Assembly (NCBI RefSeq): GCF_030269645.1
Contig: NZ_BSTR01000002.1
Coordinates: forward strand, 186,001 to 250,000
DNA length: 64,000 nucleotides
Origin: Actinokineospora sp. NBRC 105648
GTDB taxonomy: Bacteria; Actinomycetota; Actinomycetes; Mycobacteriales; Pseudonocardiaceae
Direction of reading: 5' to 3'
Numbering within the stretch: the stretch's first letter is position 1; the number at the start of each line of letters is the position of its first letter. Made by a program: the position numbers and the translations under genes. The notes under the pieces are model-generated. The model ran no database searches. It saw nothing but the letters and a program-made list of their open reading frames with translations, and was not told the origin of the DNA. Positions 1 through 64,000 of this stretch are shown here, one piece after another.

Positions 1-204
1 CTGCGGCTGCTCGGCGCCCCACTGCTGGGTCGGCTGGTAGCCCTGAGCGGGCTGCGGGCCGGTCTGCGGGTAACCCTGAGCGGGCTGCTGACCGGTCTGC
101 GGGTACCCCTGCTGCGGGTAGCCCTGGCCGCTACCCGGCCCACCTTGCTGTTGGTACGGGTCGTTCGGCTGCCACTGGCCGCCGCCTCCGGGTGGATAGG
201 TCAC
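1..204 (-). CDS. Pro/Gln/Gly-rich protein, N-terminal part
   Basis: Only the first 68 codons are inside the window; the gene runs off the left edge. The visible part is low-complexity and rich in Gly, Pro, Gln and Tyr, with repeated QGYPQ/QPAQGY-like units. Such disordered heads precede a membrane or DUF domain in many actinobacterial membrane proteins, but the following domain is not visible here. The GTG start at 204 has a strong AGGAGGGG Shine-Dalgarno. Its GTGA overlaps the stop codon of the upstream membrane-protein gene, so the two are probably translationally coupled. Function unknown. Confidence 0.75.
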   Translation of the reverse strand, partial: MTYPPGGGGQWQPNDPYQQQGGPGSGQGYPQQGYPQTGQQPAQGYPQTGPQPAQGYQPTQQWGAEQPQ

Positions 205-677
205 GGTTCCCCTCCTGCGATCCTGCTTGCGCTCCTGCGCCCGCTCACGACGATGCCGACCGCGCCCAGCACGGCCAGCACGGAGCCGATGAGCGTGGTC
301 GTCGGTCCGGCCGCCGCGATGCCGAGCGGGCTGTCCCCGCCTCCGCCTTCGACGGTCGCACCACCGGAAACGGTTCCGCTGATTATCGCTGTGACCACGC
401 TGATCGTTGCCGAAACCCGGCGAAAACCCAGCGCGTACGCCACGACGCTCAGCGTCACCAGCGGGATGACCCCGAACCACGCGTAGAGCAGCAGCTCGAG
501 CACGTCGCCGTCGAGGAAGCCGAGCGAGGTGATCACCCCGATCACCTCGAAGCTGTCCCGCAGCACCGTCCCGGACCGCAACCACGGCAGGAACATCCCG
601 ACGACCACGAGCACCAGGCCCACCGCCGTGCAGGCGGCGGGCAGCGCCACGCGCAGCCAGGGGTTCCTTACGGACAC
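201..677 (-). CDS. Small four-TM membrane protein, unknown function
   Basis: About 158 residues with four hydrophobic segments: one right after a short basic N-terminus, two in the middle and one before a short Arg/Ser-rich tail. A Gly-rich loop lies between the third and fourth. No family is recognised with certainty; it resembles generic actinobacterial integral membrane proteins. The start is uncertain: a GTG at 677 gives a natural N-terminus (VSVRNPW...), while an in-frame GTG at 716 would add 13 residues. The stop overlaps the GTG of the next gene (GTGA), indicating a two-gene operon. Confidence 0.65.
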   Translation of the reverse strand: MSVRNPWLRVALPAACTAVGLVLVVVGMFLPWLRSGTVLRDSFEVIGVITSLGFLDGDVLELLLYAWFGVIPLVTLSVVAYALGFRRVSATISVVTAIISGTVSGGATVEGGGGDSPLGIAAAGPTTTLIGSVLAVLGAVGIVVSGRRSASRIAGGEP

Positions 678-892
678 GCCGCCAATGCTCGCAGTCCGGC
701 ACTGAGACCGGTACACCCACCCTCGTCCGGGTGACCTTCACTGTCCTCTTTCGACACCTCGGTGCACGCTGAGTTGCACCCGGTGTTTAAGTTGTCCAAG
801 TTTCTGCTGGTACGACTGGTCTGGAAGTGTCCCAAGTGGCACAGTCGAGGCGAACCGGACACGGGGCGGTCCGGACGAGGGAGGTGTGTGCG

Positions 893-2230
893 GTGAGCGC
901 ACGTCGAGGTTTGTCGCTAGCCGTCGTGGCCACCACGCTCGCGCTCGTCTCGGTGCTGGGGGCCACCACCGTCGCCGCCGCCGTACCGCCACCACCGCCC
1001 AATCCCAGTGACGCCGACCTGTCCAAGAGCCGCGCCGCGGCCGACGAGAAGGCGGGTCAGGTCGGGAAGCTGACCAACCAGCTCGCCGAGGCCGAGTCCA
1101 AGCTGATGACCCTGCAGGCCGAGGTCGAGGCCAAGATGGAGGACGCCAACAAGGCCCTCGTGGACCTGCGCACCGCCCAGGGCGTCGCCGACCGGGCCCG
1201 GGCCGACGCCGACGCCGCCCGGCACGAGTCCGACGGCGCGGGCAAGTCCGTCGACGACGCGCGCGGCAGGCTCGACGAGTTCGCCGCGGGCAGCTTCAAG
1301 CAGGGCACCACCGTCGGCTCGGTGTCGGCCTACCTGGGCGCGAAGAGCCCGGAGGACCTGCTGGCCAGGGCGCAGCTGCTCAACGCGGTCAGCGGCAGCG
1401 AGCTCGACGCCATGGAGAGCATGGAACGGGCCCGCACGCAGAAGGCCAACGCCGACTCCCGCGCCCGCGCCGCCCTGGACGTGGCCACCAAGCGGCAGGC
1501 CGAGGCCGAGGAGGCCAAGCGCACCGCCGACGCGGCCACCACCACCGCCCAGCAGGCCCAGCGCGACCAGGTCGCCCAGTCCGAGCAGCTGGAGGCCTCG
1601 CGCGCGGACTACGAGCGCCAGCTCGAACAGGCCCAGGCCGCCGTCGGCGGCCTGGAGAACCAGCGCGAGCGCTACCAGAACTGGCTGGCGGCCAAGCAGC
1701 GCGAGGACGAGGAGAACGCCCGTCGCGCCGCCGCCGCCCAGGCCGCGGCGAACAACAACAACACCGGTGGCGGTCCGGTGGCCAGGCCGCCCGCGGGCCG
1801 TCCGGCGGCGGGCCGGGCGCAGGCGGTGATCAACCGGGCGCTCTCCCAGCTCGGCGTGCAGTACGCCTGGGGCGGCGGCAACGGCAGCGGGCCCACCCGC
1901 GGCATCCGCGACGGCGGGGTCGCCGACAGCTTCGGCGACTACCAGAAGGTCGGCTTCGACTGCTCCGGGTTGATGATCTACGCCTTCGCCGCCGCCGGGG
2001 TCGACCTGCCGCACTACAGCGGCTACCAGGCCACCTCGGGCAGGCGGGTGCCGCTCGAGCAGATGGCGCCCGGCGACATGCTGTTCTGGTCCACCGGCGG
2101 CAAGATCCACCACGTGGCGCTCTACATCGGCAACGGGCAGATGATCGAGGCGCCGTACTCCGGCTCCCGGGTCCGGATCGCCCCGGTCCGCTACGGCGGG
2201 ATCGTCGCCTCCGCCACCCGGGTGCTCTAG
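893..2230 (+). CDS. NlpC/P60 peptidoglycan endopeptidase with coiled-coil head (RipA-like)
   Basis: A secreted cell-wall hydrolase of about 445 residues. It has a signal peptide ending near AAA-VPPPP, a long Ala/Glu/Arg/Gln-rich coiled coil (roughly residues 35-280), an Asn/Pro linker and a C-terminal NlpC/P60 domain. The catalytic Cys is in FDCSGLM and the His in HHVALYIG, so the active site looks intact. By family it cleaves peptide crosslinks of peptidoglycan, with the coiled coil acting as a regulatory or partner-binding arm. The GTG at 893 follows a GAGGGAGG ribosome site at 877-884; an upstream in-frame start at 827 lacks one and would precede the signal peptide. Confidence 0.9.
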   Translation: MSARRGLSLAVVATTLALVSVLGATTVAAAVPPPPPNPSDADLSKSRAAADEKAGQVGKLTNQLAEAESKLMTLQAEVEAKMEDANKALVDLRTAQGVADRARADADAARHESDGAGKSVDDARGRLDEFAAGSFKQGTTVGSVSAYLGAKSPEDLLARAQLLNAVSGSELDAMESMERARTQKANADSRARAALDVATKRQAEAEEAKRTADAATTTAQQAQRDQVAQSEQLEASRADYERQLEQAQAAVGGLENQRERYQNWLAAKQREDEENARRAAAAQAAANNNNTGGGPVARPPAGRPAAGRAQAVINRALSQLGVQYAWGGGNGSGPTRGIRDGGVADSFGDYQKVGFDCSGLMIYAFAAAGVDLPHYSGYQATSGRRVPLEQMAPGDMLFWSTGGKIHHVALYIGNGQMIEAPYSGSRVRIAPVRYGGIVASATRVL

Positions 2231-2271
2231 CCGCCCTCGCCGTCTTGACTGTGCTTACCGTGCTCGCTGGC

Positions 2272-2302
2272 TTGCTCTGACGCGCGCGTGAAGGTTTACC
2301 GT
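2272..2302 (+). promoter_or_regulatory. Candidate MerR-type promoter of the regulator-thioredoxin pair
   Basis: TTGCTC at 2272-2277 and TACCGT at 2297-2302 are separated by 19 bp, the long spacer typical of promoters controlled by MerR-family proteins. The spacer contains the perfect palindrome ACGCGCGCGT. The ATG of the MerR gene begins 7 nt after the -10 box, so the transcript is probably leaderless. Self-regulation is inferred. Confidence 0.45.
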
Positions 2303-2309
2303 CGGCGGC

Positions 2310-2705
2310 ATGCGGATCGGTGAGCTCGCCAAGCGCGTCGGGACGACCACGCGGGCGCTGCGGTTCTACGAGGACCAGGGCCTGCTGGCGGCGCGGCGCG
2401 CGGCGAACGGGTACCGGGAGTACGACGAGGACGACCTGCGGCTGGTCAGCGAGATCCAGGCGCTGCAGGCGGTCGGGCTGTCCCTGGACGACACCCGGCC
2501 GTTCGTCGAGTGCCTGCGCGCGGGGAACCCGGCGGGCGACGCGTGCGCCGATTCGATCGAGGTCTACCGGCGCAAGCTGGCCGAGGTGGACGCCTGCCTG
2601 GAGCGGCTGGGAACGGTGCGCTCGGGGCTGCTGGCGAAGCTGGCGCGGGCGATGGCCCGCGACCCGGGGACCTGTGGTGTGCCCGAAACGACTGAGGAGC
2701 GTTGA
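2310..2705 (+). CDS. MerR family transcriptional regulator
   Basis: 131 residues. The N-terminal winged helix is typical (MRIGELAKRVG, RFYEDQGLL, NGYREYDEDDL) and a C-terminal helix forms the dimer coiled coil. Four cysteines (C68, C79, C96, C122) lie outside the DNA-binding domain and could sense a metal or thiol stress; this is inference. The stop overlaps the ATG of the thioredoxin gene (TGATG), so the two are co-translated and the regulator probably controls a redox response. The ATG at 2310 is 7 nt from a -10 box. Confidence 0.88.
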   Translation: MRIGELAKRVGTTTRALRFYEDQGLLAARRAANGYREYDEDDLRLVSEIQALQAVGLSLDDTRPFVECLRAGNPAGDACADSIEVYRRKLAEVDACLERLGTVRSGLLAKLARAMARDPGTCGVPETTEER

Positions 2706-3043
2706 TGGCTGTTGTGTCGGCCCTGCGAGTGGTCACCGATGACACCTTCGAGCAGGAGGTGCTGCGCGCCGGGGAGCCGGTGCTGGTGGACTTCTGGGCG
2801 CAGTGGTGCCCGCCGTGCCACATGATCGCCCCGGTGCTGGCCGAGATCGCCGAGGAGCTGGCGGGCTCGCTGACCGTGGTGAAGGTGAACACCGACGAGA
2901 ACCCCGGGGTGGGGCGGGACTACCAGGTGATGTCGCTGCCGACGCTGATGCTCTTCCGCGGCGGCGTGCCGGTGCGGTCGTTCGTGGGCGCGCGCCCGAA
3001 GGCGCGGCTGCTGTCCGAACTGGACGACGCGCTGCGCGGCTGA
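2705..3043 (+). CDS. Thioredoxin, WCPPC active site
   Basis: 112 residues, the usual thioredoxin size. The active site is WCPPC (34-38) instead of the canonical WCGPC, after the strand VLVDFWAQ, and the cis-proline lies in MSLPTLML. It is expected to be a cytoplasmic disulfide reductase. The second proline at the variable position tends to alter redox potential and partner range in this family. The start is the ATG overlapping the MerR stop. The pairing suggests regulated, stress-responsive expression rather than housekeeping TrxA. Confidence 0.92.
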   Translation: MAVVSALRVVTDDTFEQEVLRAGEPVLVDFWAQWCPPCHMIAPVLAEIAEELAGSLTVVKVNTDENPGVGRDYQVMSLPTLMLFRGGVPVRSFVGARPKARLLSELDDALRG

Positions 3044-3084
3044 CGGTCCGCGCAACCGGCCCGCTCGCGCTGCTCGGGCGCTGG

Positions 3085-4200
3085 TCAGCGCGAGCGCGGC
3101 GGGGTGGTGCGGGTGAGCTGGGTCAGGAAGTCGGCGTTGTTCTCGGTCTTGCGCAGCCCGTCGAGCAGGGTGTCGATCGCGTTGTCCCGGCTGGTCAGCA
3201 CCCGGCGCAGGGTCTGTACGGCGGCCAGCTCCTTTGTGGACACCAGCAGCTCCTCCTTGCGGGTGCCGGTCTGCGCGACGTCCACGGCCGGGAACACCCG
3301 GCGCTCGGCGGCGCGGCGGTCCAGCCGCAGCTCGGCGTTGCCGGTGCCCTTGAACTCCTCGAAGATCACCGAGTCGCCCGCCGAGCCGGTCTCGACCAGC
3401 GCGGTGGCGATGATGGTCAGCGAGCCGCCGCCGTCGACGTTGCGCGCGGCGCCGAGCAGGCGCTTGGGCGGCAGCAGGGCCGAGGAGTCGATGCCGCCGG
3501 AGAGCACCCGGCCGGAGGCGGGCGCGGCCAGGTTGTAGGCGCGGCCGAGCCGGGTGAGCGAGTCGAGCAGGACCACGACGTCGCGGCCGCTCTCCACCAG
3601 GCGCTTGGCGCGCTCGATGGCCAGCTCGGCGAGCGAGGTGTGCTCGTGCGGCGGGCGGTCGAAGGTGGCCGCGATCACCTCGCCGGGGACCGAGCGGGAC
3701 AGCTCGGTGACCTCCTCCGGGCGCTCGCCGACCAGGACGAGCATCAGGTGGCACTCGGGGTGGTTCTTGCTGATGCCGTGCGCGAAGTCCTGCAGCACGG
3801 TGGTCTTGCCCGCCTTGGGCGGGGCGACGACGAGCGCGCGCTGGCCCTTGCCGATGGGCATGAGCAGGTCGGTGACCCGGGCGGTCAGCGCGTGCGGCTC
3901 GGTCTCCATCCGCAGCCGCTCGTTGGGGTAGAGCGAGGTGAGCTCGGTGAAGGCGGGCCGGGCGGCGGAGTGCCGCGGGTCCTGGCCGTTGACGGTGTCG
4001 ACCTGGGTCAGCGCGGGCAGCCGCTTGCTGTCCTCGCGGTCGGTGGTGCGGGCCTGGCCGCTGATGGTGTCGCCGCGGCGCAGGCCGTGCGAGCGGATCA
4101 GGGACTGGGGGACCGAGACGTCGTCCGGGCCGGGCAGGTAGCCGTCGGCCCGCAGGACGGCCTGGTGGTGGGCGATATCGAGGATACCGTTGATGTGCAT
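3085..4200 (-). CDS. Short Rho-type hexameric helicase paralogue
   Basis: 371 residues. The whole Rho motor is present: P-loop APPKAGKTT, Walker B VVVLLDSLTRLGRAY, the Q-loop region LSGGIDSSALLPPKR, and the R-loop/catalytic region EEFKGTGNAELRLDRR ending in TGTRKEELL. In contrast, the N-terminal helical Rho_N domain is absent, as is the long basic insert of actinobacterial Rho. The cold-shock domain is short, and HQAVL stands where E. coli Rho has the RNA-binding RNP1 motif GFGFL. It is probably an accessory Rho with altered nucleic-acid loading, not the main terminator. ATG at 4200 with an AAGGA site. Convergent with the thioredoxin gene. Confidence 0.85.
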   Translation of the reverse strand: MHINGILDIAHHQAVLRADGYLPGPDDVSVPQSLIRSHGLRRGDTISGQARTTDREDSKRLPALTQVDTVNGQDPRHSAARPAFTELTSLYPNERLRMETEPHALTARVTDLLMPIGKGQRALVVAPPKAGKTTVLQDFAHGISKNHPECHLMLVLVGERPEEVTELSRSVPGEVIAATFDRPPHEHTSLAELAIERAKRLVESGRDVVVLLDSLTRLGRAYNLAAPASGRVLSGGIDSSALLPPKRLLGAARNVDGGGSLTIIATALVETGSAGDSVIFEEFKGTGNAELRLDRRAAERRVFPAVDVAQTGTRKEELLVSTKELAAVQTLRRVLTSRDNAIDTLLDGLRKTENNADFLTQLTRTTPPRSR

Positions 4201-4432
4201 GCGAGATCCTTAGGAGAGCGCGCCGCGAGCGGCGAGCGGGAAGGGTGCGCGCGTGGACTCGGCCATCACGCGGGGAATCTCCTGGGGGGCACGTGTGCCT
4301 GCATCCATCAGGAGGAGACAGCCCGAGGATACCGACCGGCGCGCGTCGGCGCAACCGGGACCCGCCGGGCGGCTTTGTCCCCGCTCTCGGCGTGGTCCAG
4401 TGGTTCCGGGTCGGGTCGTGCGGCCGGTGTTG

Positions 4433-4494
4433 AATTGTTCAACAATTGAATGATTCACTTGTCCAACAGTTCTATCGTTGAACAATTCTATCGT
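4433..4494. promoter_or_regulatory. AT-rich repeated operator-like cluster upstream of the Rho paralogue
   Basis: In the 436-bp gene-free stretch 4201-4636 lies an island of low GC. It holds a perfect 15-bp palindrome AATTGTTCAACAATT (4433-4447), a near copy of its core TTGTCCAACA (4459-4468), and an inverted copy GTTGAACAATT (4477-4487) flanked by direct repeats TTCTATCG (4470-4477 and 4487-4494). On the minus strand TTCGAC and TAGAAC, 18 bp apart, could form a promoter for the Rho gene about 270 bp downstream. Binding of a dimeric repressor is inferred. The remaining leader (4201-4430) shows nothing recognisable. Confidence 0.5.
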
Positions 4495-4636
4495 CGAAGG
4501 ATTGACAACTCGCGTTCGCTGGACCGGGTTCCACTGTGGACTGCGAAGGCGGGTGGAGTGCTGCACGCGTTGTGGGACAGGGGGTTGACGGTGGGGTCCA
4601 GTGTGGAGTGCGGTCTCCCGAAGTGGCCCTGGGGGC

Positions 4637-4996
4637 TCACGCCATGGCACGCGCCGCGGGGTCGATCGGCCGCTCGCACGCCATCCCGGCCGGGAAGCCG
4701 ATCACCAGGGGACCGGGGTGGATCACCCGGGGCCGTTGGGCGGCTGTCGGGACCTGCGAGTCCAGCTCCAGCGGGGACGCGCACCGGTCGGCCTCGCCGG
4801 ACGACGCCGTCGAGGGCCGGGCGGGCGGCGGCAGGACCGGGCGGGCGCTGACCGGTGCGGGGTCGCCGCTCTCCGGCGGTGCCTCCGTGACCCCGGTGAG
4901 GGTCCACGGGTGTGGCTCGGGCGTGTTCGAGACCAGGACCGTCGTGCAGACGGCCAAGACCGCGACCGCGCCCAACGCACTGCTGCGTGGCCGCAT
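4637..4996 (-). CDS. Small secreted or membrane-anchored protein, unknown function
   Basis: 119 residues. A basic start (MRPRSS) is followed by one hydrophobic segment (about residues 8-24), indicating a signal peptide or N-terminal anchor. The mature part is rich in Pro, Ala, Ser and Glu, with two Cys residues (in DRCAS and MACER) that could form a disulfide. No family recognised. The ATG at 4996 is preceded by AAGGGGAG at proper distance. Divergent from the GrpB-like gene. Confidence 0.65.
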   Translation of the reverse strand: MRPRSSALGAVAVLAVCTTVLVSNTPEPHPWTLTGVTEAPPESGDPAPVSARPVLPPPARPSTASSGEADRCASPLELDSQVPTAAQRPRVIHPGPLVIGFPAGMACERPIDPAARAMA

Positions 4997-5134
4997 GGCA
5001 TCTCCCCTTGCGCGGCGTGGCGGATGTCGGCGGGTGCCAGTACACCGCGCCGCGCGCGGGAGCGGATGACGGCACTTCGGGGGACACCGGATGGCTGATA
5101 TGTTGGCCTGCTGCCTTGGAGGAGGAGCACAACC

Positions 5135-5692
5135 GTGGCCATCAGCGACGACGAACTGCGTGACGTGATCATCGGGGACCTGGCGCCGCTCACCGCGCCC
5201 ATCGCCCTGTCCGACCCGGACCCGCGCTGGCCAGACCTGTTCGCCCGCGAACGTGAACGGGTGTACGACATCCTCGGCCCGGTGGTGCTGCGCCTGGAGC
5301 ACGTCGGGTCCACCTCGGTGCCCGGCCTGGCCGCCAAGCCGATCATCGACCTGCTGCTCGTGGTGCCCGACTCGGCCGACGAGCCCGCCTACGCGGCACC
5401 GCTGGAGCGGGCCGGGTACGTGCTGCGCGTGCGCGAGCCGGACTGGTTCGAGCACCGGCTGCTCAAGGGCCCCGACACCGACATCAACCTGCACGTGTTC
5501 AGCGCGGGCTGCCCCGAGGTCGACCGCATGCTCGCCTTCCGCGACTGGCTGCGCGCCCACGACGACGACCGCGAGCTCTACGAGCGGACCAAGCGCGAAC
5601 TCGCGTCCCAGGACTGGAAGTTCGTGCAGAACTACGCCGACGCCAAGACCGCGGTGGTGCGGGAGATCATGGCCCGGGCGAGCGCCGGCTGA
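5135..5692 (+). CDS. GrpB/UPF0157 family nucleotidyltransferase-fold protein
   Basis: 185 residues, full length for the family. It carries the family signature VLRLEHVGSTSVPGLAAKPIIDLLL, in which GSTSVPGL and the Asp of PIID correspond to the nucleotidyltransferase core. The exact reaction of GrpB-like proteins is not established; the fold suggests transfer of a nucleotide group. The GTG start at 5135 has a strong GGAGGAGGAG site. It ends at a bidirectional hairpin terminator shared with the convergent S9 peptidase gene. Confidence 0.88.
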   Translation: MAISDDELRDVIIGDLAPLTAPIALSDPDPRWPDLFARERERVYDILGPVVLRLEHVGSTSVPGLAAKPIIDLLLVVPDSADEPAYAAPLERAGYVLRVREPDWFEHRLLKGPDTDINLHVFSAGCPEVDRMLAFRDWLRAHDDDRELYERTKRELASQDWKFVQNYADAKTAVVREIMARASAG

Positions 5693-5694
5693 TC

Positions 5695-5723
5695 GTGGTG
5701 CCCCCGCGCGGCGGGGGCACCAC
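5695..5723. terminator. Bidirectional hairpin terminator
   Basis: A perfect 13-bp GC-rich stem (GTGGTGCCCCCGC with its complement, 3-nt loop) sits between the convergent GrpB-like and S9 peptidase genes. No U-tract follows, as is common for actinomycete terminators. Confidence 0.8.
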
Positions 5724-5728
5724 CCGGG

Positions 5729-7771
5729 TCAGCCCAACAGGTCCGGCCGGTGCCACTGCTCGCCCAGCACGTGCTGGGCGAGGAAGGCCAGCACGGTGGC
5801 GTACCAGACCCGGATGTTGTTGGGGCGCAGGATGAAGTGGTTCTCGTCCGGGAAGTAGAGGAACCGGTGCGGCCCCGAGTCGCGCTCGGCCCGGGAGCAC
5901 AGGTCCCACCAGGCGCGCATCGCCTCGTTGATCGGGACCCGGAAGTCGCGGGCGCCGTGGATCAGCAGCACCGGGGTCCGCACCGCGTCGGCGTGCCGGT
6001 GCGGGGAGTTGGCCTCGGCCAGCGCCGGGGTCATCTCGCGGCGGAAGTCGGCGGCCAGGTCGGCGGTGTCGGTCGAGTTGTCCAGGTCCCACACCGAGGC
6101 GTGCGCGACGACGGCGCGGAACCGGTCGGTGCGGCCCGCGATCCAGTTCGCCATGTAGCCGCCGAAGGACCCGCCCATGGCCGCGGTGCGGGTGGCGTCG
6201 ACGTCGGCGCGGTCGACCGCCGCGTCGGTGATCGACATCAGGTCGGTGTACGGGGTGCCGCCCCAGGCGCCCCAGCCGCGCCGGACGAACTCGACGCCGT
6301 ACCCGGTGGACAGGGCCGGGTCGGGCATCAGCACGGCGTAGCCGCGGGCCACCGCGATCCACGGGTTCCACCGCCACGACCAAGCGTTGCGCGAGAGCAC
6401 CGGCCCGCCGTGGATCCACAGCAGCAGCGGGGCGGGGGAGTCGGGGGAGGCCTCGGCGGGCAGCGTCAACCACGCGCGCAACGGGGTGCCGTCGGTGGCC
6501 GTGGTGGTCACCTCGTCCAGGCGGCCGCGCACCGGCGGGTGCAGGCCGAGGGCCTCGGCGGGGCCGGGGACCGGACGGAAAGCACCGTCCGCCAAGGATA
6601 TTCGCACCGGCGCGGGTGGACTGTCTATTGTGGAACGCAGGGCGTGCACCCACCGGCCGTCCGGCGACACCTGGGCGTCGGTGTAGGCGCCGTCGTCCGG
6701 GGTGAGCCGGGTCGGCGCGCCGGTGGCCACCTCGACCCGCCACAGCGGCGACCGGCCGTTGTCGTCGGCGACCACCACCAGCGCGGCCCCGTCCGGCGTC
6801 CACCGGATCGAGTGCGGCCAGCGGTCCCAGGCGGGCGTCAGGTGGCGGACCGGGCCGCCCGCCAGCGGGACCAGCCCGAGCCAGCGGTCACCGGGGTCGC
6901 GCGGGTCCTTGCGCCGGACCACCACCACCGCGACCGACGACCCGTCCGGGCTCACCCGCGGCCCCTCGTACTCGTGGTCGGCGTCGTCGGCCAGCGTCCG
7001 CCGGGCGCCCGTGGCCACGTCGATCGCCACGACGGTGTGCCGCTGCGCCCCGCCGGGCTCGCCGACCGCCCAGGTCGCCACGACCGCGGTGCCGTCCGGG
7101 GTGATGTCCCACGCGCTGTCCGGGCCCAGCGCCCGGCCCACGTGCCCGGTCAGGTCGCGCACCGTGCTTTCCGCGCCCGCTGCGCCATCCGTGCCCGCCT
7201 CGGTGACCAGCAGCCGGGTGCGGTCTGGGCCGAGGTCGCGGTCCCAGTGCCGCACCGGGAACCCCTCGTGCAGGATCGCGCTGACGGTCGCGTCCGCCCG
7301 GCGGGCCCGCAGCGCGGCGTCGGCCTCGAGTGAGTCGGCCGAGGGCAGCAGGTCCGAGCCGAAGACGACCGTCCCGGTCGCACTGACCACCGCGGACCGC
7401 ACGCCGTTCGGGGCCGTCGCGACCACCCGCGCGTCACCGCCCGCGGCGGGCTGCACCCAGAGTGAGGTGGCCTCGTCCGCGCCCGGCTCGGCGCGGTCGG
7501 AGACGAACAGGAGATCACCGGATGGGGTGAACCCCGCACCGGATTCGCCCTCGGCGCCGCGGGTCAGCCGCCGCGCCGGGCGCGTGCCCGCCGGGTCGAC
7601 CTCCCACAGCGCCCGCTGGTAGCGGGTCCCGGTGTGGTCGGGCACCGCCACCCCGACGACGAGTCTGCGCCCGTCCGGGGCCTGCCACAGCCCGGCGACC
7701 TGGGGCGCGCCGATGGCGGCGTCGAGGTCGGCGAGGGGACCGGCGGCGGGGCTGCCCGCGTCGATGATCAC
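5729..7771 (-). CDS. S9 family prolyl oligopeptidase/acylaminoacyl-peptidase
   Basis: 680 residues in two parts: an N-terminal seven-bladed beta-propeller (to about residue 410) with repeated VSPDGSSV/WTPDGAAL-like blade motifs, and a C-terminal alpha/beta-hydrolase. The nucleophile is the Ser of GGSFGGYM, the acid is in HGARDFRVP and the His is in DENHF, so the triad is complete. No signal peptide is seen; the enzyme is expected to be cytoplasmic and to trim short peptides. The GTG at 7771 lies 6 nt after TATAAG on the same strand, so the message is probably leaderless. A second S9 enzyme lies at 45310-47244. Confidence 0.92.
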   Translation of the reverse strand: MIIDAGSPAAGPLADLDAAIGAPQVAGLWQAPDGRRLVVGVAVPDHTGTRYQRALWEVDPAGTRPARRLTRGAEGESGAGFTPSGDLLFVSDRAEPGADEATSLWVQPAAGGDARVVATAPNGVRSAVVSATGTVVFGSDLLPSADSLEADAALRARRADATVSAILHEGFPVRHWDRDLGPDRTRLLVTEAGTDGAAGAESTVRDLTGHVGRALGPDSAWDITPDGTAVVATWAVGEPGGAQRHTVVAIDVATGARRTLADDADHEYEGPRVSPDGSSVAVVVVRRKDPRDPGDRWLGLVPLAGGPVRHLTPAWDRWPHSIRWTPDGAALVVVADDNGRSPLWRVEVATGAPTRLTPDDGAYTDAQVSPDGRWVHALRSTIDSPPAPVRISLADGAFRPVPGPAEALGLHPPVRGRLDEVTTTATDGTPLRAWLTLPAEASPDSPAPLLLWIHGGPVLSRNAWSWRWNPWIAVARGYAVLMPDPALSTGYGVEFVRRGWGAWGGTPYTDLMSITDAAVDRADVDATRTAAMGGSFGGYMANWIAGRTDRFRAVVAHASVWDLDNSTDTADLAADFRREMTPALAEANSPHRHADAVRTPVLLIHGARDFRVPINEAMRAWWDLCSRAERDSGPHRFLYFPDENHFILRPNNIRVWYATVLAFLAQHVLGEQWHRPDLLG

Positions 7772-7777
7772 CGCCCT

Positions 7778-7823
7778 CTTATACCGAACGGGTTGACCTG
7801 GTGCGCGCTCCAGGGCCTAGCGT
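7778..7823. promoter_or_regulatory. Divergent promoters for S9 peptidase and SDR genes
   Basis: On the minus strand TATAAG (7783-7778) is 6 nt before the peptidase GTG. On the plus strand TTGACC (7793-7798) and TAGCGT (7818-7823) are 19 bp apart, close to the actinomycete vegetative consensus, and precede the SDR gene by about 40 nt. Confidence 0.6.
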
Positions 7824-7861
7824 CGCGACGCGTACCAACCAGAGGGATTCCGGGGGCTTTC

Positions 7862-8560
7862 GTGAGTGACTCTCCAGTAGTGCTGATCACCGGCGGTGGC
7901 AGCGGCATCGGTGCCGCGGCCGCCCGCCAACTGCTCGACCTCGGCTGGCGGGTGACGATCACCGGCCGGGACGCGGACAGGCTCGCCCGCTTCGCCGCGG
8001 AGGTGGGCGGGCCCGACGGCCTGCTCACGCTGCCGGGTGACGCGGCCGACCTCCCAACGGTCGAGCACGCCGTGCGCGCCACCGTCGAGCGGTTCGGCAG
8101 GCTCGACACCGTGGTCGCCAACGCCGGCTTCGCCACGCACGACTCGGTCGTGGACGGCGACCCGGCGGGTTGGCGGGACATGGTGCTCACCAACGTGCTC
8201 GGGCCGGCCTTGCTGATCCGCGCGTCGATCGACGAGCTCCGCAAGACGCGCGGCCGCGTAGTCCTGGTCGGTAGCGTCGCCGGGTTCGTGAACACCCCGG
8301 GCAACATCTACGGCGCGACGAAGTGGGCGGTCACCGGCCTGGCCGAGAACACCCGCCGCGCGGTGACCGCCGACGGCGTGGGGGTCACGCTGATCGCGCC
8401 CGGGCGCACCGAGACCCCGTTCTGGGGCGACCACGAGCTGCCCGAGGGACGGATCATGACCTCGGACGAGGTGGCCGCGTCGATCACCTGGGCGGTCACC
8501 CAGCCCGAGGGCGTGGACATCAACACGGTCGTGCTCCGCCCGAAGGGGCAGCCGGTCTGA
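7862..8560 (+). CDS. Short-chain dehydrogenase/reductase
   Basis: 232 residues, classical SDR. The cofactor loop is TGGGSGIG near the N-terminus, followed by NAG (VVANAGF), the catalytic Ser in VGSVAG and the YxxxK pair in IYGATKWAV. The Arg of ITGRDADR after the second strand favours NADP(H). The substrate cannot be read from the sequence. The GTG at 7862 follows GGGGG. It is monocistronic, with its own promoter and a strong hairpin after it. Confidence 0.9.
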   Translation: MSDSPVVLITGGGSGIGAAAARQLLDLGWRVTITGRDADRLARFAAEVGGPDGLLTLPGDAADLPTVEHAVRATVERFGRLDTVVANAGFATHDSVVDGDPAGWRDMVLTNVLGPALLIRASIDELRKTRGRVVLVGSVAGFVNTPGNIYGATKWAVTGLAENTRRAVTADGVGVTLIAPGRTETPFWGDHELPEGRIMTSDEVAASITWAVTQPEGVDINTVVLRPKGQPV

Positions 8561-8579
8561 GCGTCCATTAAGGACTGAT

Positions 8580-8621
8580 GGGGACGTGGCCGCCCAGGGT
8601 TCGACGGGCGGTCACGTCCCC
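8580..8621 (+). terminator. Hairpin terminator after the SDR gene
   Basis: A 16-bp stem with one mismatch (GGGGACGTG-CCGCCC arm, 10-nt loop, matching GGGCGG-CACGTCCCC arm) follows the SDR stop by 19 nt. It ends 3 nt before the first plausible ATG of the next gene, which argues against the upstream GTG at 8586 as that gene's start. Confidence 0.75.
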
Positions 8622-8624
8622 GCC

Positions 8625-10004
8625 ATGTCCGGCGTGTACGCACAGGAGATGCGCCGAACTGTGCGGTTCGTGGCCCTGTCCGCGGTTGTCGTGCTGGCGA
8701 CGGGCGTGCCCGCGCACGCCGCGCCGCGCCTCTCCCGAGACCCGGTGTCGGTCATCTACGACCGCGATCACGCCCTGCACGTGCTCAACGGCGGGGCCAC
8801 CGACGACGACCTGCGCACCCGCACGGACAAGCTGGCCGCCAGCGCGTGGGGGTTCTTCCGCGGCACCTCCCCGTTGTACTACCGCGATCTCGGTGAGTTG
8901 GCCCCGTCCGCCTACGCCACCGCGGGCGGCGACGTGTGGGTCACCGGCGACGCGCACCTGGAGAACACCGGCGCCGACCGCGGCGCGGACAACGTGGAGC
9001 AGTACCAGCTGACCGACACCGACGACGCCTGGCGCGGCTCCTGGACCTGGGAACTGCGCCGCGAGGCGGTGTCGGTGGTGCTCGCGGGCCGGGCGAACGG
9101 CCGCTCCGCCGCCAAGACCGCCACCGACGTGGACACGCTGGTCGCCGAGTACGCGCAGTGGATCGACAAGTTCCACGGCACCGACGACGAGCTCGGGTGG
9201 CGGCTCACCGACGCCAACACCTCGGACCTGAGCAACGACCTCATCGCCGCCGCGGCCGCCGACAAGCGCGCGGACCTGTTGTCCCGCTGGACTTCCGCCA
9301 GCGGGTCGACCCGGGTGTTCAAGTCCGACCCCGAGTTGCAGGCGGTGTCCGCCACGACACGCTCCCAGGTCGTCAGCGCCGTCGTGGCCTACCGCAGCAC
9401 GGCGGGGGATCCGCTGTCCGCGGGCGAGGCTGTGGTCAAGGACGTCCGCCGCAGGCTCGGCGCGGGCACCGGCAGCCTGGGCCGCTACCGGTGGTACGCC
9501 TTGGTGGAAGGCGACACCACGGCGACCTCCGACGACCGGATCCTGGAGCTGAAGCAGGAGGTCGACCCGGCGCCCAAACCACTGGCGCCCGGCGCGACCA
9601 CACTCACCGGCGGACAGCGGCCCGCGCTGGCGCTGCGCTGGTTGGCCGCGCAGTCCGACCCGCTGGCGGGCTGGGCGAGCGTGGGCCCGGTGCCGGTGCT
9701 GGTCCGGGAGAAGTCGCCGTTCGCCGAGGACCTGGCCATCGCGGACCTGACATCGTCGACGATCTGGGACGACACCGTCCGCGACACCGCTCGGCTGCTG
9801 GCCGCCGCGCACTCCCGGGCCGACCGCGACATCGCGGGCACCGGTCTCGCGTACTCGGCCGACGCGGCCATCGACGGCGCGATCACCTCGGTTTCCGGGC
9901 TGCAGGGCGAAACTCGGGCGTTCGCCACGTCTTACGCCGATCAGGTGACCGCAGATTGGCAGGCGTACGTGACGGCGAAGAACAGCGGCCGGCCGCTGTT
10001 CTGA
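8625..10004 (+). CDS. Secreted DUF2252 family protein
   Basis: About 459 residues. The signal peptide runs from MRRTVRFVAL to a cleavage site near AHA-AP. The rest matches DUF2252, a protein-kinase-like fold family common in actinobacteria, seen in AWGFFRGTSPLYYRD and VTGDAHLENTG (the Asp-His pair of the phosphotransfer loop). Activity is unproven for the family, and secretion makes an ATP-dependent kinase role unlikely. The start is uncertain: ATG at 8625 is just after the terminator stem, while ATG at 8649 has AGGAG directly abutting it. Confidence 0.82.
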   Translation: MSGVYAQEMRRTVRFVALSAVVVLATGVPAHAAPRLSRDPVSVIYDRDHALHVLNGGATDDDLRTRTDKLAASAWGFFRGTSPLYYRDLGELAPSAYATAGGDVWVTGDAHLENTGADRGADNVEQYQLTDTDDAWRGSWTWELRREAVSVVLAGRANGRSAAKTATDVDTLVAEYAQWIDKFHGTDDELGWRLTDANTSDLSNDLIAAAAADKRADLLSRWTSASGSTRVFKSDPELQAVSATTRSQVVSAVVAYRSTAGDPLSAGEAVVKDVRRRLGAGTGSLGRYRWYALVEGDTTATSDDRILELKQEVDPAPKPLAPGATTLTGGQRPALALRWLAAQSDPLAGWASVGPVPVLVREKSPFAEDLAIADLTSSTIWDDTVRDTARLLAAAHSRADRDIAGTGLAYSADAAIDGAITSVSGLQGETRAFATSYADQVTADWQAYVTAKNSGRPLF

Positions 10005-10138
10005 CTCTGGCGGCCCGCCGTTGTTTCTGGGGAGGTGGTGCGGCTGTCGTGCCGTCGGTCTGGATCGCTTGTCGTGTGGGGCCCCGTTCCCGGCCGGATC
10101 GTGGCCGCGCTGTCGGTGGTGTGGCCTACCTTGGGCAC

Positions 10139-10564
10139 ATGGCACTCACGCGAGACGAGCGAGAGCAGTTCCTGGCCGAGCCGCACATCGGCGCCCTGGC
10201 CGTCGACGCCGGACCCGACCGGGGCCCGCTCACCATCCCGATCTGGTACCAGTACACCCCCGGCGGCGAACTGTGGGTGATGACCGGCGCCACGTCCCGC
10301 AAGGCCAAGCTCATCCTTGCGGCGAACCGGTTCTCCCTGATGGTTGAGCGGGTCGAGCCCACGGTGCGCTACGTGTCGGTGGAGGGCCCGGTCTCCCGCA
10401 CCGAGCCCGGGACCGCCGAACTCCTCCGGGAGATGTGCGCACGGTACGTGGCCCCGGAGAAGCTGGAGGACTACCTGGCCTTCGCCACCGCCAACCACGG
10501 CGAACAGATCGCCATCTACCTCCAGCCCCAGCGGTGGTTGTCGGCAGACATGGGGGAGTCGTAA
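10139..10564 (+). CDS. Pyridoxamine 5'-phosphate oxidase-like (split-barrel flavin) protein
   Basis: 141 residues, the usual size of single-domain split-barrel proteins. It starts with a typical leader (TRDEREQFLAEPHIGALAVD), followed by the strand PLTIPIWYQYTPGGELWV and ATSRKAKLI. By family it binds FMN or F420 and reduces small molecules or acts as a general-stress flavoprotein; the cofactor cannot be decided here. The ATG at 10139 lies 6 nt after TACCTT, giving a leaderless transcript. No operon partner. Confidence 0.85.
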   Translation: MALTRDEREQFLAEPHIGALAVDAGPDRGPLTIPIWYQYTPGGELWVMTGATSRKAKLILAANRFSLMVERVEPTVRYVSVEGPVSRTEPGTAELLREMCARYVAPEKLEDYLAFATANHGEQIAIYLQPQRWLSADMGES

Positions 10565-10981
10565 CCCTCCACGCGGCCACCGCCAGTGAGACTGCCCGCT
10601 CACCCGGGTGACCGGTCGCACCCCACCTGAGTGACGAGCCACGATCACCCTCACCCAGGCGACGAGCCGATGTCACCCCAACGAGCGATGTGGATACGGA
10701 ACTAGAACGCCTGTTCGATTCGTTGCTCAAGAAGTCGGTGCGAGCGGGGGCCCGACGGACTCCACTGACCACCCCACCCAGACCCCCGACGCTCCGCCCA
10801 GACTGGCAGCACCGCCCCCCGATGTTCCCACCCGACGATGTTCGCACCCGACTGGACGTTCCGACCCGACCGGCAGCGGCGACCCCCGATGTACCGCCCC
10901 GACTGGCAGCGGCCCGAGTAAGGCGTGGACTCGACCTAGCGGACTCGCTTTCGTGTCAGGTCGACCCGATTCGCGTCGACC

Positions 10982-11050
10982 TGGTCCGCCGGGATGGACC
11001 AGCCTGGTCCGCCGGGATGGACCAGCCTGGTCCGCCGGGATGGGCCAGCG
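10982..11050 (+). repeat. Three 23-bp tandem repeats
   Basis: Three head-to-tail copies of a 23-bp unit (10982-11004, 11005-11027, 11028-11050; only the last has two changes). Each unit begins TGGTCC and ends GGACCA or nearly so, and can fold into its own small hairpin. They lie in a long stretch without a convincing gene (10565-11654). A possible 129-codon frame at 10690-11079 spans them but has no ribosome site and no recognisable domain. Confidence 0.8.
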
Positions 11051-11163
11051 ATCCCGCCCAATCCGCCCGCACGGGCTAGTTGCCCCGGCGGATGGCTAGT
11101 TGCCTCGGCGGATCAGGTCGGAGCCCCGCGCTCGATCGGAGCCGGGGTGTCGAGAGCGAGGCT

Positions 11164-11512
11164 TGGTGATCGAGTAGTGCTGGGGTGGGACGTGGCCTGG
11201 TGATCGGGCAGCGTCGAGGTGGGGCATGGCTTGGTGATCGGGCAGCGTCGGGGTGGGCGTGGCCTGGTGATGTCGGGGTGGGGCGTGGGCTGGTGATCGG
11301 GCAGGGTCGGGGTGGGGTGGGGTGTGGTTTGGTGATCGGGCGAGGCCGGGGTGGAGGCGTGGCCTGGTGATCGAGCTGAGCCGGGGTTTGGGTTGGTGAT
11401 CGAGCCGGAGCGCCGGAGCGGGGGTTGTGGGATGGCGATCGGGCTGAGCCGGGGTTTGGGTTGGTGATCGGATCGGGCCGAGCCGTGGTGGGGGCGTGGG
11501 CTGGTGATCGGC
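11164..11512. repeat. Imperfect minisatellite with about 11 copies of a 30-40 bp unit
   Basis: The octamer TGGTGATC (or a one-base variant) recurs about eleven times at 25-41 bp spacing, followed by GGGCAGCGTCGGGGTGGGGCGTGG-like stretches that vary in length. Purines predominate on the plus strand. The minus strand can be translated as a Pro/Arg/Ser-rich low-complexity chain, but this looks like a product of the repeat, not a protein. Nothing else is visible in the stretch. Confidence 0.75.
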
Positions 11513-11579
11513 TTGGTGGGTCCCCCGGTATTTGCGTGGACATAGGGAGACTTCCTCGCCCTACGGGAAGTGGCCCTCC

Positions 11580-11669
11580 CTGCGGGGAGTTGCCCTGAGG
11601 GAAGCCGCCCTGAGGGAAGTCGCTCTGAGGGAAGTCGCTCTGCGGGGATCGGATCTACGGGGATTCGTC
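11580..11669 (+). repeat. Six 15-bp tandem repeats, pentapeptide-like on the plus strand
   Basis: Six units of 15 bp (CTGAGGGAAGTCGCT consensus) run from 11580 to 11669 and overlap the stop of the minus-strand polymerase gene. In one plus-strand frame (11532-11747, 71 codons) they read LRGVA LREAA LREVA LREVA LRGSD LRG, which resembles the pentapeptide-repeat consensus. It may be a remnant of a pentapeptide-repeat gene or chance from the repeat. Confidence 0.6.
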
Positions 11670-12644
11670 TGGCTGGCCGGGGTCTGCGTCTGGCTGGCCC
11701 GGGTCTGCGGCGCCGTCGCGTTCGTCACGGTCTGCCCATTCCAGTAGTTGGTCCAGGCGGAAGGCTTGGTTGTCGATGGTGGCGTGCAGGTCGCCGAGTT
11801 CGGCGTAGCGGGTTGGGACGGTCGCGATTGTGCACTCGCGGGGTTCGACCGAGTCGACCTCGTCCCAGCGGATCGGGGTGGAGACCGTGGCCTCGGGGAC
11901 GCCGCGGACCGAGTAGGCGCTGGCTATCGTGTGGTCGCGGGCGTTCTGGTTGTAGTCGACGAACAGGGCTCGGGGGTCGCGGTCCTTGCGCCACCACGTG
12001 GTGGTCACCTCGGTGGGGGCGCGGCGTTCGACCTCGCGGGCGAAGGCCAGGGCGGCTCGGCGGACGTCGGCGAAGCCCCACTCCGGGGTGATCCGGACGT
12101 AGACGTGCAGGCCGCTGCCGCCGGAGGTTTTGGGCCAGCCGGTGATTCCCAGGTCCGTCAGCACCTCGTGGGCCACGTGGGCGACGCGGCGGACCCGGGT
12201 GAAGTCGCAGTCGGGCATGGGGTCCAGGTCGATGCGCCACTCGTCCGGGCGTTCCGGGTCGGGGCGGCGGGAGTTCCAGGGGTGGAACTCCACTGTGGAC
12301 ATCTGGGCCGCCCAGACGACGTCGGCGAGCTTGGTGACGCACAGTTCGTCCGCGTACCGGTTGTACCGGGGGAAGTGCAGTCGGACCGTCTCCAGCCACG
12401 GGGGTGCGCCGTGCGGGACGCGCTTCTGGTGCACCTTCTCGCCCGCGACGCCGGTCGGGAACCGGTGCAGCATGCACGGTCGCTCCCGCAGTGCGCGCAC
12501 GATGCCCTCGCCGACGGACAGGTAGTACTGGACGAGGTCCAGCTTTGTCTCCCCCCGCGCGGGGAAGTACACCCGGTCCGGGTTGGACACGCGGACGGTG
12601 AACTCCCCGACCGCTACCTCTACCGACGGACTCTTGGTCGCCAT
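11655..12644 (-). CDS. LigD-type polymerase domain protein (archaeo-eukaryotic primase family)
   Basis: 329 residues, a stand-alone polymerase domain of the kind used in Ku/LigD double-strand-break repair and in other gap-filling pathways. The conserved blocks are VSNPDRVYFP, the metal-binding DLDP (RIDLDPMPDCDF), GGSGLHVYV and the DYNQNARDHT segment. No ligase or nuclease domain is attached and no ku gene is nearby. The tail has two DPGQPDxD-like repeats. The ATG at 12644 is 6 nt after TACGTT, giving a leaderless transcript. An upstream ATG at 12722 would add unrelated sequence. Confidence 0.9.
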   Translation of the reverse strand: MATKSPSVEVAVGEFTVRVSNPDRVYFPARGETKLDLVQYYLSVGEGIVRALRERPCMLHRFPTGVAGEKVHQKRVPHGAPPWLETVRLHFPRYNRYADELCVTKLADVVWAAQMSTVEFHPWNSRRPDPERPDEWRIDLDPMPDCDFTRVRRVAHVAHEVLTDLGITGWPKTSGGSGLHVYVRITPEWGFADVRRAALAFAREVERRAPTEVTTTWWRKDRDPRALFVDYNQNARDHTIASAYSVRGVPEATVSTPIRWDEVDSVEPRECTIATVPTRYAELGDLHATIDNQAFRLDQLLEWADRDERDGAADPGQPDADPGQPDESP

Positions 12645-12720
12645 ACCGACAACGTAGCCGCCGGTTCGACCTGCGGAAACAGCTTGCACCGAAGGTGGGC
12701 GAGCCGAAACCATCCCCACC

Positions 12721-13380
12721 ATGAACCCTCGTGCGCGGGAGCTGGTGCTCGAGGTCGTGGAGCAGCGCTACCCCCGAGCCCTCGCGGCGTTCCTGGCGGG
12801 TAGCCACGCGGCGGGCACCGCGACGCGCACCTCGGACATCGACCTCGTCGTGATCCACGCGGGCCCGGCGCACCGAGACACCATCCGCCACGGTTCTCAA
12901 CTAGTCGAGGTCTTCGCGCACTCCCGCGCCTCGCTTTGGGAGTTCGTCGATCGGGAGACCGAGCTCCGGCGGTCACCCTTGCTGCACATGTGCGCCACCG
13001 GTGTCCTGGTGCGCGACCGGGACGCAGTGGGCGCCGGGATCCAGGCTCAAGCCGTGCGGCGCTTCGCCGCCGGGCCGCCGCCGTTGTCCGATCACGAGCG
13101 TGATGACGCCCGCTACGCAGTCACTGACCTGCTCGACGACCTCGACGGCGCACGTGACCCCGGTGAGGCCGTCTTCGTCTCCGCGCGGTTGCTGGTCGAG
13201 GTCGCGCGGCTCGCCCTGGCGCGCGACCGGCAGTGGCTCGGCAACGGCAAGTGGCTCTGGCGCAGGCTTCACGCCCACGACCCGGCGCTGGCCGAGACGC
13301 TGCGCACCGACCCCCGAACCGGTGCGGTCGAGGTGCTGGGCCGCGTCGGTGGTTCGTTGCGGGACGGCTACCGGCGCTGA
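12721..13380 (+). CDS. Nucleotidyltransferase domain protein
   Basis: 219 residues. The N-terminal minimal nucleotidyltransferase motif is GSHAAGTATRTSDIDLVV (about residues 26-43), with GS and the DxD metal ligands intact. The C-terminal half is helical and carries no known domain. Related proteins transfer nucleotides to drugs, RNA or proteins, and some are antitoxins of HEPN toxins; no HEPN partner is adjacent. The substrate is unknown. Divergent from the LigD-type polymerase gene. Confidence 0.8.
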   Translation: MNPRARELVLEVVEQRYPRALAAFLAGSHAAGTATRTSDIDLVVIHAGPAHRDTIRHGSQLVEVFAHSRASLWEFVDRETELRRSPLLHMCATGVLVRDRDAVGAGIQAQAVRRFAAGPPPLSDHERDDARYAVTDLLDDLDGARDPGEAVFVSARLLVEVARLALARDRQWLGNGKWLWRRLHAHDPALAETLRTDPRTGAVEVLGRVGGSLRDGYRR

Positions 13381-13424
13381 GCCGCCCCGGCTGTCAGGCT
13401 GTCGGCGAAACGGTCACACCCAAA

Positions 13425-13468
13425 TAGTTGACACTGACTAGTCGAGTCGGGATAGTTGGTCCTGACTA
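13425..13468 (+). promoter_or_regulatory. Two PadR-type operators overlapping the promoter
   Basis: TAGT-N8-ACTA occurs twice (13425-13440 and 13453-13468), centre to centre 28 bp. PadR regulators typically bind ATGT-N8-ACAT-like dyads with the same 8-nt spacer. A consensus -35 TTGACA (13428-13433) is embedded in the first site and a -10 GATAGT (13451-13456) overlaps the second, 17 bp apart. Binding would block the promoter, so autorepression of the PadR-monooxygenase operon is the likely mode. Confidence 0.72.
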
Positions 13469-13484
13469 GAGATGAGGCGTGGTG

Positions 13485-14081
13485 GTGAAGCGGCGCGCGG
13501 TGGCGAACCCGCTGGCGTTGGCGGTCCTGTGTGGACTCCTGCTGGAGCCCATGCACCCGTACGAGATGGGGCGGCGGCTCAAGGAGACCGGCAAGGACCG
13601 CAACATCAAGTACAACCGGGGTTCGCTCTACATGGTCGTGGAGCAGCTGGGCAAGGCCGGGTTCATCGCCGAGCAGGAGACGGTGCGGGACACGGCCCGC
13701 CCGGAGCGCACGGTCTACGCGCTCACCGACAGCGGGCGGGCCGAGCTCTACGACTGGATGCGCGAGCTGGTGGCCCGGCCGGAGCACGAGTACCCGCGCT
13801 TCGGGGTCGCGCTGTCCCTGCTCGGTGTGCTGGCGCCGGACGAGGCGGCCGCGCTGCTCGGCGAGCGCCTGACCGCGCTCGACCGGGAGGCCGCCGACAT
13901 CCGCGCGGACACCGCCGCGGCCAAGGAGCAGGGCGTGCTGTGGGTCTTCCTGATCGAGGAGGACTACCGGCTCGCGCTGCTCGAGGCCGAGCACCGGTTC
14001 GTCACCGCCCTCATCGACTCGCTCAAGGCGCCGGAGTACGCCCGGGCCTGGCGGGCGGTGTTCGAGGAAGGGGAGACATGA
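13485..14081 (+). CDS. PadR family transcriptional repressor
   Basis: About 198 residues, a PadR subfamily 2 size. It has an N-terminal winged helix (LCGLLLEPMHPYEMGRRLKE, YNRGSLYMVVEQLGKAGFI) and a C-terminal helical dimerisation arm. Three GTG codons (13479, 13482, 13485) are possible starts; the third has the best spacing to GAGG at 13474. The stop overlaps the monooxygenase ATG (ATGA), so it most likely represses the operon until an aromatic or drug-like ligand binds. Confidence 0.88.
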   Translation: MKRRAVANPLALAVLCGLLLEPMHPYEMGRRLKETGKDRNIKYNRGSLYMVVEQLGKAGFIAEQETVRDTARPERTVYALTDSGRAELYDWMRELVARPEHEYPRFGVALSLLGVLAPDEAAALLGERLTALDREAADIRADTAAAKEQGVLWVFLIEEDYRLALLEAEHRFVTALIDSLKAPEYARAWRAVFEEGET

Positions 14082-15259
14082 TCAAGACAGCACTGGTGGC
14101 GGGCGGCGGCATCGCCGGGCCGGTCACCGCGGTGGCGTTGCGCAAGGCGGGCGTCGAGGCGACCGTCTTCGAGGCCTACGACCTCCCGGCCGACGGCGTG
14201 GGCGGGGTGGTGATGGTCGCGCCGAACGGCCTGGACGCGCTCAGCGCGGTCGGGGTGGACGTCGGCGCCCTCGGCCACCCGACCACCACCATGGTGATGG
14301 AGGACGGGCGGGGCAAGCGGGTGATGGAGTTCCCCGGACTGCCCGACCTCCCGCCCAGCCGCACGATGTGGCGGTCGGACCTCTACCGCGCGCTGAACGA
14401 GCACGCCGTGGCGAATGGCGTGAAGGTCGAGTACGGCAAGCGGGTCGTCGCCGTCGAAGAGGGTCCGGACAGCATCACCGCGGTGTTCGCCGACGGCAGC
14501 AAGGCGACCGGCGACATCCTCATCGGCGCCGACGGGATCCGGTCGACGGTGCGCACCCTGATCGATCCGTCCGCTCCCGGCCCGGAGGCGGTGGGGTTGC
14601 TCGGCATCGGGGGCTACGGACCGCCCGTGCCCGGCACGGGCGGCCCCGAGGTCATGCACTTCGCCCAGGGCAAGCGCGCCTTCTTCGGCTACTGGGCCGA
14701 TCCCGAGGCCGACCGCACGCTCTGGTTCAGCAACCTGCCCGACCGGGGCGCGATGTCGATCGCGGAGGCGCGCGCGGTCCCCCAGGACGAGTGGCTGCGG
14801 CTGCTGCGCGCGGCGCACGCCGACGACGTTCCCGCTCGCGACGTGCTTGACGGCGCCGGGGACCTGCAGGTCATCGGCTCGCTGGAGATCCTGCCGACGG
14901 TCCCGCGCTGGCACCGCGGCCGGATGGTGCTGGTCGGCGACTCCGCGCACGCACCCTCGCCCAGCTCCGGCCAGGGGGTGTCGCTCACCGCCGAGAGCGC
15001 CGTGCAGGTGGCCCGCTGCCTGCGGGACCTGCCCGACCACGCGAGCGCGTTCGCCGCGTACGAACGGCTGCGCCGGCCCCGGGTGGAGAAGATCGCCGCC
15101 GCGGCCCGGCGGGTCAACCGGAACAAGGCCGCGGGGCCGGTGGCGCGCGCCGTCACCGCGCTCGTCGCGCCGGTCGTGGCCAAGCTCCTCACGCCGCAGC
15201 GGATGTTCGGTGAGACGCACTCCCACCACATCGAGTGGGACGAGCCGGTCACCGGCTGA
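14078..15259 (+). CDS. FAD-dependent aromatic monooxygenase (PHBH/TetX type)
   Basis: 393 residues. It shows the Rossmann FAD motif VAGGGIAGPVTAVAL, a conserved DG motif (IGADGIRSTVR) and the GD motif LVGDSAHAPSPSSGQG: the complete single-component flavin hydroxylase pattern. It uses NAD(P)H and O2 to hydroxylate a small aromatic or drug-like molecule. Co-transcription with a PadR repressor suggests inducible detoxification, though TetX-type resistance cannot be told from catabolism by sequence alone. ATG at 14078 overlaps the PadR stop. Confidence 0.9.
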   Translation: MIKTALVAGGGIAGPVTAVALRKAGVEATVFEAYDLPADGVGGVVMVAPNGLDALSAVGVDVGALGHPTTTMVMEDGRGKRVMEFPGLPDLPPSRTMWRSDLYRALNEHAVANGVKVEYGKRVVAVEEGPDSITAVFADGSKATGDILIGADGIRSTVRTLIDPSAPGPEAVGLLGIGGYGPPVPGTGGPEVMHFAQGKRAFFGYWADPEADRTLWFSNLPDRGAMSIAEARAVPQDEWLRLLRAAHADDVPARDVLDGAGDLQVIGSLEILPTVPRWHRGRMVLVGDSAHAPSPSSGQGVSLTAESAVQVARCLRDLPDHASAFAAYERLRRPRVEKIAAAARRVNRNKAAGPVARAVTALVAPVVAKLLTPQRMFGETHSHHIEWDEPVTG

Positions 15260-15379
15260 GATCGCCCGGTCAAGATCACTCGTTGGTGTGATCCCGGCCA
15301 GCAAAGCGGCACGGCGCCAGCCGGGCACTTCTCTGTGTGGCATGCGGATGAATCAGTGGTCTTGGCTAGGGTTCGGGTC

Positions 15380-15928
15380 ATGTGGGGCGCGGTCGTGCTG
15401 GCGGGCGGGCGGGGAGCGCGGCTGGGCGGTGTCGACAAGCCCGCGCTCGTCGTCGCCGGGCGCACCCTGCTCGACCGGGCCGTCGACGCGGTCGCGGGCG
15501 CCGACCCGGTCGTCGTGGTCGGCCCCGTCCGTCCACTTGGCACTGTGGTGCGCTGGACCCGTGAGGGGACACCGGGTTCCGGCCCGGTGGCCGCCCTCGC
15601 CGCGGGCCTCGCGGTCGTCGACCGCGCCGACGACGCCGTGGTCGTCGTCCTGGCGGCAGATCTCCCGACCATTACCCGGGCGACCGTGGCGAGGCTGCGC
15701 GCGGCCGTCGGCGCTACCGGGGCTGTCCTGGTCGACAGCTCGGGTCGTGACCAGTGGCTGCTCAGTGCCTGGCGCGTGGGAGTCTTGCGGGCAGCACTTC
15801 CGGTCGTGGTGGAGAACGCCTCGCTGCGGGGTGTCCTGTCCGGACTGGGCGCGGCGCGGGTACCCGATGTCGACGGCTCGTCCACCGACATCGACACCCC
15901 GGCCGACCTCACGCCGTTCACAGAGTGA
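15380..15928 (+). CDS. MobA-like NTP transferase (molybdenum cofactor guanylyltransferase family)
   Basis: 182 residues. The nucleotide-binding signature LAGGRGARLGGVDKP is at the N-terminus, and the metal-binding Asp is in VLAADLPTI. The size fits a single MobA/MocA domain that transfers GMP or CMP to molybdopterin. No other moco gene is near, so the exact substrate is unproven. ATG at 15380 lies 7 nt after TAGGGT, giving a leaderless transcript; a longer in-frame reading from 15335 adds sequence without a family match. Confidence 0.85.
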   Translation: MWGAVVLAGGRGARLGGVDKPALVVAGRTLLDRAVDAVAGADPVVVVGPVRPLGTVVRWTREGTPGSGPVAALAAGLAVVDRADDAVVVVLAADLPTITRATVARLRAAVGATGAVLVDSSGRDQWLLSAWRVGVLRAALPVVVENASLRGVLSGLGAARVPDVDGSSTDIDTPADLTPFTE

Positions 15929-15999
15929 GTTCACAGGGCTCACACCGCCTGTCCGGTTGGCTGTAGGTGCCTGAGATATCCGTGTTGAGGAGGATGCCG

Positions 16000-17063
<1,064 letters not shown>

Positions 17064-17067
<4 letters not shown>

Positions 17068-18014
17068 GCAGGCATGAGCCCGACGCGGGGGAGCGGCCCA
17101 ACTGGGTCCCCCCGGTCCTGCGCGGCGACCGGATGGAAGCCGGGCTGCGGCTGCTGGAGATCGATGTCCGGCGCAGGCTCGACGGCCTGCTGCAGGGCAA
17201 CCACCTCGGCCTGGTGCCCGGCCCCGGCTCCGAACCGGGCGAGGCGCGGCCCTACCAGCCCGGCGACGACGTGCGCCGGATGGACTGGGCGGTCACCGCG
17301 CGCACCACGGTCCCGCACATCCGCGAGACGGTCGCCGACCGCGAGCTGGAGACCTGGCTGGTGGTCGACCTGTCCGCCAGCCTGGACTTCGGCACCGCGG
17401 GCTGCGAGAAGCGCGACCTCGCCGTGGCCGCGGTCGCCGCGATCGCGCACCTGACCCGAGGCGGCGGCAACCGGATCGGCGCCCTGGTCTCCACCGGCGA
17501 CCGGATGGTCCGCGTCCCCGCGCGCGGGGGGCTGGCGCACGCCCGCGGCCTGGTCCGCAAGGTCGCCGAGACACCGCGCGCCCCCGAGGGCGTGCGCGGT
17601 GACCTCGCCGAGGCGATCGAGCAGCTCCGGCGGCCACCCCGCAGGCGCGGGTTGGCGGTCGTGGTCTCCGACTTCCTCGGCGGCACCGACTGGCAGCGCC
17701 CGCTGCGCGCGCTGTCGCTGCGCCACGAGCTCGTCGCGGTCGAGGTCGTCGACCCGCGCGACGTCGACCTGCCCGACGTGGGCACCGTCGTGCTGGCCGA
17801 CCCGGAGAGCGGCCGCCAGCGCGAGGTCACCGCGTCCCCGTTGCTGCGCAAGGAGTTCGCCGCCGCGGCGGCCGAGCACCGGGCCGCGGTCGCCAAGGGC
17901 ATCCGGGGCGCGGGCAGCGGGCACCTGGTGCTGCGCACCGACTCCGACTGGATCGCCGACATCGTCCGCTTCGTGGTGGCCCGCAAGCGCCGCTGGTCGG
18001 GGGGAGTGGCATGA
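17064..18014 (+). CDS. DUF58 domain protein (MoxR partner)
   Basis: 316 residues. The DUF58 hallmark is PGDDVRRMDWAVTAR (about residues 66-80), followed by a VWA-like fold starting with WLVVDLSASLD. No signal peptide is seen. The role is unproven but the family is almost always coupled to MoxR and a membrane VWA protein. The start GTGA overlaps the moxR stop and its end overlaps the next ATG, so the three proteins are made together and probably form a complex. Confidence 0.9.
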
Positions 18015-18994
18015 GCTTCCGCAACTTCGCGTCCCCGTGGTGGTTCCTGCTGCTCATCGCGGTCGCCGCGCTGGTCGGCGGCTACGTGCTCGTGCAGCGC
18101 TCCCGGCGCAAGCGGACGCTGCGGTTCACCAACCTGGAGCTGCTGGAGAAGGTCGCCCCCACCGGCCCGAGCAGGCTGCGGCACCTGCCCGCGATCGTGC
18201 TGATCTTCGCCCTGCTGCTGCTGACCACCGCGATGGCCGGGCCGACCGCCGAGCAGAAGGTCCCGCGCAACCGGGCCACCGTGATGCTGGTGATCGACGT
18301 GTCGCTGTCGATGGAGTCCACCGACGTGGCGCCGACCCGGCTCAAGGCGGCCCAGGTGGCGGCCAAGTCCTTCGCCGAGGGCCTGACCCCGGGGGTCAAC
18401 CTCGGGCTGATCACCTTCGCGGGCACCGCGACCGTGCTGGTGGCGCCCACCACCGACCGGGGCGGGGTCGCCAAGGCGATCGACAACCTGAAGCTGGCCC
18501 AGTCCACCGCGACCGGTGAGGCGATCTTCGCCGCGCTGCAGTCGATCGATGGCTTCTCCCAGGTGGTCGGCGGCCCGGACGGGCCGCCCCCGGCCCGGAT
18601 CGTGCTGATGTCGGACGGCAAGCAGACCATCCCCACCGAGCAGGAGGACGACCCGCGCGGCTCGTTCACCGCGGCGAAGGCGGCGGCGGACAAGAAGATC
18701 CCGATCACCACGATCTCCTTCGGCACCGCCGACGGGACCGTGGAGATCGAGGGCCGGGTGCAGTCGGTCGCCGTCGACGACACGGCCATGAAGGAGATCG
18801 CCCAGCTCTCTGGCGGCGACTTCTACAAGGCGGCGACCGCCGACCAGCTGCGCAAGGTCTACGACACGCTGGGCGAGCAGATCGGCTACGAGGTCAAGGA
18901 GGCCGACGCCAGCCGTCCGTGGCTCATCCTGGGCACCCTGGCGGCCCTGGTGGCCGCCGCGGGCTCCCTGGTGCTGGGCCAGCGCCTGCCGTAG
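18011..18994 (+). CDS. Membrane VWA domain protein (BatA-like)
   Basis: 327 residues: an N-terminal TM helix (about 14-32), a second near 60-75, a VWA domain with an intact MIDAS (DVSLS in VIDVSLSMES, then the T and D positions), and a C-terminal TM helix (about 300-320). This is the usual layout of the membrane partner of MoxR/DUF58. It matches the position of Rv1481 in the mycobacterial order moxR1-Rv1480-Rv1481-[opposite gene]-fabG1-inhA-hemH. Confidence 0.9.
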   Translation: MSFRNFASPWWFLLLIAVAALVGGYVLVQRSRRKRTLRFTNLELLEKVAPTGPSRLRHLPAIVLIFALLLLTTAMAGPTAEQKVPRNRATVMLVIDVSLSMESTDVAPTRLKAAQVAAKSFAEGLTPGVNLGLITFAGTATVLVAPTTDRGGVAKAIDNLKLAQSTATGEAIFAALQSIDGFSQVVGGPDGPPPARIVLMSDGKQTIPTEQEDDPRGSFTAAKAAADKKIPITTISFGTADGTVEIEGRVQSVAVDDTAMKEIAQLSGGDFYKAATADQLRKVYDTLGEQIGYEVKEADASRPWLILGTLAALVAAAGSLVLGQRLP

Positions 18995-19018
18995 CACGAG
19001 CACCGGGGGAGGAACCCC

Positions 19019-19648
19019 TCAGTCGATCTTCACCAGCTGCACGGCCTCGTCCAGCGAGCCGTAGCTCCATGGAGCGACCGGGCTGTAGGGCAGGATCGTG
19101 CAGAGCGTGCTGCGGAAGAACGTGGCCGCGTAGCCGGTGGCGTTGTAGTACGCCTTGCCCCGCATGCCCTCGGCGTGGAAGCACCGGTTCGTGTACGGCA
19201 CACCCACTTGCCACATGGCACCGGTGAAGTCGGCGTTCTCGTACACGCACACCCGGTCCACGTCACACCTCGGCGCGATCCGCAGCGACTTGACGCGGCC
19301 GCTCACCTGCGGGGAACCCTGCTGGTAGCGCACCCGCGCGTAGGACGCCCCGGCGCAGTCTGGGTTGTCGAACGCCTCCAGCTGGCTGCGCTCGGTGCGG
19401 TTGTTGTACACCGACCCGATCCGCGAGCTCGTGCCGTCCGGCCAGGTCACCTCCGGGGTGAAGCAGGTGTTCGCGGGCAGCGTCCTGGCCTTGGTCTTGC
19501 CCTGGTAGCTGCCCTGCGACCAGAAGCAGTAGTTGCCGTCCGGGCAGTCCGGTGGCGGGTCGGCCGCGGCGGGCAGTGCGGCGCTGGTCAGCATGGCGGC
19601 ACTGGTCAGCACCATGACGAACGTTGGAACAAGGGCGCGAAATCGCAT
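19019..19648 (-). CDS. Secreted peptidase inhibitor I36-like protein
   Basis: 209 residues with a clear signal peptide (MRFRALVPTF to AAA-DPPP). The mature part contains the Streptomyces inhibitor I36/beta-gamma-crystallin-like pattern twice: CPDGNYCFWSQGSYQGK and, later, DRVCVYENADFTGAMWQVG, with several Cys for disulfides. Predicted to be extracellular, perhaps a metalloprotease inhibitor; function is inferred from family. It sits on the opposite strand inside the moxR-fabG block, a slot that also holds an opposite-strand gene in mycobacteria. Confidence 0.82.
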   Translation of the reverse strand: MRFRALVPTFVMVLTSAAMLTSAALPAAADPPPDCPDGNYCFWSQGSYQGKTKARTLPANTCFTPEVTWPDGTSSRIGSVYNNRTERSQLEAFDNPDCAGASYARVRYQQGSPQVSGRVKSLRIAPRCDVDRVCVYENADFTGAMWQVGVPYTNRCFHAEGMRGKAYYNATGYAATFFRSTLCTILPYSPVAPWSYGSLDEAVQLVKID

Positions 19649-19822
19649 TCCTGGCCTCTCCGGTCGACGGCCCCCCGGTGTCCGCCATGATCGCCGGGCG
19701 GCCACCCGCGGTGACCGCGCGACACCGCCCACGTACGGGTGGTGTGCGTCGCCGGATCGTGCGACCGGCGGTGACCCGGCGCGCGTCAGCCCCGGCAGGG
19801 GTACGTCAGGCAGGCCCGATAG

Positions 19823-20569
<747 letters not shown>

Positions 20570-20669
20570 GCCACCGAGCCCCGCCGAACCACCCGGGCCG
20601 GGTCGTCGAGCCGGCACCGACCCCGCACAGCCAGTCGCACCACCAGCACAAACGGAGGAAACCCCACCG

Positions 20670-21437
20670 ATGTCCGGACTGCTCGAGGGCAAGCGCCTGC
20701 TGATCACCGGTGTGATCACCGACTCGTCCATCGCCTTCCACGCGGCCAAGGTCGCCCAGGAGCAGGGCGCCCAGGTCGTGCTCACCGGCTTCGGCAGGCT
20801 CAGCCTGGTGGAGCGGATCGCCAAGCGGCTGCCCCAGCCCGCCCCGGTGGTCGAGCTCGACGTGCAGAACCAGGAGCAGCTCGACTCGCTGGCCGAGCGG
20901 GTGCGCGAGCACGTCGACGGCCTCGACGGGGTCGTGCACTCCATCGGCTTCGCCCCGCAGAGCTGCCTGGGCGCGCCGTTCCTGGACGCGCCGTGGAAGG
21001 ACGTGGCGGTCGCCCTGGAGGTCTCGGCCTACTCGTTCAAGTCGCTGGCCACCGCGACCCTGCCGCTGCTCGGCCCGGGGTCCTCGATCGTCGGCCTGGA
21101 CTTCGACGCCCGGGTCGCCTGGCCCGCCTACAACTGGATGGGCGTGGCCAAGGCCGCGTTCGAGTCCACCAACCGCTACCTGGCCCGCGAGCTCGGCCCG
21201 CGCAAGATCCGGGTCAACCTGGTCGCGGCGGGCCCGGTGCGCACCATGGCCGCCAAGTCCATCCCCGGGTTCTCCGAGCTGGAGGACGCCTGGGGCACCC
21301 GGGCGCCGCTGGGCTGGGACGTCAACGACGCCACCCCGGTCGCCCAGTCCATCTGCGCGCTGCTCTCGGACTGGCTGCCCGCGACCACCGGCTCGATGGT
21401 GTGGGTCGACGGCGGCGTGCACGCGGTGGGCATGTAG
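20670..21437 (+). CDS. inhA: Enoyl-ACP reductase (InhA/FabI type)
   Basis: 255 residues, typical for InhA (269 in M. tuberculosis). It shows [12 protein letters not shown] at the NADH site, HSIGFAPQ with the Ser equivalent to InhA S94, and the catalytic pair in [10 protein letters not shown] (Y and K, equivalents of Y158 and K165). The NADH-dependent final reduction of fatty acid elongation. Strong AACGGAGG site. Whether this organism makes mycolates cannot be told from the window; the enzyme also serves ordinary FAS II. Confidence 0.94.
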
Positions 21438-21446
21438 AACGGCGGT

Positions 21447-22481
21447 ATGACCGACGCACTGCTCTGGCTGTCCTTCGGCGGCCCCGAGTCCCCGGCCGAC
21501 GTCCGGCCGTTCCTGGAGAACGTCACCCGGGGGCGCGGGGTCCCGCCGGAGCGGCTCGACGAGGTCGAGGCGCACTACCAGCACTTCGGCGGTGTGTCCC
21601 CGATCAACCGGCTCAACCGCGAGGCGATGGCGGCGGTGCGCGCCGAGCTGCTCCGCCAGGGCCTGGACCTGCCGATCTACTTCGGCAACCGGAACTGGCA
21701 CCCGCTCGCCGAGGACACCGTGGCGAAGATGGCCGCCGACGGCGTTCGTCGGGCATTGGTATTCCCGACGAGCGCCTACGGCGGCTACTCGGCCTGCCGG
21801 CAGTACCACGAGGACATCGCCCGGGCGCGGGCCGCGACCGGCCCCGACGCGCCCGATCTGGTGAAGCTGCGGCACTTCTTCGACCACCCGCTGTTCGTCG
21901 CCGCGGTCGCCGACGCCGTTCGCGCGTCAGCGGCCACCGTGCCCGCCGGGTACCGATTGGTGTTCACCGCGCACTCGGTGCCCGACTCCGCCGACCGCGC
22001 CGCCGGTCCGCCGGAGGAGGGCGGGCGGCGCTACTCCCGCCAGGTGGCCGAGGCGTCCCGCTTGGTCGCGGCGGCGGTCGGGGTGGCCGACTACGACGTG
22101 GTGTGGCAGTCCCGGTCCGGGCCGCCGCAGGTGCCGTGGCTGGCGCCCGACGTCGTCGACCACATCGAGGACCTGCACGGGCGCGGGGTCCGCGCGGTGG
22201 TGGTGTGCCCGATCGGCTTCGTCAGCGACCACCTGGAGGTGGTCTGGGACCTCGACACCGAGGCGGCGGAGAAGGCGGCCGAGCTGGGGATGGCGTTCGC
22301 CCGGTCGGCCACGCCCAACGGCGACCCGAGGTTCGCCGAGCTGGTGGTGGACCTGATCAGGGAGCAGTTGGCGGGCGCGGAACCGGCCAAGCTGTCGGAC
22401 TTCGCGGTGGGCGGCTGCACCCTCAACGGCGCCGCGTGCGCGGTCGCGTGCTGCGAGCCCGCCAAGCGGCCGGGGCGGTAG
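21447..22481 (+). CDS. hemH: Ferrochelatase (coproporphyrin type) with Fe-S cysteines
   Basis: 344 residues. The conserved FSFGGP-like start reads LSFGGPESP, the central FTAHSVPDS motif carries the catalytic His, and [13 protein letters not shown] carries the Glu of the metal site. The C-terminus [16 protein letters not shown] together with a Cys in [10 protein letters not shown] resembles the [2Fe-2S] ligands of actinobacterial ferrochelatases. By family it inserts iron into coproporphyrin III in the Gram-positive heme route. Nine nt after inhA, so co-transcribed; TAGAAC 6 nt upstream may give a second leaderless start. Confidence 0.94.
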
Positions 22482-22506
22482 TACCCGCCGGGCGAGCGGC
22501 AAAGCG

Positions 22507-22552
22507 GGGAAGCGGCGCCGGGGGTGCAGGGGTACCCCCGGCGCCGCTTCCC
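22507..22552. terminator. Strong bidirectional terminator
   Basis: A perfect 19-bp stem (GGGAAGCGGCGCCGGGGGT and complement) with an 8-nt loop lies between the hemH stop and the end of the convergent small gene. It closes the moxR-hemH region. Confidence 0.88.
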
Positions 22553-22553
22553 G

Positions 22554-22805
22554 TCAGGCGCGCAGCCGGACCTCGTGCCGGAGGTCTGGCGCAGTCGCCT
22601 CGGTGGGGAAAACTGCGGCGACGTAGGCGATCGCGCACTCCGGGCACACCGTCCGCGCGTTGGGGCGCTCGCGGTACCGCGTGTCGACCGGCAGCCCGCA
22701 CAGGCCGGTGGTCCGGCTCATGAGGACGACGTGCGCGCGGCCGCCGTAGGAAGCACTGGTACCCCAGCACACCTCGCCGCGTGGATCCCTGGTCATCATC
22801 TTCAT
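22554..22805 (-). CDS. Small putative zinc-ribbon protein
   Basis: 83 residues. Cysteines occur in EVCWG, GLCGLPV and VCPECA; the spaced CxxP and CPEC pattern suggests a small Zn site. A PVDTRYRERPNARTVCPEC-like core is seen in other small actinobacterial proteins of unknown function. Its ATG overlaps the stop of the upstream winged-helix-like gene (TGATG), so they are made together and may interact. No function can be assigned. Confidence 0.7.
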   Translation of the reverse strand: MKMMTRDPRGEVCWGTSASYGGRAHVVLMSRTTGLCGLPVDTRYRERPNARTVCPECAIAYVAAVFPTEATAPDLRHEVRLRA

Positions 22806-23377
22806 CACCCGTGGTTCGACTGGGAGAGATCGAGTCTGGTGTGCAGCTGCCTGCCGGTCTCGCTGAGGGTCACCATCCGGCAGTCGCGCAGCCGGGCCGA
22901 GCCGACCACCAGGTGGCCCGCGCTCACCAGCTCGCGCATCCGGGCCGCCAGCCTGCTCTCCACGGGGTTGCCGCGGTCGACCACCTGGTTGCCCTCGGTC
23001 ATGCCGAGGTCGCCGCGCTGGGCGCAGCGCAGCAGGACGAACCAGTCGCGGGTGCGCGCGGCCTCGTCCGGGGAACGGCGGCCGCGGCGCAGCCAGATGT
23101 CGAGCAGCCGCTCGCCCGCGGAGGTCAGGCCCGCTCGCAGCCAGCCGTCGCGCGGGTCGGGGGTGGCCTCGCCGAAGCCGACGAAGCCGTCGCGGCGCAG
23201 CGTGAACAGCGCGCTGACCATCAGCACACCCAGGTCGTCGGTGCGGTGCCGCAGCGCCGACCCGGCCCCGTAGGCGCCGACCTCGCCGCGCGCGACCATC
23301 TGCAGGGCACCGAGGTGGTTGGTGTCCAGCGCGAGCGGCCGGGCGGCCTGCTTGGGGTCGAGTAGTTGTGCGGTCAT
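22805..23377 (-). CDS. Putative winged-helix protein, actinobacterial hypothetical
   Basis: 190 residues, no membrane segment. Two segments resemble the recognition helix and wing of MarR/PadR-like folds: LTSAGERLLDIWLRRG (about 88-103) and VTLSETGRQLHTRLD near the end. It may be a duplicated winged-helix unit, but the family is not recognised. ATG at 23377 has a GGAG site. Co-translated with the small Cys-rich protein; the pair could form a regulator with a metal-binding partner (inference). Confidence 0.68.
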   Translation of the reverse strand: MTAQLLDPKQAARPLALDTNHLGALQMVARGEVGAYGAGSALRHRTDDLGVLMVSALFTLRRDGFVGFGEATPDPRDGWLRAGLTSAGERLLDIWLRRGRRSPDEAARTRDWFVLLRCAQRGDLGMTEGNQVVDRGNPVESRLAARMRELVSAGHLVVGSARLRDCRMVTLSETGRQLHTRLDLSQSNHG

Positions 23378-23587
23378 GGTGTGACTCCGGTAACAGCGGT
23401 TGGTCCAGTGCGATCACTATCGGCGACTTCCGCCGCCGACGCTCATCCCAAAGACCCATAGCACCGGGTTATGTCCGTGCTGACGCGCTGTTTACCCTGT
23501 TCCAGCGGGGAATCCGCGCCAGGCTCGCCCGGCCTCAAGGGTAGGGCAAGGGTTTCCCCCGCTGGACGCGCGAAAGATCTTCGGCCG

Positions 23588-24187
23588 TCAGCGGTTCCCG
23601 GTCGTGTGCGCCGCGTGTGCGAGGTAGGCCCGCCCGCGAGGGGAGAGCCGGTAACCGGTGTCCAAACTGATGGTCAATCCGAGATTCTTCAACTTGCGCA
23701 CGTCGAGCTTGAACGGCGCGGTCTCCCGCCCGACCGAGGCGGCCAGGTCGGCCGCGCGCACGGCGGGCCGCTCGGCGATCAGCCGAAGTGTGGCACCCGT
23801 CCACGGGCCGATCGCACTGGCCCGGTCCAACCGGGTCAACCGGGCTGTGATGGCCTCGACGTCGGCCGGGGTCAGGTCCGCGGTACCCGCCAGTTCGTCG
23901 CGCGGGTCCGTGCCGTGGTCGGGGTGGACGCGCAGGCGGTACACCGGGCTCATCGGGTCGCCGCGCAGGTCGGCGCGGACCTCGTCGGCGGAGCGGTACC
24001 CGGCGGCCCGCGCGTCGCGCGCGGTGATCCGGGCGAGCGGCACGACGGTGACCTCGTCGACCACGATCCGGCCCGCGGCCGTGCGGTAGACCTTGCCCGC
24101 CACGGCTTGCGGCGCGCGCCACCGTCGGAAGAGGACAGTGATCGACCCGTCCTGGATCCCGTCGTGCAGCCGCCGCTCGATCAGCAC
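23588..24187 (-). CDS. ASCH domain protein with C-terminal winged helix
   Basis: 199 residues. The first 100 match the ASCH (PUA-like) pattern: IERRLHDGIQDGSITVLFRRW, the GKVYRTAAGRIVV strand pair and ITARDARAAGYRS. ASCH proteins bind RNA or modified nucleosides, and some are amidohydrolases. The C-terminal 90 residues read as a winged helix (VRAADLAASVGRE, KLKNLGLTISL, GYRLSPRGRAYL). The GTG at 24187 lies 7 nt after TACGCT, giving a leaderless transcript. The combination suggests a nucleic-acid-binding regulator. Confidence 0.78.
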   Translation of the reverse strand: MLIERRLHDGIQDGSITVLFRRWRAPQAVAGKVYRTAAGRIVVDEVTVVPLARITARDARAAGYRSADEVRADLRGDPMSPVYRLRVHPDHGTDPRDELAGTADLTPADVEAITARLTRLDRASAIGPWTGATLRLIAERPAVRAADLAASVGRETAPFKLDVRKLKNLGLTISLDTGYRLSPRGRAYLAHAAHTTGNR

Positions 24188-24216
24188 GAGGGGCAGCGTA
24201 ACCGGCCGGGACGGGA

Positions 24217-25056
24217 CTAGCGCTTGTCCGCGTGGTCCTTGTCGACGTGGTCGGTGTCGGAGTGCTCCTTGTCGGGGCGGTCGGAGAAGATCCGCACCGC
24301 CTCGTCGACCGCGGCGAGCCGGGCGATCCGGACCGCGTCGAACAGCGGGCGCAGCGCGTCGGCGCGCCTGCGGGCCGAGGACGACGACAGCGCCCCACCG
24401 GGGGCGTCCTCGCTCGCCAGGTGCAGGATCGCCGAGACCTCGTTGGCCCGCTGCAGCACGCGCAGCGCGCGCGGGGGAGTGCCCTCCGGCCACGGCGCGG
24501 CCGACTGGTGCGCGACCCGGGCGGTGATCTCCTCGCGGACACCCGCGCGGTGCTTGGCCACCCCCAGCTCGGTGAGCACGCCCGCGGCCACGCGCATGGC
24601 GCCGGTCAGCTCGTGCTCGGACTCGCCCAGCGGCACGTGCTCGACCGCGGGGGCGTCGCCGATGTCGAAGACGGTCCAGCGCAGCACCCCGTCGGCGATC
24701 GGCTCGGGCACCAGGCCCAGCGGGGCGCCGTGCAGCACGACCGCCTCGCCCGCGTGCAGCGCCGACCCGGCGAACTCGCTGCGCCCGCCCAGCCCCCGCA
24801 CGTCGCCCGCCACCGGCAGCACGAGCCTGCCGCCGGTGACCCCGGCCCGGCGCAGCGCGGCGAGCAGCGCGGCCACCTGGCCGCCCGCCTGGCCGCGCAG
24901 CGGCACCTCGAGGGACTGCGCGGTCTGCCCGTCCACGGCGACCACGTCGTGCAGTTCGGCCCAGTGGCCCAGGGAGTCCAAGACGTCATCGGCTGCGGCG
25001 GAACCGTTCAGCCACGCCGAAACCCACACCGCGAAGGTGGCACTCGGAGTTGACAC
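24217..25056 (-). CDS. Conserved actinobacterial hypothetical protein
   Basis: 279 residues, soluble, with no motif that fixes a function. The N-terminal two thirds are alternating strands and helices, the rest helical. The last 20 residues form a charged tail with repeated DKxHxD units that might bind metal or be disordered. The GTG at 25056 lies 8 nt after TACCCT, so it is probably leaderless. Neighbours on the same strand have their own leaderless promoters, so no operon is implied. Confidence 0.72.
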   Translation of the reverse strand: MSTPSATFAVWVSAWLNGSAAADDVLDSLGHWAELHDVVAVDGQTAQSLEVPLRGQAGGQVAALLAALRRAGVTGGRLVLPVAGDVRGLGGRSEFAGSALHAGEAVVLHGAPLGLVPEPIADGVLRWTVFDIGDAPAVEHVPLGESEHELTGAMRVAAGVLTELGVAKHRAGVREEITARVAHQSAAPWPEGTPPRALRVLQRANEVSAILHLASEDAPGGALSSSSARRRADALRPLFDAVRIARLAAVDEAVRIFSDRPDKEHSDTDHVDKDHADKR

Positions 25057-25095
25057 GGGATCCGAGGGTACGCGACCGGTGGTCGCGGGCGGTGA

Positions 25096-25572
25096 TCAGC
25101 TCCGGTCGGCGGGCCCCAGCAGGCGTTCGAGCAGGTCCCGGAACCGGTCGATGTCCTCGGCGCTGTCGAACGCGCGGCCCGGCACCGGGTGGAACCCGCC
25201 GGGGCCGGTGCGCAGCACGAACGCGCGCTCGGTCTCCACCCAGCCCGCCAGCCCGGCCAGCTCGAGGTCGCTGTAGGCGCTGCCGTCGGTGGTCATCATC
25301 CGCACCGAGCGCCCGTCGACCTCGGCGGTGACCGCGCGGCCCGCGACCGGGTCGCGGCGGAACGCCCTGCGCACCGCGACGGCGGGCAGCCCGGCGATGA
25401 TCGCCGCGCACACCAGGCCGAAGATCCCCGGCGAGATCTGGCCGAGCACCAGCAGCACGGTGGAGAACACGCCGAACGCCGCGGCGAACCAGGGCACCCG
25501 GCGGGCGAACGGGACGGTGGCGCGGATGCCGTCGGCCCAGTCGGCGGGCACCGGGTCCCAGCGGAGTCGCAC
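25096..25572 (-). CDS. YcxB-like two-TM membrane protein
   Basis: 158 residues. A two-helix hairpin (about residues 24-62) is followed by a PH-like beta domain (RAVTAEVDGRSVRMMTTDGSAYSDL, WVETERAFVLRTGPGGFHPVPGRAF), the layout of YcxB-like proteins. The final helix ends in RDLLERLL. Function unknown; the soluble part faces the cytoplasm by analogy. GTG at 25572, 7 nt after TAGGGT, is a leaderless start. Confidence 0.75.
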   Translation of the reverse strand: MRLRWDPVPADWADGIRATVPFARRVPWFAAAFGVFSTVLLVLGQISPGIFGLVCAAIIAGLPAVAVRRAFRRDPVAGRAVTAEVDGRSVRMMTTDGSAYSDLELAGLAGWVETERAFVLRTGPGGFHPVPGRAFDSAEDIDRFRDLLERLLGPADRS

Positions 25573-25720
25573 GGGCAAGACCCTAGCCGCACCGACGAAA
25601 ACCCGAGGACGGGTGGTTTCCGGCCCGCGAACGACGCGGATCACCGCTCCCACGTCTCGGACACGCCCTACCGCGCGGGCGCGGTAGGGCCACCAACCGC
25701 GGCGTGCCACGATCTGCGCC

Positions 25721-26941
25721 ATGGGCAAGCCGCATCGGGCCAGGTTGGAACGCGTCGGCGAGAGCTCGAACGCCACCACGCTGGAGCTGTTCTTCGACCT
25801 GGTCTTCGTCTTCGCGCTGACCCAGGTGACCGCCATGATGGCCGAGGACCCCACCTGGTTGGGGCTGCTGCGCGGGGCGCTCGTGCTCGCCGTGGTGTGG
25901 TGGTGCTGGATCGGCTACTCGTGGCTGTCCAACCTGGTCAAGGCGGACGAGGGGCACGCCCGCACGGCGATGCTGGCGGCCATGGCGGCGATGTTCCTGA
26001 TCGCGCTGGCCATCCCCGAGGCGTTCCACGACTTCCCGGGCGGGGTGTCGGGCCCGACGGTGTTCGCGGTCGGCTACTTCCTGGTCCGCGCGGTGCACCT
26101 GGTGCTGTTCTGGATCGTCGCCGACGGCGACGCCGTGCTGCGCAGGCAACTGGTCAAGTTCACCCCCAGCATGCTCGGCGGCACCGTGCTGCTGCTGGTC
26201 GCCGCGCAGACCAGCGGCACCGCGCAGATCCTGCTGTGGGTCGGCGCGGTGGCCGCCGACTACGGCGGCACGTTCGTCATCGGCGCCTCGGGCTGGCGGC
26301 TGAACTCGGCCTCGCACTTCGCCGAGCGGTACGGGCTGATCGTGATCATCGCGCTCGGCGAGTCGATCGTGGCCATCGGCGTGGGGGTCAACCACCTGCC
26401 GATCTCCTGGCCGATCATCACCGCGGCGCTGCTCGGGCTGGCCATCGCGGCGTGCCTGTGGTGGGCCTACTTCGACACCCACGTGCTCATCGCCGAGCGC
26501 GCCCTGGCCCGGGTCACCGGGGCCGAGCGCGCGAGCATGGCGCGCGGCGCGTTCACCTTCCTGCACCTGCCGCTGGTCGTCGGGATCGTTTTGCTCGCCC
26601 TCGGCCTGAAGAAGGTCCTGGGCTACGTCGGCGGCGCCGACGGGCACTCGGCCGCCGACCACCTGCACGGCGTGCCGCTGTGGGCGCTCTTCGGTGGCAC
26701 GGCGCTCTACCTGCTGGCGCACTCGGCGATCTCGTGGCGCTGCGCGCGCAACCACAAGCCGCAGCGGATCGGCTTGGGGATCGCGATCCTGGCGGTCACC
26801 CCGCTGATGTCCACCCTGCCCGCTTTGCTCGCGCTGACGGTGCTCACCGCGTCGCTCGTGGGCCTGATCGGCTACGAGTGGGTGCACTACAAGGGCACCC
26901 GCGCGGAGATCCGGCACTCCGACGAGGAGCACGCGGGCTGA
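25721..26941 (+). CDS. Low temperature requirement A (LtrA) family membrane protein
   Basis: 406 residues with about 10 TM helices. The LtrA signature is at the N-terminus (LELFFDLVFVFALTQVT) and in the middle (FAERYGLIVIIALGESIVAIG). LtrA was named from a Listeria cold-growth mutant; the biochemical role is unknown. ATG at 25721 has no good ribosome site. Monocistronic. Confidence 0.9.
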   Translation: MGKPHRARLERVGESSNATTLELFFDLVFVFALTQVTAMMAEDPTWLGLLRGALVLAVVWWCWIGYSWLSNLVKADEGHARTAMLAAMAAMFLIALAIPEAFHDFPGGVSGPTVFAVGYFLVRAVHLVLFWIVADGDAVLRRQLVKFTPSMLGGTVLLLVAAQTSGTAQILLWVGAVAADYGGTFVIGASGWRLNSASHFAERYGLIVIIALGESIVAIGVGVNHLPISWPIITAALLGLAIAACLWWAYFDTHVLIAERALARVTGAERASMARGAFTFLHLPLVVGIVLLALGLKKVLGYVGGADGHSAADHLHGVPLWALFGGTALYLLAHSAISWRCARNHKPQRIGLGIAILAVTPLMSTLPALLALTVLTASLVGLIGYEWVHYKGTRAEIRHSDEEHAG

Positions 26942-27016
26942 CACCCGGGCTGAGTTGTCCACAGGCTGGAGCCACTCCACGTCGACCGGACCGCCGAACG
27001 TGCGTAGCGTCGAACC

Positions 27017-28423
27017 GTGACCGTTGTGAACACGCCCCCTGCCTCGCTCCCGCGCACCCTCGGCGAGCTGCGCGCGCAGGGGCACGCGCCCAAGGGCGTG
27101 AAGGCCGAGATCCGCGACAACCTGCTGGCCGCGCTGCGCGCGGGCCGCGACCCGTGGCCGGGCATCGTCGGCTTCGGCCAGACCGTGCTGCCCCAGCTCG
27201 AACGCGCCCTGCTGGCCGGGCACGACCTCGTCCTGCTCGGTGAGCGCGGCCAGGGCAAGACCCGGCTGCTGCGCACCCTGGCAGGCCTGCTCGACGAGTG
27301 GACCCCGGTGATCGAGGGCTCGGAGCTGGGCGAGCACCCGCTGGAGCCGATCACGCCGCGGTCGCTGCGGCGGGCCGCCGAGTTCGGCGACGAGCTGCCG
27401 GTGGCCTGGCGGCACCGGTCCGAGCGCTACACCGAGAAGCTGGCCACCCCGGACACCTCGGTCGGCGACCTGATCGGCGACGTCGACCCGGTGCGGGTGG
27501 CCGAGGGCCGCACCCTGGGCGACCCCGAGACCATCCACTTCGGACTCGTCCCGCGCGCGCACCGCGGTGTGGTGGCCGTCAACGAGCTGCCCGACCTGGC
27601 CGAGCGGATCCAGGTCGCGCTGCTCAACGTGATGGAGGAGCGCGACATCCAGGTCCGCGGCTACACCCTGCGGCTGCCGCTGGACGTGCTGCTGGTCGCC
27701 ACCGCGAACCCCGAGGACTACACCAACCGCGGCCGGATCATCACCCCGCTCAAGGACCGCTTCGGCGCCGAGATCCGCACGCACTACCCGCGCAGCGTCG
27801 GCGCCGAGGTCGACGTCGTGCGCCAGGAGGCCGAGCTGGTCGCCGAGGTGGGCGAGCCGCTGCTGGAGGTGCTGGCCCGGTTCGTGCGCAACCTGCGCGA
27901 GTCCTCGGCCGTCGACCAGCGCTCCGGTGTCTCGGCGCGGTTCGCCGTGGCCGCCGCGGAGACCGTGGGCGCGGCCGCGCTGCGCCGCTCCGCGCTGATC
28001 GGCGAGGAGCCCGCGATCGCCCGCCCGGTCGACCTGGACTCGGTGCCCGCGGTGCTGCGCGGCAAGCTGGAGTTCGAGTCCGGGGAGGAGGGCCGGGAGA
28101 CCGAGCACCTCACCCACCTGCTGCGCCGCGCGGTCGCCGAGACCGCGCGCGACCGGTTCGCGGGCCTGGACCTGGGGCCGCTGGTCGACGCCGTGGTCGA
28201 CGGGCACCTGGTCGCCACCGGCGAGCGGGTGCCGGGCAGCGAGCTGCTGGCCGCGCTGCCTGAGCTGCCGGTGCTGCACGAGGTCGCCGCCCGGCTGGAC
28301 GTCAAGGCCACCGACCCGCCCGGCCGGATCGCCGCCGCGGTCGAGCTGGCGCTGGAGTACCTGTACCTGACCCGCAAACTGGCCAAGGACTCCTCCGACG
28401 GGGAAGCGGTGTACGGGCCGTGA
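27017..28423 (+). CDS. Magnesium-chelatase-like AAA+ ATPase (Rv0958-like)
   Basis: 468 residues. Walker A is GERGQGKTRLL, Walker B/DE region VVAVNELPDL, and sensor 1 LVATANPEDYTNRGRI. The closest family is the ChlI/MoxR-like ATPase that pairs with a VWA protein; the same pair is Rv0958-Rv0959 in mycobacteria. No chlorophyll or cobalamin genes are near, so a remodelling chaperone role is more likely than metal chelation. GTG at 27017 is 6 nt after TAGCGT; the end overlaps the partner gene (GTGA). Confidence 0.88.
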   Translation: MTVVNTPPASLPRTLGELRAQGHAPKGVKAEIRDNLLAALRAGRDPWPGIVGFGQTVLPQLERALLAGHDLVLLGERGQGKTRLLRTLAGLLDEWTPVIEGSELGEHPLEPITPRSLRRAAEFGDELPVAWRHRSERYTEKLATPDTSVGDLIGDVDPVRVAEGRTLGDPETIHFGLVPRAHRGVVAVNELPDLAERIQVALLNVMEERDIQVRGYTLRLPLDVLLVATANPEDYTNRGRIITPLKDRFGAEIRTHYPRSVGAEVDVVRQEAELVAEVGEPLLEVLARFVRNLRESSAVDQRSGVSARFAVAAAETVGAAALRRSALIGEEPAIARPVDLDSVPAVLRGKLEFESGEEGRETEHLTHLLRRAVAETARDRFAGLDLGPLVDAVVDGHLVATGERVPGSELLAALPELPVLHEVAARLDVKATDPPGRIAAAVELALEYLYLTRKLAKDSSDGEAVYGP

Positions 28424-30375
28424 CAGCCGACCGCTACCGCTACGGACCGTGGCGAGAGGGGCCCGACCCACTGGCCCCGCCGGTCGACCTGCGCGCGGCC
28501 CTGGAGGCGCTGGGGCGCGACGTGATGGAGGGGTCCTCGCCGCGGGCCGCGCTGGAGGAGCTGCTGCGCCGGGGCGCGGGCGACACCGCGGGGCTCGACG
28601 AGCTCACCCGGCGGCTGTGGGAGCGCCGGTCGCGCATCCAGCGCAGGCACAACCTCGACGGCACCCTCAACGAGGTCCGCGAGCTGCTGGCCCGTGCGCT
28701 CGAGGCCGAGAAGACGGCACTGTTCCCCGACCCGTCCGACGACGCCCGCTTCCGCGAGGCCCAGCTCGACGCGCTCCCGCCGGGCACCGCCGCGGCGGTG
28801 CGTGAGCTGGCCGAGTACGACTGGCGGTCGCCGGAGGCGCGCGCCGCCTACGAGCAGATCCGCGAGAAGCTCGGCCAGGAGCTGATGGAGTCGCGGTTCC
28901 AGGGCATGAAGCAGGCCATCGGCCAGATGCGCCCGGAGGACACCGAGCGCATCCGCGCGATGATGGCCGACCTCAACGACCTGCTGCTGGCCCACCTGCG
29001 CGGCGACGACACCGACGAACGGTTCCGGCGCTTCATGGCCGAGCACGGCGAGTTCTTCCCGGAGAACCCGCGCACCGTGCCGGAGCTGGTCGACGCGCTG
29101 GCCGCCCGCGCCGCCGCCGCGCAGCGGATGATGAACTCGATGAGCGCCCAGCAGCGCGCCGAGCTGGCCGAGCTGATGGGCAACGCCTTCGGCGACCCGC
29201 GGCTGGCCGAGCAGGTCGCCACCCTCGACGCCAACCTGCGCGCGCTGCGGCCGGGGGAGGACTGGACCTCCTCGGCCCGCTTCCGCGGCCAGGACCCGCT
29301 CGGCCTCGGCGAGGGCGCGCAGGCGATGTCCGACCTGGCCGAGCTGGACGCGCTGGCCGAGCAGCTCGGCCAGTCCTACCCGGGCGCCCGGCTGGAGGAC
29401 ATCGACCTGGAGGCGTTGCAGCGCCAGCTCGGCGACGAGGCCGGTGTGGACGCCCGTCGACTGTCCGAATTGGAGCGTGAGCTGCGCAGGCAGGGGCTGC
29501 TCGACCGTGCGCCCGATGGCACGTTGTCGTTGTCCCCCAAGGCGATGCGTCGACTGGGCGAGACGGCTTTGGCTGACGTCGTCGGGGGTATGCGCGCGCA
29601 GCGGGGAGAACGCGACACGGCGAGCGCGGGCGCGGCCGGTGAGCTGACCGGGGCCACCCGGGCGTGGGTGTTCGGCGACACCGAGCCGTGGGACGTCGCC
29701 CGCACCGTCCGCAACGCCGTGCTGCGCACCGCCTCGGTCGGGTCGGGGCGGGTCCGCTTCGACGTCTCCGATGTGGAGGTCGCCGAGACCGAGCAGCGGG
29801 CCCGCGCCGCGGTCGCGCTGTGCGTGGACACCTCGTGGTCGATGGTCCAGGACGACCGCTGGGTCCCGATGAAGCGCACCGCGCTGGCGCTGCACCACCT
29901 GGTGCGCACCAGGTTCCGCTCCGACGAGCTGCAGCTGATCACCTTCGGCAGGCACGCCGCCGCGGTGGACATCGCCGAGCTGACCGCGCTGGAGGGCGTC
30001 TGGGAGCAGGGCACCAACCTGCACCACGCGCTGCTGCTGGCGGGCAGGCACCTGCGCCGCCACCCCGGCGCCCGGCCGGTGGTGCTGATCGTCACCGACG
30101 GCGAGCCCACCGCGCACCTGGAACCCGACGGCGAGGCGGTCTTCGAGTACCCGACCACCCAGCGCACGCTGCGCAAGACCTTGGCCGAGGTGGACAACCT
30201 GGCCAAGCTGGGTGCCTCGGTGACGGTGTTCATGCTGGGCGACAACCCGTCCCTGGCCGCGTTCGTCGACGTGGTCGCCCGCCGCGGCGGCGGTCGGGTG
30301 GTGGCCCCGGATCTCGACGGGCTCGGTCCGGCGGTGGTCGGCGACTACCTGCGCAACCGCCGAACGCGGCACTGA
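28420..30375 (+). CDS. VWA domain protein, partner of the AAA+ ATPase (Rv0959-like)
   Basis: 651 residues, no signal peptide. The first 450 residues are mostly helical and charged, with a Met-rich stretch (QRMMNSMSAQQ). The C-terminal 190 residues are a VWA domain with intact MIDAS: CVDTSWSM, then the Thr in EQGTNLHHAL and the Asp in IVTDGEPTAH. Expected to act with the upstream ATPase as a two-part chaperone machine in the cytoplasm. The GTG overlaps the stop of the ATPase gene. Followed by two hairpins. Confidence 0.88.
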   Translation: MTADRYRYGPWREGPDPLAPPVDLRAALEALGRDVMEGSSPRAALEELLRRGAGDTAGLDELTRRLWERRSRIQRRHNLDGTLNEVRELLARALEAEKTALFPDPSDDARFREAQLDALPPGTAAAVRELAEYDWRSPEARAAYEQIREKLGQELMESRFQGMKQAIGQMRPEDTERIRAMMADLNDLLLAHLRGDDTDERFRRFMAEHGEFFPENPRTVPELVDALAARAAAAQRMMNSMSAQQRAELAELMGNAFGDPRLAEQVATLDANLRALRPGEDWTSSARFRGQDPLGLGEGAQAMSDLAELDALAEQLGQSYPGARLEDIDLEALQRQLGDEAGVDARRLSELERELRRQGLLDRAPDGTLSLSPKAMRRLGETALADVVGGMRAQRGERDTASAGAAGELTGATRAWVFGDTEPWDVARTVRNAVLRTASVGSGRVRFDVSDVEVAETEQRARAAVALCVDTSWSMVQDDRWVPMKRTALALHHLVRTRFRSDELQLITFGRHAAAVDIAELTALEGVWEQGTNLHHALLLAGRHLRRHPGARPVVLIVTDGEPTAHLEPDGEAVFEYPTTQRTLRKTLAEVDNLAKLGASVTVFMLGDNPSLAAFVDVVARRGGGRVVAPDLDGLGPAVVGDYLRNRRTRH

Positions 30376-30380
30376 CAACG

Positions 30381-30450
30381 CGGTGGTCTGTGACCACCGG
30401 CGCGGAGCTGGCCCCTTGCGCGGCAAGGAGTTCACGGACGGCAAGGGGCC
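30381..30450. terminator. Double hairpin between convergent genes
   Basis: GGTGGTC-TGT-GACCACC folds at 30382-30398. A second stem pairs GGCCCCTTGC (30410-30419) with GCAAGGGGCC (30441-30450). Both lie between the VWA gene and the convergent protease gene. Confidence 0.65.
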
Positions 30451-30489
30451 GCGCGGAAAGGATCTTCCGCGCGACCCCCTGGGCCGGAT

Positions 30490-31083
30490 CTACCGACCTG
30501 CCAGCGCCGGGACGTTGAAGACGCCGCGCTCGTCCGGGCGGCCGCCCGGCTCGACGGCGATGGACAGCCGACCCTGCCAGAACCGGTCCACCGCGGCCCG
30601 TTCGGCGGCGTTGGGCTGCGGGTTGTCGCAGCGCCCACCCGCCATCACCTTGTCGCAGTTACCGATGTCCTGCGGGTGGTTCAGGCTCAGGATGTGGCCG
30701 AACTCGTGCACGATCACCCGCAGGGTGCCCGCACCGGAGGACTTGATCTGGTTGCGGTACAGGGTGATCGAGCCGCGGGTGCAGCCGACGCAGCTGGCCA
30801 CCCCGGGCGCCGACCCGTTCTGGGCCGTGCTCACCGTGACCCCGCCGGTGCCCTTGACCAGCCGGACGTTGGTGACGCCGCTGTTCCAGACCTGCGCGGC
30901 CTGGTCGACCAGCGGTGCCAACTCGGCCGCCCGGCTCGAGTCGTAGCTGATCGTGCGCACGGCCTGCTGGGTGGCGGGTGCCGCGCTCGCGCCGGGTGCC
31001 GCGGCACTGGCGCTGGGCGCGACCGCGAAGACGATCGCGGTGACACTGCCGAGCAACACTGGGACGAATCTCGCTCGGGACAA
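30490..31083 (-). CDS. Secreted snapalysin-like zinc metalloprotease (M7) with altered motif
   Basis: About 197 residues. Signal peptide (LSRARFVPVLL to ASA-AAPG), short pro-region, then the catalytic core with HEFGHILSLNH and a Met-turn-like KVMAGG. Snapalysins carry HExxHxxGxxD; here the Gly is Ser and the third ligand Asp is His, as in other metzincins. Four Cys (in SCVGC and in NCDKV/GRCDN) could form disulfides. The TTG at 31083 follows AAAGGGG; a longer in-frame start at 31158 would put 25 residues before the signal peptide. Confidence 0.82.
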   Translation of the reverse strand: MSRARFVPVLLGSVTAIVFAVAPSASAAAPGASAAPATQQAVRTISYDSSRAAELAPLVDQAAQVWNSGVTNVRLVKGTGGVTVSTAQNGSAPGVASCVGCTRGSITLYRNQIKSSGAGTLRVIVHEFGHILSLNHPQDIGNCDKVMAGGRCDNPQPNAAERAAVDRFWQGRLSIAVEPGGRPDERGVFNVPALAGR

Positions 31084-31335
31084 AGAGAGACCCCTTTCCT
31101 GCGCTGGTTTACGAGTACCGAACACCGCCGCTGTTTCGCGAACTCGTGTCCGGATCACTCAACAGTGGCCCGCGCCGACCCGCGCGGAACAGATCACAAA
31201 GGGGCATAGCGCTTCCCACTTTTCCCCACGGGTTCAGTGATCGGCAGTGGTGGAGTGGTCCGCGGTGTGGAACGCCTGCCGCCGCGGCGGTGTAGATCAG
31301 GGAGGAAGCTCCACCGCGGCGAGCCAGGGGCGGCA

Positions 31336-31947
31336 TTGGACGACGGGTACCGGGACGGGGAGTCGGATGGGGAGTTGGTGGCGCGCTCCTGTTCGGGGGA
31401 CATGGGTGCCTTCGAGGTGCTGGTCCGCCGGAACCACTCCGCGGCGCACCGGATGGCGCTGCTGTCCGGCGCGGGCTCCGATGCCGAGGACGTGGTCCAG
31501 GACGCGTTCGTGCGGGTCTTCGACGGGCTGGCCGGGTTCCGGCTGGACGCGGCTTTCCGCCCCTGGCTGCTGCAAACCGTGGTGAACCTGGCGCGCGACC
31601 TGCACCGGTCCCGCGCCCGGCGGCTCCGGCTCCAGGACCGGGTGGCCCTGCTCGGTGAGCACCGCGGGGAAGCCGATCACCGTCGGGAGGCCGATCCGCA
31701 GCGGGTGGCACTGCTCGCGGACCGCGACCGGGCGCTGTGGTCGGCGCTCTGGGCGCTCCCGGAGAAGGACCGGCAGGTGCTCGGGTGTCGCTTCCTGTTG
31801 GAGTTGTCCGAGCGGGAGACCGCCGAGGTGCTCGGCTGGCCCCTGGGGTCGGTGAAGTCGAGGACCTCGCGCGCGCTCACCCGGTTGCGCGAGCTGATCG
31901 CTCCCGAGCCCGCCGAGTCCGCCGAGATATCCGAGGTGTCGAGGTGA
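31336..31947 (+). CDS. ECF-type RNA polymerase sigma factor
   Basis: About 203 residues. Region 2 is seen in SDAEDVVQDAFVRVFD and FRPWLLQTVVNLARD; region 4 is the helix-turn-helix LSERETAEVLGWPLGSVKSR. It directs transcription of a specific stress regulon. The start is uncertain: TTG at 31336 with GGGG at 31327 gives a typical ECF N-terminus, while GTG codons at 31237, 31255 and 31267 are also in frame. The stop overlaps the next start (GTGA), coupling it to a membrane partner. Confidence 0.88.
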   Translation: MDDGYRDGESDGELVARSCSGDMGAFEVLVRRNHSAAHRMALLSGAGSDAEDVVQDAFVRVFDGLAGFRLDAAFRPWLLQTVVNLARDLHRSRARRLRLQDRVALLGEHRGEADHRREADPQRVALLADRDRALWSALWALPEKDRQVLGCRFLLELSERETAEVLGWPLGSVKSRTSRALTRLRELIAPEPAESAEISEVSR

Positions 31948-32723
31948 GCGAGGTGTCGAGCGCGCGGGGCCCGGGCCAAGTGGCCGGACTGGTCGAACTC
32001 GGGCGTGCGCTGGACCGGCCACCGTCGGGCGCCGAGGTGGACGCCATCCTCGGCCTGGTGGCCCGGCGCGTCGCCGAGGCGCCGCGACCGGTGCCTGCCC
32101 CGGTGTCCCGGCTCCGACGAGGTGTGCTCGTGGTCTCGGTGGCCGCAACCGTTCTCGCCGTCAGCGTCCAGGTCACCCGGCTGGCGAACCCGCGGGTGAG
32201 CGCGCCCGCCCCCACCGGGGTCGAGGTGGCCGGGGTGCCGCAGCGGGGGCAGTGCGCCGGGTGGGCGGCCATGGCGCCCGCGACCGCGACCGAGGTCGCC
32301 GACCGCACCGGGTGGACGCCGCCGTCGGCGTCGGCACTGGGCGAGCCGCACGGGCTGTTCCTACGTGTGACGCGGTCAGCCGAGAGCGCGGCGATGGCGA
32401 CCTACCAGTTCCGCGGGAAGCTGATCAGCGTCGAGTGGTACCCGGCGAACGTGGTCGTCGACCTGCACCCGCCCGGGGTGCCCCCGGCCGACAACGTGCT
32501 CGTCGGACGACGTCCCGGGCACCTCTTGCGCGAAGCGGACGGCCGCTTCTACCGGGTGTCGTCTCACGTGCTCGACCAGCCGGGTGGCGAACCGGTAGAC
32601 GAGGTGGTGGTCTTCTGCACCGGCAGCAGGCTGGTGTGGACCACCGACGACGGTGTCTCCTACGCGATGTCCGGTCCGGTGTCCGATGAGGACCTGGTGC
32701 GGCTGGCCGGATCGCTGCCCTGA
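31944..32723 (+). CDS. Single-pass membrane protein, putative anti-sigma factor
   Basis: 259 residues: a cytoplasmic N-terminus of about 60, one TM helix (RGVLVVSVAATVLAVSV) and an extracytoplasmic domain of about 170 residues with two Cys. Position and coupling to the sigma gene (GTGA overlap) suggest an anti-sigma factor, but the HxxxCxxC zinc motif of the usual ZAS anti-sigma domain is absent. It may be a non-zinc anti-sigma or an accessory sensor. Confidence 0.7.
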   Translation: MSEVSSARGPGQVAGLVELGRALDRPPSGAEVDAILGLVARRVAEAPRPVPAPVSRLRRGVLVVSVAATVLAVSVQVTRLANPRVSAPAPTGVEVAGVPQRGQCAGWAAMAPATATEVADRTGWTPPSASALGEPHGLFLRVTRSAESAAMATYQFRGKLISVEWYPANVVVDLHPPGVPPADNVLVGRRPGHLLREADGRFYRVSSHVLDQPGGEPVDEVVVFCTGSRLVWTTDDGVSYAMSGPVSDEDLVRLAGSLP

Positions 32724-33926
32724 TCAGGCCGGGCACACCATCCACTTGCCTGACTCCTCGACCAGCGGGTACGTGCGGCGCTCGGTGCTGGTGGTCACCG
32801 AGTCGGTCGCCAGGACCGTGAGGGTGGGCGGGTCGGTGGTCTCGTCGACGCCCTCGAGGGTCAGCCGGGTCTGGCCGCGCAGGAAGATGAACGCCGCCCG
32901 GCCGCGGTCCTTCTCGCACGTCACCTGCTGGACCGCGCTCGCGTCGGCGACGTTGACCGCGTCGACGAACCGGCGGGCCGTGGTGGTCGCGTCCGGGGTG
33001 GAGCTGCTGAAGATCAGCACGCCGCCGACGGTCAACGCGGCCACCACCACGACCACGCCGCCGATCAGCAGCAGCCGCTGCCTGCTCGGCGCGCGGACCG
33101 CCGGGCGCGGGCGCACCGCGGGGCGCGGACCGGACGACGTCGCGGTCGGGCGGGGGCGGGCCGGGACCGGGTCGCCGGACCAGGTGGCCTCCGGCGGCGG
33201 GACCCGGCGCTCGTTGAACTCGCGCCCCTCGTGCCGGACCAGGGTGGTCCACGCCTGCCCGTCCCAGTAGCGCTTCTCCACCCGGCGCTCGGGATCGGGC
33301 TGCCAGCCGGGGGCCAGCACCTTCTCGACCTTGGTGGCCAGTGGCTGCGGGAGGTCCGGGCGCGAGCGCAGCCGCACCAGCAGACCCCACACCGCGGCGC
33401 GCTCGTGCTCGTCGCGCAGGCGCAGGCGGAGCTGGCGGAACAGCTCGCGCAGCTCGGAGACCTCCAAGGCCTGCTCGTCGAGGCGCTGGCGCAGCGGTTC
33501 CAGGTAGGGCACCGCGGGCTCGGGCGGCATCGGGTCGGGCAGCGCGGGGGCGGCGGGCAGGTTGAGCAGCGCGCCCCGCAGCTTCGGGATCCGGTCGCTG
33601 ATGTCCGCGCCCGGGGTGAACACCGGCGCGGTGTCGGCCCCCTCGGGCAGCGGGGTGGGCACCGCGGAGACCACCAGCACCGGTCTGCGCAGCGCGCGGG
33701 CGTAGCGCAGCGTCGCCAGGCAACCGGGGGAGCGGACGGCGGCCGGGGAGGCCACCAGGATGAACACGTCGCAGCGCTGCACGCGCTGGAGCACGCTCTC
33801 CCACCAGCGCGAGCCGACCGGCTCACCCCGGTCGAGCGCGACCTGCCTGCCCAGCTGCGCGAGGTCCGCGCGGAGCCGGGCCGCGGCGTCGCGGTCGGAC
33901 GGGGCGTGACTGACGAAAACCTGCAT
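32724..33926 (-). CDS. TIR-DUF2510-TM protein, putative catalytic Glu replaced by Thr
   Basis: 400 residues: TIR domain (1-125, starting MQVFVSHAPSDRDAA), a helical linker, DUF2510 (about 205-235, GWQPDP and RYWDGQAWTT), a Pro/Arg linker, one TM helix (about 285-307) and an exported NTF2-like domain with two Cys. In TIR NADases the catalytic Glu lies in the C-x-x-E-L helix; here it is CLATL, Thr at position 72, so hydrolase activity is unlikely. The paralogue 15 bp upstream keeps Glu72. Probably a regulatory partner. Topology predicts TIR inside and C-terminus outside. Confidence 0.83.
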   Translation of the reverse strand: MQVFVSHAPSDRDAAARLRADLAQLGRQVALDRGEPVGSRWWESVLQRVQRCDVFILVASPAAVRSPGCLATLRYARALRRPVLVVSAVPTPLPEGADTAPVFTPGADISDRIPKLRGALLNLPAAPALPDPMPPEPAVPYLEPLRQRLDEQALEVSELRELFRQLRLRLRDEHERAAVWGLLVRLRSRPDLPQPLATKVEKVLAPGWQPDPERRVEKRYWDGQAWTTLVRHEGREFNERRVPPPEATWSGDPVPARPRPTATSSGPRPAVRPRPAVRAPSRQRLLLIGGVVVVVAALTVGGVLIFSSSTPDATTTARRFVDAVNVADASAVQQVTCEKDRGRAAFIFLRGQTRLTLEGVDETTDPPTLTVLATDSVTTSTERRTYPLVEESGKWMVCPA

Positions 33927-33941
33927 GTCTCAACTCCGCAG

Positions 33942-35204
33942 TCAGCGTCCCGACAACGCACGGCTGATGTCGCACACTCGCCACTCACCGTCCTCCTCGG
34001 TGAGCGGGATGCTCAACCTCACTGAGGAGTTCCCCGCAGTGCGTGCGGCGAGAATGGTAAACCGAGGGTCCGCCGACTCCGCGTCGACGCTCTCCAAAGT
34101 CACGTTCGCGGTGTCGAAGAACCCGTGGTAGAGGTGGGCCTTCTCGGCCCGGTCCTTGGCGCACACGTAGCGCTGCATCGAGTTCTCGTCGTGGGTGTTG
34201 ACCGCGTCGACGAAGTTGCGGGCCACCCGGGTGGCCGCGTCCGCGTCCGGTCCGCCCCCCATCAGCAGCAGCCCCGCGGTCACCCCACCGGCGACCACCA
34301 CCACCGCGGCGGCGGCCAGCAGCGCGAGCCTGCGGGTCCGCGGTCGCCCGCGCTTGAGCTGGTGGGTGTGCTGCGCCGGGGCCGACTTGACCGGCCGCGC
34401 CGCGGGTTCGGGGTCGACGACCCTGGGCAGCGGCCCGGTCGAGGGCAGGTGCGCGTGCACCCTCGGCGGCTGGTTGCGGTCGTTGAACTCCCGGCCGTTC
34501 TGCCAGACCAGGGTGGTCCAGCTCTGCCCGTCCCAGTAGCGCGCCTCGAAGTTCTCGCGCGGGTCCGGCTGCCACCCGGGCGCCAGGATGTCCTCGACGG
34601 TGTCGGCGACCGTCCTGGTCAGCTCCGGCCGCTCGCGCAGGCGCACCAGCAGGTCCCAGACCCCCGCGCGCTCCTCGGCGTCGGCCATCCGGTCGCGCAG
34701 CGCGCCGAGCAGCTCGGTCTGGGCCGTCTCGTCCAGTTCGGGCGCGTCGATGCGGGCGAGGTAGGCGTTGAGGTAGGAGGTGGGGATCTCCGGCTCCTCG
34801 GGCAGGCGGGCGGGCAGCGCGCGCGCCACCGGCAGGGAGTTGACCGCCTTGCGCAGCGCTATCGCGCTCTCCTCGGTGCGGGTCACGTAGTCGACCGGCG
34901 GCGGCAGCCCGGCCGGGATCGACCGGGGCGGCACCGGGCGCACCAGCACGGCCAGGATCGGCCTGCGCAGCGCCTGGGCGTAGTGCAGCTCGGCCAGGCA
35001 CGCCTTGGAGCGCAGCGAGTCGGGGGAGATGGCGAAGGTGAACACCACGCACCCCCGCACGTGGCTGAGCACGTCGTCCCACCAGTCCTGACCGCCGTGG
35101 CTCTCGCGGTCGAACCACACCCGGTTGCCGAACCGCTCGAAGTCCGCGCGCAGCGCGGAGATCGACGCCTGGTCGCGGCGGGCGTAGCTGATGAAGACGT
35201 GCAT
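33942..35204 (-). CDS. TIR-DUF2510-TM protein with intact putative catalytic Glu
   Basis: 420 residues, same architecture as the downstream paralogue: TIR (1-125, MHVFISYARRDQAS), DUF2510 (GWQPDP, RYWDGQSWTTL), basic linker, TM helix (LALLAAAAVVVVAGGV) and an exported NTF2-like domain with a Cys at each end. The TIR helix reads SKACLAELHYA, with Glu72 at the NADase catalytic position. TIR proteins of this kind hydrolyse NAD+ or make cyclic ADP-ribose signals in immunity. First gene of a two-gene operon; TTGATA on the minus strand near 35270 may be its -35. Confidence 0.85.
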   Translation of the reverse strand: MHVFISYARRDQASISALRADFERFGNRVWFDRESHGGQDWWDDVLSHVRGCVVFTFAISPDSLRSKACLAELHYAQALRRPILAVLVRPVPPRSIPAGLPPPVDYVTRTEESAIALRKAVNSLPVARALPARLPEEPEIPTSYLNAYLARIDAPELDETAQTELLGALRDRMADAEERAGVWDLLVRLRERPELTRTVADTVEDILAPGWQPDPRENFEARYWDGQSWTTLVWQNGREFNDRNQPPRVHAHLPSTGPLPRVVDPEPAARPVKSAPAQHTHQLKRGRPRTRRLALLAAAAVVVVAGGVTAGLLLMGGGPDADAATRVARNFVDAVNTHDENSMQRYVCAKDRAEKAHLYHGFFDTANVTLESVDAESADPRFTILAARTAGNSSVRLSIPLTEEDGEWRVCDISRALSGR

Positions 35205-35533
35205 GCGCGGATCTCACGTTCCGTAGTTCTCGGGTTCACGCACGTTATGTGGATGGTCGACCTATCAACAGGGACCTATGGCCCTGGTGCGCCGCTGTCG
35301 ATCTCGGGGCGTACCGGCAAGATCGCAGGCCGGAGGTATTTCGCCGTAGTGCGGCCGGGTTGCCGCCGATCTTGGGCCGGTGGCCGGCAAACCACCGTTC
35401 ACCGGTGTGGTTGGTTGCTCTCGGTCACGACGCCCTGTCCGACGGCGAGGTTCGGGCCGGGGCAGGATGGACACCGGCGGGCGGTGCCCGCGGGCGATGA
35501 CCTACCGTTGAGTAGGTCCAGGTTGGAGGTCAG
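35205..35533. other. Divergent intergenic region between TIR operon and helical-protein pair
   Basis: 329 bp without a gene. Direct repeats of ACCTAT lie around 35262-35278. A -10-like TACCGT (35503-35508) sits inside a small hairpin CCTAC-CGTTGA-GTAGG (35502-35517), just upstream of the strong GGAGG site of the next gene. Nothing else recognised. Confidence 0.4.
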
Positions 35534-35758
35534 GTGAGCGAGCAGGCCGACGCGGTCGCTGAGCTGCGCAGGCAGTTCCGGGGTCCGCTGCCCGCCGGGG
35601 TCGAGGCACTCGACGCCGAGTCCGCGCGCGACCTCGCCGGCGCGTTGCGCTCGGCGCGCAGGCGGCAGGGCGAGCACCTGGTCGCGGCCACCGACGAGTC
35701 GCTGCGCCAGCTGCCCCGGCTGCTGCGACCGTTGGTCCGCAAGGTGATCGGCCTGTGA
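35534..35758 (+). CDS. Small helical protein, unknown function
   Basis: 74 residues, all helical and charged (LRRQFRGPLPAGVEALDAE, ALRSARRRQGEHLVA), ending in basic LLRPLVRKVIGL. No known domain. The GTG at 35534 has an excellent GGAGGTCAG site. It is 34 bp before a second helical protein gene and probably in the same operon. It lies between TIR and ADP-ribose-related genes, but a role with them is not shown. Confidence 0.7.
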   Translation: MSEQADAVAELRRQFRGPLPAGVEALDAESARDLAGALRSARRRQGEHLVAATDESLRQLPRLLRPLVRKVIGL

Positions 35759-35792
35759 GCGGCCCGCGCTTCGCGACCGATGGGGTGGGCCG

Positions 35793-36581
35793 GTGACCGC
35801 GCGCGCGGAGATCGCCAAGCTGGCGCGCCTGCTCGGCGACGACCCGGAACGGTTCCACTACCTGCTCGACGTCCCGGAGGCGGACCTGCGCCGGCTTCGC
35901 GAACAGGCCACCGACGTGCTCTTCGGCGCCAACCAGGCGCTGTTCGAGCGGATCGGCGCAGCGAGCAAGTTGGTGCCCGCGGCGTTGACCGCCTCGATCG
36001 CGCAGCGCTCGTTCGGGGCGCTGCTCAGCGCCCGGGTGGCGGGCGTGCTGGAACCGGCGCGCGCCGTCGACCTGGCGGGGCGGCTGTCGGTGGGCTTCCT
36101 GGCCGATGTCGCCGCCGAGCTCGACCCGCGCCGGGTGGCCGGGGTGCTGGCGGTACTGCCGGTGGCCCGGATGCTCGAGGTCGCCCGCGAGCTGGTCCGC
36201 CGCGGCGACCACATCACCATGGGGCGCTTCGTCGGCCAGTTGCCGCCCCCCGCGCTGCGCGCGACGGTCGAGACGCTGGCGGCCGAGGACCTCCTCCGGA
36301 CCGCCGTCTACAGCGAGGTCGCCGACCGCTTCGCCGAGCTGTTCGCCATGGTCGCCGACGACCGGCTCCCCGAGGTCGCCCGGGTCGTGGCCACCGCGCC
36401 CGACGACCTGGCGCACGACCTGCTGCCGCTGTTCGCCCGGCTGGACGAGCCCGGGCTCGCGCGAGTGGCCGACGCGGTGGCCGCCCTCCCCGTCGAGCAA
36501 CGGGCCCGCTTCGCCAAGCACGCCGCCGAGGCAGGTGTCCTGGGTGGACTGGGTCCGCTCTCAGCGGCCTTGAGCGCCTAG
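35793..36581 (+). CDS. Alpha-helical repeat protein, unknown (MgtE-N/FliG-like)
   Basis: 262 residues, all helix, with repeating units of the type LDPRRVAGVLAVLPV, ARMLEVARELVRRG and LPEVARVVATAPDDL. This resembles the superhelical MgtE N-terminal/FliG-like repeats. No membrane segment. It may be a scaffold or regulator; function unknown. The TAG stop is formed by a TA dinucleotide plus the first base of the MITE-like element at 36581, so the C-terminus may have been truncated or redefined by the insertion. Confidence 0.72.
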   Translation: MTARAEIAKLARLLGDDPERFHYLLDVPEADLRRLREQATDVLFGANQALFERIGAASKLVPAALTASIAQRSFGALLSARVAGVLEPARAVDLAGRLSVGFLADVAAELDPRRVAGVLAVLPVARMLEVARELVRRGDHITMGRFVGQLPPPALRATVETLAAEDLLRTAVYSEVADRFAELFAMVADDRLPEVARVVATAPDDLAHDLLPLFARLDEPGLARVADAVAALPVEQRARFAKHAAEAGVLGGLGPLSAALSA

Positions 36582-36734
36582 GCGCTGTCCGGCACGCGCT
36601 ATCCGCGCCCGCGCGGCCCCTGACCGCACGGACGGAAAACCCAAGTACGACCAGGTACGAGCGGCTTGCCGCCCGCGCGGCCAGGAACCACGCGGATCAC
36701 GAATCCGCGCACCAGACCCACCGGACAGCGCCTA
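36579..36734. mobile_element. MITE-like element with 12-bp inverted ends and TA duplication
   Basis: The perfect inverted repeats GGCGCTGTCCGG (36581-36592) and CCGGACAGCGCC (36721-36732) enclose 128 bp without a gene and are flanked on both sides by TA. This is the form left by IS630/Tc1-type transposition: TA target duplication and short terminal repeats. The TAG stops of both convergent neighbours are made of the flanking TA plus the terminal G of the element. Confidence 0.6.
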
Positions 36735-37571
36735 GCGAACCGCGAGGAGCCGAATGTCGAGCGCGGTGAGGTAGTCGCGTCCGTACGCGTCGTTCTCCAG
36801 GCCGTCCAGGAGCACTGCGGGCAGATCGGCGGCGATCTCCGGGGTGCGCGACGCCGCCGCCAAGGCCACCGTCGCCACGGTGTCGACGTCGCCGGTGAAG
36901 GCCACGCACGCGTGCAGGATCGAGCTGAGGCCGCCGCCCGCGGCCAGCGCGGTGATGGCGGCGCGCACGCTCATCACGCCCTTGGACCCGACCTTGCCCC
37001 GCCACGGCGTCGCCCAGTCACCGTCCACTTGGGCGCTGATCCACTCGGGCAACCGCGCCACCGGCCCCAGTTGGCGGTCGCAGTAGTGCACCGCCAGCGC
37101 GGCGGCCTGGGCCGAGGCGACCCCGTCGGGGGTGTCGTGGGTGATCCGCGCCTGCACGGCCGCGTGGTGCAGCACGTCCGGCACGGTGGGCAGCAGGCCG
37201 ACCGGTCCCGCGCGCATGGCCGCGCCGCTCTTGTCGCTGTCCGGTCGGATCTTGGCCAGTAGGTCGGCGCCGTCGGAGAGGCCGCGCAGCAGGTCGTAGA
37301 ACCGGGCCGCGTAGCCCGCGCGCCGGTCCCGGTGGAAGACCTCGACGAACCGGTCGGCGAGCGCTGCCGCGGTCCACGTGCCGCCGTCGGCCAACAGCTC
37401 CGCCACGGCCAAGGTCATCTGCGTGTCGTCGGTGTACTGCCCGGGCCGGATGCTCGTGTGCTTGGCGTGCTGGACGTAGCCGCGCAAGGTGTTGTGCCGC
37501 AGCACGAACTCGGATGCGGCGTACTCGAACCCGGCCCCGTAGGCGTCCCCGACCGCGAGCTCGACCAGCAT
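36732..37571 (-). CDS. ADP-ribosylglycohydrolase (DraG/ARH family)
   Basis: 279 residues. Metal-site motifs of the family are present: GDAYGAGFE near the N-terminus, YTDDTQMTLA (about 45-54) and FTGDVDTVAT near the C-terminus, in place of the usual GDTDTIA. By family it removes ADP-ribose from proteins, nucleic acids or small molecules using Mg2+. The ATG overlaps the stop of the DnaJ-NERD gene (TGATG). The stop codon is created at the edge of the MITE-like element, so the last residues may differ from the ancestral protein. Confidence 0.88.
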   Translation of the reverse strand: MLVELAVGDAYGAGFEYAASEFVLRHNTLRGYVQHAKHTSIRPGQYTDDTQMTLAVAELLADGGTWTAAALADRFVEVFHRDRRAGYAARFYDLLRGLSDGADLLAKIRPDSDKSGAAMRAGPVGLLPTVPDVLHHAAVQARITHDTPDGVASAQAAALAVHYCDRQLGPVARLPEWISAQVDGDWATPWRGKVGSKGVMSVRAAITALAAGGGLSSILHACVAFTGDVDTVATVALAAASRTPEIAADLPAVLLDGLENDAYGRDYLTALDIRLLAVR

Positions 37572-38665
37572 CAGGCTGCCGGTTCCCGGACCACCTGCGC
37601 GCGCACGGCGCGCAGCACGTGGTGGTCCACGGTGGCCACGTCGGCGGAGAGCCAGGTGCCGATGTCGTGCACGAAGGAGGTCGGGACCATCGCCGACACG
37701 TCGAGCCCGGGCGCGTCGTCGGTGGTCAGCACGCCGTCGCGGCTGGGGTAGATCAGCAGCACCCCGCGCACCTGCACCCCGGGGAGGTGCTCGGCGAAGG
37801 ACGCCACGGCGGCGAACAGGTCGGTGGAGCCGCCGCGGAAGGGGTGGTCGTTGCGCCAGAGCGAGCCGTCGTCGTCGATCTCGTAGTGGCCGGGCAGCCA
37901 GACCTTCGACTCCACCAGCACCAACCGGTGCCCGCACAGCACCGCGTGCTCCACGTCGGCGAAGACCGAACCGGGACGGGACAACCCGTGGAAGACCCGC
38001 GCGCCCGGCAACCGCGCGAGGTAGTTGACCAGCAGCTCGGCGGTGAGCCGTTCACCCACGGGCTCCTTGTCGGCGACCCCGAACACCGTGCGCTCGCCGA
38101 ACTCCGCCTGCGCCGCCCGGTGCGCGCGCGCCGCGGCGACGTACGACCGCGCCAACCGCACCGCGACCGCGATCGCCGCGGCCACGAACGCCAGCCACAC
38201 CACCAGGACCGCGGGCGGCAGCGGTGCCGGGAGCAGCAGCGGGACCAGCGCGATCAGGCCCGCCAGGGCCAACCCGGCCGCGGGCGCGTGCCCCGGCGTG
38301 CGCACGTACCCGATCCGCGGCTGGTGCTTGGTGAGGTGCCACCAGGGCAGCGACGTCGGCGGGACGTCGCAGCCGCGCGGGGTGAACGCGGGCTCGTCGC
38401 GGAACATCCGCCGCCGGGGGCGGGTCGCCGGTCGGGGCGGCGGCGCGGGTGCCTCGGCCGCGGTGCCCGCGTTGTACTCGGCGCGCCTACGCGCGTCCGA
38501 CAGCGTCTCGTAGGCCGTCTTCAGCAGCCGGAAAGTGCCCGCGGTGCCGCCCGCGTCCGGGTGCATGACCTTGGCCAGTGCGCGGAACGCCGACTTGACC
38601 TCGGCGGCGGTGGCGTCCCGGCGGACGCCGAGCAGCTCGTAGTAGTCGACGTCGTCCATCGGCAC
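37571..38665 (-). CDS. J-domain - two TM - NERD nuclease-like protein
   Basis: 364 residues. The N-terminal J-domain (about 6-65) has the HPD tripeptide (VMHPDAGG), a Pro/Arg linker follows, then two TM helices (about 130-170) and a C-terminal NERD domain (GERLTAELLVNYL, FADVEHAVL, LVLVESKVW). The Asp and E-x-K of the restriction-nuclease-like core are retained. The J-domain would recruit DnaK to the membrane and the NERD part may cut or bind nucleic acid; both are inference. GTG at 38665 is 6 nt after TACCGT; ATG at 38659 is an alternative. Middle gene of three. Confidence 0.82.
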   Translation of the reverse strand: MPMDDVDYYELLGVRRDATAAEVKSAFRALAKVMHPDAGGTAGTFRLLKTAYETLSDARRRAEYNAGTAAEAPAPPPRPATRPRRRMFRDEPAFTPRGCDVPPTSLPWWHLTKHQPRIGYVRTPGHAPAAGLALAGLIALVPLLLPAPLPPAVLVVWLAFVAAAIAVAVRLARSYVAAARAHRAAQAEFGERTVFGVADKEPVGERLTAELLVNYLARLPGARVFHGLSRPGSVFADVEHAVLCGHRLVLVESKVWLPGHYEIDDDGSLWRNDHPFRGGSTDLFAAVASFAEHLPGVQVRGVLLIYPSRDGVLTTDDAPGLDVSAMVPTSFVHDIGTWLSADVATVDHHVLRAVRAQVVREPAA

Positions 38666-38690
38666 CGGACAACGGTAGCGCCACCCATGA

Positions 38691-39839
38691 TCAACTCGGG
38701 GATCGACCCAGCAGCACCCCGGCCACCGCGCCGAGGGTGGACCAGTCGGCCTGGCCGTCGGCGAACAGCTCGCGCACCCGCCGCACCACCGGGTGGGTGA
38801 TCTCCGTCCCGGCGGCGACCGGCCCGCGCCCGCGCACCCGGTCCATCTCGGCGGCGGTGAGCCGCACCGAGAACACCGCCTGCCGGTGCGCCGACATCGT
38901 CGCCGCCTGCTGGCGGGGGACGTGCGGCACCAGCCGCGCCGGGCTGATCCGCAGGCCGGTCTCCTCCACGAGCTCCTGGGCCGCCACCTCGACCGGCGCG
39001 GCCGTCGAGGGCGCCGAACCGCCGGGCAGCTCCAGCACGAACCCGTCGCCGGTGCGCGCGGGGGAGCGGAACTCCCGCACCAGCAACACCTCGGTGTCCC
39101 ACGGGTCGTCGGCGGGCAGGTAAGCCAGCACAGATGCGATGTCCGGGCGGGACAGCACGAGCTCGTTGTCCTTCACCCGGTCCTCGGCCGCCACCCACAC
39201 GGCCACGTGCAGCGCCCAGAACACGATCCGCCCGTCGTAGCGGTGGCTCCACACCTGGCGGGCGTCGCGCAGCTCGTTGCCCGCGGCCACGAGCGCGCGG
39301 TACCAGCCGTCGAACGACGGCGTACGCCGAATGCCCAGCGGTACGAACCGCTCCCCACCCGATCTGTCCACACCGGACCCCAGGGCGGACAGTGCCGACT
39401 CGACGGTGCCCGCCAGGGTGTCCGAGGTCGGGATCCCGGCGTCGGCGGCGTAACCCCGTTGGTAGCGCACGCTCTCGGCCCCCGGCGGCGTGCCCAGCAC
39501 GACCCGGCCGCTGTCCTTCCACCGGCCGAACTCGTCGTTGGTGGTCAGCGCGGGCAGGCCGGGACCGCGGGGGATCCAGAACAGCACGACGTCGCACCGG
39601 TCGCCCCAGCGCAGCTCCCAGGTGCGCTGGTCGGTGTAGTCCGGCCACACACCGCCCGCCGGTTCCGGCACGAACACCACCAGCGTGCCCGGACCGGTCC
39701 AGCGCTCGCCGATCTCGGCCAGGGCGGCCGGGCGCCACGAGGCCACCTCGGCCGACCTCGGCGTCGGCCCGGCCAGGAACAGGCTCGCGTCCCACCGGGC
39801 GGGCGGTTCGGTCCCCGCGTGCACCACGATCATCGCCAC
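38691..39839 (-). CDS. Nucleoside 2-deoxyribosyltransferase-like - Nudix fusion
   Basis: 382 residues, two domains. The N-terminal 165 match the NDT-like family (LFLAGPTPRS, QRTWELRWGDRCDVVLFWIPR, TTNDEFGRW), which cleaves or exchanges N-glycosidic bonds. The C-terminal Nudix domain (about 235-360) has ELPGG then QELVEETGL; the box keeps the EExG metal ligands, but the usual upstream GE is TA and the R of REL is Q. Nudix enzymes of this type hydrolyse ADP-ribose. First gene of an operon with DnaJ-NERD (25-bp gap) and ARH. ATG at 39839, alternative at 39833. Confidence 0.8.
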   Translation of the reverse strand: MAMIVVHAGTEPPARWDASLFLAGPTPRSAEVASWRPAALAEIGERWTGPGTLVVFVPEPAGGVWPDYTDQRTWELRWGDRCDVVLFWIPRGPGLPALTTNDEFGRWKDSGRVVLGTPPGAESVRYQRGYAADAGIPTSDTLAGTVESALSALGSGVDRSGGERFVPLGIRRTPSFDGWYRALVAAGNELRDARQVWSHRYDGRIVFWALHVAVWVAAEDRVKDNELVLSRPDIASVLAYLPADDPWDTEVLLVREFRSPARTGDGFVLELPGGSAPSTAAPVEVAAQELVEETGLRISPARLVPHVPRQQAATMSAHRQAVFSVRLTAAEMDRVRGRGPVAAGTEITHPVVRRVRELFADGQADWSTLGAVAGVLLGRSPS

Positions 39840-39896
39840 GGGCGGCAGGCTAACCCGCCGCCCGGCTGGCCCAGCCCGCCGTGTCCTGGTGGTGCC

Positions 39897-40886
39897 CTAG
39901 CTGGTGATGTCCTTGGTGCGGAACCGCCGCGCGGCCAGCAGCCCGAACACCGCCGCGTAGGTGACCGCCGAGAACGCGCCCCTGGTCATGTTCGACCAGT
40001 CGATGTCGGTGGAGATCAGGTCCGACCAGGCGAAGCTGAAGTGCGTCGGCAGGTAGTCCCGCAGGCCACCCAGCGCGGTGATCTGGTCGAGGATCTGCGA
40101 CAGGATCGCCACCAGCACCGTGCCGCCGACCGCGCCGAGCGGCGCGTCGGTGGTGACCGAGAGGAAGATCGCCAGCCCGGCCACCCACAGCAGGTTGACC
40201 GAGATGTAGAGGACCGCGAAGAGCATCGCCAGCAGCGAGTCGGAGAACTCGATCGCGTCACCGGTCGGGCTCACCGCCTCGCCCGCGCCGTAGAACACGA
40301 CCCCCACCACCAGGGCCACGGCGGGCAAGAGCGCCAGGGCGAACAGGGACAGCAGGCCCGAGGTGAGCGCCTTCTGCCGCAACAGCCTCCCGCGCGGTAC
40401 CGGCATCGCGAGCAGGTACTTCAGGCTCGACCAGGACGCCTCCGAGGCGATCGTGTCGCCGAAGAACAGCGCCACGATCATCGGCAGCAGGAAGCTGCCC
40501 GCCGCGAACAGCACGAACACCACGAAGTTCGGCGCGCTCGCGGTCGCCAGGTCGACGAACCCGCCGGACCGGCGGCTGTTGTCGCTGGACCCGAACTCGA
40601 AGGCCGCCCACAGGATGAACGGCAGCAGCACCAGGAACCCGAGCAGCAGCTGGGTCCGCCGCCTGCGCAGCTGGCGCACCAGCTCCACCCGCAGCGGCAG
40701 CGTGCGCCGCTGGCGGAACCCGGACACCGAGCCGTCGGCGTCGTACCCGGTGTCCTCCCGGTTGGCCGCGAGCTCCATCTCGGCGATGGCCGCCGGGTCG
40801 GTGTGCACGGTGCTGACCGACTCGCCCGGCTTGAGCGGCTGACCGGTCACGACGGCTCCCTGCCTCTTGTGCCCGTTCTCGCTCAC
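39897..40886 (-). CDS. ABC-2 type transporter permease
   Basis: 329 residues with about six TM helices after a cytoplasmic N-terminus of about 75 residues that ends in RRTLPLRVELVRQL. The layout of ABC-2 permeases is clear, and the gene overlaps the stop of the ATPase gene (GTGA), so both parts are made together. An Asp/Glu-rich loop lies between helices. Substrate unknown. Confidence 0.88.
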   Translation of the reverse strand: MSENGHKRQGAVVTGQPLKPGESVSTVHTDPAAIAEMELAANREDTGYDADGSVSGFRQRRTLPLRVELVRQLRRRRTQLLLGFLVLLPFILWAAFEFGSSDNSRRSGGFVDLATASAPNFVVFVLFAAGSFLLPMIVALFFGDTIASEASWSSLKYLLAMPVPRGRLLRQKALTSGLLSLFALALLPAVALVVGVVFYGAGEAVSPTGDAIEFSDSLLAMLFAVLYISVNLLWVAGLAIFLSVTTDAPLGAVGGTVLVAILSQILDQITALGGLRDYLPTHFSFAWSDLISTDIDWSNMTRGAFSAVTYAAVFGLLAARRFRTKDITS

Positions 40887-43771
40887 GCGGAGGGCTCCTC
40901 TCCGACGAGTTGGAGGAACGCGTCTTCCAGGCGCCTGCGCGGCCCGGCCTGTTCCACGGCCACACCCGCGCGCACCAGCACGGTGAGCGCCGCCGAGCGC
41001 GGCACCCCGTCCAGGTCGGCGTGCACGAGGTCGCCCTCCACGCTCACCGCCCGCACACCGGTCACCCCGTGCAGCGCCTCGGCCGCCGCCACCGGGTCGT
41101 CCACCCGGAAGGTCGCCTCGCCGCCACCGGCGACGATGTCGTCCACCGCGCCCTCGGCGACGAGCCTGCCGCGGTGCATGACCACCACGTGGTCGCAGGT
41201 CTGCTCGACCTCGGCCAGCAGGTGGCTCGACACCACGACCGTGCGCCCGGTGGCCGCGTAGCGGCGCAGCACCTCGCGCATCTGGTGGATCTGCGGCGGG
41301 TCGAGCCCGTTGGTCGGCTCGTCGAGCACCATCAGGTCCGGGAAGCCGAGCATCGCCTGGGCGATCGCCAGCCGCTGCCGCATGCCCTGGCTGTAGGTGC
41401 GCACCTTGCGCTCCACGGCCGCGCCCAGCCCGGCGATCTCCAGCGCCTCGTCGAAGTGCGCGCGCTCGCGGGGCCGCCCGGTGGCGTCCCAGTAGAGCTC
41501 CAGGTTGGCCCGGCCGGACAGGTGCGGCAGGAAGCCCGCGCCCTCGACGAACGAGCCGATCCGGGACAGCACCGGCGCGCCGGCGCGGATCCGGTGCCCG
41601 AACACCCGGATCTGGCCCTCGGTCGGCTGGATGAGGCCCATCAGCATCCGCAGCGTGGTGGTCTTGCCCGCGCCGTTGGGCCCGAGCAGGCCGAGCACCT
41701 GGCCGCGCCCGACGCGGAAGGACAGGTCGTTGACCGCCTTGAGCCCGCCCGGGTAGGACTTCGACAGGTTCTCGATCACCAGCGGCACCTCGGCCAGCGC
41801 CGGGTCCGCGTCGTCCTGGCGCCTGCGGCGCAGCGCGCCCCAGAGGACCGCCAGGGCCACCAGACCAAGGACCACCGCGATGCCGACCAGCGGCGCCAGC
41901 GGCGGCCCGGTGCTCGACCGGGTGCCCGGCACGACCGGCACCGACAGCGGGCTGCCCCCGGCGAGGGAGATCTTGTAGGCCGCCGCCTGGGTGGGCGTCG
42001 CGTACGCCTGGTCGGTGGTCGAGACCACCAGCTCCACCCGGTGGTCGGCCTCGATCGGCCGGACGATCCCGGGCAGCGCCACGGTGAGTTCCACCGCGCT
42101 GCCGTCGGCCGGGAGCGCGGGAGTGCGCAGCGCGGACACCGCCGACCCGGGCAACGTGCGCACGCCGTCCGGCCCGACGTCGTAGAGCTTGGCGAAGAGC
42201 ACCGCGCCGTCCGGGGCGGCCCCCTGCGCGCTCGCCACCCGCAGCCGCGCCGTGCTCGCGCCCGCGATGAGCAGCTGACCGGTCATCGTCGGGCTGCTGA
42301 ACCGCGCGGCCTGGCCGGGCAGGTCGATCGAGATGCGGCCCGCCAGCCGGGCCGAACCGCTGATCACCGAGCCGAGCCCGGGCATGCTGCTGATCGAGGC
42401 CGGGTTGCCGCCGGGCGGGTTGACCACCGTCTGCTCACCGCCGGTGAGCGCCAGGGGCCGCCGCTCGGTCGCGGCACCACCGCTGAGACCTGGGTAGGCG
42501 CCGGTGCTGACGGTGCGCACCGAAGGCGCGCCCTGGGCCCGCAGCGCCCCCTGCACGGCGTAGGTGAACCCGGCCCGCGTCGCGCCCCGGCGCTCCGGGT
42601 CGAGCGTGTCGCGGAACCAGTCGGCGATCTCGCCGCGCAGCTCCGGGCCGGGCTTGCCACCGTCGTGGCCGCCGGTGTACCAGACGACCTTGACCTTTCC
42701 GCCCGCCGCGCTGATCTGCCGCGCGTTGGCGTCGGCCTGGTCCAGGCCGAAGAGCGTGTCCTGCTCACCCTGCACGAGCATCGTCGGCTGGGTGATCTTT
42801 CCGGTCACCGACGCCGGCGACACCCGGCGCAGCAGGTCCGCGGTCGCCTGGTCGGCGCGCCCGGTGGTGGCCACCTGCGAGTAGGCGCGGCAGACCTCGG
42901 CGGTGAACCGGCCGCACGGGTCGCCGCTCGCCTGCGGCCTGCCCCCGCTACCCGCGCCGGAACCGCCCGCGGCTCCGGTGTCCACCGCGGTCCCGCCGGT
43001 CGCGCCCGCGCTCGAGTCGTCCTCGGAGCCGGGTTCGGTCGCGTCGCCGGTCGGGTTCGCCAACCCGGCCGCGCCCATGCCCGCGGCGAAGAAGATGCCC
43101 GCCCACGACCGCTTGAACACCCCGTCCTGGGCGTACGGGTTGGGCGCCGCCGTGCCGGGCGCCGTGTCACCGGCCGCGGTGCTCGGGGCCGCCGAGTTCG
43201 GGATCAGCGCCTGGCCCAGGTCGTTGTAGGTGATCACCGGGGCGAGCGCGTCGACCCGCTTGTCGGTGCCCGCGAGCAGCAGCGACAGCGCGCCGCCGTA
43301 CGAGCCGCCGGTCACTCCCACCCGGGGGTCGCCGGGTCCGTCGAGGGCGACCTCGGGCCGGGTGGCGAGCCAGTCGACCAGCGCGCGGGCGTCGGCCACC
43401 TCGAAGTCCGGGTCGTTCAGCGAGATCTTGCCCTCGCTGCGGCCGAACCCGCGCGCGGACCAGGCCAGTGCCACGAAACCGCGTTGGGCCAGCTCACGGG
43501 CGTCGGAGTCGACGCTCTCCTTGCTCCCGCCGAACCCGTGCGCCACCAGCACCGCGGGCGCGGGGGTCCGCTCCGGCAGGTACAGGGTGGTGTCGACCTT
43601 GATGGGCTGGTCGCGGCCGGGGCCGCTGAGCAGGTCGAGGAAGGCGTCGGAACTGGTGACCCGGGGCGGCTCGGAACCGCTGTTGAGCCAGGTCAGACCA
43701 GCGGCCGCGACGGCCACCACGACCAGCGCGGTGACGACCTGGCGCGGTCGGGGTCTTGGGATCGAGGGCAC
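40883..43771 (-). CDS. Exported alpha/beta-hydrolase fused to an ABC transporter ATPase
   Basis: 962 residues. An N-terminal TM helix (about 12-30) is followed by an exported S15/X-Pro-dipeptidyl-peptidase-like hydrolase with VAHGFGGSKES, nucleophile GGSYGGAL and His in TGGHDGGKPG, a low-complexity Gly/Ser/Ala insert and a C-terminal beta domain. After a second TM helix (about 630-655) comes a full ABC ATPase: GPNGAGKTT, YSQGMRQR, LMVLDEPTNGLD, VSSHLLAEV. One chain therefore works on both sides of the membrane. GTG at 43771 is 6 nt after TACGGT; an upstream start at 43828 is unlikely. Confidence 0.88.
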   Translation of the reverse strand: MPSIPRPRPRQVVTALVVVAVAAAGLTWLNSGSEPPRVTSSDAFLDLLSGPGRDQPIKVDTTLYLPERTPAPAVLVAHGFGGSKESVDSDARELAQRGFVALAWSARGFGRSEGKISLNDPDFEVADARALVDWLATRPEVALDGPGDPRVGVTGGSYGGALSLLLAGTDKRVDALAPVITYNDLGQALIPNSAAPSTAAGDTAPGTAAPNPYAQDGVFKRSWAGIFFAAGMGAAGLANPTGDATEPGSEDDSSAGATGGTAVDTGAAGGSGAGSGGRPQASGDPCGRFTAEVCRAYSQVATTGRADQATADLLRRVSPASVTGKITQPTMLVQGEQDTLFGLDQADANARQISAAGGKVKVVWYTGGHDGGKPGPELRGEIADWFRDTLDPERRGATRAGFTYAVQGALRAQGAPSVRTVSTGAYPGLSGGAATERRPLALTGGEQTVVNPPGGNPASISSMPGLGSVISGSARLAGRISIDLPGQAARFSSPTMTGQLLIAGASTARLRVASAQGAAPDGAVLFAKLYDVGPDGVRTLPGSAVSALRTPALPADGSAVELTVALPGIVRPIEADHRVELVVSTTDQAYATPTQAAAYKISLAGGSPLSVPVVPGTRSSTGPPLAPLVGIAVVLGLVALAVLWGALRRRRQDDADPALAEVPLVIENLSKSYPGGLKAVNDLSFRVGRGQVLGLLGPNGAGKTTTLRMLMGLIQPTEGQIRVFGHRIRAGAPVLSRIGSFVEGAGFLPHLSGRANLELYWDATGRPRERAHFDEALEIAGLGAAVERKVRTYSQGMRQRLAIAQAMLGFPDLMVLDEPTNGLDPPQIHQMREVLRRYAATGRTVVVSSHLLAEVEQTCDHVVVMHRGRLVAEGAVDDIVAGGGEATFRVDDPVAAAEALHGVTGVRAVSVEGDLVHADLDGVPRSAALTVLVRAGVAVEQAGPRRRLEDAFLQLVGEEPSA

Positions 43772-44012
43772 ACCTGGACCGTATTGGAGACTTCCTGAGA
43801 GTGCTCCCAGTACCACCGGCAGTACCACCGGCCTGCCCCTGACGGGTGATGTCGGCTACACCGTCGCCGCTGGTCACGACGTGTCCAGGAACTGTCCCCC
43901 GCAGGTCAGGACCGCCGGGTGGGCGAGAGTCCGGCCAGGTCCGGACCGGTCCACCGAGGCCCCCGACTGGTGCCCGGCGGCCGGACAGGGAAGAATCGGA
44001 CAAAGAACATGT

Positions 44013-44135
44013 CGGAGGGGAGTATTCCTTCGCACCGGTGTCGTCAGCACGGACCCCCGGGTCCCGGGGCCGGTGGCCGAGCGCAGCCCGGCGGAAGAGA
44101 CCTCCGGTCGTCGGCGCTTGTCCGTACACCGGAGG
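44013..44135 (+). promoter_or_regulatory. yybP-ykoY (Mn2+) riboswitch controlling terC
   Basis: The P1 stem pairs CGGAGG (44013-44018) with CCTCCG (44101-44106). The conserved L1 GGAGTA follows the 5' strand and AGAGA precedes the 3' strand, as in yybP-ykoY RNAs. The same 3' strand, CCTCCGGT (44101-44108), can instead pair with ACCGGAGG (44128-44135), which contains the Shine-Dalgarno of terC 8 nt before the ATG. Mn2+ binding would stabilise P1 and free the ribosome site, making a translational ON switch. TerC genes are a classic target. The interior (44025-44095) is GC-rich and not fully modelled. Confidence 0.75.
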
Positions 44136-44143
44136 TCTGATCA

Positions 44144-45178
44144 ATGGTTGTCCCCGCCTGGGTCTGGTTCGCCACGATCGGCGGACTGATCGCGCTGCTC
44201 GCGATCGATCTGTTCATCGTGGACCGCAAGCCGCACGAGGTCACCGTCGGCGAGGCGGGCCGCTGGGTGGCCTTCTACATCGGCTGCGCGGTCGTCTTCG
44301 GCGGTGCGATCTGGGCGTTCTCCGGCGGGACCTACGCGGGTGAGTTCTTCGCCGGCTACATCACCGAGTACTCGCTCTCGGTCGACAACCTGTTCATCTT
44401 CCTGATCATCATGTCCGCGTTCTCGGTGCCCAAGATCCACCAGCACAAGGTGCTGCTGATCGGCATCGTGCTGGCGCTGGTCATGCGCGGGGCGTTCATC
44501 GCCGTCGGCGCGGTGGCGATCGCCAAGTTCAGCTGGGTCTTCTACCTGTTCGGCCTCTTCCTCATCTACACCGCCTGGAACCTGTCCCGGCAGGGCCTGG
44601 GCGAGGACGAGGAGTACGAGGAGAACGCGCTGACCAGGGTCGCCCGCAAGGTCTTCCCGGTCACCGACACCTACCACGGCGCCAACTCGTTCGTCCGGAT
44701 CGACGGCAAGCGGTTCGTCACCCCGATGTTCATCGTGATGATCGCGATCGGCACCGCGGACCTGCTGTTCGCTGTGGACTCGATCCCGGCGATCTTCGGC
44801 CTGACCAAGGAGCCGTTCCTGGTCTTCTCGGCCAACGCCTTCGCCCTGATGGGGCTGCGCCAGCTCTACTTCCTGCTCGGCGGGCTGCTCAGGAGGCTGG
44901 TGTACCTCTCGGTCGGCCTGGCGGTCATCCTGGCCTTCATCGGCGTCAAGCTGATCCTGGAGGCGCTGCACACCAACGCGCTCTCGTTCCTCAACGGCGG
45001 TGAGCCCTTCGGCGTCTGGGTGCCCAACATCGTCGTCTCGCTCACCGTGATCGTCGGCGTACTGGCCATCACCACCATCGCCAGCCTGCTCAAGTCCAAG
45101 CGGGACGCCGCCGCCGAGGGCCCGTCGGTGGTCGACGAGCCGCTCGAGTCGGGTGAACCGGTCGAGCACGGGCGCTGA
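44144..45178 (+). CDS. TerC family metal-ion membrane protein
   Basis: 344 residues, about nine TM helices. TerC signatures are the acidic TM motifs YSLSVDNLFIF and ADLLFAVDSIPA, thought to carry metal ions. TerC/Alx-type proteins export Mn2+ or help metalate secreted enzymes. The upstream yybP-ykoY riboswitch supports a manganese role here. The tail is Glu/Pro-rich and cytoplasmic. The ATG at 44144 follows GGAGG inside the switch. Confidence 0.93.
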   Translation: MVVPAWVWFATIGGLIALLAIDLFIVDRKPHEVTVGEAGRWVAFYIGCAVVFGGAIWAFSGGTYAGEFFAGYITEYSLSVDNLFIFLIIMSAFSVPKIHQHKVLLIGIVLALVMRGAFIAVGAVAIAKFSWVFYLFGLFLIYTAWNLSRQGLGEDEEYEENALTRVARKVFPVTDTYHGANSFVRIDGKRFVTPMFIVMIAIGTADLLFAVDSIPAIFGLTKEPFLVFSANAFALMGLRQLYFLLGGLLRRLVYLSVGLAVILAFIGVKLILEALHTNALSFLNGGEPFGVWVPNIVVSLTVIVGVLAITTIASLLKSKRDAAAEGPSVVDEPLESGEPVEHGR

Positions 45179-45211
45179 CCCGTTGCATTAGCCAATGCGC
45201 GATCACGCATG

Positions 45212-45246
45212 GAAAAGCGGGCACCGATAATCGGTGCCCGCTTTTC
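45212..45246. terminator. Terminator after terC
   Basis: An almost loop-free perfect stem, GAAAAGCGGGCACCGAT with its complement, ends in a CTTTTC run. It is the one terminator in the window close to the classical intrinsic form with a T-rich end. Confidence 0.85.
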
Positions 45247-45309
45247 TGTGGACGAGTGGTAATAATCGACGGTCCTGAGGTTTGCTAAACGTCGGGTACC
45301 GTTCGACGC

Positions 45310-47244
45310 GTGCGCCCAGAGGACATCGAACTGCTGGCGGCGCCCGGCGCGCCCGCCCTCCACGCAGACCTGCTACTGGTCGGTCTCGCCGCTCCCGACC
45401 TGGCCGGGAACGCCTACCGCGGCGGCCTGCGCCGGGTCGGTCCGGCCGGTTCCGATGTGGTCGAGTTCACCCGCGGCTACCGCGATTTCGCCCCCGCGAT
45501 CTCACCCGACGGGAGTCAGGTCGCCTTTCTGCGCTGCGTCGACGCCTCCTCGGCCCCGCGGCTTTTCGTGATCCCGGTGAACGGCGGCGAGGCGCGCGAG
45601 GTCGCCGCCCTGCCGCTCGGCGTGGGCGCGCCGGTGTGGGCCCCGGACTCGCGGCGGATCGCTTTCGTGGCGCGGGTTCCCGAGCCGGGCCGCTACGGCA
45701 CCCGGACGCCGGAGGGCGATGCGCCGGACGCAGCAGCGGAGGAACCGCGCTGGATCACCCGTCTGGAGTACCGGTTCGACGACATCGGCTTCCTGCACGA
45801 CCGTCCACCCCAGCTGTTCGTCGTGGACAGTGCACAGCCCGGCGCGCAGCCGCGTCAACTGACCGAGGGCCTGGCCGAGCCCGCGGGCCCCGCGTGGACG
45901 CCCTCGGGCGAGCACGTCGTGGTGAGCGCCAAGCGCGGCTGGGGCGTCGAGGAGTCGCTCAACACCGACGTCTACGCCGTGCCCGCCGCGGGCGGTGACC
46001 CCGTCCTGGTGGTCCGCAGCGAGGGGACGGTCGAGCGCCCGGTCGTGCTCGACGACGGCACCGTGGCCTACCTGGGCGACGCGTTCCCCGGAATCCATTG
46101 CGTGGCGCGCAACGTCGGGCTGTGGACCGTCCCGCTGGCACTGGACGGCACCCCCGGCACCCCGCGCAGGCTGACCGACGCCGAGACCGTCGACATCGAG
46201 CCCACCTCCGGGCGGCCGGTCCAGACCACCGACGGCCTGCTGGTCGCCGTGCGCAACCGCGGCGCGATCGAGCTGCGCCGGGTGCCGCTGGCGGCCGACG
46301 GCGCCACGCTGTCCGAGCTCGCGCTGCTGGCGGGCGCGCAGGGGATGGTCAAGGGCTTCGCCGCCGACGGCGACCGGGTGGTGTGCACGGTGTCCACCTG
46401 GGACACCGCGGGCGAGGTCGAGCTGGTCGAGGACGAGACCACCCGGCGGCTCACCGACTTCTCCGCCGAGCTGCGGCCCAGGCTGCGGCCGGTGCACGAG
46501 ATCAAGGCCACCGCGCCGGACGGCTACGCCACGCACGGCTGGCTGGTGCTGCCCGAGGGCGAGGGCCCGCACCCGGTGCTGCTGTCGGTGCACGGCGGCC
46601 CGTTCATGTACTACGGCTGGGGCCTGTTCGACGAGGCGCAGGTCTACGCCGCCGCCGGGTACGCGGTCGTGCTGCCGAACCCGCGCGGCTCGGCGGGCTA
46701 CGGCGAGTCGCACGGCCGCGCGGTCATCGGCGCGATGGGCACCGTCGACGTCGACGACGTGCTCTCGGTGCTCGACGCGGTGCTCGAGCGCCCGGACGTC
46801 GACCCCGCGCGGGTGGGCGTCATGGGCGGTTCCTACGGCGGCTGGATGACCGGCTGGCTGGCCGCCCACCACGGCTCGCGGTTCGTGGCCGCCTGGAGCG
46901 AGCGCGCGGTCAACGCCTGGGACTCCTTCGTCGGCACCTCGGACATCGGCTGGTGGTTCGCCGAGAACTACTGCGGTCCCGATCCGGCGGAGTGGTCGGC
47001 CAGGAGCCCGCTGACGCACGCGGACAAGATCACCATCCCGTTCGCCGTCGTGCACTCCGAGCACGACTGGCGGTGCCCGGTCGAGCAGGCGCAGCGGATG
47101 TACGTCGCCCTGCGCCGCAACGGGACGCCCGCCGAGCTGCTGCTCTTCCCCGGCGAGGGGCACGAGCTGAGCCGGTCGGGGAAGCCACGCCACCGCAAGC
47201 AGCGCTTCGACGCTGTGCTGCGGTGGTGGTCGCGGCACCTGTGA
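45310..47244 (+). CDS. S9 family peptidase (dipeptidyl/acylaminoacyl type)
   Basis: 644 residues: beta-propeller (to about 390, with AISPDGSQVAFL and WAPDSRRIAFV blades) then an alpha/beta-hydrolase with the nucleophile in GGSYGGWM, the acid in SEHDWRCPV and the His in GEGHELSRSG. Triad complete. No signal peptide; cytoplasmic. It differs clearly from the S9 enzyme at 5729-7771, so it is not a recent duplicate. GTG at 45310 is 7 nt after TACCGT, so leaderless. Confidence 0.92.
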   Translation: MRPEDIELLAAPGAPALHADLLLVGLAAPDLAGNAYRGGLRRVGPAGSDVVEFTRGYRDFAPAISPDGSQVAFLRCVDASSAPRLFVIPVNGGEAREVAALPLGVGAPVWAPDSRRIAFVARVPEPGRYGTRTPEGDAPDAAAEEPRWITRLEYRFDDIGFLHDRPPQLFVVDSAQPGAQPRQLTEGLAEPAGPAWTPSGEHVVVSAKRGWGVEESLNTDVYAVPAAGGDPVLVVRSEGTVERPVVLDDGTVAYLGDAFPGIHCVARNVGLWTVPLALDGTPGTPRRLTDAETVDIEPTSGRPVQTTDGLLVAVRNRGAIELRRVPLAADGATLSELALLAGAQGMVKGFAADGDRVVCTVSTWDTAGEVELVEDETTRRLTDFSAELRPRLRPVHEIKATAPDGYATHGWLVLPEGEGPHPVLLSVHGGPFMYYGWGLFDEAQVYAAAGYAVVLPNPRGSAGYGESHGRAVIGAMGTVDVDDVLSVLDAVLERPDVDPARVGVMGGSYGGWMTGWLAAHHGSRFVAAWSERAVNAWDSFVGTSDIGWWFAENYCGPDPAEWSARSPLTHADKITIPFAVVHSEHDWRCPVEQAQRMYVALRRNGTPAELLLFPGEGHELSRSGKPRHRKQRFDAVLRWWSRHL

Positions 47245-47284
47245 CACACAGGTGCGGCCCGGGGGCGGCGTAGGACCTCGGGCC

Positions 47285-47328
47285 GTTCGCAGCCGGTGGG
47301 CGAGGGCGTTCGCCCACCGGCTGCGAAC
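47285..47328. terminator. Terminator after the S9 peptidase gene
   Basis: A perfect 19-bp stem (GTTCGCAGCCGGTGGGCGA and complement) with a 6-nt loop, 40 bp after the stop codon. Confidence 0.85.
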
Positions 47329-47411
47329 CGGGAGGCGCGCCCACCGCGCTCCGCTCGTCGGGTGACATCACCCGCTTGGGTACTGGCATAAAAGACGTGG
47401 CCAAGGGGTCG

Positions 47412-47581
47412 AAGGGCGGTCGTCCACCGGCCTTCGACCCGAGACCTGCAAGCAGCGCCACGCCGTGGAACGTGGCATCGACCGGCTCAAGCGCCACCGG
47501 GCGGTGGCCACCCGCCACGACAAGCCCGCTGTGCGCTACGAAGCCACCGTGCGTGTCGCCGCGATCGACGAATGGCTCTGA
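47412..47581 (+). pseudogene. C-terminal remnant of an IS5-type transposase
   Basis: The reading [10 protein letters not shown] continues, after a one-base deletion near 47439-47441, in another frame as [20 protein letters not shown] and then [20 protein letters not shown] up to a TGA at 47579. This matches the conserved end of a transposase common in actinomycetes. The 5' part is missing and no inverted repeats were found, so it is a dead fragment. It lies directly behind the RES toxin gene and marks past mobile-element activity. Confidence 0.75.
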
Positions 47582-47599
47582 TCGACTTCGACACCGGCC

Positions 47600-48253
47600 C
47601 TAGAGCAGGGTGTAGTTGAGCTCGTCGCAGACCCGGGCGAGCGGGAGGTCCAGACCGGGGTAGTCCAGCGGCAGCAGCACGTCCGGGCTGCGCGGCAGCG
47701 CGCCGCTGCCCGGCGGGTCCCACAGGCACACCGCCGGTTCGCCACTGTCCATCGAGGACCGGTACCACACCCCGTCGAGTTCCGGGTGGGCCTGGCGGAT
47801 CGCCCTGGCCCAGGCCTGGGTGACCGACTTGGTGCCGCTGTTGATCTCCTGCGAGGCGCCCGCCCTGGTCGGCCACAGGCCACCGAGGTCGAGCAGGCGC
47901 AGCGTCCGGCGCGGCCGGAAGACCACCAGGTGCGGTTTGCGGGTGGTGCGGTCGACCACCGACGTCTGCTGGAACACCTCGGCGATGCTGGTGCGCACGC
48001 TCAGTCCGAAGTAGAGGGTGCCGTGCCCGGGCGCGGTGGCCGGGCCGCCGTCGGCGCCCAGCGGGTGCGGGTCGAACCGGGCGTGCGGCAGCGGTCCGGT
48101 GTAGCGGAAGGAGTTCCAGCGCTGCCGGTGCGCGCCCGCGGCCGCGAAGACGCGCACCAGGTGCGTGCCGCCGTGCAGCGCCACCACGTCCTCGTCGGCG
48201 CGCAGCAGCGGCTTGAGCTCGTCGGGGGCAGGCGGCTGGGGGAGCCGTGACAT
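47600..48253 (-). CDS. RES domain toxin (NAD+-degrading, MbcT/ParT type)
   Basis: 217 residues. RES family features are present: an Arg in HLVRVFAAAGAHRQRW, the Tyr of GTLYFGLSVRTSIAEVFQQ with its Glu, and a DELNYTLL end. RES toxins of the MbcT/ParT families degrade NAD+ or ADP-ribosylate a target and arrest growth. It is 40 bp downstream of its likely antitoxin gene in the usual antitoxin-toxin order. ATG at 48253. A transposase fragment follows the stop within 20 bp. Confidence 0.86.
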   Translation of the reverse strand: MSRLPQPPAPDELKPLLRADEDVVALHGGTHLVRVFAAAGAHRQRWNSFRYTGPLPHARFDPHPLGADGGPATAPGHGTLYFGLSVRTSIAEVFQQTSVVDRTTRKPHLVVFRPRRTLRLLDLGGLWPTRAGASQEINSGTKSVTQAWARAIRQAHPELDGVWYRSSMDSGEPAVCLWDPPGSGALPRSPDVLLPLDYPGLDLPLARVCDELNYTLL

Positions 48254-48293
48254 GCGGGGTGGGGTCCAGTCGTCGGATCGGGCGGGGGTGCGC

Positions 48294-48878
48294 TCAGGCG
48301 GGGGTGCCGAGCACCTCGGCCAGCGTCGCGACCCGGGTGGGGGAGCCGCCCGCGAGCAGCCACTGCCGGGGGGTGGCGGGTTCGTCGTCGACGCGCAGCT
48401 CGGCCTGCGGGGTGGTCATGAACGCCGCCACCACCAGCGGGGGTTGGTCCTCGGGCACCGCGGCGAGCACGACCTCCAGCCCGGGCAGCACCCCCGAGGG
48501 CGCGAACTGCCAGGCGGGCAGCCGCCAGCCGCCGCGGTCCTTCCAGCCCGCGAGCCTGCCCGCGGCCAGCCGGTGCCGGATCCGGCTGGTGTCGACGCCG
48601 ACCGCGTGCGCGGCGTCGGACACCGTCAGGGCCGAGTCGCGCAGCACGGCCTGGGCGGCGACCGCGCGGGCGCGCGAGTCGACCTCCTCGCCGCGGCGCG
48701 GGGTCAGGTCCAGGCCCACCTCGGTCAGCGCGTCGCGCTGGTCGGTGGAGAAGTAGTCGGCCGGGTCCGGGTTGGCCGGGGAGAGCCGCCGCGCGGCCTC
48801 CTCGACCAGCTCCAGGAACTCGACCGGGCTGATTCTCAGGCCTGCCTTGGCGAGCACGTGCTCCAGCGCGACTGTCAT
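48294..48878 (-). CDS. Xre/MbcA/ParS-type antitoxin
   Basis: 194 residues. A helical N-terminus with a DUF-like segment (SPVEFLELVEEAARRL) precedes a helix-turn-helix (ALTVSDAAHAVGVDTSRIR, with an AGRLAGWKDRGGWRLP wing). The C-terminal piece TPRQWLLAGGSPTRVATLAEVL corresponds to the DUF2384 antitoxin end that plugs the RES active site. It probably represses its own operon. ATG at 48878 is 6 nt after TACTCT, giving a leaderless message; a longer start at 48932 is unlikely. Confidence 0.83.
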   Translation of the reverse strand: MTVALEHVLAKAGLRISPVEFLELVEEAARRLSPANPDPADYFSTDQRDALTEVGLDLTPRRGEEVDSRARAVAAQAVLRDSALTVSDAAHAVGVDTSRIRHRLAAGRLAGWKDRGGWRLPAWQFAPSGVLPGLEVVLAAVPEDQPPLVVAAFMTTPQAELRVDDEPATPRQWLLAGGSPTRVATLAEVLGTPA

Positions 48879-49022
48879 TCGCCTAGAGTATCCCGCCTGT
48901 GCGGGTTCGTGCGCCTTTGTGGGAGAACTCACCTAGATCAACACGTACCGCTCACAGTCAAACACCGACAGTGGTTTCAGCCTAGTGCAACGCCCGGCCG
49001 CCACCGGTACGTCCATCCAGGT

Positions 49023-50954
49023 ATGAGCGGTGCGAGACGCGGGCTGTCCCGCGGGTGGGTGGCCACGGCCACCGCGGTGATCGGTGCCCTGGTGGTCGGG
49101 GGCGCGTACTGGGTCGGCCGGACCGATGGGGCGGCGATGCCGGAGACGCCGGGGACCACGGTGACGACGGGGATCTCCGGCGGCCCGGTCCGCCTGGTCG
49201 GCTACGACTCGTGCGACGCGGCGCTGGCCGACCTGCGCCGCGCGGCCCTGGACCGGGTGAGCGCCTGGGGCCTCGACGGCGAACCGGTGCCGATGGACGC
49301 GATGCCCGCGCCCGCGCAGGACTCGGCGGGCGCCCCGGGGGTCGCCGAGCGCTCCGCCGCCCCCGACCAGGGGCACTCCACGACCAACAACCACGAGACC
49401 GCGGCCGACGAGCCCGACCTGGTCAAGACCGACGGCAGGCGCATCGTCACGGTCATCGACGGCAACCTGCGCGTCGTCGACACGGTCACCCGGGCGCTCA
49501 CCGCCACCCTGGCGCTCCCCGCCGGGGAACCCGCCGCGCTGCTGCTCGAGGACGACCGCGCGCTGGTCATGGTCCGCACCTCGGGCGCCGGTGACGTCCC
49601 GAGCACCACCCTGGTCCATGTGGACCTCACCGGCGGTGCCCGGGTCGTCGGCACGCTGGCCGTCGACGGCGGATACCTCGACGGCCGCCAGGTCGGGACG
49701 GTCGCCCGGATCGTGCTCCGGTCCCGGCCGCGGCTGGAGTTCACCCACCCCACCGGCGGCGACGACACCGCCGAGGCGCTCCGGCGCAACCGCGAGGTGA
49801 TCAACCAGGCGGGCATCGACCGGTGGCTGCCCGGCTTCCGGCTCGACGCCGACGGCGAGCACGACTCCGGGCGGCTGGTCGACTGCGCGGACGTGCGCAG
49901 ACCCGCCGACTACACCGGCACCTCGCTGCTCACCGTGCTGTCCCTGGACCTGCGCGCGCCGCTCGGCCAGGGCGACCCGCTCGCCGTCGCCGCCGACGGC
50001 GACACCGTCTACGGCACCGCCACCAGCCTCTACGTGGCCGACGACCAGTGGTCCCGCTCCGGGATCCTGCCCTCGTTCGGGCGGCGCAAGCCCGCGCCGG
50101 ACACCGCGCGCACCGAGATCCACCAGTTCGACATCACCCGTTCGGGCAAGCCGGTCTACACCGCGTCCGGCTCGGTCGACGGCTCGCTGCTCAACCAGTA
50201 CTCGCTGTCCGAGCACGAGGGCGCGCTGCGGGTCGCGACCACGACCGAGGACCCGGCCCGCTGCTGCGACCGCACCCCCGGCAGCGAGAGCGCGGTCAGC
50301 GTGCTCGAGCGGCGGGGCGCCGACCTGGTCGTCATCGGCACCGTCGGCGGGCTGGGCCGGGGCGAGCGGATCCACTCCGTCCGCTACGTCGGCGACACCG
50401 CCTACCTGGTGACCTTCCGGCGCACCGACCCGCTCTACACCCTGGACCTGGGCGACCCGGCGCACCCGAGGGTCACCGGTGAGCTCAAGATCACCGGCTA
50501 CTCCGCCTACCTGCACCCGGTCGCCGAGGGCAGGCTGCTGGGCGTCGGCCAGGAGGCGACCGAGCGGGGCCGGGCGACCGGCACCCAGGTCTCGCTGTTC
50601 GACACCACCTCGCCCGCCGCGCGGCGGGTCGCCCAGTTCCAGCTGCCCGGGACCTCCTCGGCGGCCGAGTTCGACCCGCACGCCTTCCTGTTCTGGCCGG
50701 AGCGCGGGCTGGTGGTGCTGCCCCTGCGGTCGTCGGTCGAGCGCGGCGGCGCCGGTTCGGCGCTGGTGCTGCGGATCGCGGGCGACCAGCTGGTCGAGGT
50801 GGGTCGGGTCGCGCACCCGCCCACCGGCCACGCCAACCCTCGGGTGCAGCGGTCGCTGGTCGCCGCGGGTGCGCTGTGGACGGTGTCGGGCAACGGGCTG
50901 CTGGCCTCCGACCTGGACACCGCGGCTCAGCTCGCGTGGCTGCCGTTCGGCTGA
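49023..50954 (+). CDS. Secreted beta-propeller domain protein (COG4880 type)
   Basis: 643 residues. An N-terminal TM/signal segment (about 12-32) precedes a long extracytoplasmic domain. The family hallmark is the TNNHETAADEPDLVKTDGRRIV region (about 120-145), followed by propeller blades and a C-terminal FDPHAFLFWPERGLVVLPL. Function of these proteins is unknown. ATG at 49023 has only AGG upstream. Its 3' end overlaps the convergent nitric oxide synthase gene by 28 bp. Confidence 0.85.
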   Translation: MSGARRGLSRGWVATATAVIGALVVGGAYWVGRTDGAAMPETPGTTVTTGISGGPVRLVGYDSCDAALADLRRAALDRVSAWGLDGEPVPMDAMPAPAQDSAGAPGVAERSAAPDQGHSTTNNHETAADEPDLVKTDGRRIVTVIDGNLRVVDTVTRALTATLALPAGEPAALLLEDDRALVMVRTSGAGDVPSTTLVHVDLTGGARVVGTLAVDGGYLDGRQVGTVARIVLRSRPRLEFTHPTGGDDTAEALRRNREVINQAGIDRWLPGFRLDADGEHDSGRLVDCADVRRPADYTGTSLLTVLSLDLRAPLGQGDPLAVAADGDTVYGTATSLYVADDQWSRSGILPSFGRRKPAPDTARTEIHQFDITRSGKPVYTASGSVDGSLLNQYSLSEHEGALRVATTTEDPARCCDRTPGSESAVSVLERRGADLVVIGTVGGLGRGERIHSVRYVGDTAYLVTFRRTDPLYTLDLGDPAHPRVTGELKITGYSAYLHPVAEGRLLGVGQEATERGRATGTQVSLFDTTSPAARRVAQFQLPGTSSAAEFDPHAFLFWPERGLVVLPLRSSVERGGAGSALVLRIAGDQLVEVGRVAHPPTGHANPRVQRSLVAAGALWTVSGNGLLASDLDTAAQLAWLPFG

Positions 50955-52210
50955 CGGGCCGCGGGCACGAGGGTCTCGCGCAGGTAGGACCACAGCCGCG
51001 GGCCGGGCACCGCGCCTGACCCGGTCGTGGGGAACGGCGTGCCGTGCAGCGCGGCGCGCACCGCGTCGTCGTCGGTGACGAACTCCGGGCGCAGGTGCTC
51101 GGTGTCGTAGTAGCGGTGGAACACCGGGGTGATGCCGCCGGAGAGCGGCGGCACGATCCAGCTCCAGTCGGCCGGGCAGCGCCTGCCCGCCCTGGCCTCC
51201 TTCGCCACGTGGGCGAGGAACCGGTCCGACTCGGTGTGGTGGTCGCTGATCGTCACCCCGGCCTCGGCGTAGGAGTGCAGCACGGCCACGTTCAGCTCGA
51301 CCAGCGCCCGGTCGCGCCAGAGCGTGGCCGCCCGGGAGGTGTCCAGGCCGAGCCGCCGCGCCACCTCCGGCAGCAGGTTGTAGCGGTCGGCGTCGGCGAG
51401 GTTGCGGGCGCCGATCTCGGTGCCCATGTACCAGCCGTTGAACGGCGCGGCCGGGTAGCTGACCCCGCCGATCGAGAGCCGCATCGAGCTGATCACCGGG
51501 ACCGCGTGCCAGCGCAGTCCCAGCTCGGCGAACCACGGGTGGTCGGGGTGGGTCAGCGCCACCTCGGCCACCGCGTCCGGCGGCAGCGGGAACAGCCGGG
51601 CGGGCTCGTCCGGTGTGGACACCACCAGCGGGAGCACGTCGAAGGCCGAGCGGGTGGCCGGCGGTCGCCAGCCCAGCCCCTGGACCGCCTCGGTGAAGTC
51701 GGCGTAGCGCGGGTCGCCGAGCGGGTCGCGGTAGCCCGCGTACCGGATCAGCTGCTCGTTCCAGATCCGCGGCCCGGGCCGCCCCGGCGCGTCCGGGGCG
51801 AACACGGTGATCATCGACCGGACCCGGCCGCCGTTGGTGGCCAGCCGCAGGTGCCGGGCGCACTGCGCGGCCACCTCCTCGGCGCCGCGCACCGCGCGCA
51901 TGTCGCGCACGCGCAGGCCGCGCCAGTAGAGCCGGCCGATGCAGCGGGCGCTGTTGCGCCAGGCCGCCCGGGCGCCGAAGGCCAGCTCGGCGCTGGTGTG
52001 CTGGTAGGTGCCGGTCAGCTCGATCTCGGCGAGCACCCAGGAGATCCGCGTGCGCGCGGGCCCGGCGTCGGGGTTCTCGGCGTGGAAGAGCTCCAGGAAC
52101 GCCACCGCCTCGTCCGGGTCCGCCGTCCCCGGCCCGGCGCCCACCCGCCCCGCGGCGGGGCCGGTCGAGCCGTCGAACTGGCGGGGGAGCGTCCACATCT
52201 CACCGGTCAC
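50927..52210 (-). CDS. nos: Bacterial nitric oxide synthase oxygenase
   Basis: 427 residues, oxygenase domain only. The heme-thiolate Cys90 is in AWRNSARCIGRLYW, and the substrate region APFNGWYMGTEIGARN and ISDHHTESDRF carry the expected arginine- and pterin-site residues. It makes NO from L-arginine with an outside reductase; none is encoded nearby. The protein is longer than the usual 350-370 residues at both ends. The GTG at 52210 is 7 nt after TAGGTT, a leaderless start; the in-frame GTG at 52249 is upstream of that promoter. Confidence 0.92.
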   Translation of the reverse strand: MTGEMWTLPRQFDGSTGPAAGRVGAGPGTADPDEAVAFLELFHAENPDAGPARTRISWVLAEIELTGTYQHTSAELAFGARAAWRNSARCIGRLYWRGLRVRDMRAVRGAEEVAAQCARHLRLATNGGRVRSMITVFAPDAPGRPGPRIWNEQLIRYAGYRDPLGDPRYADFTEAVQGLGWRPPATRSAFDVLPLVVSTPDEPARLFPLPPDAVAEVALTHPDHPWFAELGLRWHAVPVISSMRLSIGGVSYPAAPFNGWYMGTEIGARNLADADRYNLLPEVARRLGLDTSRAATLWRDRALVELNVAVLHSYAEAGVTISDHHTESDRFLAHVAKEARAGRRCPADWSWIVPPLSGGITPVFHRYYDTEHLRPEFVTDDDAVRAALHGTPFPTTGSGAVPGPRLWSYLRETLVPAARQPNGSHAS

Positions 52211-52223
52211 CCGGGGGAACCTA

Positions 52224-52582
52224 CCGGCGGCCCAGTCTGTCGCCACCAACTCTCACTCGATCGGGGCACTGCACGAATGGGGTAAGGCGGAACTGTCACC
52301 GGGGAATCGGGGGCCGGCCCGACGGCGTGGCCGCAATGCGTCCGTTGCCTGGCGCACGCCGCCGAACCGGGCATGGTAAGAGCATTCGGCCCGCCTGGAG
52401 TGGTGCTAATCACTGTCTGAAAAACTGGGATATTCAGTTACGCGAATTCAGTCGTGTCATTCGATGTCGTGACACCCGATGAGGTGAATGGTGTCGGTAA
52501 CGCTGGGCGGAAGGAGCAGTGAACTACTCATCGGTCCGCCGCCGACAATGCCGGGCCGGGTGCGCGCGGTCCGGCGGCGGGA
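52224..52582. other. Gene-free stretch between nos and the subtilisin inhibitor gene
   Basis: About 360 bp of lower GC without a convincing gene. The only structure noticed is an inverted repeat GTGTCA-N10-TGACAC near 52455-52476, upstream of nos on its strand; it could be an operator. Plus-strand frames here match nothing. Confidence 0.4.
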
Positions 52583-52972
52583 TCAGAGCGCGAACACGGC
52601 CCCGGTCTGGGCGCGCAGCGCGCACGGATTGCTGAACCGCTTGGCGTACCAGACGAACCGGCTGCCCCAGCGGCCGTGCGCGGTCACCACCACCGGGTCG
52701 TACTCCAGGGTGCAGAACGCGTCCGGGTTGACGTTGAGCGCGGAGAAGTTGCCGTTCACCTGCGACAGCCGCGCGCAGGCGCCCGTCGGGTCCGGGTGCG
52801 AGCCCAGGTCCGGCGCGCACTCCAGGGTCGCGTCGCGGTGGCCGGTGGCGGTGTGGACGGTGAGGTAGAGCACCGCGTGCACGGGCGCGATCTGCGCCGC
52901 CGCGGTCCCGGCCGGGAGCAGCGCGGTGGCCGCGGCGAGCGCGCCCGCGACGGCGAGGGTCTTTGCCGACAT
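52583..52972 (-). CDS. Secreted subtilisin inhibitor-like protein (SSI family)
   Basis: 129 residues with a signal peptide (MSAKTLAVAG to AAA-QIAP) and a mature domain of about 103. The four Cys of the SSI fold are in LECAPDLG, GACARL, FCTLEYDPV and NPCALR. The reactive-site loop aligns CTLEYDPV with CPMVYDPV of SSI, so P1 would be Leu and P1' Glu, which favours subtilisin- or chymotrypsin-like targets. It is extracellular and often paired functionally with secreted proteases. AAGGAG site before ATG. Confidence 0.9.
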   Translation of the reverse strand: MSAKTLAVAGALAAATALLPAGTAAAQIAPVHAVLYLTVHTATGHRDATLECAPDLGSHPDPTGACARLSQVNGNFSALNVNPDAFCTLEYDPVVVTAHGRWGSRFVWYAKRFSNPCALRAQTGAVFAL

Positions 52973-53208
52973 CTCGGATCACTCCTTCTCGACGGCTTCT
53001 TTACCCGCCGAATGGGTGTAGGTGAAAACCTGGCGGGCCCGCGGTTGGCGGGCGGGCCATTTGCGAGCCTAGGTCTTCGGCAATTGTCTCGCGGTCCGGG
53101 GCCTCTGGCGCCCGGCCCGGCCCCGATGCTATTCATGTCGCCGCGCTAGTCGGCATGATCGACAAGGCGCTACTTCCTTAAGTTGACATCGGGTGAGGGG
53201 TCCTTTCT

Positions 53209-54264
53209 GTGGGCGGAATTACACGCGTGACGAAGGCGTCGCGGGACCGTTTGTCCGACCGGGTGGCGATCGGGATGCTGATCAGGGCCTTCCCGCCGGA
53301 CGAGGTCGACGCCGCCATCGATGACGCGGGCGCTCGCGAGCAGCGCTCGCGCGCCCTGCCCGCGCGCACAATGGTCTACTTCACCCTGGCGTTATGGCTC
53401 TTCGGCAGCGCGGGCTACGACGCGGTCCTGGCCCGGCTGACCGCGGGCATGCACTGGGCCGGGGTAGCCACCGGCACCCGGTCGGCGCCGAGCACCGGGT
53501 CGATCACCAAGGCCCGCAAGCGGCTGGGCCCGGAGGTGATGCGCAGGCTGTTCCTGCGCCGGGCCGCGGCCGACCGGGCCGAGGCGGCGCGCTGGCGCGG
53601 GCTGCGGGTGTGCACCCTCGACGGCGGCGCGGTGGACATCCCGGACACCGCCGCCAACCTGGCCGCGTTCGCCGACCCGCGGGTCGGCGTGTCGGTGCTC
53701 GCCGGGCAGGACACCGGGTCGCTGCTCGACGTGGCCGTCGGCGCGCACCGCGCCGGGCTCGCCACCGGCGTGCTCGACTCGGTCCGCCCGGGCACGCTGC
53801 TGGTGGCCCACCGCTCGGGCGGCGAGCTCGACCTGTGGCGCGCGGCGGCCGACCGCGGCGCGGAGCTGCTCTGGCGGGTCCGCCAGCCCGCGGCGCTGCC
53901 GCGGCTGCACGTGCTGCCCGACGGCTCGTTCCTGTCCCGGCTGCTGCCCGAGGACGGTCCGCTCGCCGGCTCGCTGGCCGTGCGAGTGGTACCGGGCGCC
54001 GAGGCGGTACTGGTGACCACGCTGCTCGACCCGGACCAGGCGCCCGCGGCCGAGCTGGCCGCGCTGCACCGGGGCCGCTGGCGGTTCGAGTCGCTGTTCG
54101 AGTCGCTCGAGGTGGGGCCGGTCGCGCTGCGCTCGCAGGATCCGCATGGCGTCGCACAGGAGCTGTGGGCGATGCTGTGCGTGTACCAAGCCGTGCAGCC
54201 GTGGCGTGGTAAGGAAGCGATCGAACGCGCCGGTCGGAGCTCGCACCGGGGCGAATCCCGCTAG
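53209..54264 (+). CDS. IS4-type transposase-derived protein with broken catalytic site
   Basis: 351 residues, no frameshift. The N-terminus matches the IS4 transposase N-domain (LSDRVAIGMLIRAFPPDEVD). The first catalytic Asp is kept (D138 in TLDGGAVDIPD), but at the second site LLADRGF is replaced by LLVAHRS (H201), and the YREK signature is H287-R290-E294-E301. Transposition is therefore unlikely, and the usual C-terminal part is short. It has a good GAGGGG ribosome site and lies 13 bp before an oxidoreductase gene. It is either a decaying IS or a captured DNA-binding protein. Confidence 0.78.
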   Translation: MGGITRVTKASRDRLSDRVAIGMLIRAFPPDEVDAAIDDAGAREQRSRALPARTMVYFTLALWLFGSAGYDAVLARLTAGMHWAGVATGTRSAPSTGSITKARKRLGPEVMRRLFLRRAAADRAEAARWRGLRVCTLDGGAVDIPDTAANLAAFADPRVGVSVLAGQDTGSLLDVAVGAHRAGLATGVLDSVRPGTLLVAHRSGGELDLWRAAADRGAELLWRVRQPAALPRLHVLPDGSFLSRLLPEDGPLAGSLAVRVVPGAEAVLVTTLLDPDQAPAAELAALHRGRWRFESLFESLEVGPVALRSQDPHGVAQELWAMLCVYQAVQPWRGKEAIERAGRSSHRGESR

Positions 54265-54277
54265 CCGAGGAGGGTGC

Positions 54278-55315
54278 GTGGCGGTCGAGAGCAGGGTGGC
54301 GGTCGTCGGGTTCGGCCTGGCGGGCAGTGCCTTTCACGCTCCGTTCATCGCCGCGACCCCGGGTCTTCGGCTCACCGCGGTGGTCACCGGCAACCCGGAG
54401 CGGGCCGCGGCGGCCACCGAGCGCTACCCCGGTGTCGAGGTGCTCGGTGCCGCGGAGGAGCTGTGGCGGCGCGCGGGTGAGTTCGACCTCGCGGTGATCG
54501 CGACCCCGAACCGGCACCACGTGCCGCAGGCGAAGGCCGCGCTGGCCGCGGGCCTCGCGGTGGTCGTGGACAAGCCGGTCGCCGGGACCGGGCGGGAGGT
54601 CCGGGAGCTGGTCGAGGCGGCCGACCGCGCGGGGAAGATGCTCACCGCCTTCCAGAACCGCCGCTGGGACGGCGACTTCCGCACCGCGCGCGAACTGGTC
54701 GAGGGCGGCGCGCTCGGCGAGGTCACCCGGTTCGAGTCCCGCTTCGAGCGCGCGGCGGGTCCGGTGAAGTCGGGCTGGAAGGGCAGCACAGACCCGGCCG
54801 ACCTGGCGAGCGTGCTCTACGACCTGGGCAGCCACGTCGTCGACCAGGCCATCGCGCTGTTCGGCAGGCCGAGCACCGTCACCGCCGAGCTGACCGGCCC
54901 CCGCGACGAGGACGCGACCGTGCTGCTCACCCACACCGGTGGAGTCCGCTCGTACCTGCGGGCCAGCAAGCTGACCGCGCCCGCCGCCCCGCGCCTGCTC
55001 GTCACCGGCCCCACCGCGGGCTACCGGTGCTGGGGGCTCGACCCGCAGGAGGCGGCCTCCCGCGCGGGGGTCCGGCCGGACGAGCCGGGCTTCGGCGTGT
55101 ACCCCCCGGCGCAATGGGGACAGCTCGTCACCGCCGCCGGTACCGAGACGGTGCCCACCCAAGACGGCGACTACCTCGGCTACTACCGGGCGGTCGGCGC
55201 CTGCCTGCGCGGTGACGGACCGCCACCGGTCCCGCTCGGCCAGACGGTGGATCTTGTCGACACCATCGAGGCCGCGCTGCGCTCGTCGGCCGAGAAGTCG
55301 CCGGTCTCGCTCTGA
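54278..55315 (+). CDS. Gfo/Idh/MocA family oxidoreductase
   Basis: 345 residues. The N-terminal Rossmann domain begins VAVVGFGLAGSAFHAPFI, with the family EKP-type motif as VVDKPVAGTG (Glu replaced by Asp) and NRRWDGDF in the C-terminal domain. The middle LGSHVVDQAIALFG carries the His of the active site. It uses NAD(P) on a sugar or cyclitol, substrate unknown. GTG at 54278 has CGAGGAGGG and is 13 bp after the transposase-derived gene, so probably co-transcribed with it. Confidence 0.9.
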   Translation: MAVESRVAVVGFGLAGSAFHAPFIAATPGLRLTAVVTGNPERAAAATERYPGVEVLGAAEELWRRAGEFDLAVIATPNRHHVPQAKAALAAGLAVVVDKPVAGTGREVRELVEAADRAGKMLTAFQNRRWDGDFRTARELVEGGALGEVTRFESRFERAAGPVKSGWKGSTDPADLASVLYDLGSHVVDQAIALFGRPSTVTAELTGPRDEDATVLLTHTGGVRSYLRASKLTAPAAPRLLVTGPTAGYRCWGLDPQEAASRAGVRPDEPGFGVYPPAQWGQLVTAAGTETVPTQDGDYLGYYRAVGACLRGDGPPPVPLGQTVDLVDTIEAALRSSAEKSPVSL

Positions 55316-55356
55316 CTGGTCGTGCGGCGAGGCCCCGATCGGGGTAGGACCACAGG

Positions 55357-56787
55357 GTGACTGAACCCGCTCCCGACCCGCGCCGCTGGCGAGCGCTCGC
55401 GGTGACCCAGGCGGCGGGGTTCATGACCCTGCTCGACGTCAGCATCGTCAACGTCGCGCTGCCCTCGATCCAGGCCGACCTGGGCGCCGGGCCCAGCGCC
55501 ATCCAGTGGGTGATCTCCGGGTACGCGCTGACCTTCGGGCTCTCGCTGGTCGCGGGCGGCAGGCTCGGTGACGCGCTCGGCCGCAGGCGGATGTTCCTCA
55601 TCGCGCTCACCGGGTTCGTGCTCACCAGCGCCCTGGCGGGCGCGGCGCCGAACCTGAGCCTGCTCATCGCGGCCCGGCTGCTGCAGGGGATCACCGGCGG
55701 CCTGCTCACCCCGCAGAACTCCGGGCTGATCCAGGACATGTTCCGCGGCGCCGAACGCGGCCGGGCGTTCGGCGTGTTCGGCGCGACGGTCGGCATCTCG
55801 ACCGCGGTCGGCCCGGTGGCGGGCGGGGTGATCCTCGCGCTGTTCGGCGATCCCGAGGGCTGGCGCTGGGTGTTCTACGTCAACCTGCCCGTCGGGCTGG
55901 TCGCGCTGTTCCTCGCCGCGCGGCTGCTGCCCAAGGCGGAGACCCGGTCCCGGCCCGACATCGATGTGGTGGGCGCGCTGCTGCTCGGCGCCGCCGTGTT
56001 CGCGCTGCTGTTCCCCCTGGTGGAGGCCGACGACCTGGCCGCGCTGTGGTGGCTGTTCCCGGTCGCGGTGGCACTGGGGCTGCTGTTCGTCCGCTGGGAG
56101 CACCGGACCACCGCGGGCGGGCGGGCGCCGCTGCTGGACGTGCGCCTGTTCTCCGAGGTCCCCGGGTTCGTGGCCGGGATCGGCATCGGGATGGCCTACT
56201 TCTGCGGGTTCACCGGGATCTGGCTCGTCTTCGCGCTGTTCTTCCAGTCCGGGCTCGGCTACACGCCGCTGCAGTCCGGGCTCGCGGTCACGCCGTTCGC
56301 GATCGGCGGGGCCATCGCCGCGGTGGTCGCGGGCAGGCTGGTGGCCCGCTTCGGGCGGGCGGTCACCGTGGCCGGGTTGGTGCTCGTCGCGGTCGGGCTG
56401 GCCGGGGTCGCGGTGGTGGGGCTGTTCGTCGACGGGCCGTCGGTCGGGCTGTGGATGGCGTTGCCGATGGCGGTGGCCGGGGTCGGCGGCGGCGCGGTGA
56501 TCTCGCCGAACACGACGCTGACGCTGTCCTGCGTGCCGAACCGGATGGCCGGGGTGGCGGGCGGGGTGCTGCAGACCGGGCAGCGGATCGGCACCGCGGT
56601 CGGCACGGCCACCCTGGCGACGATCTTCCACGCGGTGCTCGCCGGTTCCGCGCAGTACCAGCGCGCGCTGGCGGTGGCGCTGTTCGCCGCGGTCGGGCTG
56701 ATCTTGGTCGCGTTGCTGCTCGCGGTGCGCGACTGGCGGGCCGACCGGCAGCGGGAGATCGACCGGGAGGCGGCTCCGGTGGGCTGA
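55357..56787 (+). CDS. MFS transporter, DHA2 (14-TM) drug exporter family
   Basis: 476 residues with 14 predicted TM helices. The motif LDVSIVNVALPSI in helix 1 and the loop GGRLGDALGRRRMFL (motif A) mark proton-driven DHA2 exporters; motif C is in helix 5 (GATVGISTAVGPVAGG). Likely exports antibiotics or other toxic compounds. GTG at 55357 is 6 nt after TAGGAC, so it has its own leaderless promoter. Confidence 0.92.
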   Translation: MTEPAPDPRRWRALAVTQAAGFMTLLDVSIVNVALPSIQADLGAGPSAIQWVISGYALTFGLSLVAGGRLGDALGRRRMFLIALTGFVLTSALAGAAPNLSLLIAARLLQGITGGLLTPQNSGLIQDMFRGAERGRAFGVFGATVGISTAVGPVAGGVILALFGDPEGWRWVFYVNLPVGLVALFLAARLLPKAETRSRPDIDVVGALLLGAAVFALLFPLVEADDLAALWWLFPVAVALGLLFVRWEHRTTAGGRAPLLDVRLFSEVPGFVAGIGIGMAYFCGFTGIWLVFALFFQSGLGYTPLQSGLAVTPFAIGGAIAAVVAGRLVARFGRAVTVAGLVLVAVGLAGVAVVGLFVDGPSVGLWMALPMAVAGVGGGAVISPNTTLTLSCVPNRMAGVAGGVLQTGQRIGTAVGTATLATIFHAVLAGSAQYQRALAVALFAAVGLILVALLLAVRDWRADRQREIDREAAPVG

Positions 56788-56932
56788 CCGGGACATGCCT
56801 GACCGGGACATGCATGGTGGGAAATATCCGTCTAACCACTGGTCTATCGCGTGAGTTGATGCTTACGCTACTCGCTGGAAACAGACGATCACACCCCTGT
56901 GCACCCCAGTCCCCCGCGAAAGGCACGCAGCC

Positions 56933-57526
56933 ATGCGCTCTGGCCTCGTCCGTTCTGCCCTTGTCCGCACAGCCCTTGTCCGCACGGCCGTCGTCGCGAC
57001 GGCGGCGGTGACCTGCGCCCTGTTCGGTGCCACGACCGCCTCCGCCGCGACCGGTGCGGGCGAGAACGACCCGGTCGCCACTGTGATCGCCCCGGCGGAT
57101 GCCCCGGCAGTCGCCCCGGCGTCCGCGCTGGTGACCAAGCTGTCCCAGGCCGACGCCGCCGCGCGGTTACGGTCGTCGAACATCACCTGGTCCTCCAGTG
57201 GCGGTTGCACTGATCGATCCCGGTCCAACTGCACCTCGTTCTCCCAGGTCAACCTGACCACCGTGCAGGGTGCCCAGACGCTCAAGAGCGCGACCGGCTG
57301 CGCGCTGAACATCACCGGCGGCACCGAGGTCGGCCACGCCGACGGCACCTACAGCCACTACAACGGCTACAAGTTCGACTTCGCGCTGAGCAGCTGCCTG
57401 ACCAACTACATCAAGGGCACCTTCACCGCCATCGGCGGCAACCAGTGGCGGTCGGGCAGCGGCAACATCTACTACCTGGAGAGCAACCACTGGGACGTGA
57501 CCTTCTACAACTGCGGCGGCTGCTGA
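56933..57526 (+). CDS. Secreted M15-like peptidase
   Basis: 197 residues, with a long repetitive signal peptide (VRSALVRTALVRT) ending near ASA-ATGAG. The mature domain has the M15-type zinc site: His in YSHYNGYKFDF with its Asp, and His in NHWDVTF. Six Cys are likely in disulfides. Probably cleaves cell-wall peptides or is a lysin-like hydrolase; the family assignment comes from the motif, not overall similarity. Good GAAAGG site. A strong hairpin follows directly. Confidence 0.8.
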   Translation: MRSGLVRSALVRTALVRTAVVATAAVTCALFGATTASAATGAGENDPVATVIAPADAPAVAPASALVTKLSQADAAARLRSSNITWSSSGGCTDRSRSNCTSFSQVNLTTVQGAQTLKSATGCALNITGGTEVGHADGTYSHYNGYKFDFALSSCLTNYIKGTFTAIGGNQWRSGSGNIYYLESNHWDVTFYNCGGC

Positions 57527-57532
57527 CCGGGC

Positions 57533-57569
57533 TCTCCTAAGACAGCGGTGTCGCCGCTGTCTTAGGAGA
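57533..57569. terminator. Terminator after the M15-like gene
   Basis: A perfect 16-bp stem (TCTCCTAAGACAGCGG and complement) with a 5-nt loop, starting 7 bp after the stop. Confidence 0.87.
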
Positions 57570-57611
57570 CCCTCAGTAGCTCCGTGTGACTGTTGCGGTA
57601 CGTTCCGCGCC

Positions 57612-58857
<1,246 letters not shown>

Positions 58858-58865
<8 letters not shown>

Positions 58866-60135
58866 GCCGGACCGGCAGCCGCTTGAGCCCGTTCTGGAAG
58901 TTCGACCGCAGCCGCGCGGGCTCGCCCGCCGGGACCAGCAAGCCGGGCAGGTCGAGCACGGCGTTCATGACCGCGCGCAGCTGCACGCGGGCGAGATGCG
59001 CGCCGAGGCAGAAGTGCGGGCCGTGGCCGAAGGACAGGTGGTCGTTGGGCGCGCGGGTCACGTCGAAGGCGTCGGGCTCGGCGAAAGCGCGCTCGTCGCG
59101 GTTGGCCGAGGAGAACCAGACGACGACCTTGTCGCCCGCGTCGATCCGGGTGCCCGCCAGCTCGGTGTCCACAGTGGCCGTTCGGCGGAAGTGCATGACC
59201 GGCGTCCACCACCGCAGCATCTCCTCGACCGCCCCGGGCAGCAATGACCGATCGGCCTTGAGCGCTCGGTAGGTGTCCGGATAGGACATGAGGGCCACCA
59301 AACCACCGGGGATGCCGTTGCGCAGGGTCTCGTTGCCCGCCACGGAGAACAGCCAGAACAGGTTCTCGAACTCCTCGATCGACACCCGGCCGCCCACATC
59401 GTCCACATGCGACATCAGGGTGCTCATCACGTCGGTGCCCGGGGCGCGCCGCTTGAGCTCGCCGAGGCCGTGGGCGTAGGCGTAGAGGTCGGGCATGCCC
59501 GCCCGGGTGCGCGGATCGGGCATCGCGCCCGCGGCGTCCGGGGTCGGCCGCAGCGCCAGCGCGGCGCGGGCGAGGTCGGTGACGTCCGGCCCGGCCACCG
59601 CGCTGGCGGCGTACTCGGCGTCCTGGAAGCCGATGACCCGGTTGCTCCAGTCGAACATCAGCCACCGGTCAGCCGCCGGCACGCCGAACACCTCGGCCAG
59701 CGTCAGCAGCGGGAGGTCCGCGGTCTCCTTGGCGAAGTCGAACTCGCCGCGCAGACCGCCCACCAGCTCCCGCGCCCAGCCCTTGATCCGCTCGCCGATC
59801 GCGGCCAGCGCCCGCGGGGTGAACGCCTTGGTCAGCAGGCCGCGCAGCCGGGAGTGGTCGGGCGGGTCCTGGTTGAGCATCATCTTGCGGGTGTAGGCCA
59901 ACGCCTCCGGCGCGGGGTCGCGGATCTGGGTGGCGCCCAGCCAGGACGAGAAGACCCCGGGGGTGCGCAACACCCGCCGGGTCTCGGCGTGCCGCAGCAC
60001 CGCCCAGAAGCCCGGACCGCCCGGCTCGTCCACCCACCGCACGGCCGACTCGGCGCGCAGCCGGGCGAGCAGCCCGTGCGGGACACCGCTCAGGTAGGTG
60101 TCCGGGTCGAGGATCGGCGCGGCGTCGGTGCCCAT
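58858..60135 (-). CDS. Cytochrome P450
   Basis: 425 residues. Heme-binding FGHGPHFCLGAHLAR, the ExxR helix VEEMLRWW, and the I-helix FSVAGNETLRN with the oxygen-activating Thr; the AGNET form resembles actinobacterial CYP124/125-like enzymes, though a family number cannot be set by eye. Soluble. It needs outside ferredoxin partners, and none is nearby. ATG at 60135 was chosen; ATG at 60144 is close. Convergent with, and overlapping by 8 bp, the EctB-type gene. Confidence 0.92.
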
Positions 60136-60171
60136 GGCCGCCATTGTGCCGGTGCGGCAGGATCGGGCCCC

Positions 60172-60882
60172 GTGAGCGAACCTGACACCCCGACCCTGGT
60201 GCTGCTGCACGGCCTGGCGGGCGGCACGGACGTGTGGGCGGGCCTAGGCCCCGAGCTGGACCGGCACTGGCCCGGGCCGTGGCTGGCCCCGGACCTGCCC
60301 GGCCACGGCGGCGCCGCGCCGCTGCCCCGCTACACCTTCGGCGGCCTCGCCGCCCGGGTCGCCGAGGACCTCGACCCCGGCCGCCCGGTCGCGGTCCTGG
60401 GCCACTCCCTCGGCGGCGTGCTGGCGCTGGCCCTCGCGTCCGGCTGGTTCGGCGGTCAGGTCGTCGCGGCCGCGGCACTGGGGGTGAAGGTCAGCTGGAC
60501 CCCGGAGGACCTGGCGCGAGCGGGCAGCTTGGCCGCCAAGCCCGCGAAGGTGTTCGGCACGGCGGAGGAGGCGCGCGCCTGGGCGGGCAAGCTCGCGGGC
60601 CTACCCGCTGGCGCGGTGGTGGAGACCGAGGCTGGTTGGCGCGCGACGGTCGACCCGGGGGCCTTCGGCGTCGGACGGCCGGACCTGGTGGGACTGCTGG
60701 CCGCGGCCAGGTGTCCGGTGGTGCTGGCGGCGGGGGAGCTGGACCCGATGTCACCCGCCGACCAGTTGCGCGTGCTGACACCGGAACCGCTGGTGCTGCC
60801 GGGACTCGGGCACAACGCGCATGTGGAGGATCCGACCGCCCTGCTTCCCCTGCTGGATCGGCTGCTCGACGCCGTGCGCTGA
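60172..60882 (+). CDS. Alpha/beta-fold hydrolase
   Basis: 236 residues, complete: LLHGLAGGTDVW oxyanion region, nucleophile in GHSLGG, acid in GELDPMSP and His in GHNAHVEDP. Cytoplasmic esterase/lactonase type; substrate unknown. GTG at 60172 follows the divergent P450 start by 36 bp, so both promoters share this short gap. A hairpin terminator follows. Confidence 0.9.
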   Translation: MSEPDTPTLVLLHGLAGGTDVWAGLGPELDRHWPGPWLAPDLPGHGGAAPLPRYTFGGLAARVAEDLDPGRPVAVLGHSLGGVLALALASGWFGGQVVAAAALGVKVSWTPEDLARAGSLAAKPAKVFGTAEEARAWAGKLAGLPAGAVVETEAGWRATVDPGAFGVGRPDLVGLLAAARCPVVLAAGELDPMSPADQLRVLTPEPLVLPGLGHNAHVEDPTALLPLLDRLLDAVR

Positions 60883-60911
60883 CCGGAACTACTGGCGGCG
60901 GGTGTGCCGCC

Positions 60912-60948
60912 GCTCGGTCGGGCGGGGAGATCCGCCGCCCGACCGAGC
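60912..60948. terminator. Bidirectional terminator
   Basis: A perfect 14-bp stem (GCTCGGTCGGGCGG and complement) with a 9-nt loop between the convergent hydrolase and FKBP genes. Confidence 0.85.
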
Positions 60949-60961
60949 CATGGGGCGTGGC

Positions 60962-61336
60962 TCAGCCGACGCCGAGCAGGTCGACCACGAAGATCAGCGT
61001 CTCGCCGGGCTTGATGGCGCCGCCCGCGCCGCGGTCGCCGTAGCCCAGGTGCGGCGGGATGACCAGCTTGCGGCGCCCGCCCACGCGCATGCCCGCGACG
61101 CCGCGGTCCCAGCCCGCGATGACGCGGCCGCCGCCGAGCGGGAAGGCGAAGGTGTCGCCGCGGTTCCACGAGGCGTCGAACTCCTCGCCGGTGGAGTGGG
61201 CGACACCGACGTAGTGCACGGTCACCAGCTGACCGGGGGTGGCCTCCGGGCCGTCGCCGACGGTGATGTCCTCGACCACCAGGTCGGCGGGCGCGGCACC
61301 CTCGATCGGGTCGACCTCGGGCTTCTGCAAAGCCAT
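60962..61336 (-). CDS. FKBP-type peptidyl-prolyl isomerase
   Basis: 124 residues, single FKBP domain. Typical GQLVTVHYVG, SWNRGDTFAFPLGGGRVIAGWDRGV, IPPHLGYGDRG and FVVDLLGV. No signal peptide, so cytoplasmic protein folding; some FKBPs bind FK506-like molecules. ATG at 61336 with GAGGAG. Monocistronic. Confidence 0.94.
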   Translation of the reverse strand: MALQKPEVDPIEGAAPADLVVEDITVGDGPEATPGQLVTVHYVGVAHSTGEEFDASWNRGDTFAFPLGGGRVIAGWDRGVAGMRVGGRRKLVIPPHLGYGDRGAGGAIKPGETLIFVVDLLGVG

Positions 61337-61406
61337 GTGTGACTCCTCTGCTGACGGATCAGTCCGAGTCATCCTCTCTTGGACCCCTCCGCCCTGCGCG
61401 CCGAGG

Positions 61407-62114
61407 TCAGCCCCGCGCGGTCAGCCTGGCGGGCAGCGCGCTGCGCACCACCTCCTCGGCGACCTGGCCGATCTTGAGGTTGTGGTTGCGGGCCAGCCTG
61501 CGCAGCTCCTGGAAGGACTCGGTGGGCTCGATGCCCTTGCGCTCGGCCAGCACGCCCTTCGCCTGCTCGATCACCACCCGGCTGTCCAATGCGGACTGCA
61601 GCTGCTCCGCGCGCTGTCGCCCCTCGCGCACCGCGCGCTCGGTGCTGATCCCCACCGCGGCCACGTCGGCCAGCGCGCGCACGGAGTCCAGTTCGTCCAC
61701 CGTGAACGGCTGGTCACTCGTCCGGTAGAGGCAGAGGGCGCCGATGCTGACACCGCGTAGCCGCATCGGGATGCCGTGCACCAGCTGGAAACCGGCCCTC
61801 GCCGCGGCCGCGCCGAACGCGGACCGGCGCTCGAGTGGACCGTGCGCCAGCGCCGCGGTCGCGAACGCCTCCACGCCCGGACCGTCCTCGGCCTGCGCGT
61901 CGAACAGCTCGGCCAGGCCCGGCTCGTCCGGCCCCGCGGCCAGGGTGCGCAGCGTGCCGTCGGTGTCGGCGAGCAGCACGCCCGCCGCGTCGGCGCCCGT
62001 GAGCCCGACGCAGTGCGCGGCCAGCGCCCGCAGGTGGGTCACCAGGTCGAAACCCGGGGCCAGGGTGTCGGAGAGCTCGATGAGTGCCTCGGCCAGCGGA
62101 GCGCGCGTCGCCAT
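61407..62114 (-). CDS. GAF-ANTAR domain RNA-binding regulator
   Basis: 235 residues: a GAF sensor domain (about 30-150) and a C-terminal ANTAR three-helix domain (RVVIEQAKGVLAERKGI, ESFQELRRLARNHN, KIGQVAEEVV). ANTAR proteins bind paired RNA hairpins and prevent transcription termination. The GAF domain may bind a small ligand. It is divergent from a two-component system, with 155 bp between. ATG at 62114. Confidence 0.9.
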   Translation of the reverse strand: MATRAPLAEALIELSDTLAPGFDLVTHLRALAAHCVGLTGADAAGVLLADTDGTLRTLAAGPDEPGLAELFDAQAEDGPGVEAFATAALAHGPLERRSAFGAAAARAGFQLVHGIPMRLRGVSIGALCLYRTSDQPFTVDELDSVRALADVAAVGISTERAVREGRQRAEQLQSALDSRVVIEQAKGVLAERKGIEPTESFQELRRLARNHNLKIGQVAEEVVRSALPARLTARG

Positions 62115-62269
62115 GTCGGTCTGCCTTGCTGTGAGAGCGTGCTGTGAGAGTCTTTCGGGTCCCCGATCGGCGGTCACCCGACCACTGCGGTCTGTGTTCA
62201 CCCAGTGATACCGTCCTGCCTTGGCCGCGCCGTCCTCGCCGGATCAACGTTCGCTCAACGAGGCTGGAG

Positions 62270-62986
62270 ATGGAACCCGACAGCCCCCCGCCGCCCGCCA
62301 CCCGACCGGTCGTCGCGCTGGTCGAGGACGAGCCGGACCTGGCCGAGATGGCCACCACCTACCTCACCCGGGACGGGTTCGAGGTGCGGCCCGCCGCCGA
62401 CACCCGCACCGGTCTCCGACTGGTCGAGGCGGGCGGGATCGATCTGGTCGTGCTCGACCTCGGCCTGCCCGACGGCAACGGCCTCGACCTGCTGCGCGGC
62501 CTGCGCGCCCGGGAGAACCCGGTCCCGGTGATCGTGGTGACCGGCCGGGGCGAGGAGGCCGACCGGGTGGTCGGCCTCGAGCTCGGCGCCGACGACTACC
62601 TGGTCAAGCCCTACTCCCAGCGCGAGCTCGCGGCCCGCGTCCGGGCCGTGCTGCGCCGGTCCCGGCCCGCGCCCGCCGCGGCCACGGCCATCCGGGTGGG
62701 CGGGCTGGTGGTCGACACCAGCGCCCGCGAGGTGCGCCGCGCGGGCACGCCGATCGCGCTGACCCCGCGCGAGTACGGGCTGGTCGAGTTCCTGGCCGCG
62801 GCCCCCGGGCAGACCTTCTCCCGCGAGCAGCTGCTCGACCACGTGTGGGGCTCGTCCTCGCGCTGGCAGGCGGCGACCACGGTGGACGAGCACGTGTACC
62901 GGATCCGCCGCAAGCTGGTCGCCGCCGGGGTGACCGAGCCCAGGATCACCACCGTGCGCGGCTTCGGCTACCGGCTGGACTCGTGA
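62270..62986 (+). CDS. OmpR-family response regulator
   Basis: 238 residues. Receiver domain with acidic pocket EDEP, phospho-acceptor Asp in VVLDLGLPDG and Lys in DYLVKPYS; C-terminal winged helix (LTPREYGLVEFLAA, FSREQLLDHVWG, VDEHVYRIRRKL, RGFGYRL). ATG at 62270 has GAGG 6 nt upstream; a longer in-frame start at 62144 is unlikely. The stop overlaps the kinase start (TGATG), so the pair forms a two-component system. Confidence 0.93.
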   Translation: MEPDSPPPPATRPVVALVEDEPDLAEMATTYLTRDGFEVRPAADTRTGLRLVEAGGIDLVVLDLGLPDGNGLDLLRGLRARENPVPVIVVTGRGEEADRVVGLELGADDYLVKPYSQRELAARVRAVLRRSRPAPAAATAIRVGGLVVDTSAREVRRAGTPIALTPREYGLVEFLAAAPGQTFSREQLLDHVWGSSSRWQAATTVDEHVYRIRRKLVAAGVTEPRITTVRGFGYRLDS

Positions 62987-64000
62987 TGGACTTCGGGCTG
63001 CTGTTCGCCTCCTCGCCCTCGCCCTACCTGGTGCTCGACCCGGACCTGGTGATCGTCGAGGTCAACCCGGCCTACCTGGCGGCGACCGGCACCGAGCGGG
63101 CGGCGCTGGTGGGCGAGCACATCTTCACCGCGTTCCCGGACAACCCGGACGACGAGACCGCCGACGGCGTGCGGAACCTGCGCCGTTCGCTGCGCGCGGT
63201 GCTCGACACCGGCAGGCCGGACACCATGCCGCTGCAGCGCTACGACATCGCCGTCGGCGCGGACGGCGGGTACGAGGAGCGGCACTGGAGCCCGGTGAAC
63301 AGCCCGCTGATCGGTCCCGACGGGCGGATCGCCTACATCCTGCACCGGGTCGAGGACGTGACCGACCTGGTCACCGGCCGCGGCACCGAGCTGGCCGAGC
63401 GGCTGGAGCGGATGGAGGTCGACCTGTTCGTCCGCGCCCGCGAGCTCAAGGTCGCCAACGACCGGCTGGCGGAGACGAGCGCCGCGCTGCGCGCGCAGCA
63501 GGAGGCCAAGGACCGGTTCGTCGCGGCCCTCTCGCACGAGCTGCGCAACCCGCTGGCCGCCCTGCGCGCGGCGGCCGAGGTGCTCGGGCTCGACGCGCCC
63601 GGGCACCCGGCGCTGGCCGTGGTCGAGCGCCAGCTCGACACCCTGGGCCGGATGGCCGACGACCTGCTCGACGCGGGCCGGATGGCGGTGGGCAGGCTGC
63701 GGGTCGACCAGCGGCGGCTGGACCTGCGGGAGGTCGCGCGGGCCTGCGTGGCCGCGGTCCGGGTGGGCGCGCGGCGGGTGGTGCTCGACCTGCCCGACGA
63801 GCCGGTCACCGTCGTCGGGGACCGGGTGCGGCTGGACCAGGTGCTCAGCAACCTGGTGGTCAACGCGGTCAAGTACAGCCCAGCGGACGCCACGATCGCG
63901 GTCACTCTTAAGACTGAAGAAGAGTCGGCGCTACTTACCGTGCGCGACAACGGCTTCGGCTTCGACCCCGCCCTGGCCGAATCACTGTTCGACGCGTTCA
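62986..64000 (+). CDS. PAS-containing sensor histidine kinase, 3' end outside window
   Basis: The visible 338 codons hold a PAS domain (about 8-130, FASSPSPYLVLDPDLVIVEVN), a coiled-coil linker, the dimerisation/phosphoacceptor box with His in LSHELRNPL, and a HATPase domain with NLVVNAVKYS and DNGFGFDP. No TM helix, so it senses a cytoplasmic signal. The reading is open to the window edge. ATG at 62986 overlaps the regulator stop; GTG at 62983 is an alternative. Confidence 0.9.
   Translation, partial: MDFGLLFASSPSPYLVLDPDLVIVEVNPAYLAATGTERAALVGEHIFTAFPDNPDDETADGVRNLRRSLRAVLDTGRPDTMPLQRYDIAVGADGGYEERHWSPVNSPLIGPDGRIAYILHRVEDVTDLVTGRGTELAERLERMEVDLFVRARELKVANDRLAETSAALRAQQEAKDRFVAALSHELRNPLAALRAAAEVLGLDAPGHPALAVVERQLDTLGRMADDLLDAGRMAVGRLRVDQRRLDLREVARACVAAVRVGARRVVLDLPDEPVTVVGDRVRLDQVLSNLVVNAVKYSPADATIAVTLKTEEESALLTVRDNGFGFDPALAESLFDAF

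Follow-up and report, generated by a model that had tools for sequence, protein, structure and literature searches.

A Structured Leader Upstream of terC

The window analyzed here, a stretch of 64,000 nucleotides from Actinokineospora sp. NBRC 105648 to which all coordinates refer unless stated otherwise, carries on its forward strand a TerC family gene (terC, 44144–45178; Pfam PF03741) preceded by a conserved structured leader (44009–44143, forward strand). The leader lies between terC and a divergent minus-strand ORF (40883–43828) of 981 aa, whose translation, judged by eye, reads as an X-Pro dipeptidyl-peptidase-like domain with an ABC ATPase domain after it. The window TerC has its closest named relatives in Actinokineospora and shares 37% identity with Alx of Escherichia coli over 321 aligned columns, and no PDB relative was found by sequence search at E 0.001. 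The terC Shine-Dalgarno (SD) sequence GGAGG occupies 44131–44135 on the forward strand, with the ATG 8 nt downstream. A scan for intrinsic terminators recovered no U-tract terminator in 43820–44250, making intrinsic termination unlikely, and no recognizable sigma-70 promoter was returned by a scan of the leader region. A preliminary description of this DNA had proposed a Mn2+ riboswitch of the yybP-ykoY class in front of terC, and all motifs that it quoted stand at the coordinates it gave.

The anatomy of the leader was derived from an alignment (A1) of 43 less similar actinobacterial terC leaders, in which 33 base pairs were counted as structure; the same 43 leaders, and only these, were used to build our own covariance model, R1. 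All elements lie on the forward strand. The 5′ strand of the closing helix P1.1, CGGAGG (44013–44018), includes the core SD letters GGAGG and pairs over 6 bp with CCTCCG (44101–44106), as previously described. The 5′ side of L1, GGAGTA (44019–44024), is invariant across the 43 aligned leaders, all of which were chosen by the motif GGGGAG(T/C)A, and the L1 motif GGGGAGUA (44017–44024) stands opposite a GA-rich 3′ side (44097–44100). P1.2 is formed by TTCC (44025–44028) and 44093–44096, with both sides changing in three of its four pairs; its 3′ strand GGAA and the 3′ side of L1, GAGA (44097–44100), together span 44093–44100 and were placed by alignment and covariation. At the position of the P2 hairpin of four-way-junction members, P2 is absent from the alignment and replaced by a 4-nt linker (44029–44032). 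P3.1 follows (44033–44043, partner 44065–44075), with one G-G mismatch in the window, both-side changes in 7/11 pairs and 97.5% of cells paired, and leads in the alignment to the 7-nt loop L3, UCAGCAC (44044–44050). The P3.2 hairpin (44051–44064; 44051–44055 with 44060–44064) is paired in 81.4% of cells, and the P4 hairpin (44076–44092; 44076–44079 with 44089–44092) in 89.6%, with both-side changes in all seven of its aligned pairs. Helices P1, P3 and P4 closing a multi-way junction are thus present by covariation and de novo consensus. The L3 consensus in relatives is UCANYAC, with an adenosine at the third position as expected of yybP-ykoY RNAs, and the loop agrees in length and adenosine place with those of Lactococcus lactis (UCA41AUUC, Mn2+-bound) and Xanthomonas oryzae (ACA48UACU) (PMC6754395). 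By analogy we infer that A44046 may be the Mn2+-contacting adenosine.

Conservation and Covariation of the Fold

The frame GGGGAG(T/C)A...GA(G/A)ACC was found in 97 of 110 terC leaders, these being the window and 109 relatives drawn from two overlapping source sets. Among the 13 leaders lacking the frame, R1 placed two as expected (L076 and L121) and gave no match in ten, one of which (L106) reached only 15.8 bits (E 0.27). At the remaining locus, in Blastococcus sp. (L108, 144–246), the R1 match precedes a different TerC ORF, which lies approximately 1.25 kb upstream of the TerC gene through which the locus was collected, so that two TerC genes are neighbors and the switch precedes the first.

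In A1, 92.6% of cells were paired and 22 of the 33 pairs showed changes on both sides. Cells with both-side changes numbered 165, compared with a mean of 49.6 after shuffling (none of 500 shuffles was as high) and with at most 37 when the partner was slid by 1–3 columns; since the aligned elements are related, these counts are not independent. RNAalifold independently recovered P1.2, P3.1 and P4, and placed P1.1 in a slipped register. P1.1 is itself weakly informative in this alignment, with three invariant inner pairs and both-side changes in only three cells, and the motif filters used to pick elements leave no freedom in the L1 letters or in two of the P1.1 pairs. Single-sequence folding of the window was unexceptional (z −1.58; 10/200 shuffles folded equally well), and the case for the leader consequently rests on comparison. 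Comparison among relatives shows the predicted fold, the shared CCUCC strand and the hairpin that would bury the SD.

Detection by Covariance Models and Relation to Known Switches

R1 matched the window at 44009–44110 with 95.8 bits (E 6e-19 genome-wide), the window being one of its 43 rows, and it also found the E. coli alx leader (38.8 bits, E 2.3e-8, 4.5 kb searched); E. coli mntP was not found even at E 10. The preliminary description had taken the absence of a match to Rfam RF00080 as counting against its assignment, and that absence did occur: RF00080 of Rfam 15 had no match in the window at the gathering cut-off or at E values up to 10. The same model gave no match above its cut-off in the host genome. 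Across the order, none of 101 genomes exceeded the cut-off and 16 had weaker matches. The alx leader was equally unmatched at E 0.5, and mntP scored 41.6 against a gathering score of 45, although both leaders are termed Mn-sensing riboswitches (PMC9603457). As RF00080 also misses alx and scores mntP below its cut-off, we take its miss in the window to reflect a limit of the model and not a defining feature, and the lack of an RF00080 match should not be read as the lack of a switch. Among rejected candidates, an RF00080 match on contig 56 of the same genome (L001, 15.3 bits) was judged to be due to chance, with no R1 match there, and matches to Atu_Ti3, SorX and MIR856 fell far under their cut-offs, MIR856 only tracing the SD hairpin.

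At E 0.001, R1 matched 55 of 296 genomes sampled across the phylum and 176 of 296 sampled across the class, with no match in the other 120 class genomes; the two samples overlap, and the filter used for large samples drops weak matches. We examined 29 loci out of the 66 phylum R1 matches listed besides the window, and 26 of them precede TerC (18), P-type ATPase (7) or GDT1 (1) genes, families which have been linked to Mn2+ export (PMC13274385). One of the P-type ATPases was tested with Pfam and the other six were assigned by blastp to that one. Of the remaining three loci, L134 stops at a contig edge, and L151 and L153 have no gene assignment. Five loci (L003–L006 and L019) were matched by both R1 and RF00080, the latter below its cut-off. 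These RF00080-like leaders, from relatives of the same order, stand ahead of sodium/calcium-exchanger genes (assigned by Pfam PF01699 for L004 and L019, by tblastn for L005 and L006, and by eye only for L003).

Anatomy, covariation, the alx cross-match and the gene partners support the proposed membership of the yybP-ykoY class; the canonical form did not hold, with the P2 hairpin absent and Rfam 15 RF00080 without a match. Canonical P2-type members (L. lactis yoaB, X. oryzae yebN and E. coli mntP; RF00080) have in common with the window the L1 and L3 cores, helices P1, P3 and P4 and Mn2+-export genes, whereas the window has a three-way junction without P2 and UCANYAC in L3. The E. coli alx leader (PRE-alx) resembles the window in its TerC family gene, the GGGGAGUA L1 and GAGACC, and resembles actinomycete leaders in its L3, UCAUUAC, and in the absence of P2 from the R1 alignment. 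A three-way-junction member has been described in the Streptococcus mgtA Mn2+/Ca2+ riboswitch (PMC9495176), and the absence of P2 is not new by itself; unlike the window, that switch controls a P-type ATPase, and its summary refers to transcription (PMC9495176). With alx also lacking P2 and a three-way-junction member on record, the window leader was filed as a P2-less subtype. Switches of the yybP-ykoY class before terC are already known, including Corynebacterium glutamicum cg2157, which like the window has an actinobacterial terC leader of this class; it was listed under RF00080 with a bit score of 49.13 in the Rfam of that time, with an observed transcription start (PMC3890552). For the expression platform of actinomycete terC leaders, no account was found in the literature searched, a weak negative that covers titles, abstract openings and few subscription papers.

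One Strand, Two Exclusive Pairings

The switch strand CCTCCG (44101–44106, forward strand) is both the 3′ strand of P1.1 and an anti-SD. It lies within an inverted repeat (44098–44138, forward strand) with arms AGACCTCCGGT (44098–44108) and ACCGGAGGTCT (44128–44138), which is predicted to form an 11-bp OFF hairpin burying the SD. The downstream pairing had been described as 8 bp; it is confirmed and longer, with AGACCUCCGGU (44098–44108) facing ACCGGAGGUCU (44128–44138) over 11 bp. Inverted repeats of at least 11 arose in one of 300 dinucleotide shuffles of 44009–44143, whereas in 2000 shuffles of 44000–44124 no complement to the SD segment reached 11 bases, the longest being 9. The 6-bp P1.1 pairing was not counted, by itself, as beyond chance.

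We then scored 8 bases, counted from the start of the P1.1 3′ strand, against the best downstream segment, with G-U counted as 0.5, in 201 motif-picked elements (196 unique; L097 left out for a wrongly placed GAGACC) that include the window (L130), E. coli alx (L163), a gdt1 leader of the same genome (L131) and RF00080-type loci. The mean score was 7.26, with at least 7 of 8 in 158/196 elements, compared with 6.73 when downstream regions were exchanged among leaders (maximum 6.80 in 300 swaps) and 5.65 for shuffled downstream regions. For the 50 elements with a strand other than CCUCCG, the downstream score was 6.54 vs. 6.12 in controls (maximum 6.34) and the P1.1 score was 5.05 of 6 vs. 4.57 (maximum 4.84). 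Where the strand reads CCUU (n = 25), the matching P1.1 base is A in 24 elements, and the downstream base is A in 14, a wobbling G in 6 and without a good partner in 5. A full 6-bp downstream partner is present in 11 of the 25, among them L160, which has no matching P1.1 strand. Both partners follow the change in the combinations GAAGG/CCUUCGG/CCGAAGG (L141, L173, L207, L239 and L247) and CAAGG/CCUUGUG/CACAAGG (L215, L238 and L248), and several CCUU-type leaders have AAGGAG as ribosome site, with the strand covering AAGG. These variants are the best evidence for selection on both exclusive pairings. The competition of the shared strand with the SD, as the preliminary description had it, is kept in the majority of the leaders examined and is supported by co-variation; in a portion of the phylum, comparison shows the strand changing together with each of its two partners. 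As natural compensatory variants, GGAGG/CCUCC, GAAGG/CCUUC and CAAGG/CCUUG are suited to tests of the shared-strand SD toggle.

The platform differs in four Pseudonocardia leaders (L065, L066, L069 and L073), where a P1.1 3′ strand CCUCGGG pairs with a CCCGAG-containing segment just 5′ of the SD, leaving the SD outside the hairpin.

Energetics and Proposed Switching

As expected of a translational platform, the SD is paired by an aptamer strand in the predicted ligand-free fold of the window and most relatives. Two-state folding used the shorter of two transcripts, and the aptamer core was kept fixed whether or not P1.1 was forced. For the window, the ensemble without forced P1.1 was lower by 4.8 kcal/mol (median of 43 leaders, 5.5), a gap that bound metal together with early P1.1 folding could bridge. 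The probability of an unpaired SD in the window was 0.00 in the free state and 0.07 with P1.1 forced, the latter low because of a weak alternative hairpin with bases just upstream; the medians of the 43 leaders were 0.001 and 0.42. A gain in SD accessibility of more than 0.3 in the ON state was seen in 24 of the 43 leaders and not in the other 19. In six Pseudonocardia leaders (L065, L066, L069, L070, L072 and L073) the SD was 0.20–0.72 unpaired in the OFF state. When the transcript was extended by 24 coding bases, the gap became larger, the free ensemble reaching −86.8 kcal/mol and the forced-aptamer ensemble −66.2 kcal/mol, and the SD paired with coding sequence.

We consider the terC leader, with a probability of about 0.8, to be a yybP-ykoY-class Mn2+ riboswitch that belongs to a P2-less, alx-like subtype and activates the translation of terC; Mn2+ binding, the ON logic and translation as the controlled step are what we infer from the comparison. 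In the proposed mechanism, Mn2+ would dock L1 onto L3 and hold P1.1 closed, and closed P1.1 would keep CCUCCGGU away from the SD. P1.1 could form ahead of the synthesis of the SD strand, which would then compete for the same bases; at low Mn2+ this last-transcribed strand would draw CCUCCGGU away from P1.1 to form the 11-bp hairpin, the more stable of the two pairings, switching terC OFF. TerC itself may handle or export surplus Mn2+. In alx, the P1 3′ strand AGACCUUGCC can also pair downstream, with GGCGAGGUCU; unlike the window, the hairpin so formed lies away from the alx SD, which is approximately 55 nt further on, whereas in the window a single strand covers the SD directly. In the model published for alx, hairpins C and D alternate with S and C/D, and RNAP pausing is involved (PMC3874183), and the switching path of the window looks shorter than this kinetic scheme.

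Alternative Explanations

The same Mn2+ aptamer might act mainly on transcription, with a hairpin, or Rho on the untranslated leader, ending the transcript at low Mn2+ and burial of the SD merely uncoupling translation. A study of Rho and a riboswitch reportedly concerns mntP. A title beginning 'Rho and riboswitch' is cited in PMC13274385, and other members of the class work on transcription (PMC6754395). Against these precedents, the 43820–44250 interval is free of U-tract terminators, the 3′ arm of the hairpin holds the SD itself at 8 nt from the ATG, and such a downstream partner is kept in most elements examined, so that we regard mainly transcriptional control as unlikely.

We also doubt, to a similar degree, that the leader is a variant of the yybP-ykoY fold tuned to Ca2+ or alkaline pH and not chiefly to Mn2+. 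Such a signal would fit the first report of alx as pH-responsive (PMC3874183), the Ca2+ binding of the Streptococcus mgtA member (PMC9495176) and an L3 that reads UCANYAC and not ACAUACU, but the length and adenosine place of this loop match the Mn2+-bound one of L. lactis, and the families found downstream are those linked to Mn2+ export in PMC13274385. That there is no switch, only a constitutive SD-blocking hairpin together with a chance P1-like pairing, might be read from the modest folding z-score and from the SD being fully buried in the free fold. Conservation and covariation of the entire aptamer, and the ability of R1 to match alx independently as well as the window (one of its own rows), make this explanation highly improbable.

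With Mn2+ as the probable signal and translation as the probable step, the analysis adds a widespread, experimentally tractable set of actinobacterial candidate Mn2+ switches missed by RF00080 of Rfam 15. A broader reading, to which we give even odds, is that actinomycetes hold a large Rfam-invisible, alx-like branch of Mn2+ riboswitches in which the closing helix has a copy of the SD, so that one CCUCC strand would toggle, without a relay, between SD mimic and real SD. In this reading the genome would have another Mn2+ switch, upstream of gdt1 and built around a three-strand relay, and the Mn2+ levels that elicit a response may thus differ between TerC, for metal handling, and GDT1, for export.

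A Second Leader Upstream of gdt1

Outside the window, the same genome contains a second yybP-ykoY-like leader (L131, 1501–1623; contig 63, 32338–32460) in which P2 is present. Its L3 reads ACAUACU, its R1 score is only 26.9 bits (E 0.034 genome-wide), and it precedes a GDT1 family gene (PF01169). The arrangement GGGGAGTA...GAGACC occurs upstream in 10 of 19 gdt1 loci of the family, that of this genome included. We regard the relay-type platform before gdt1 as more unusual than the platform before terC. In the nine gdt1 leaders compared, raw pairing counts match a relay strand to the P1.1 3′ strand CCUCCGGCCG(G/A)G (10.5–11 of 13) and also to a downstream arm adjoining the SD (9–11.5 of 13). 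Where L264 and L266 have A in place of G, the relay strand changes accordingly.
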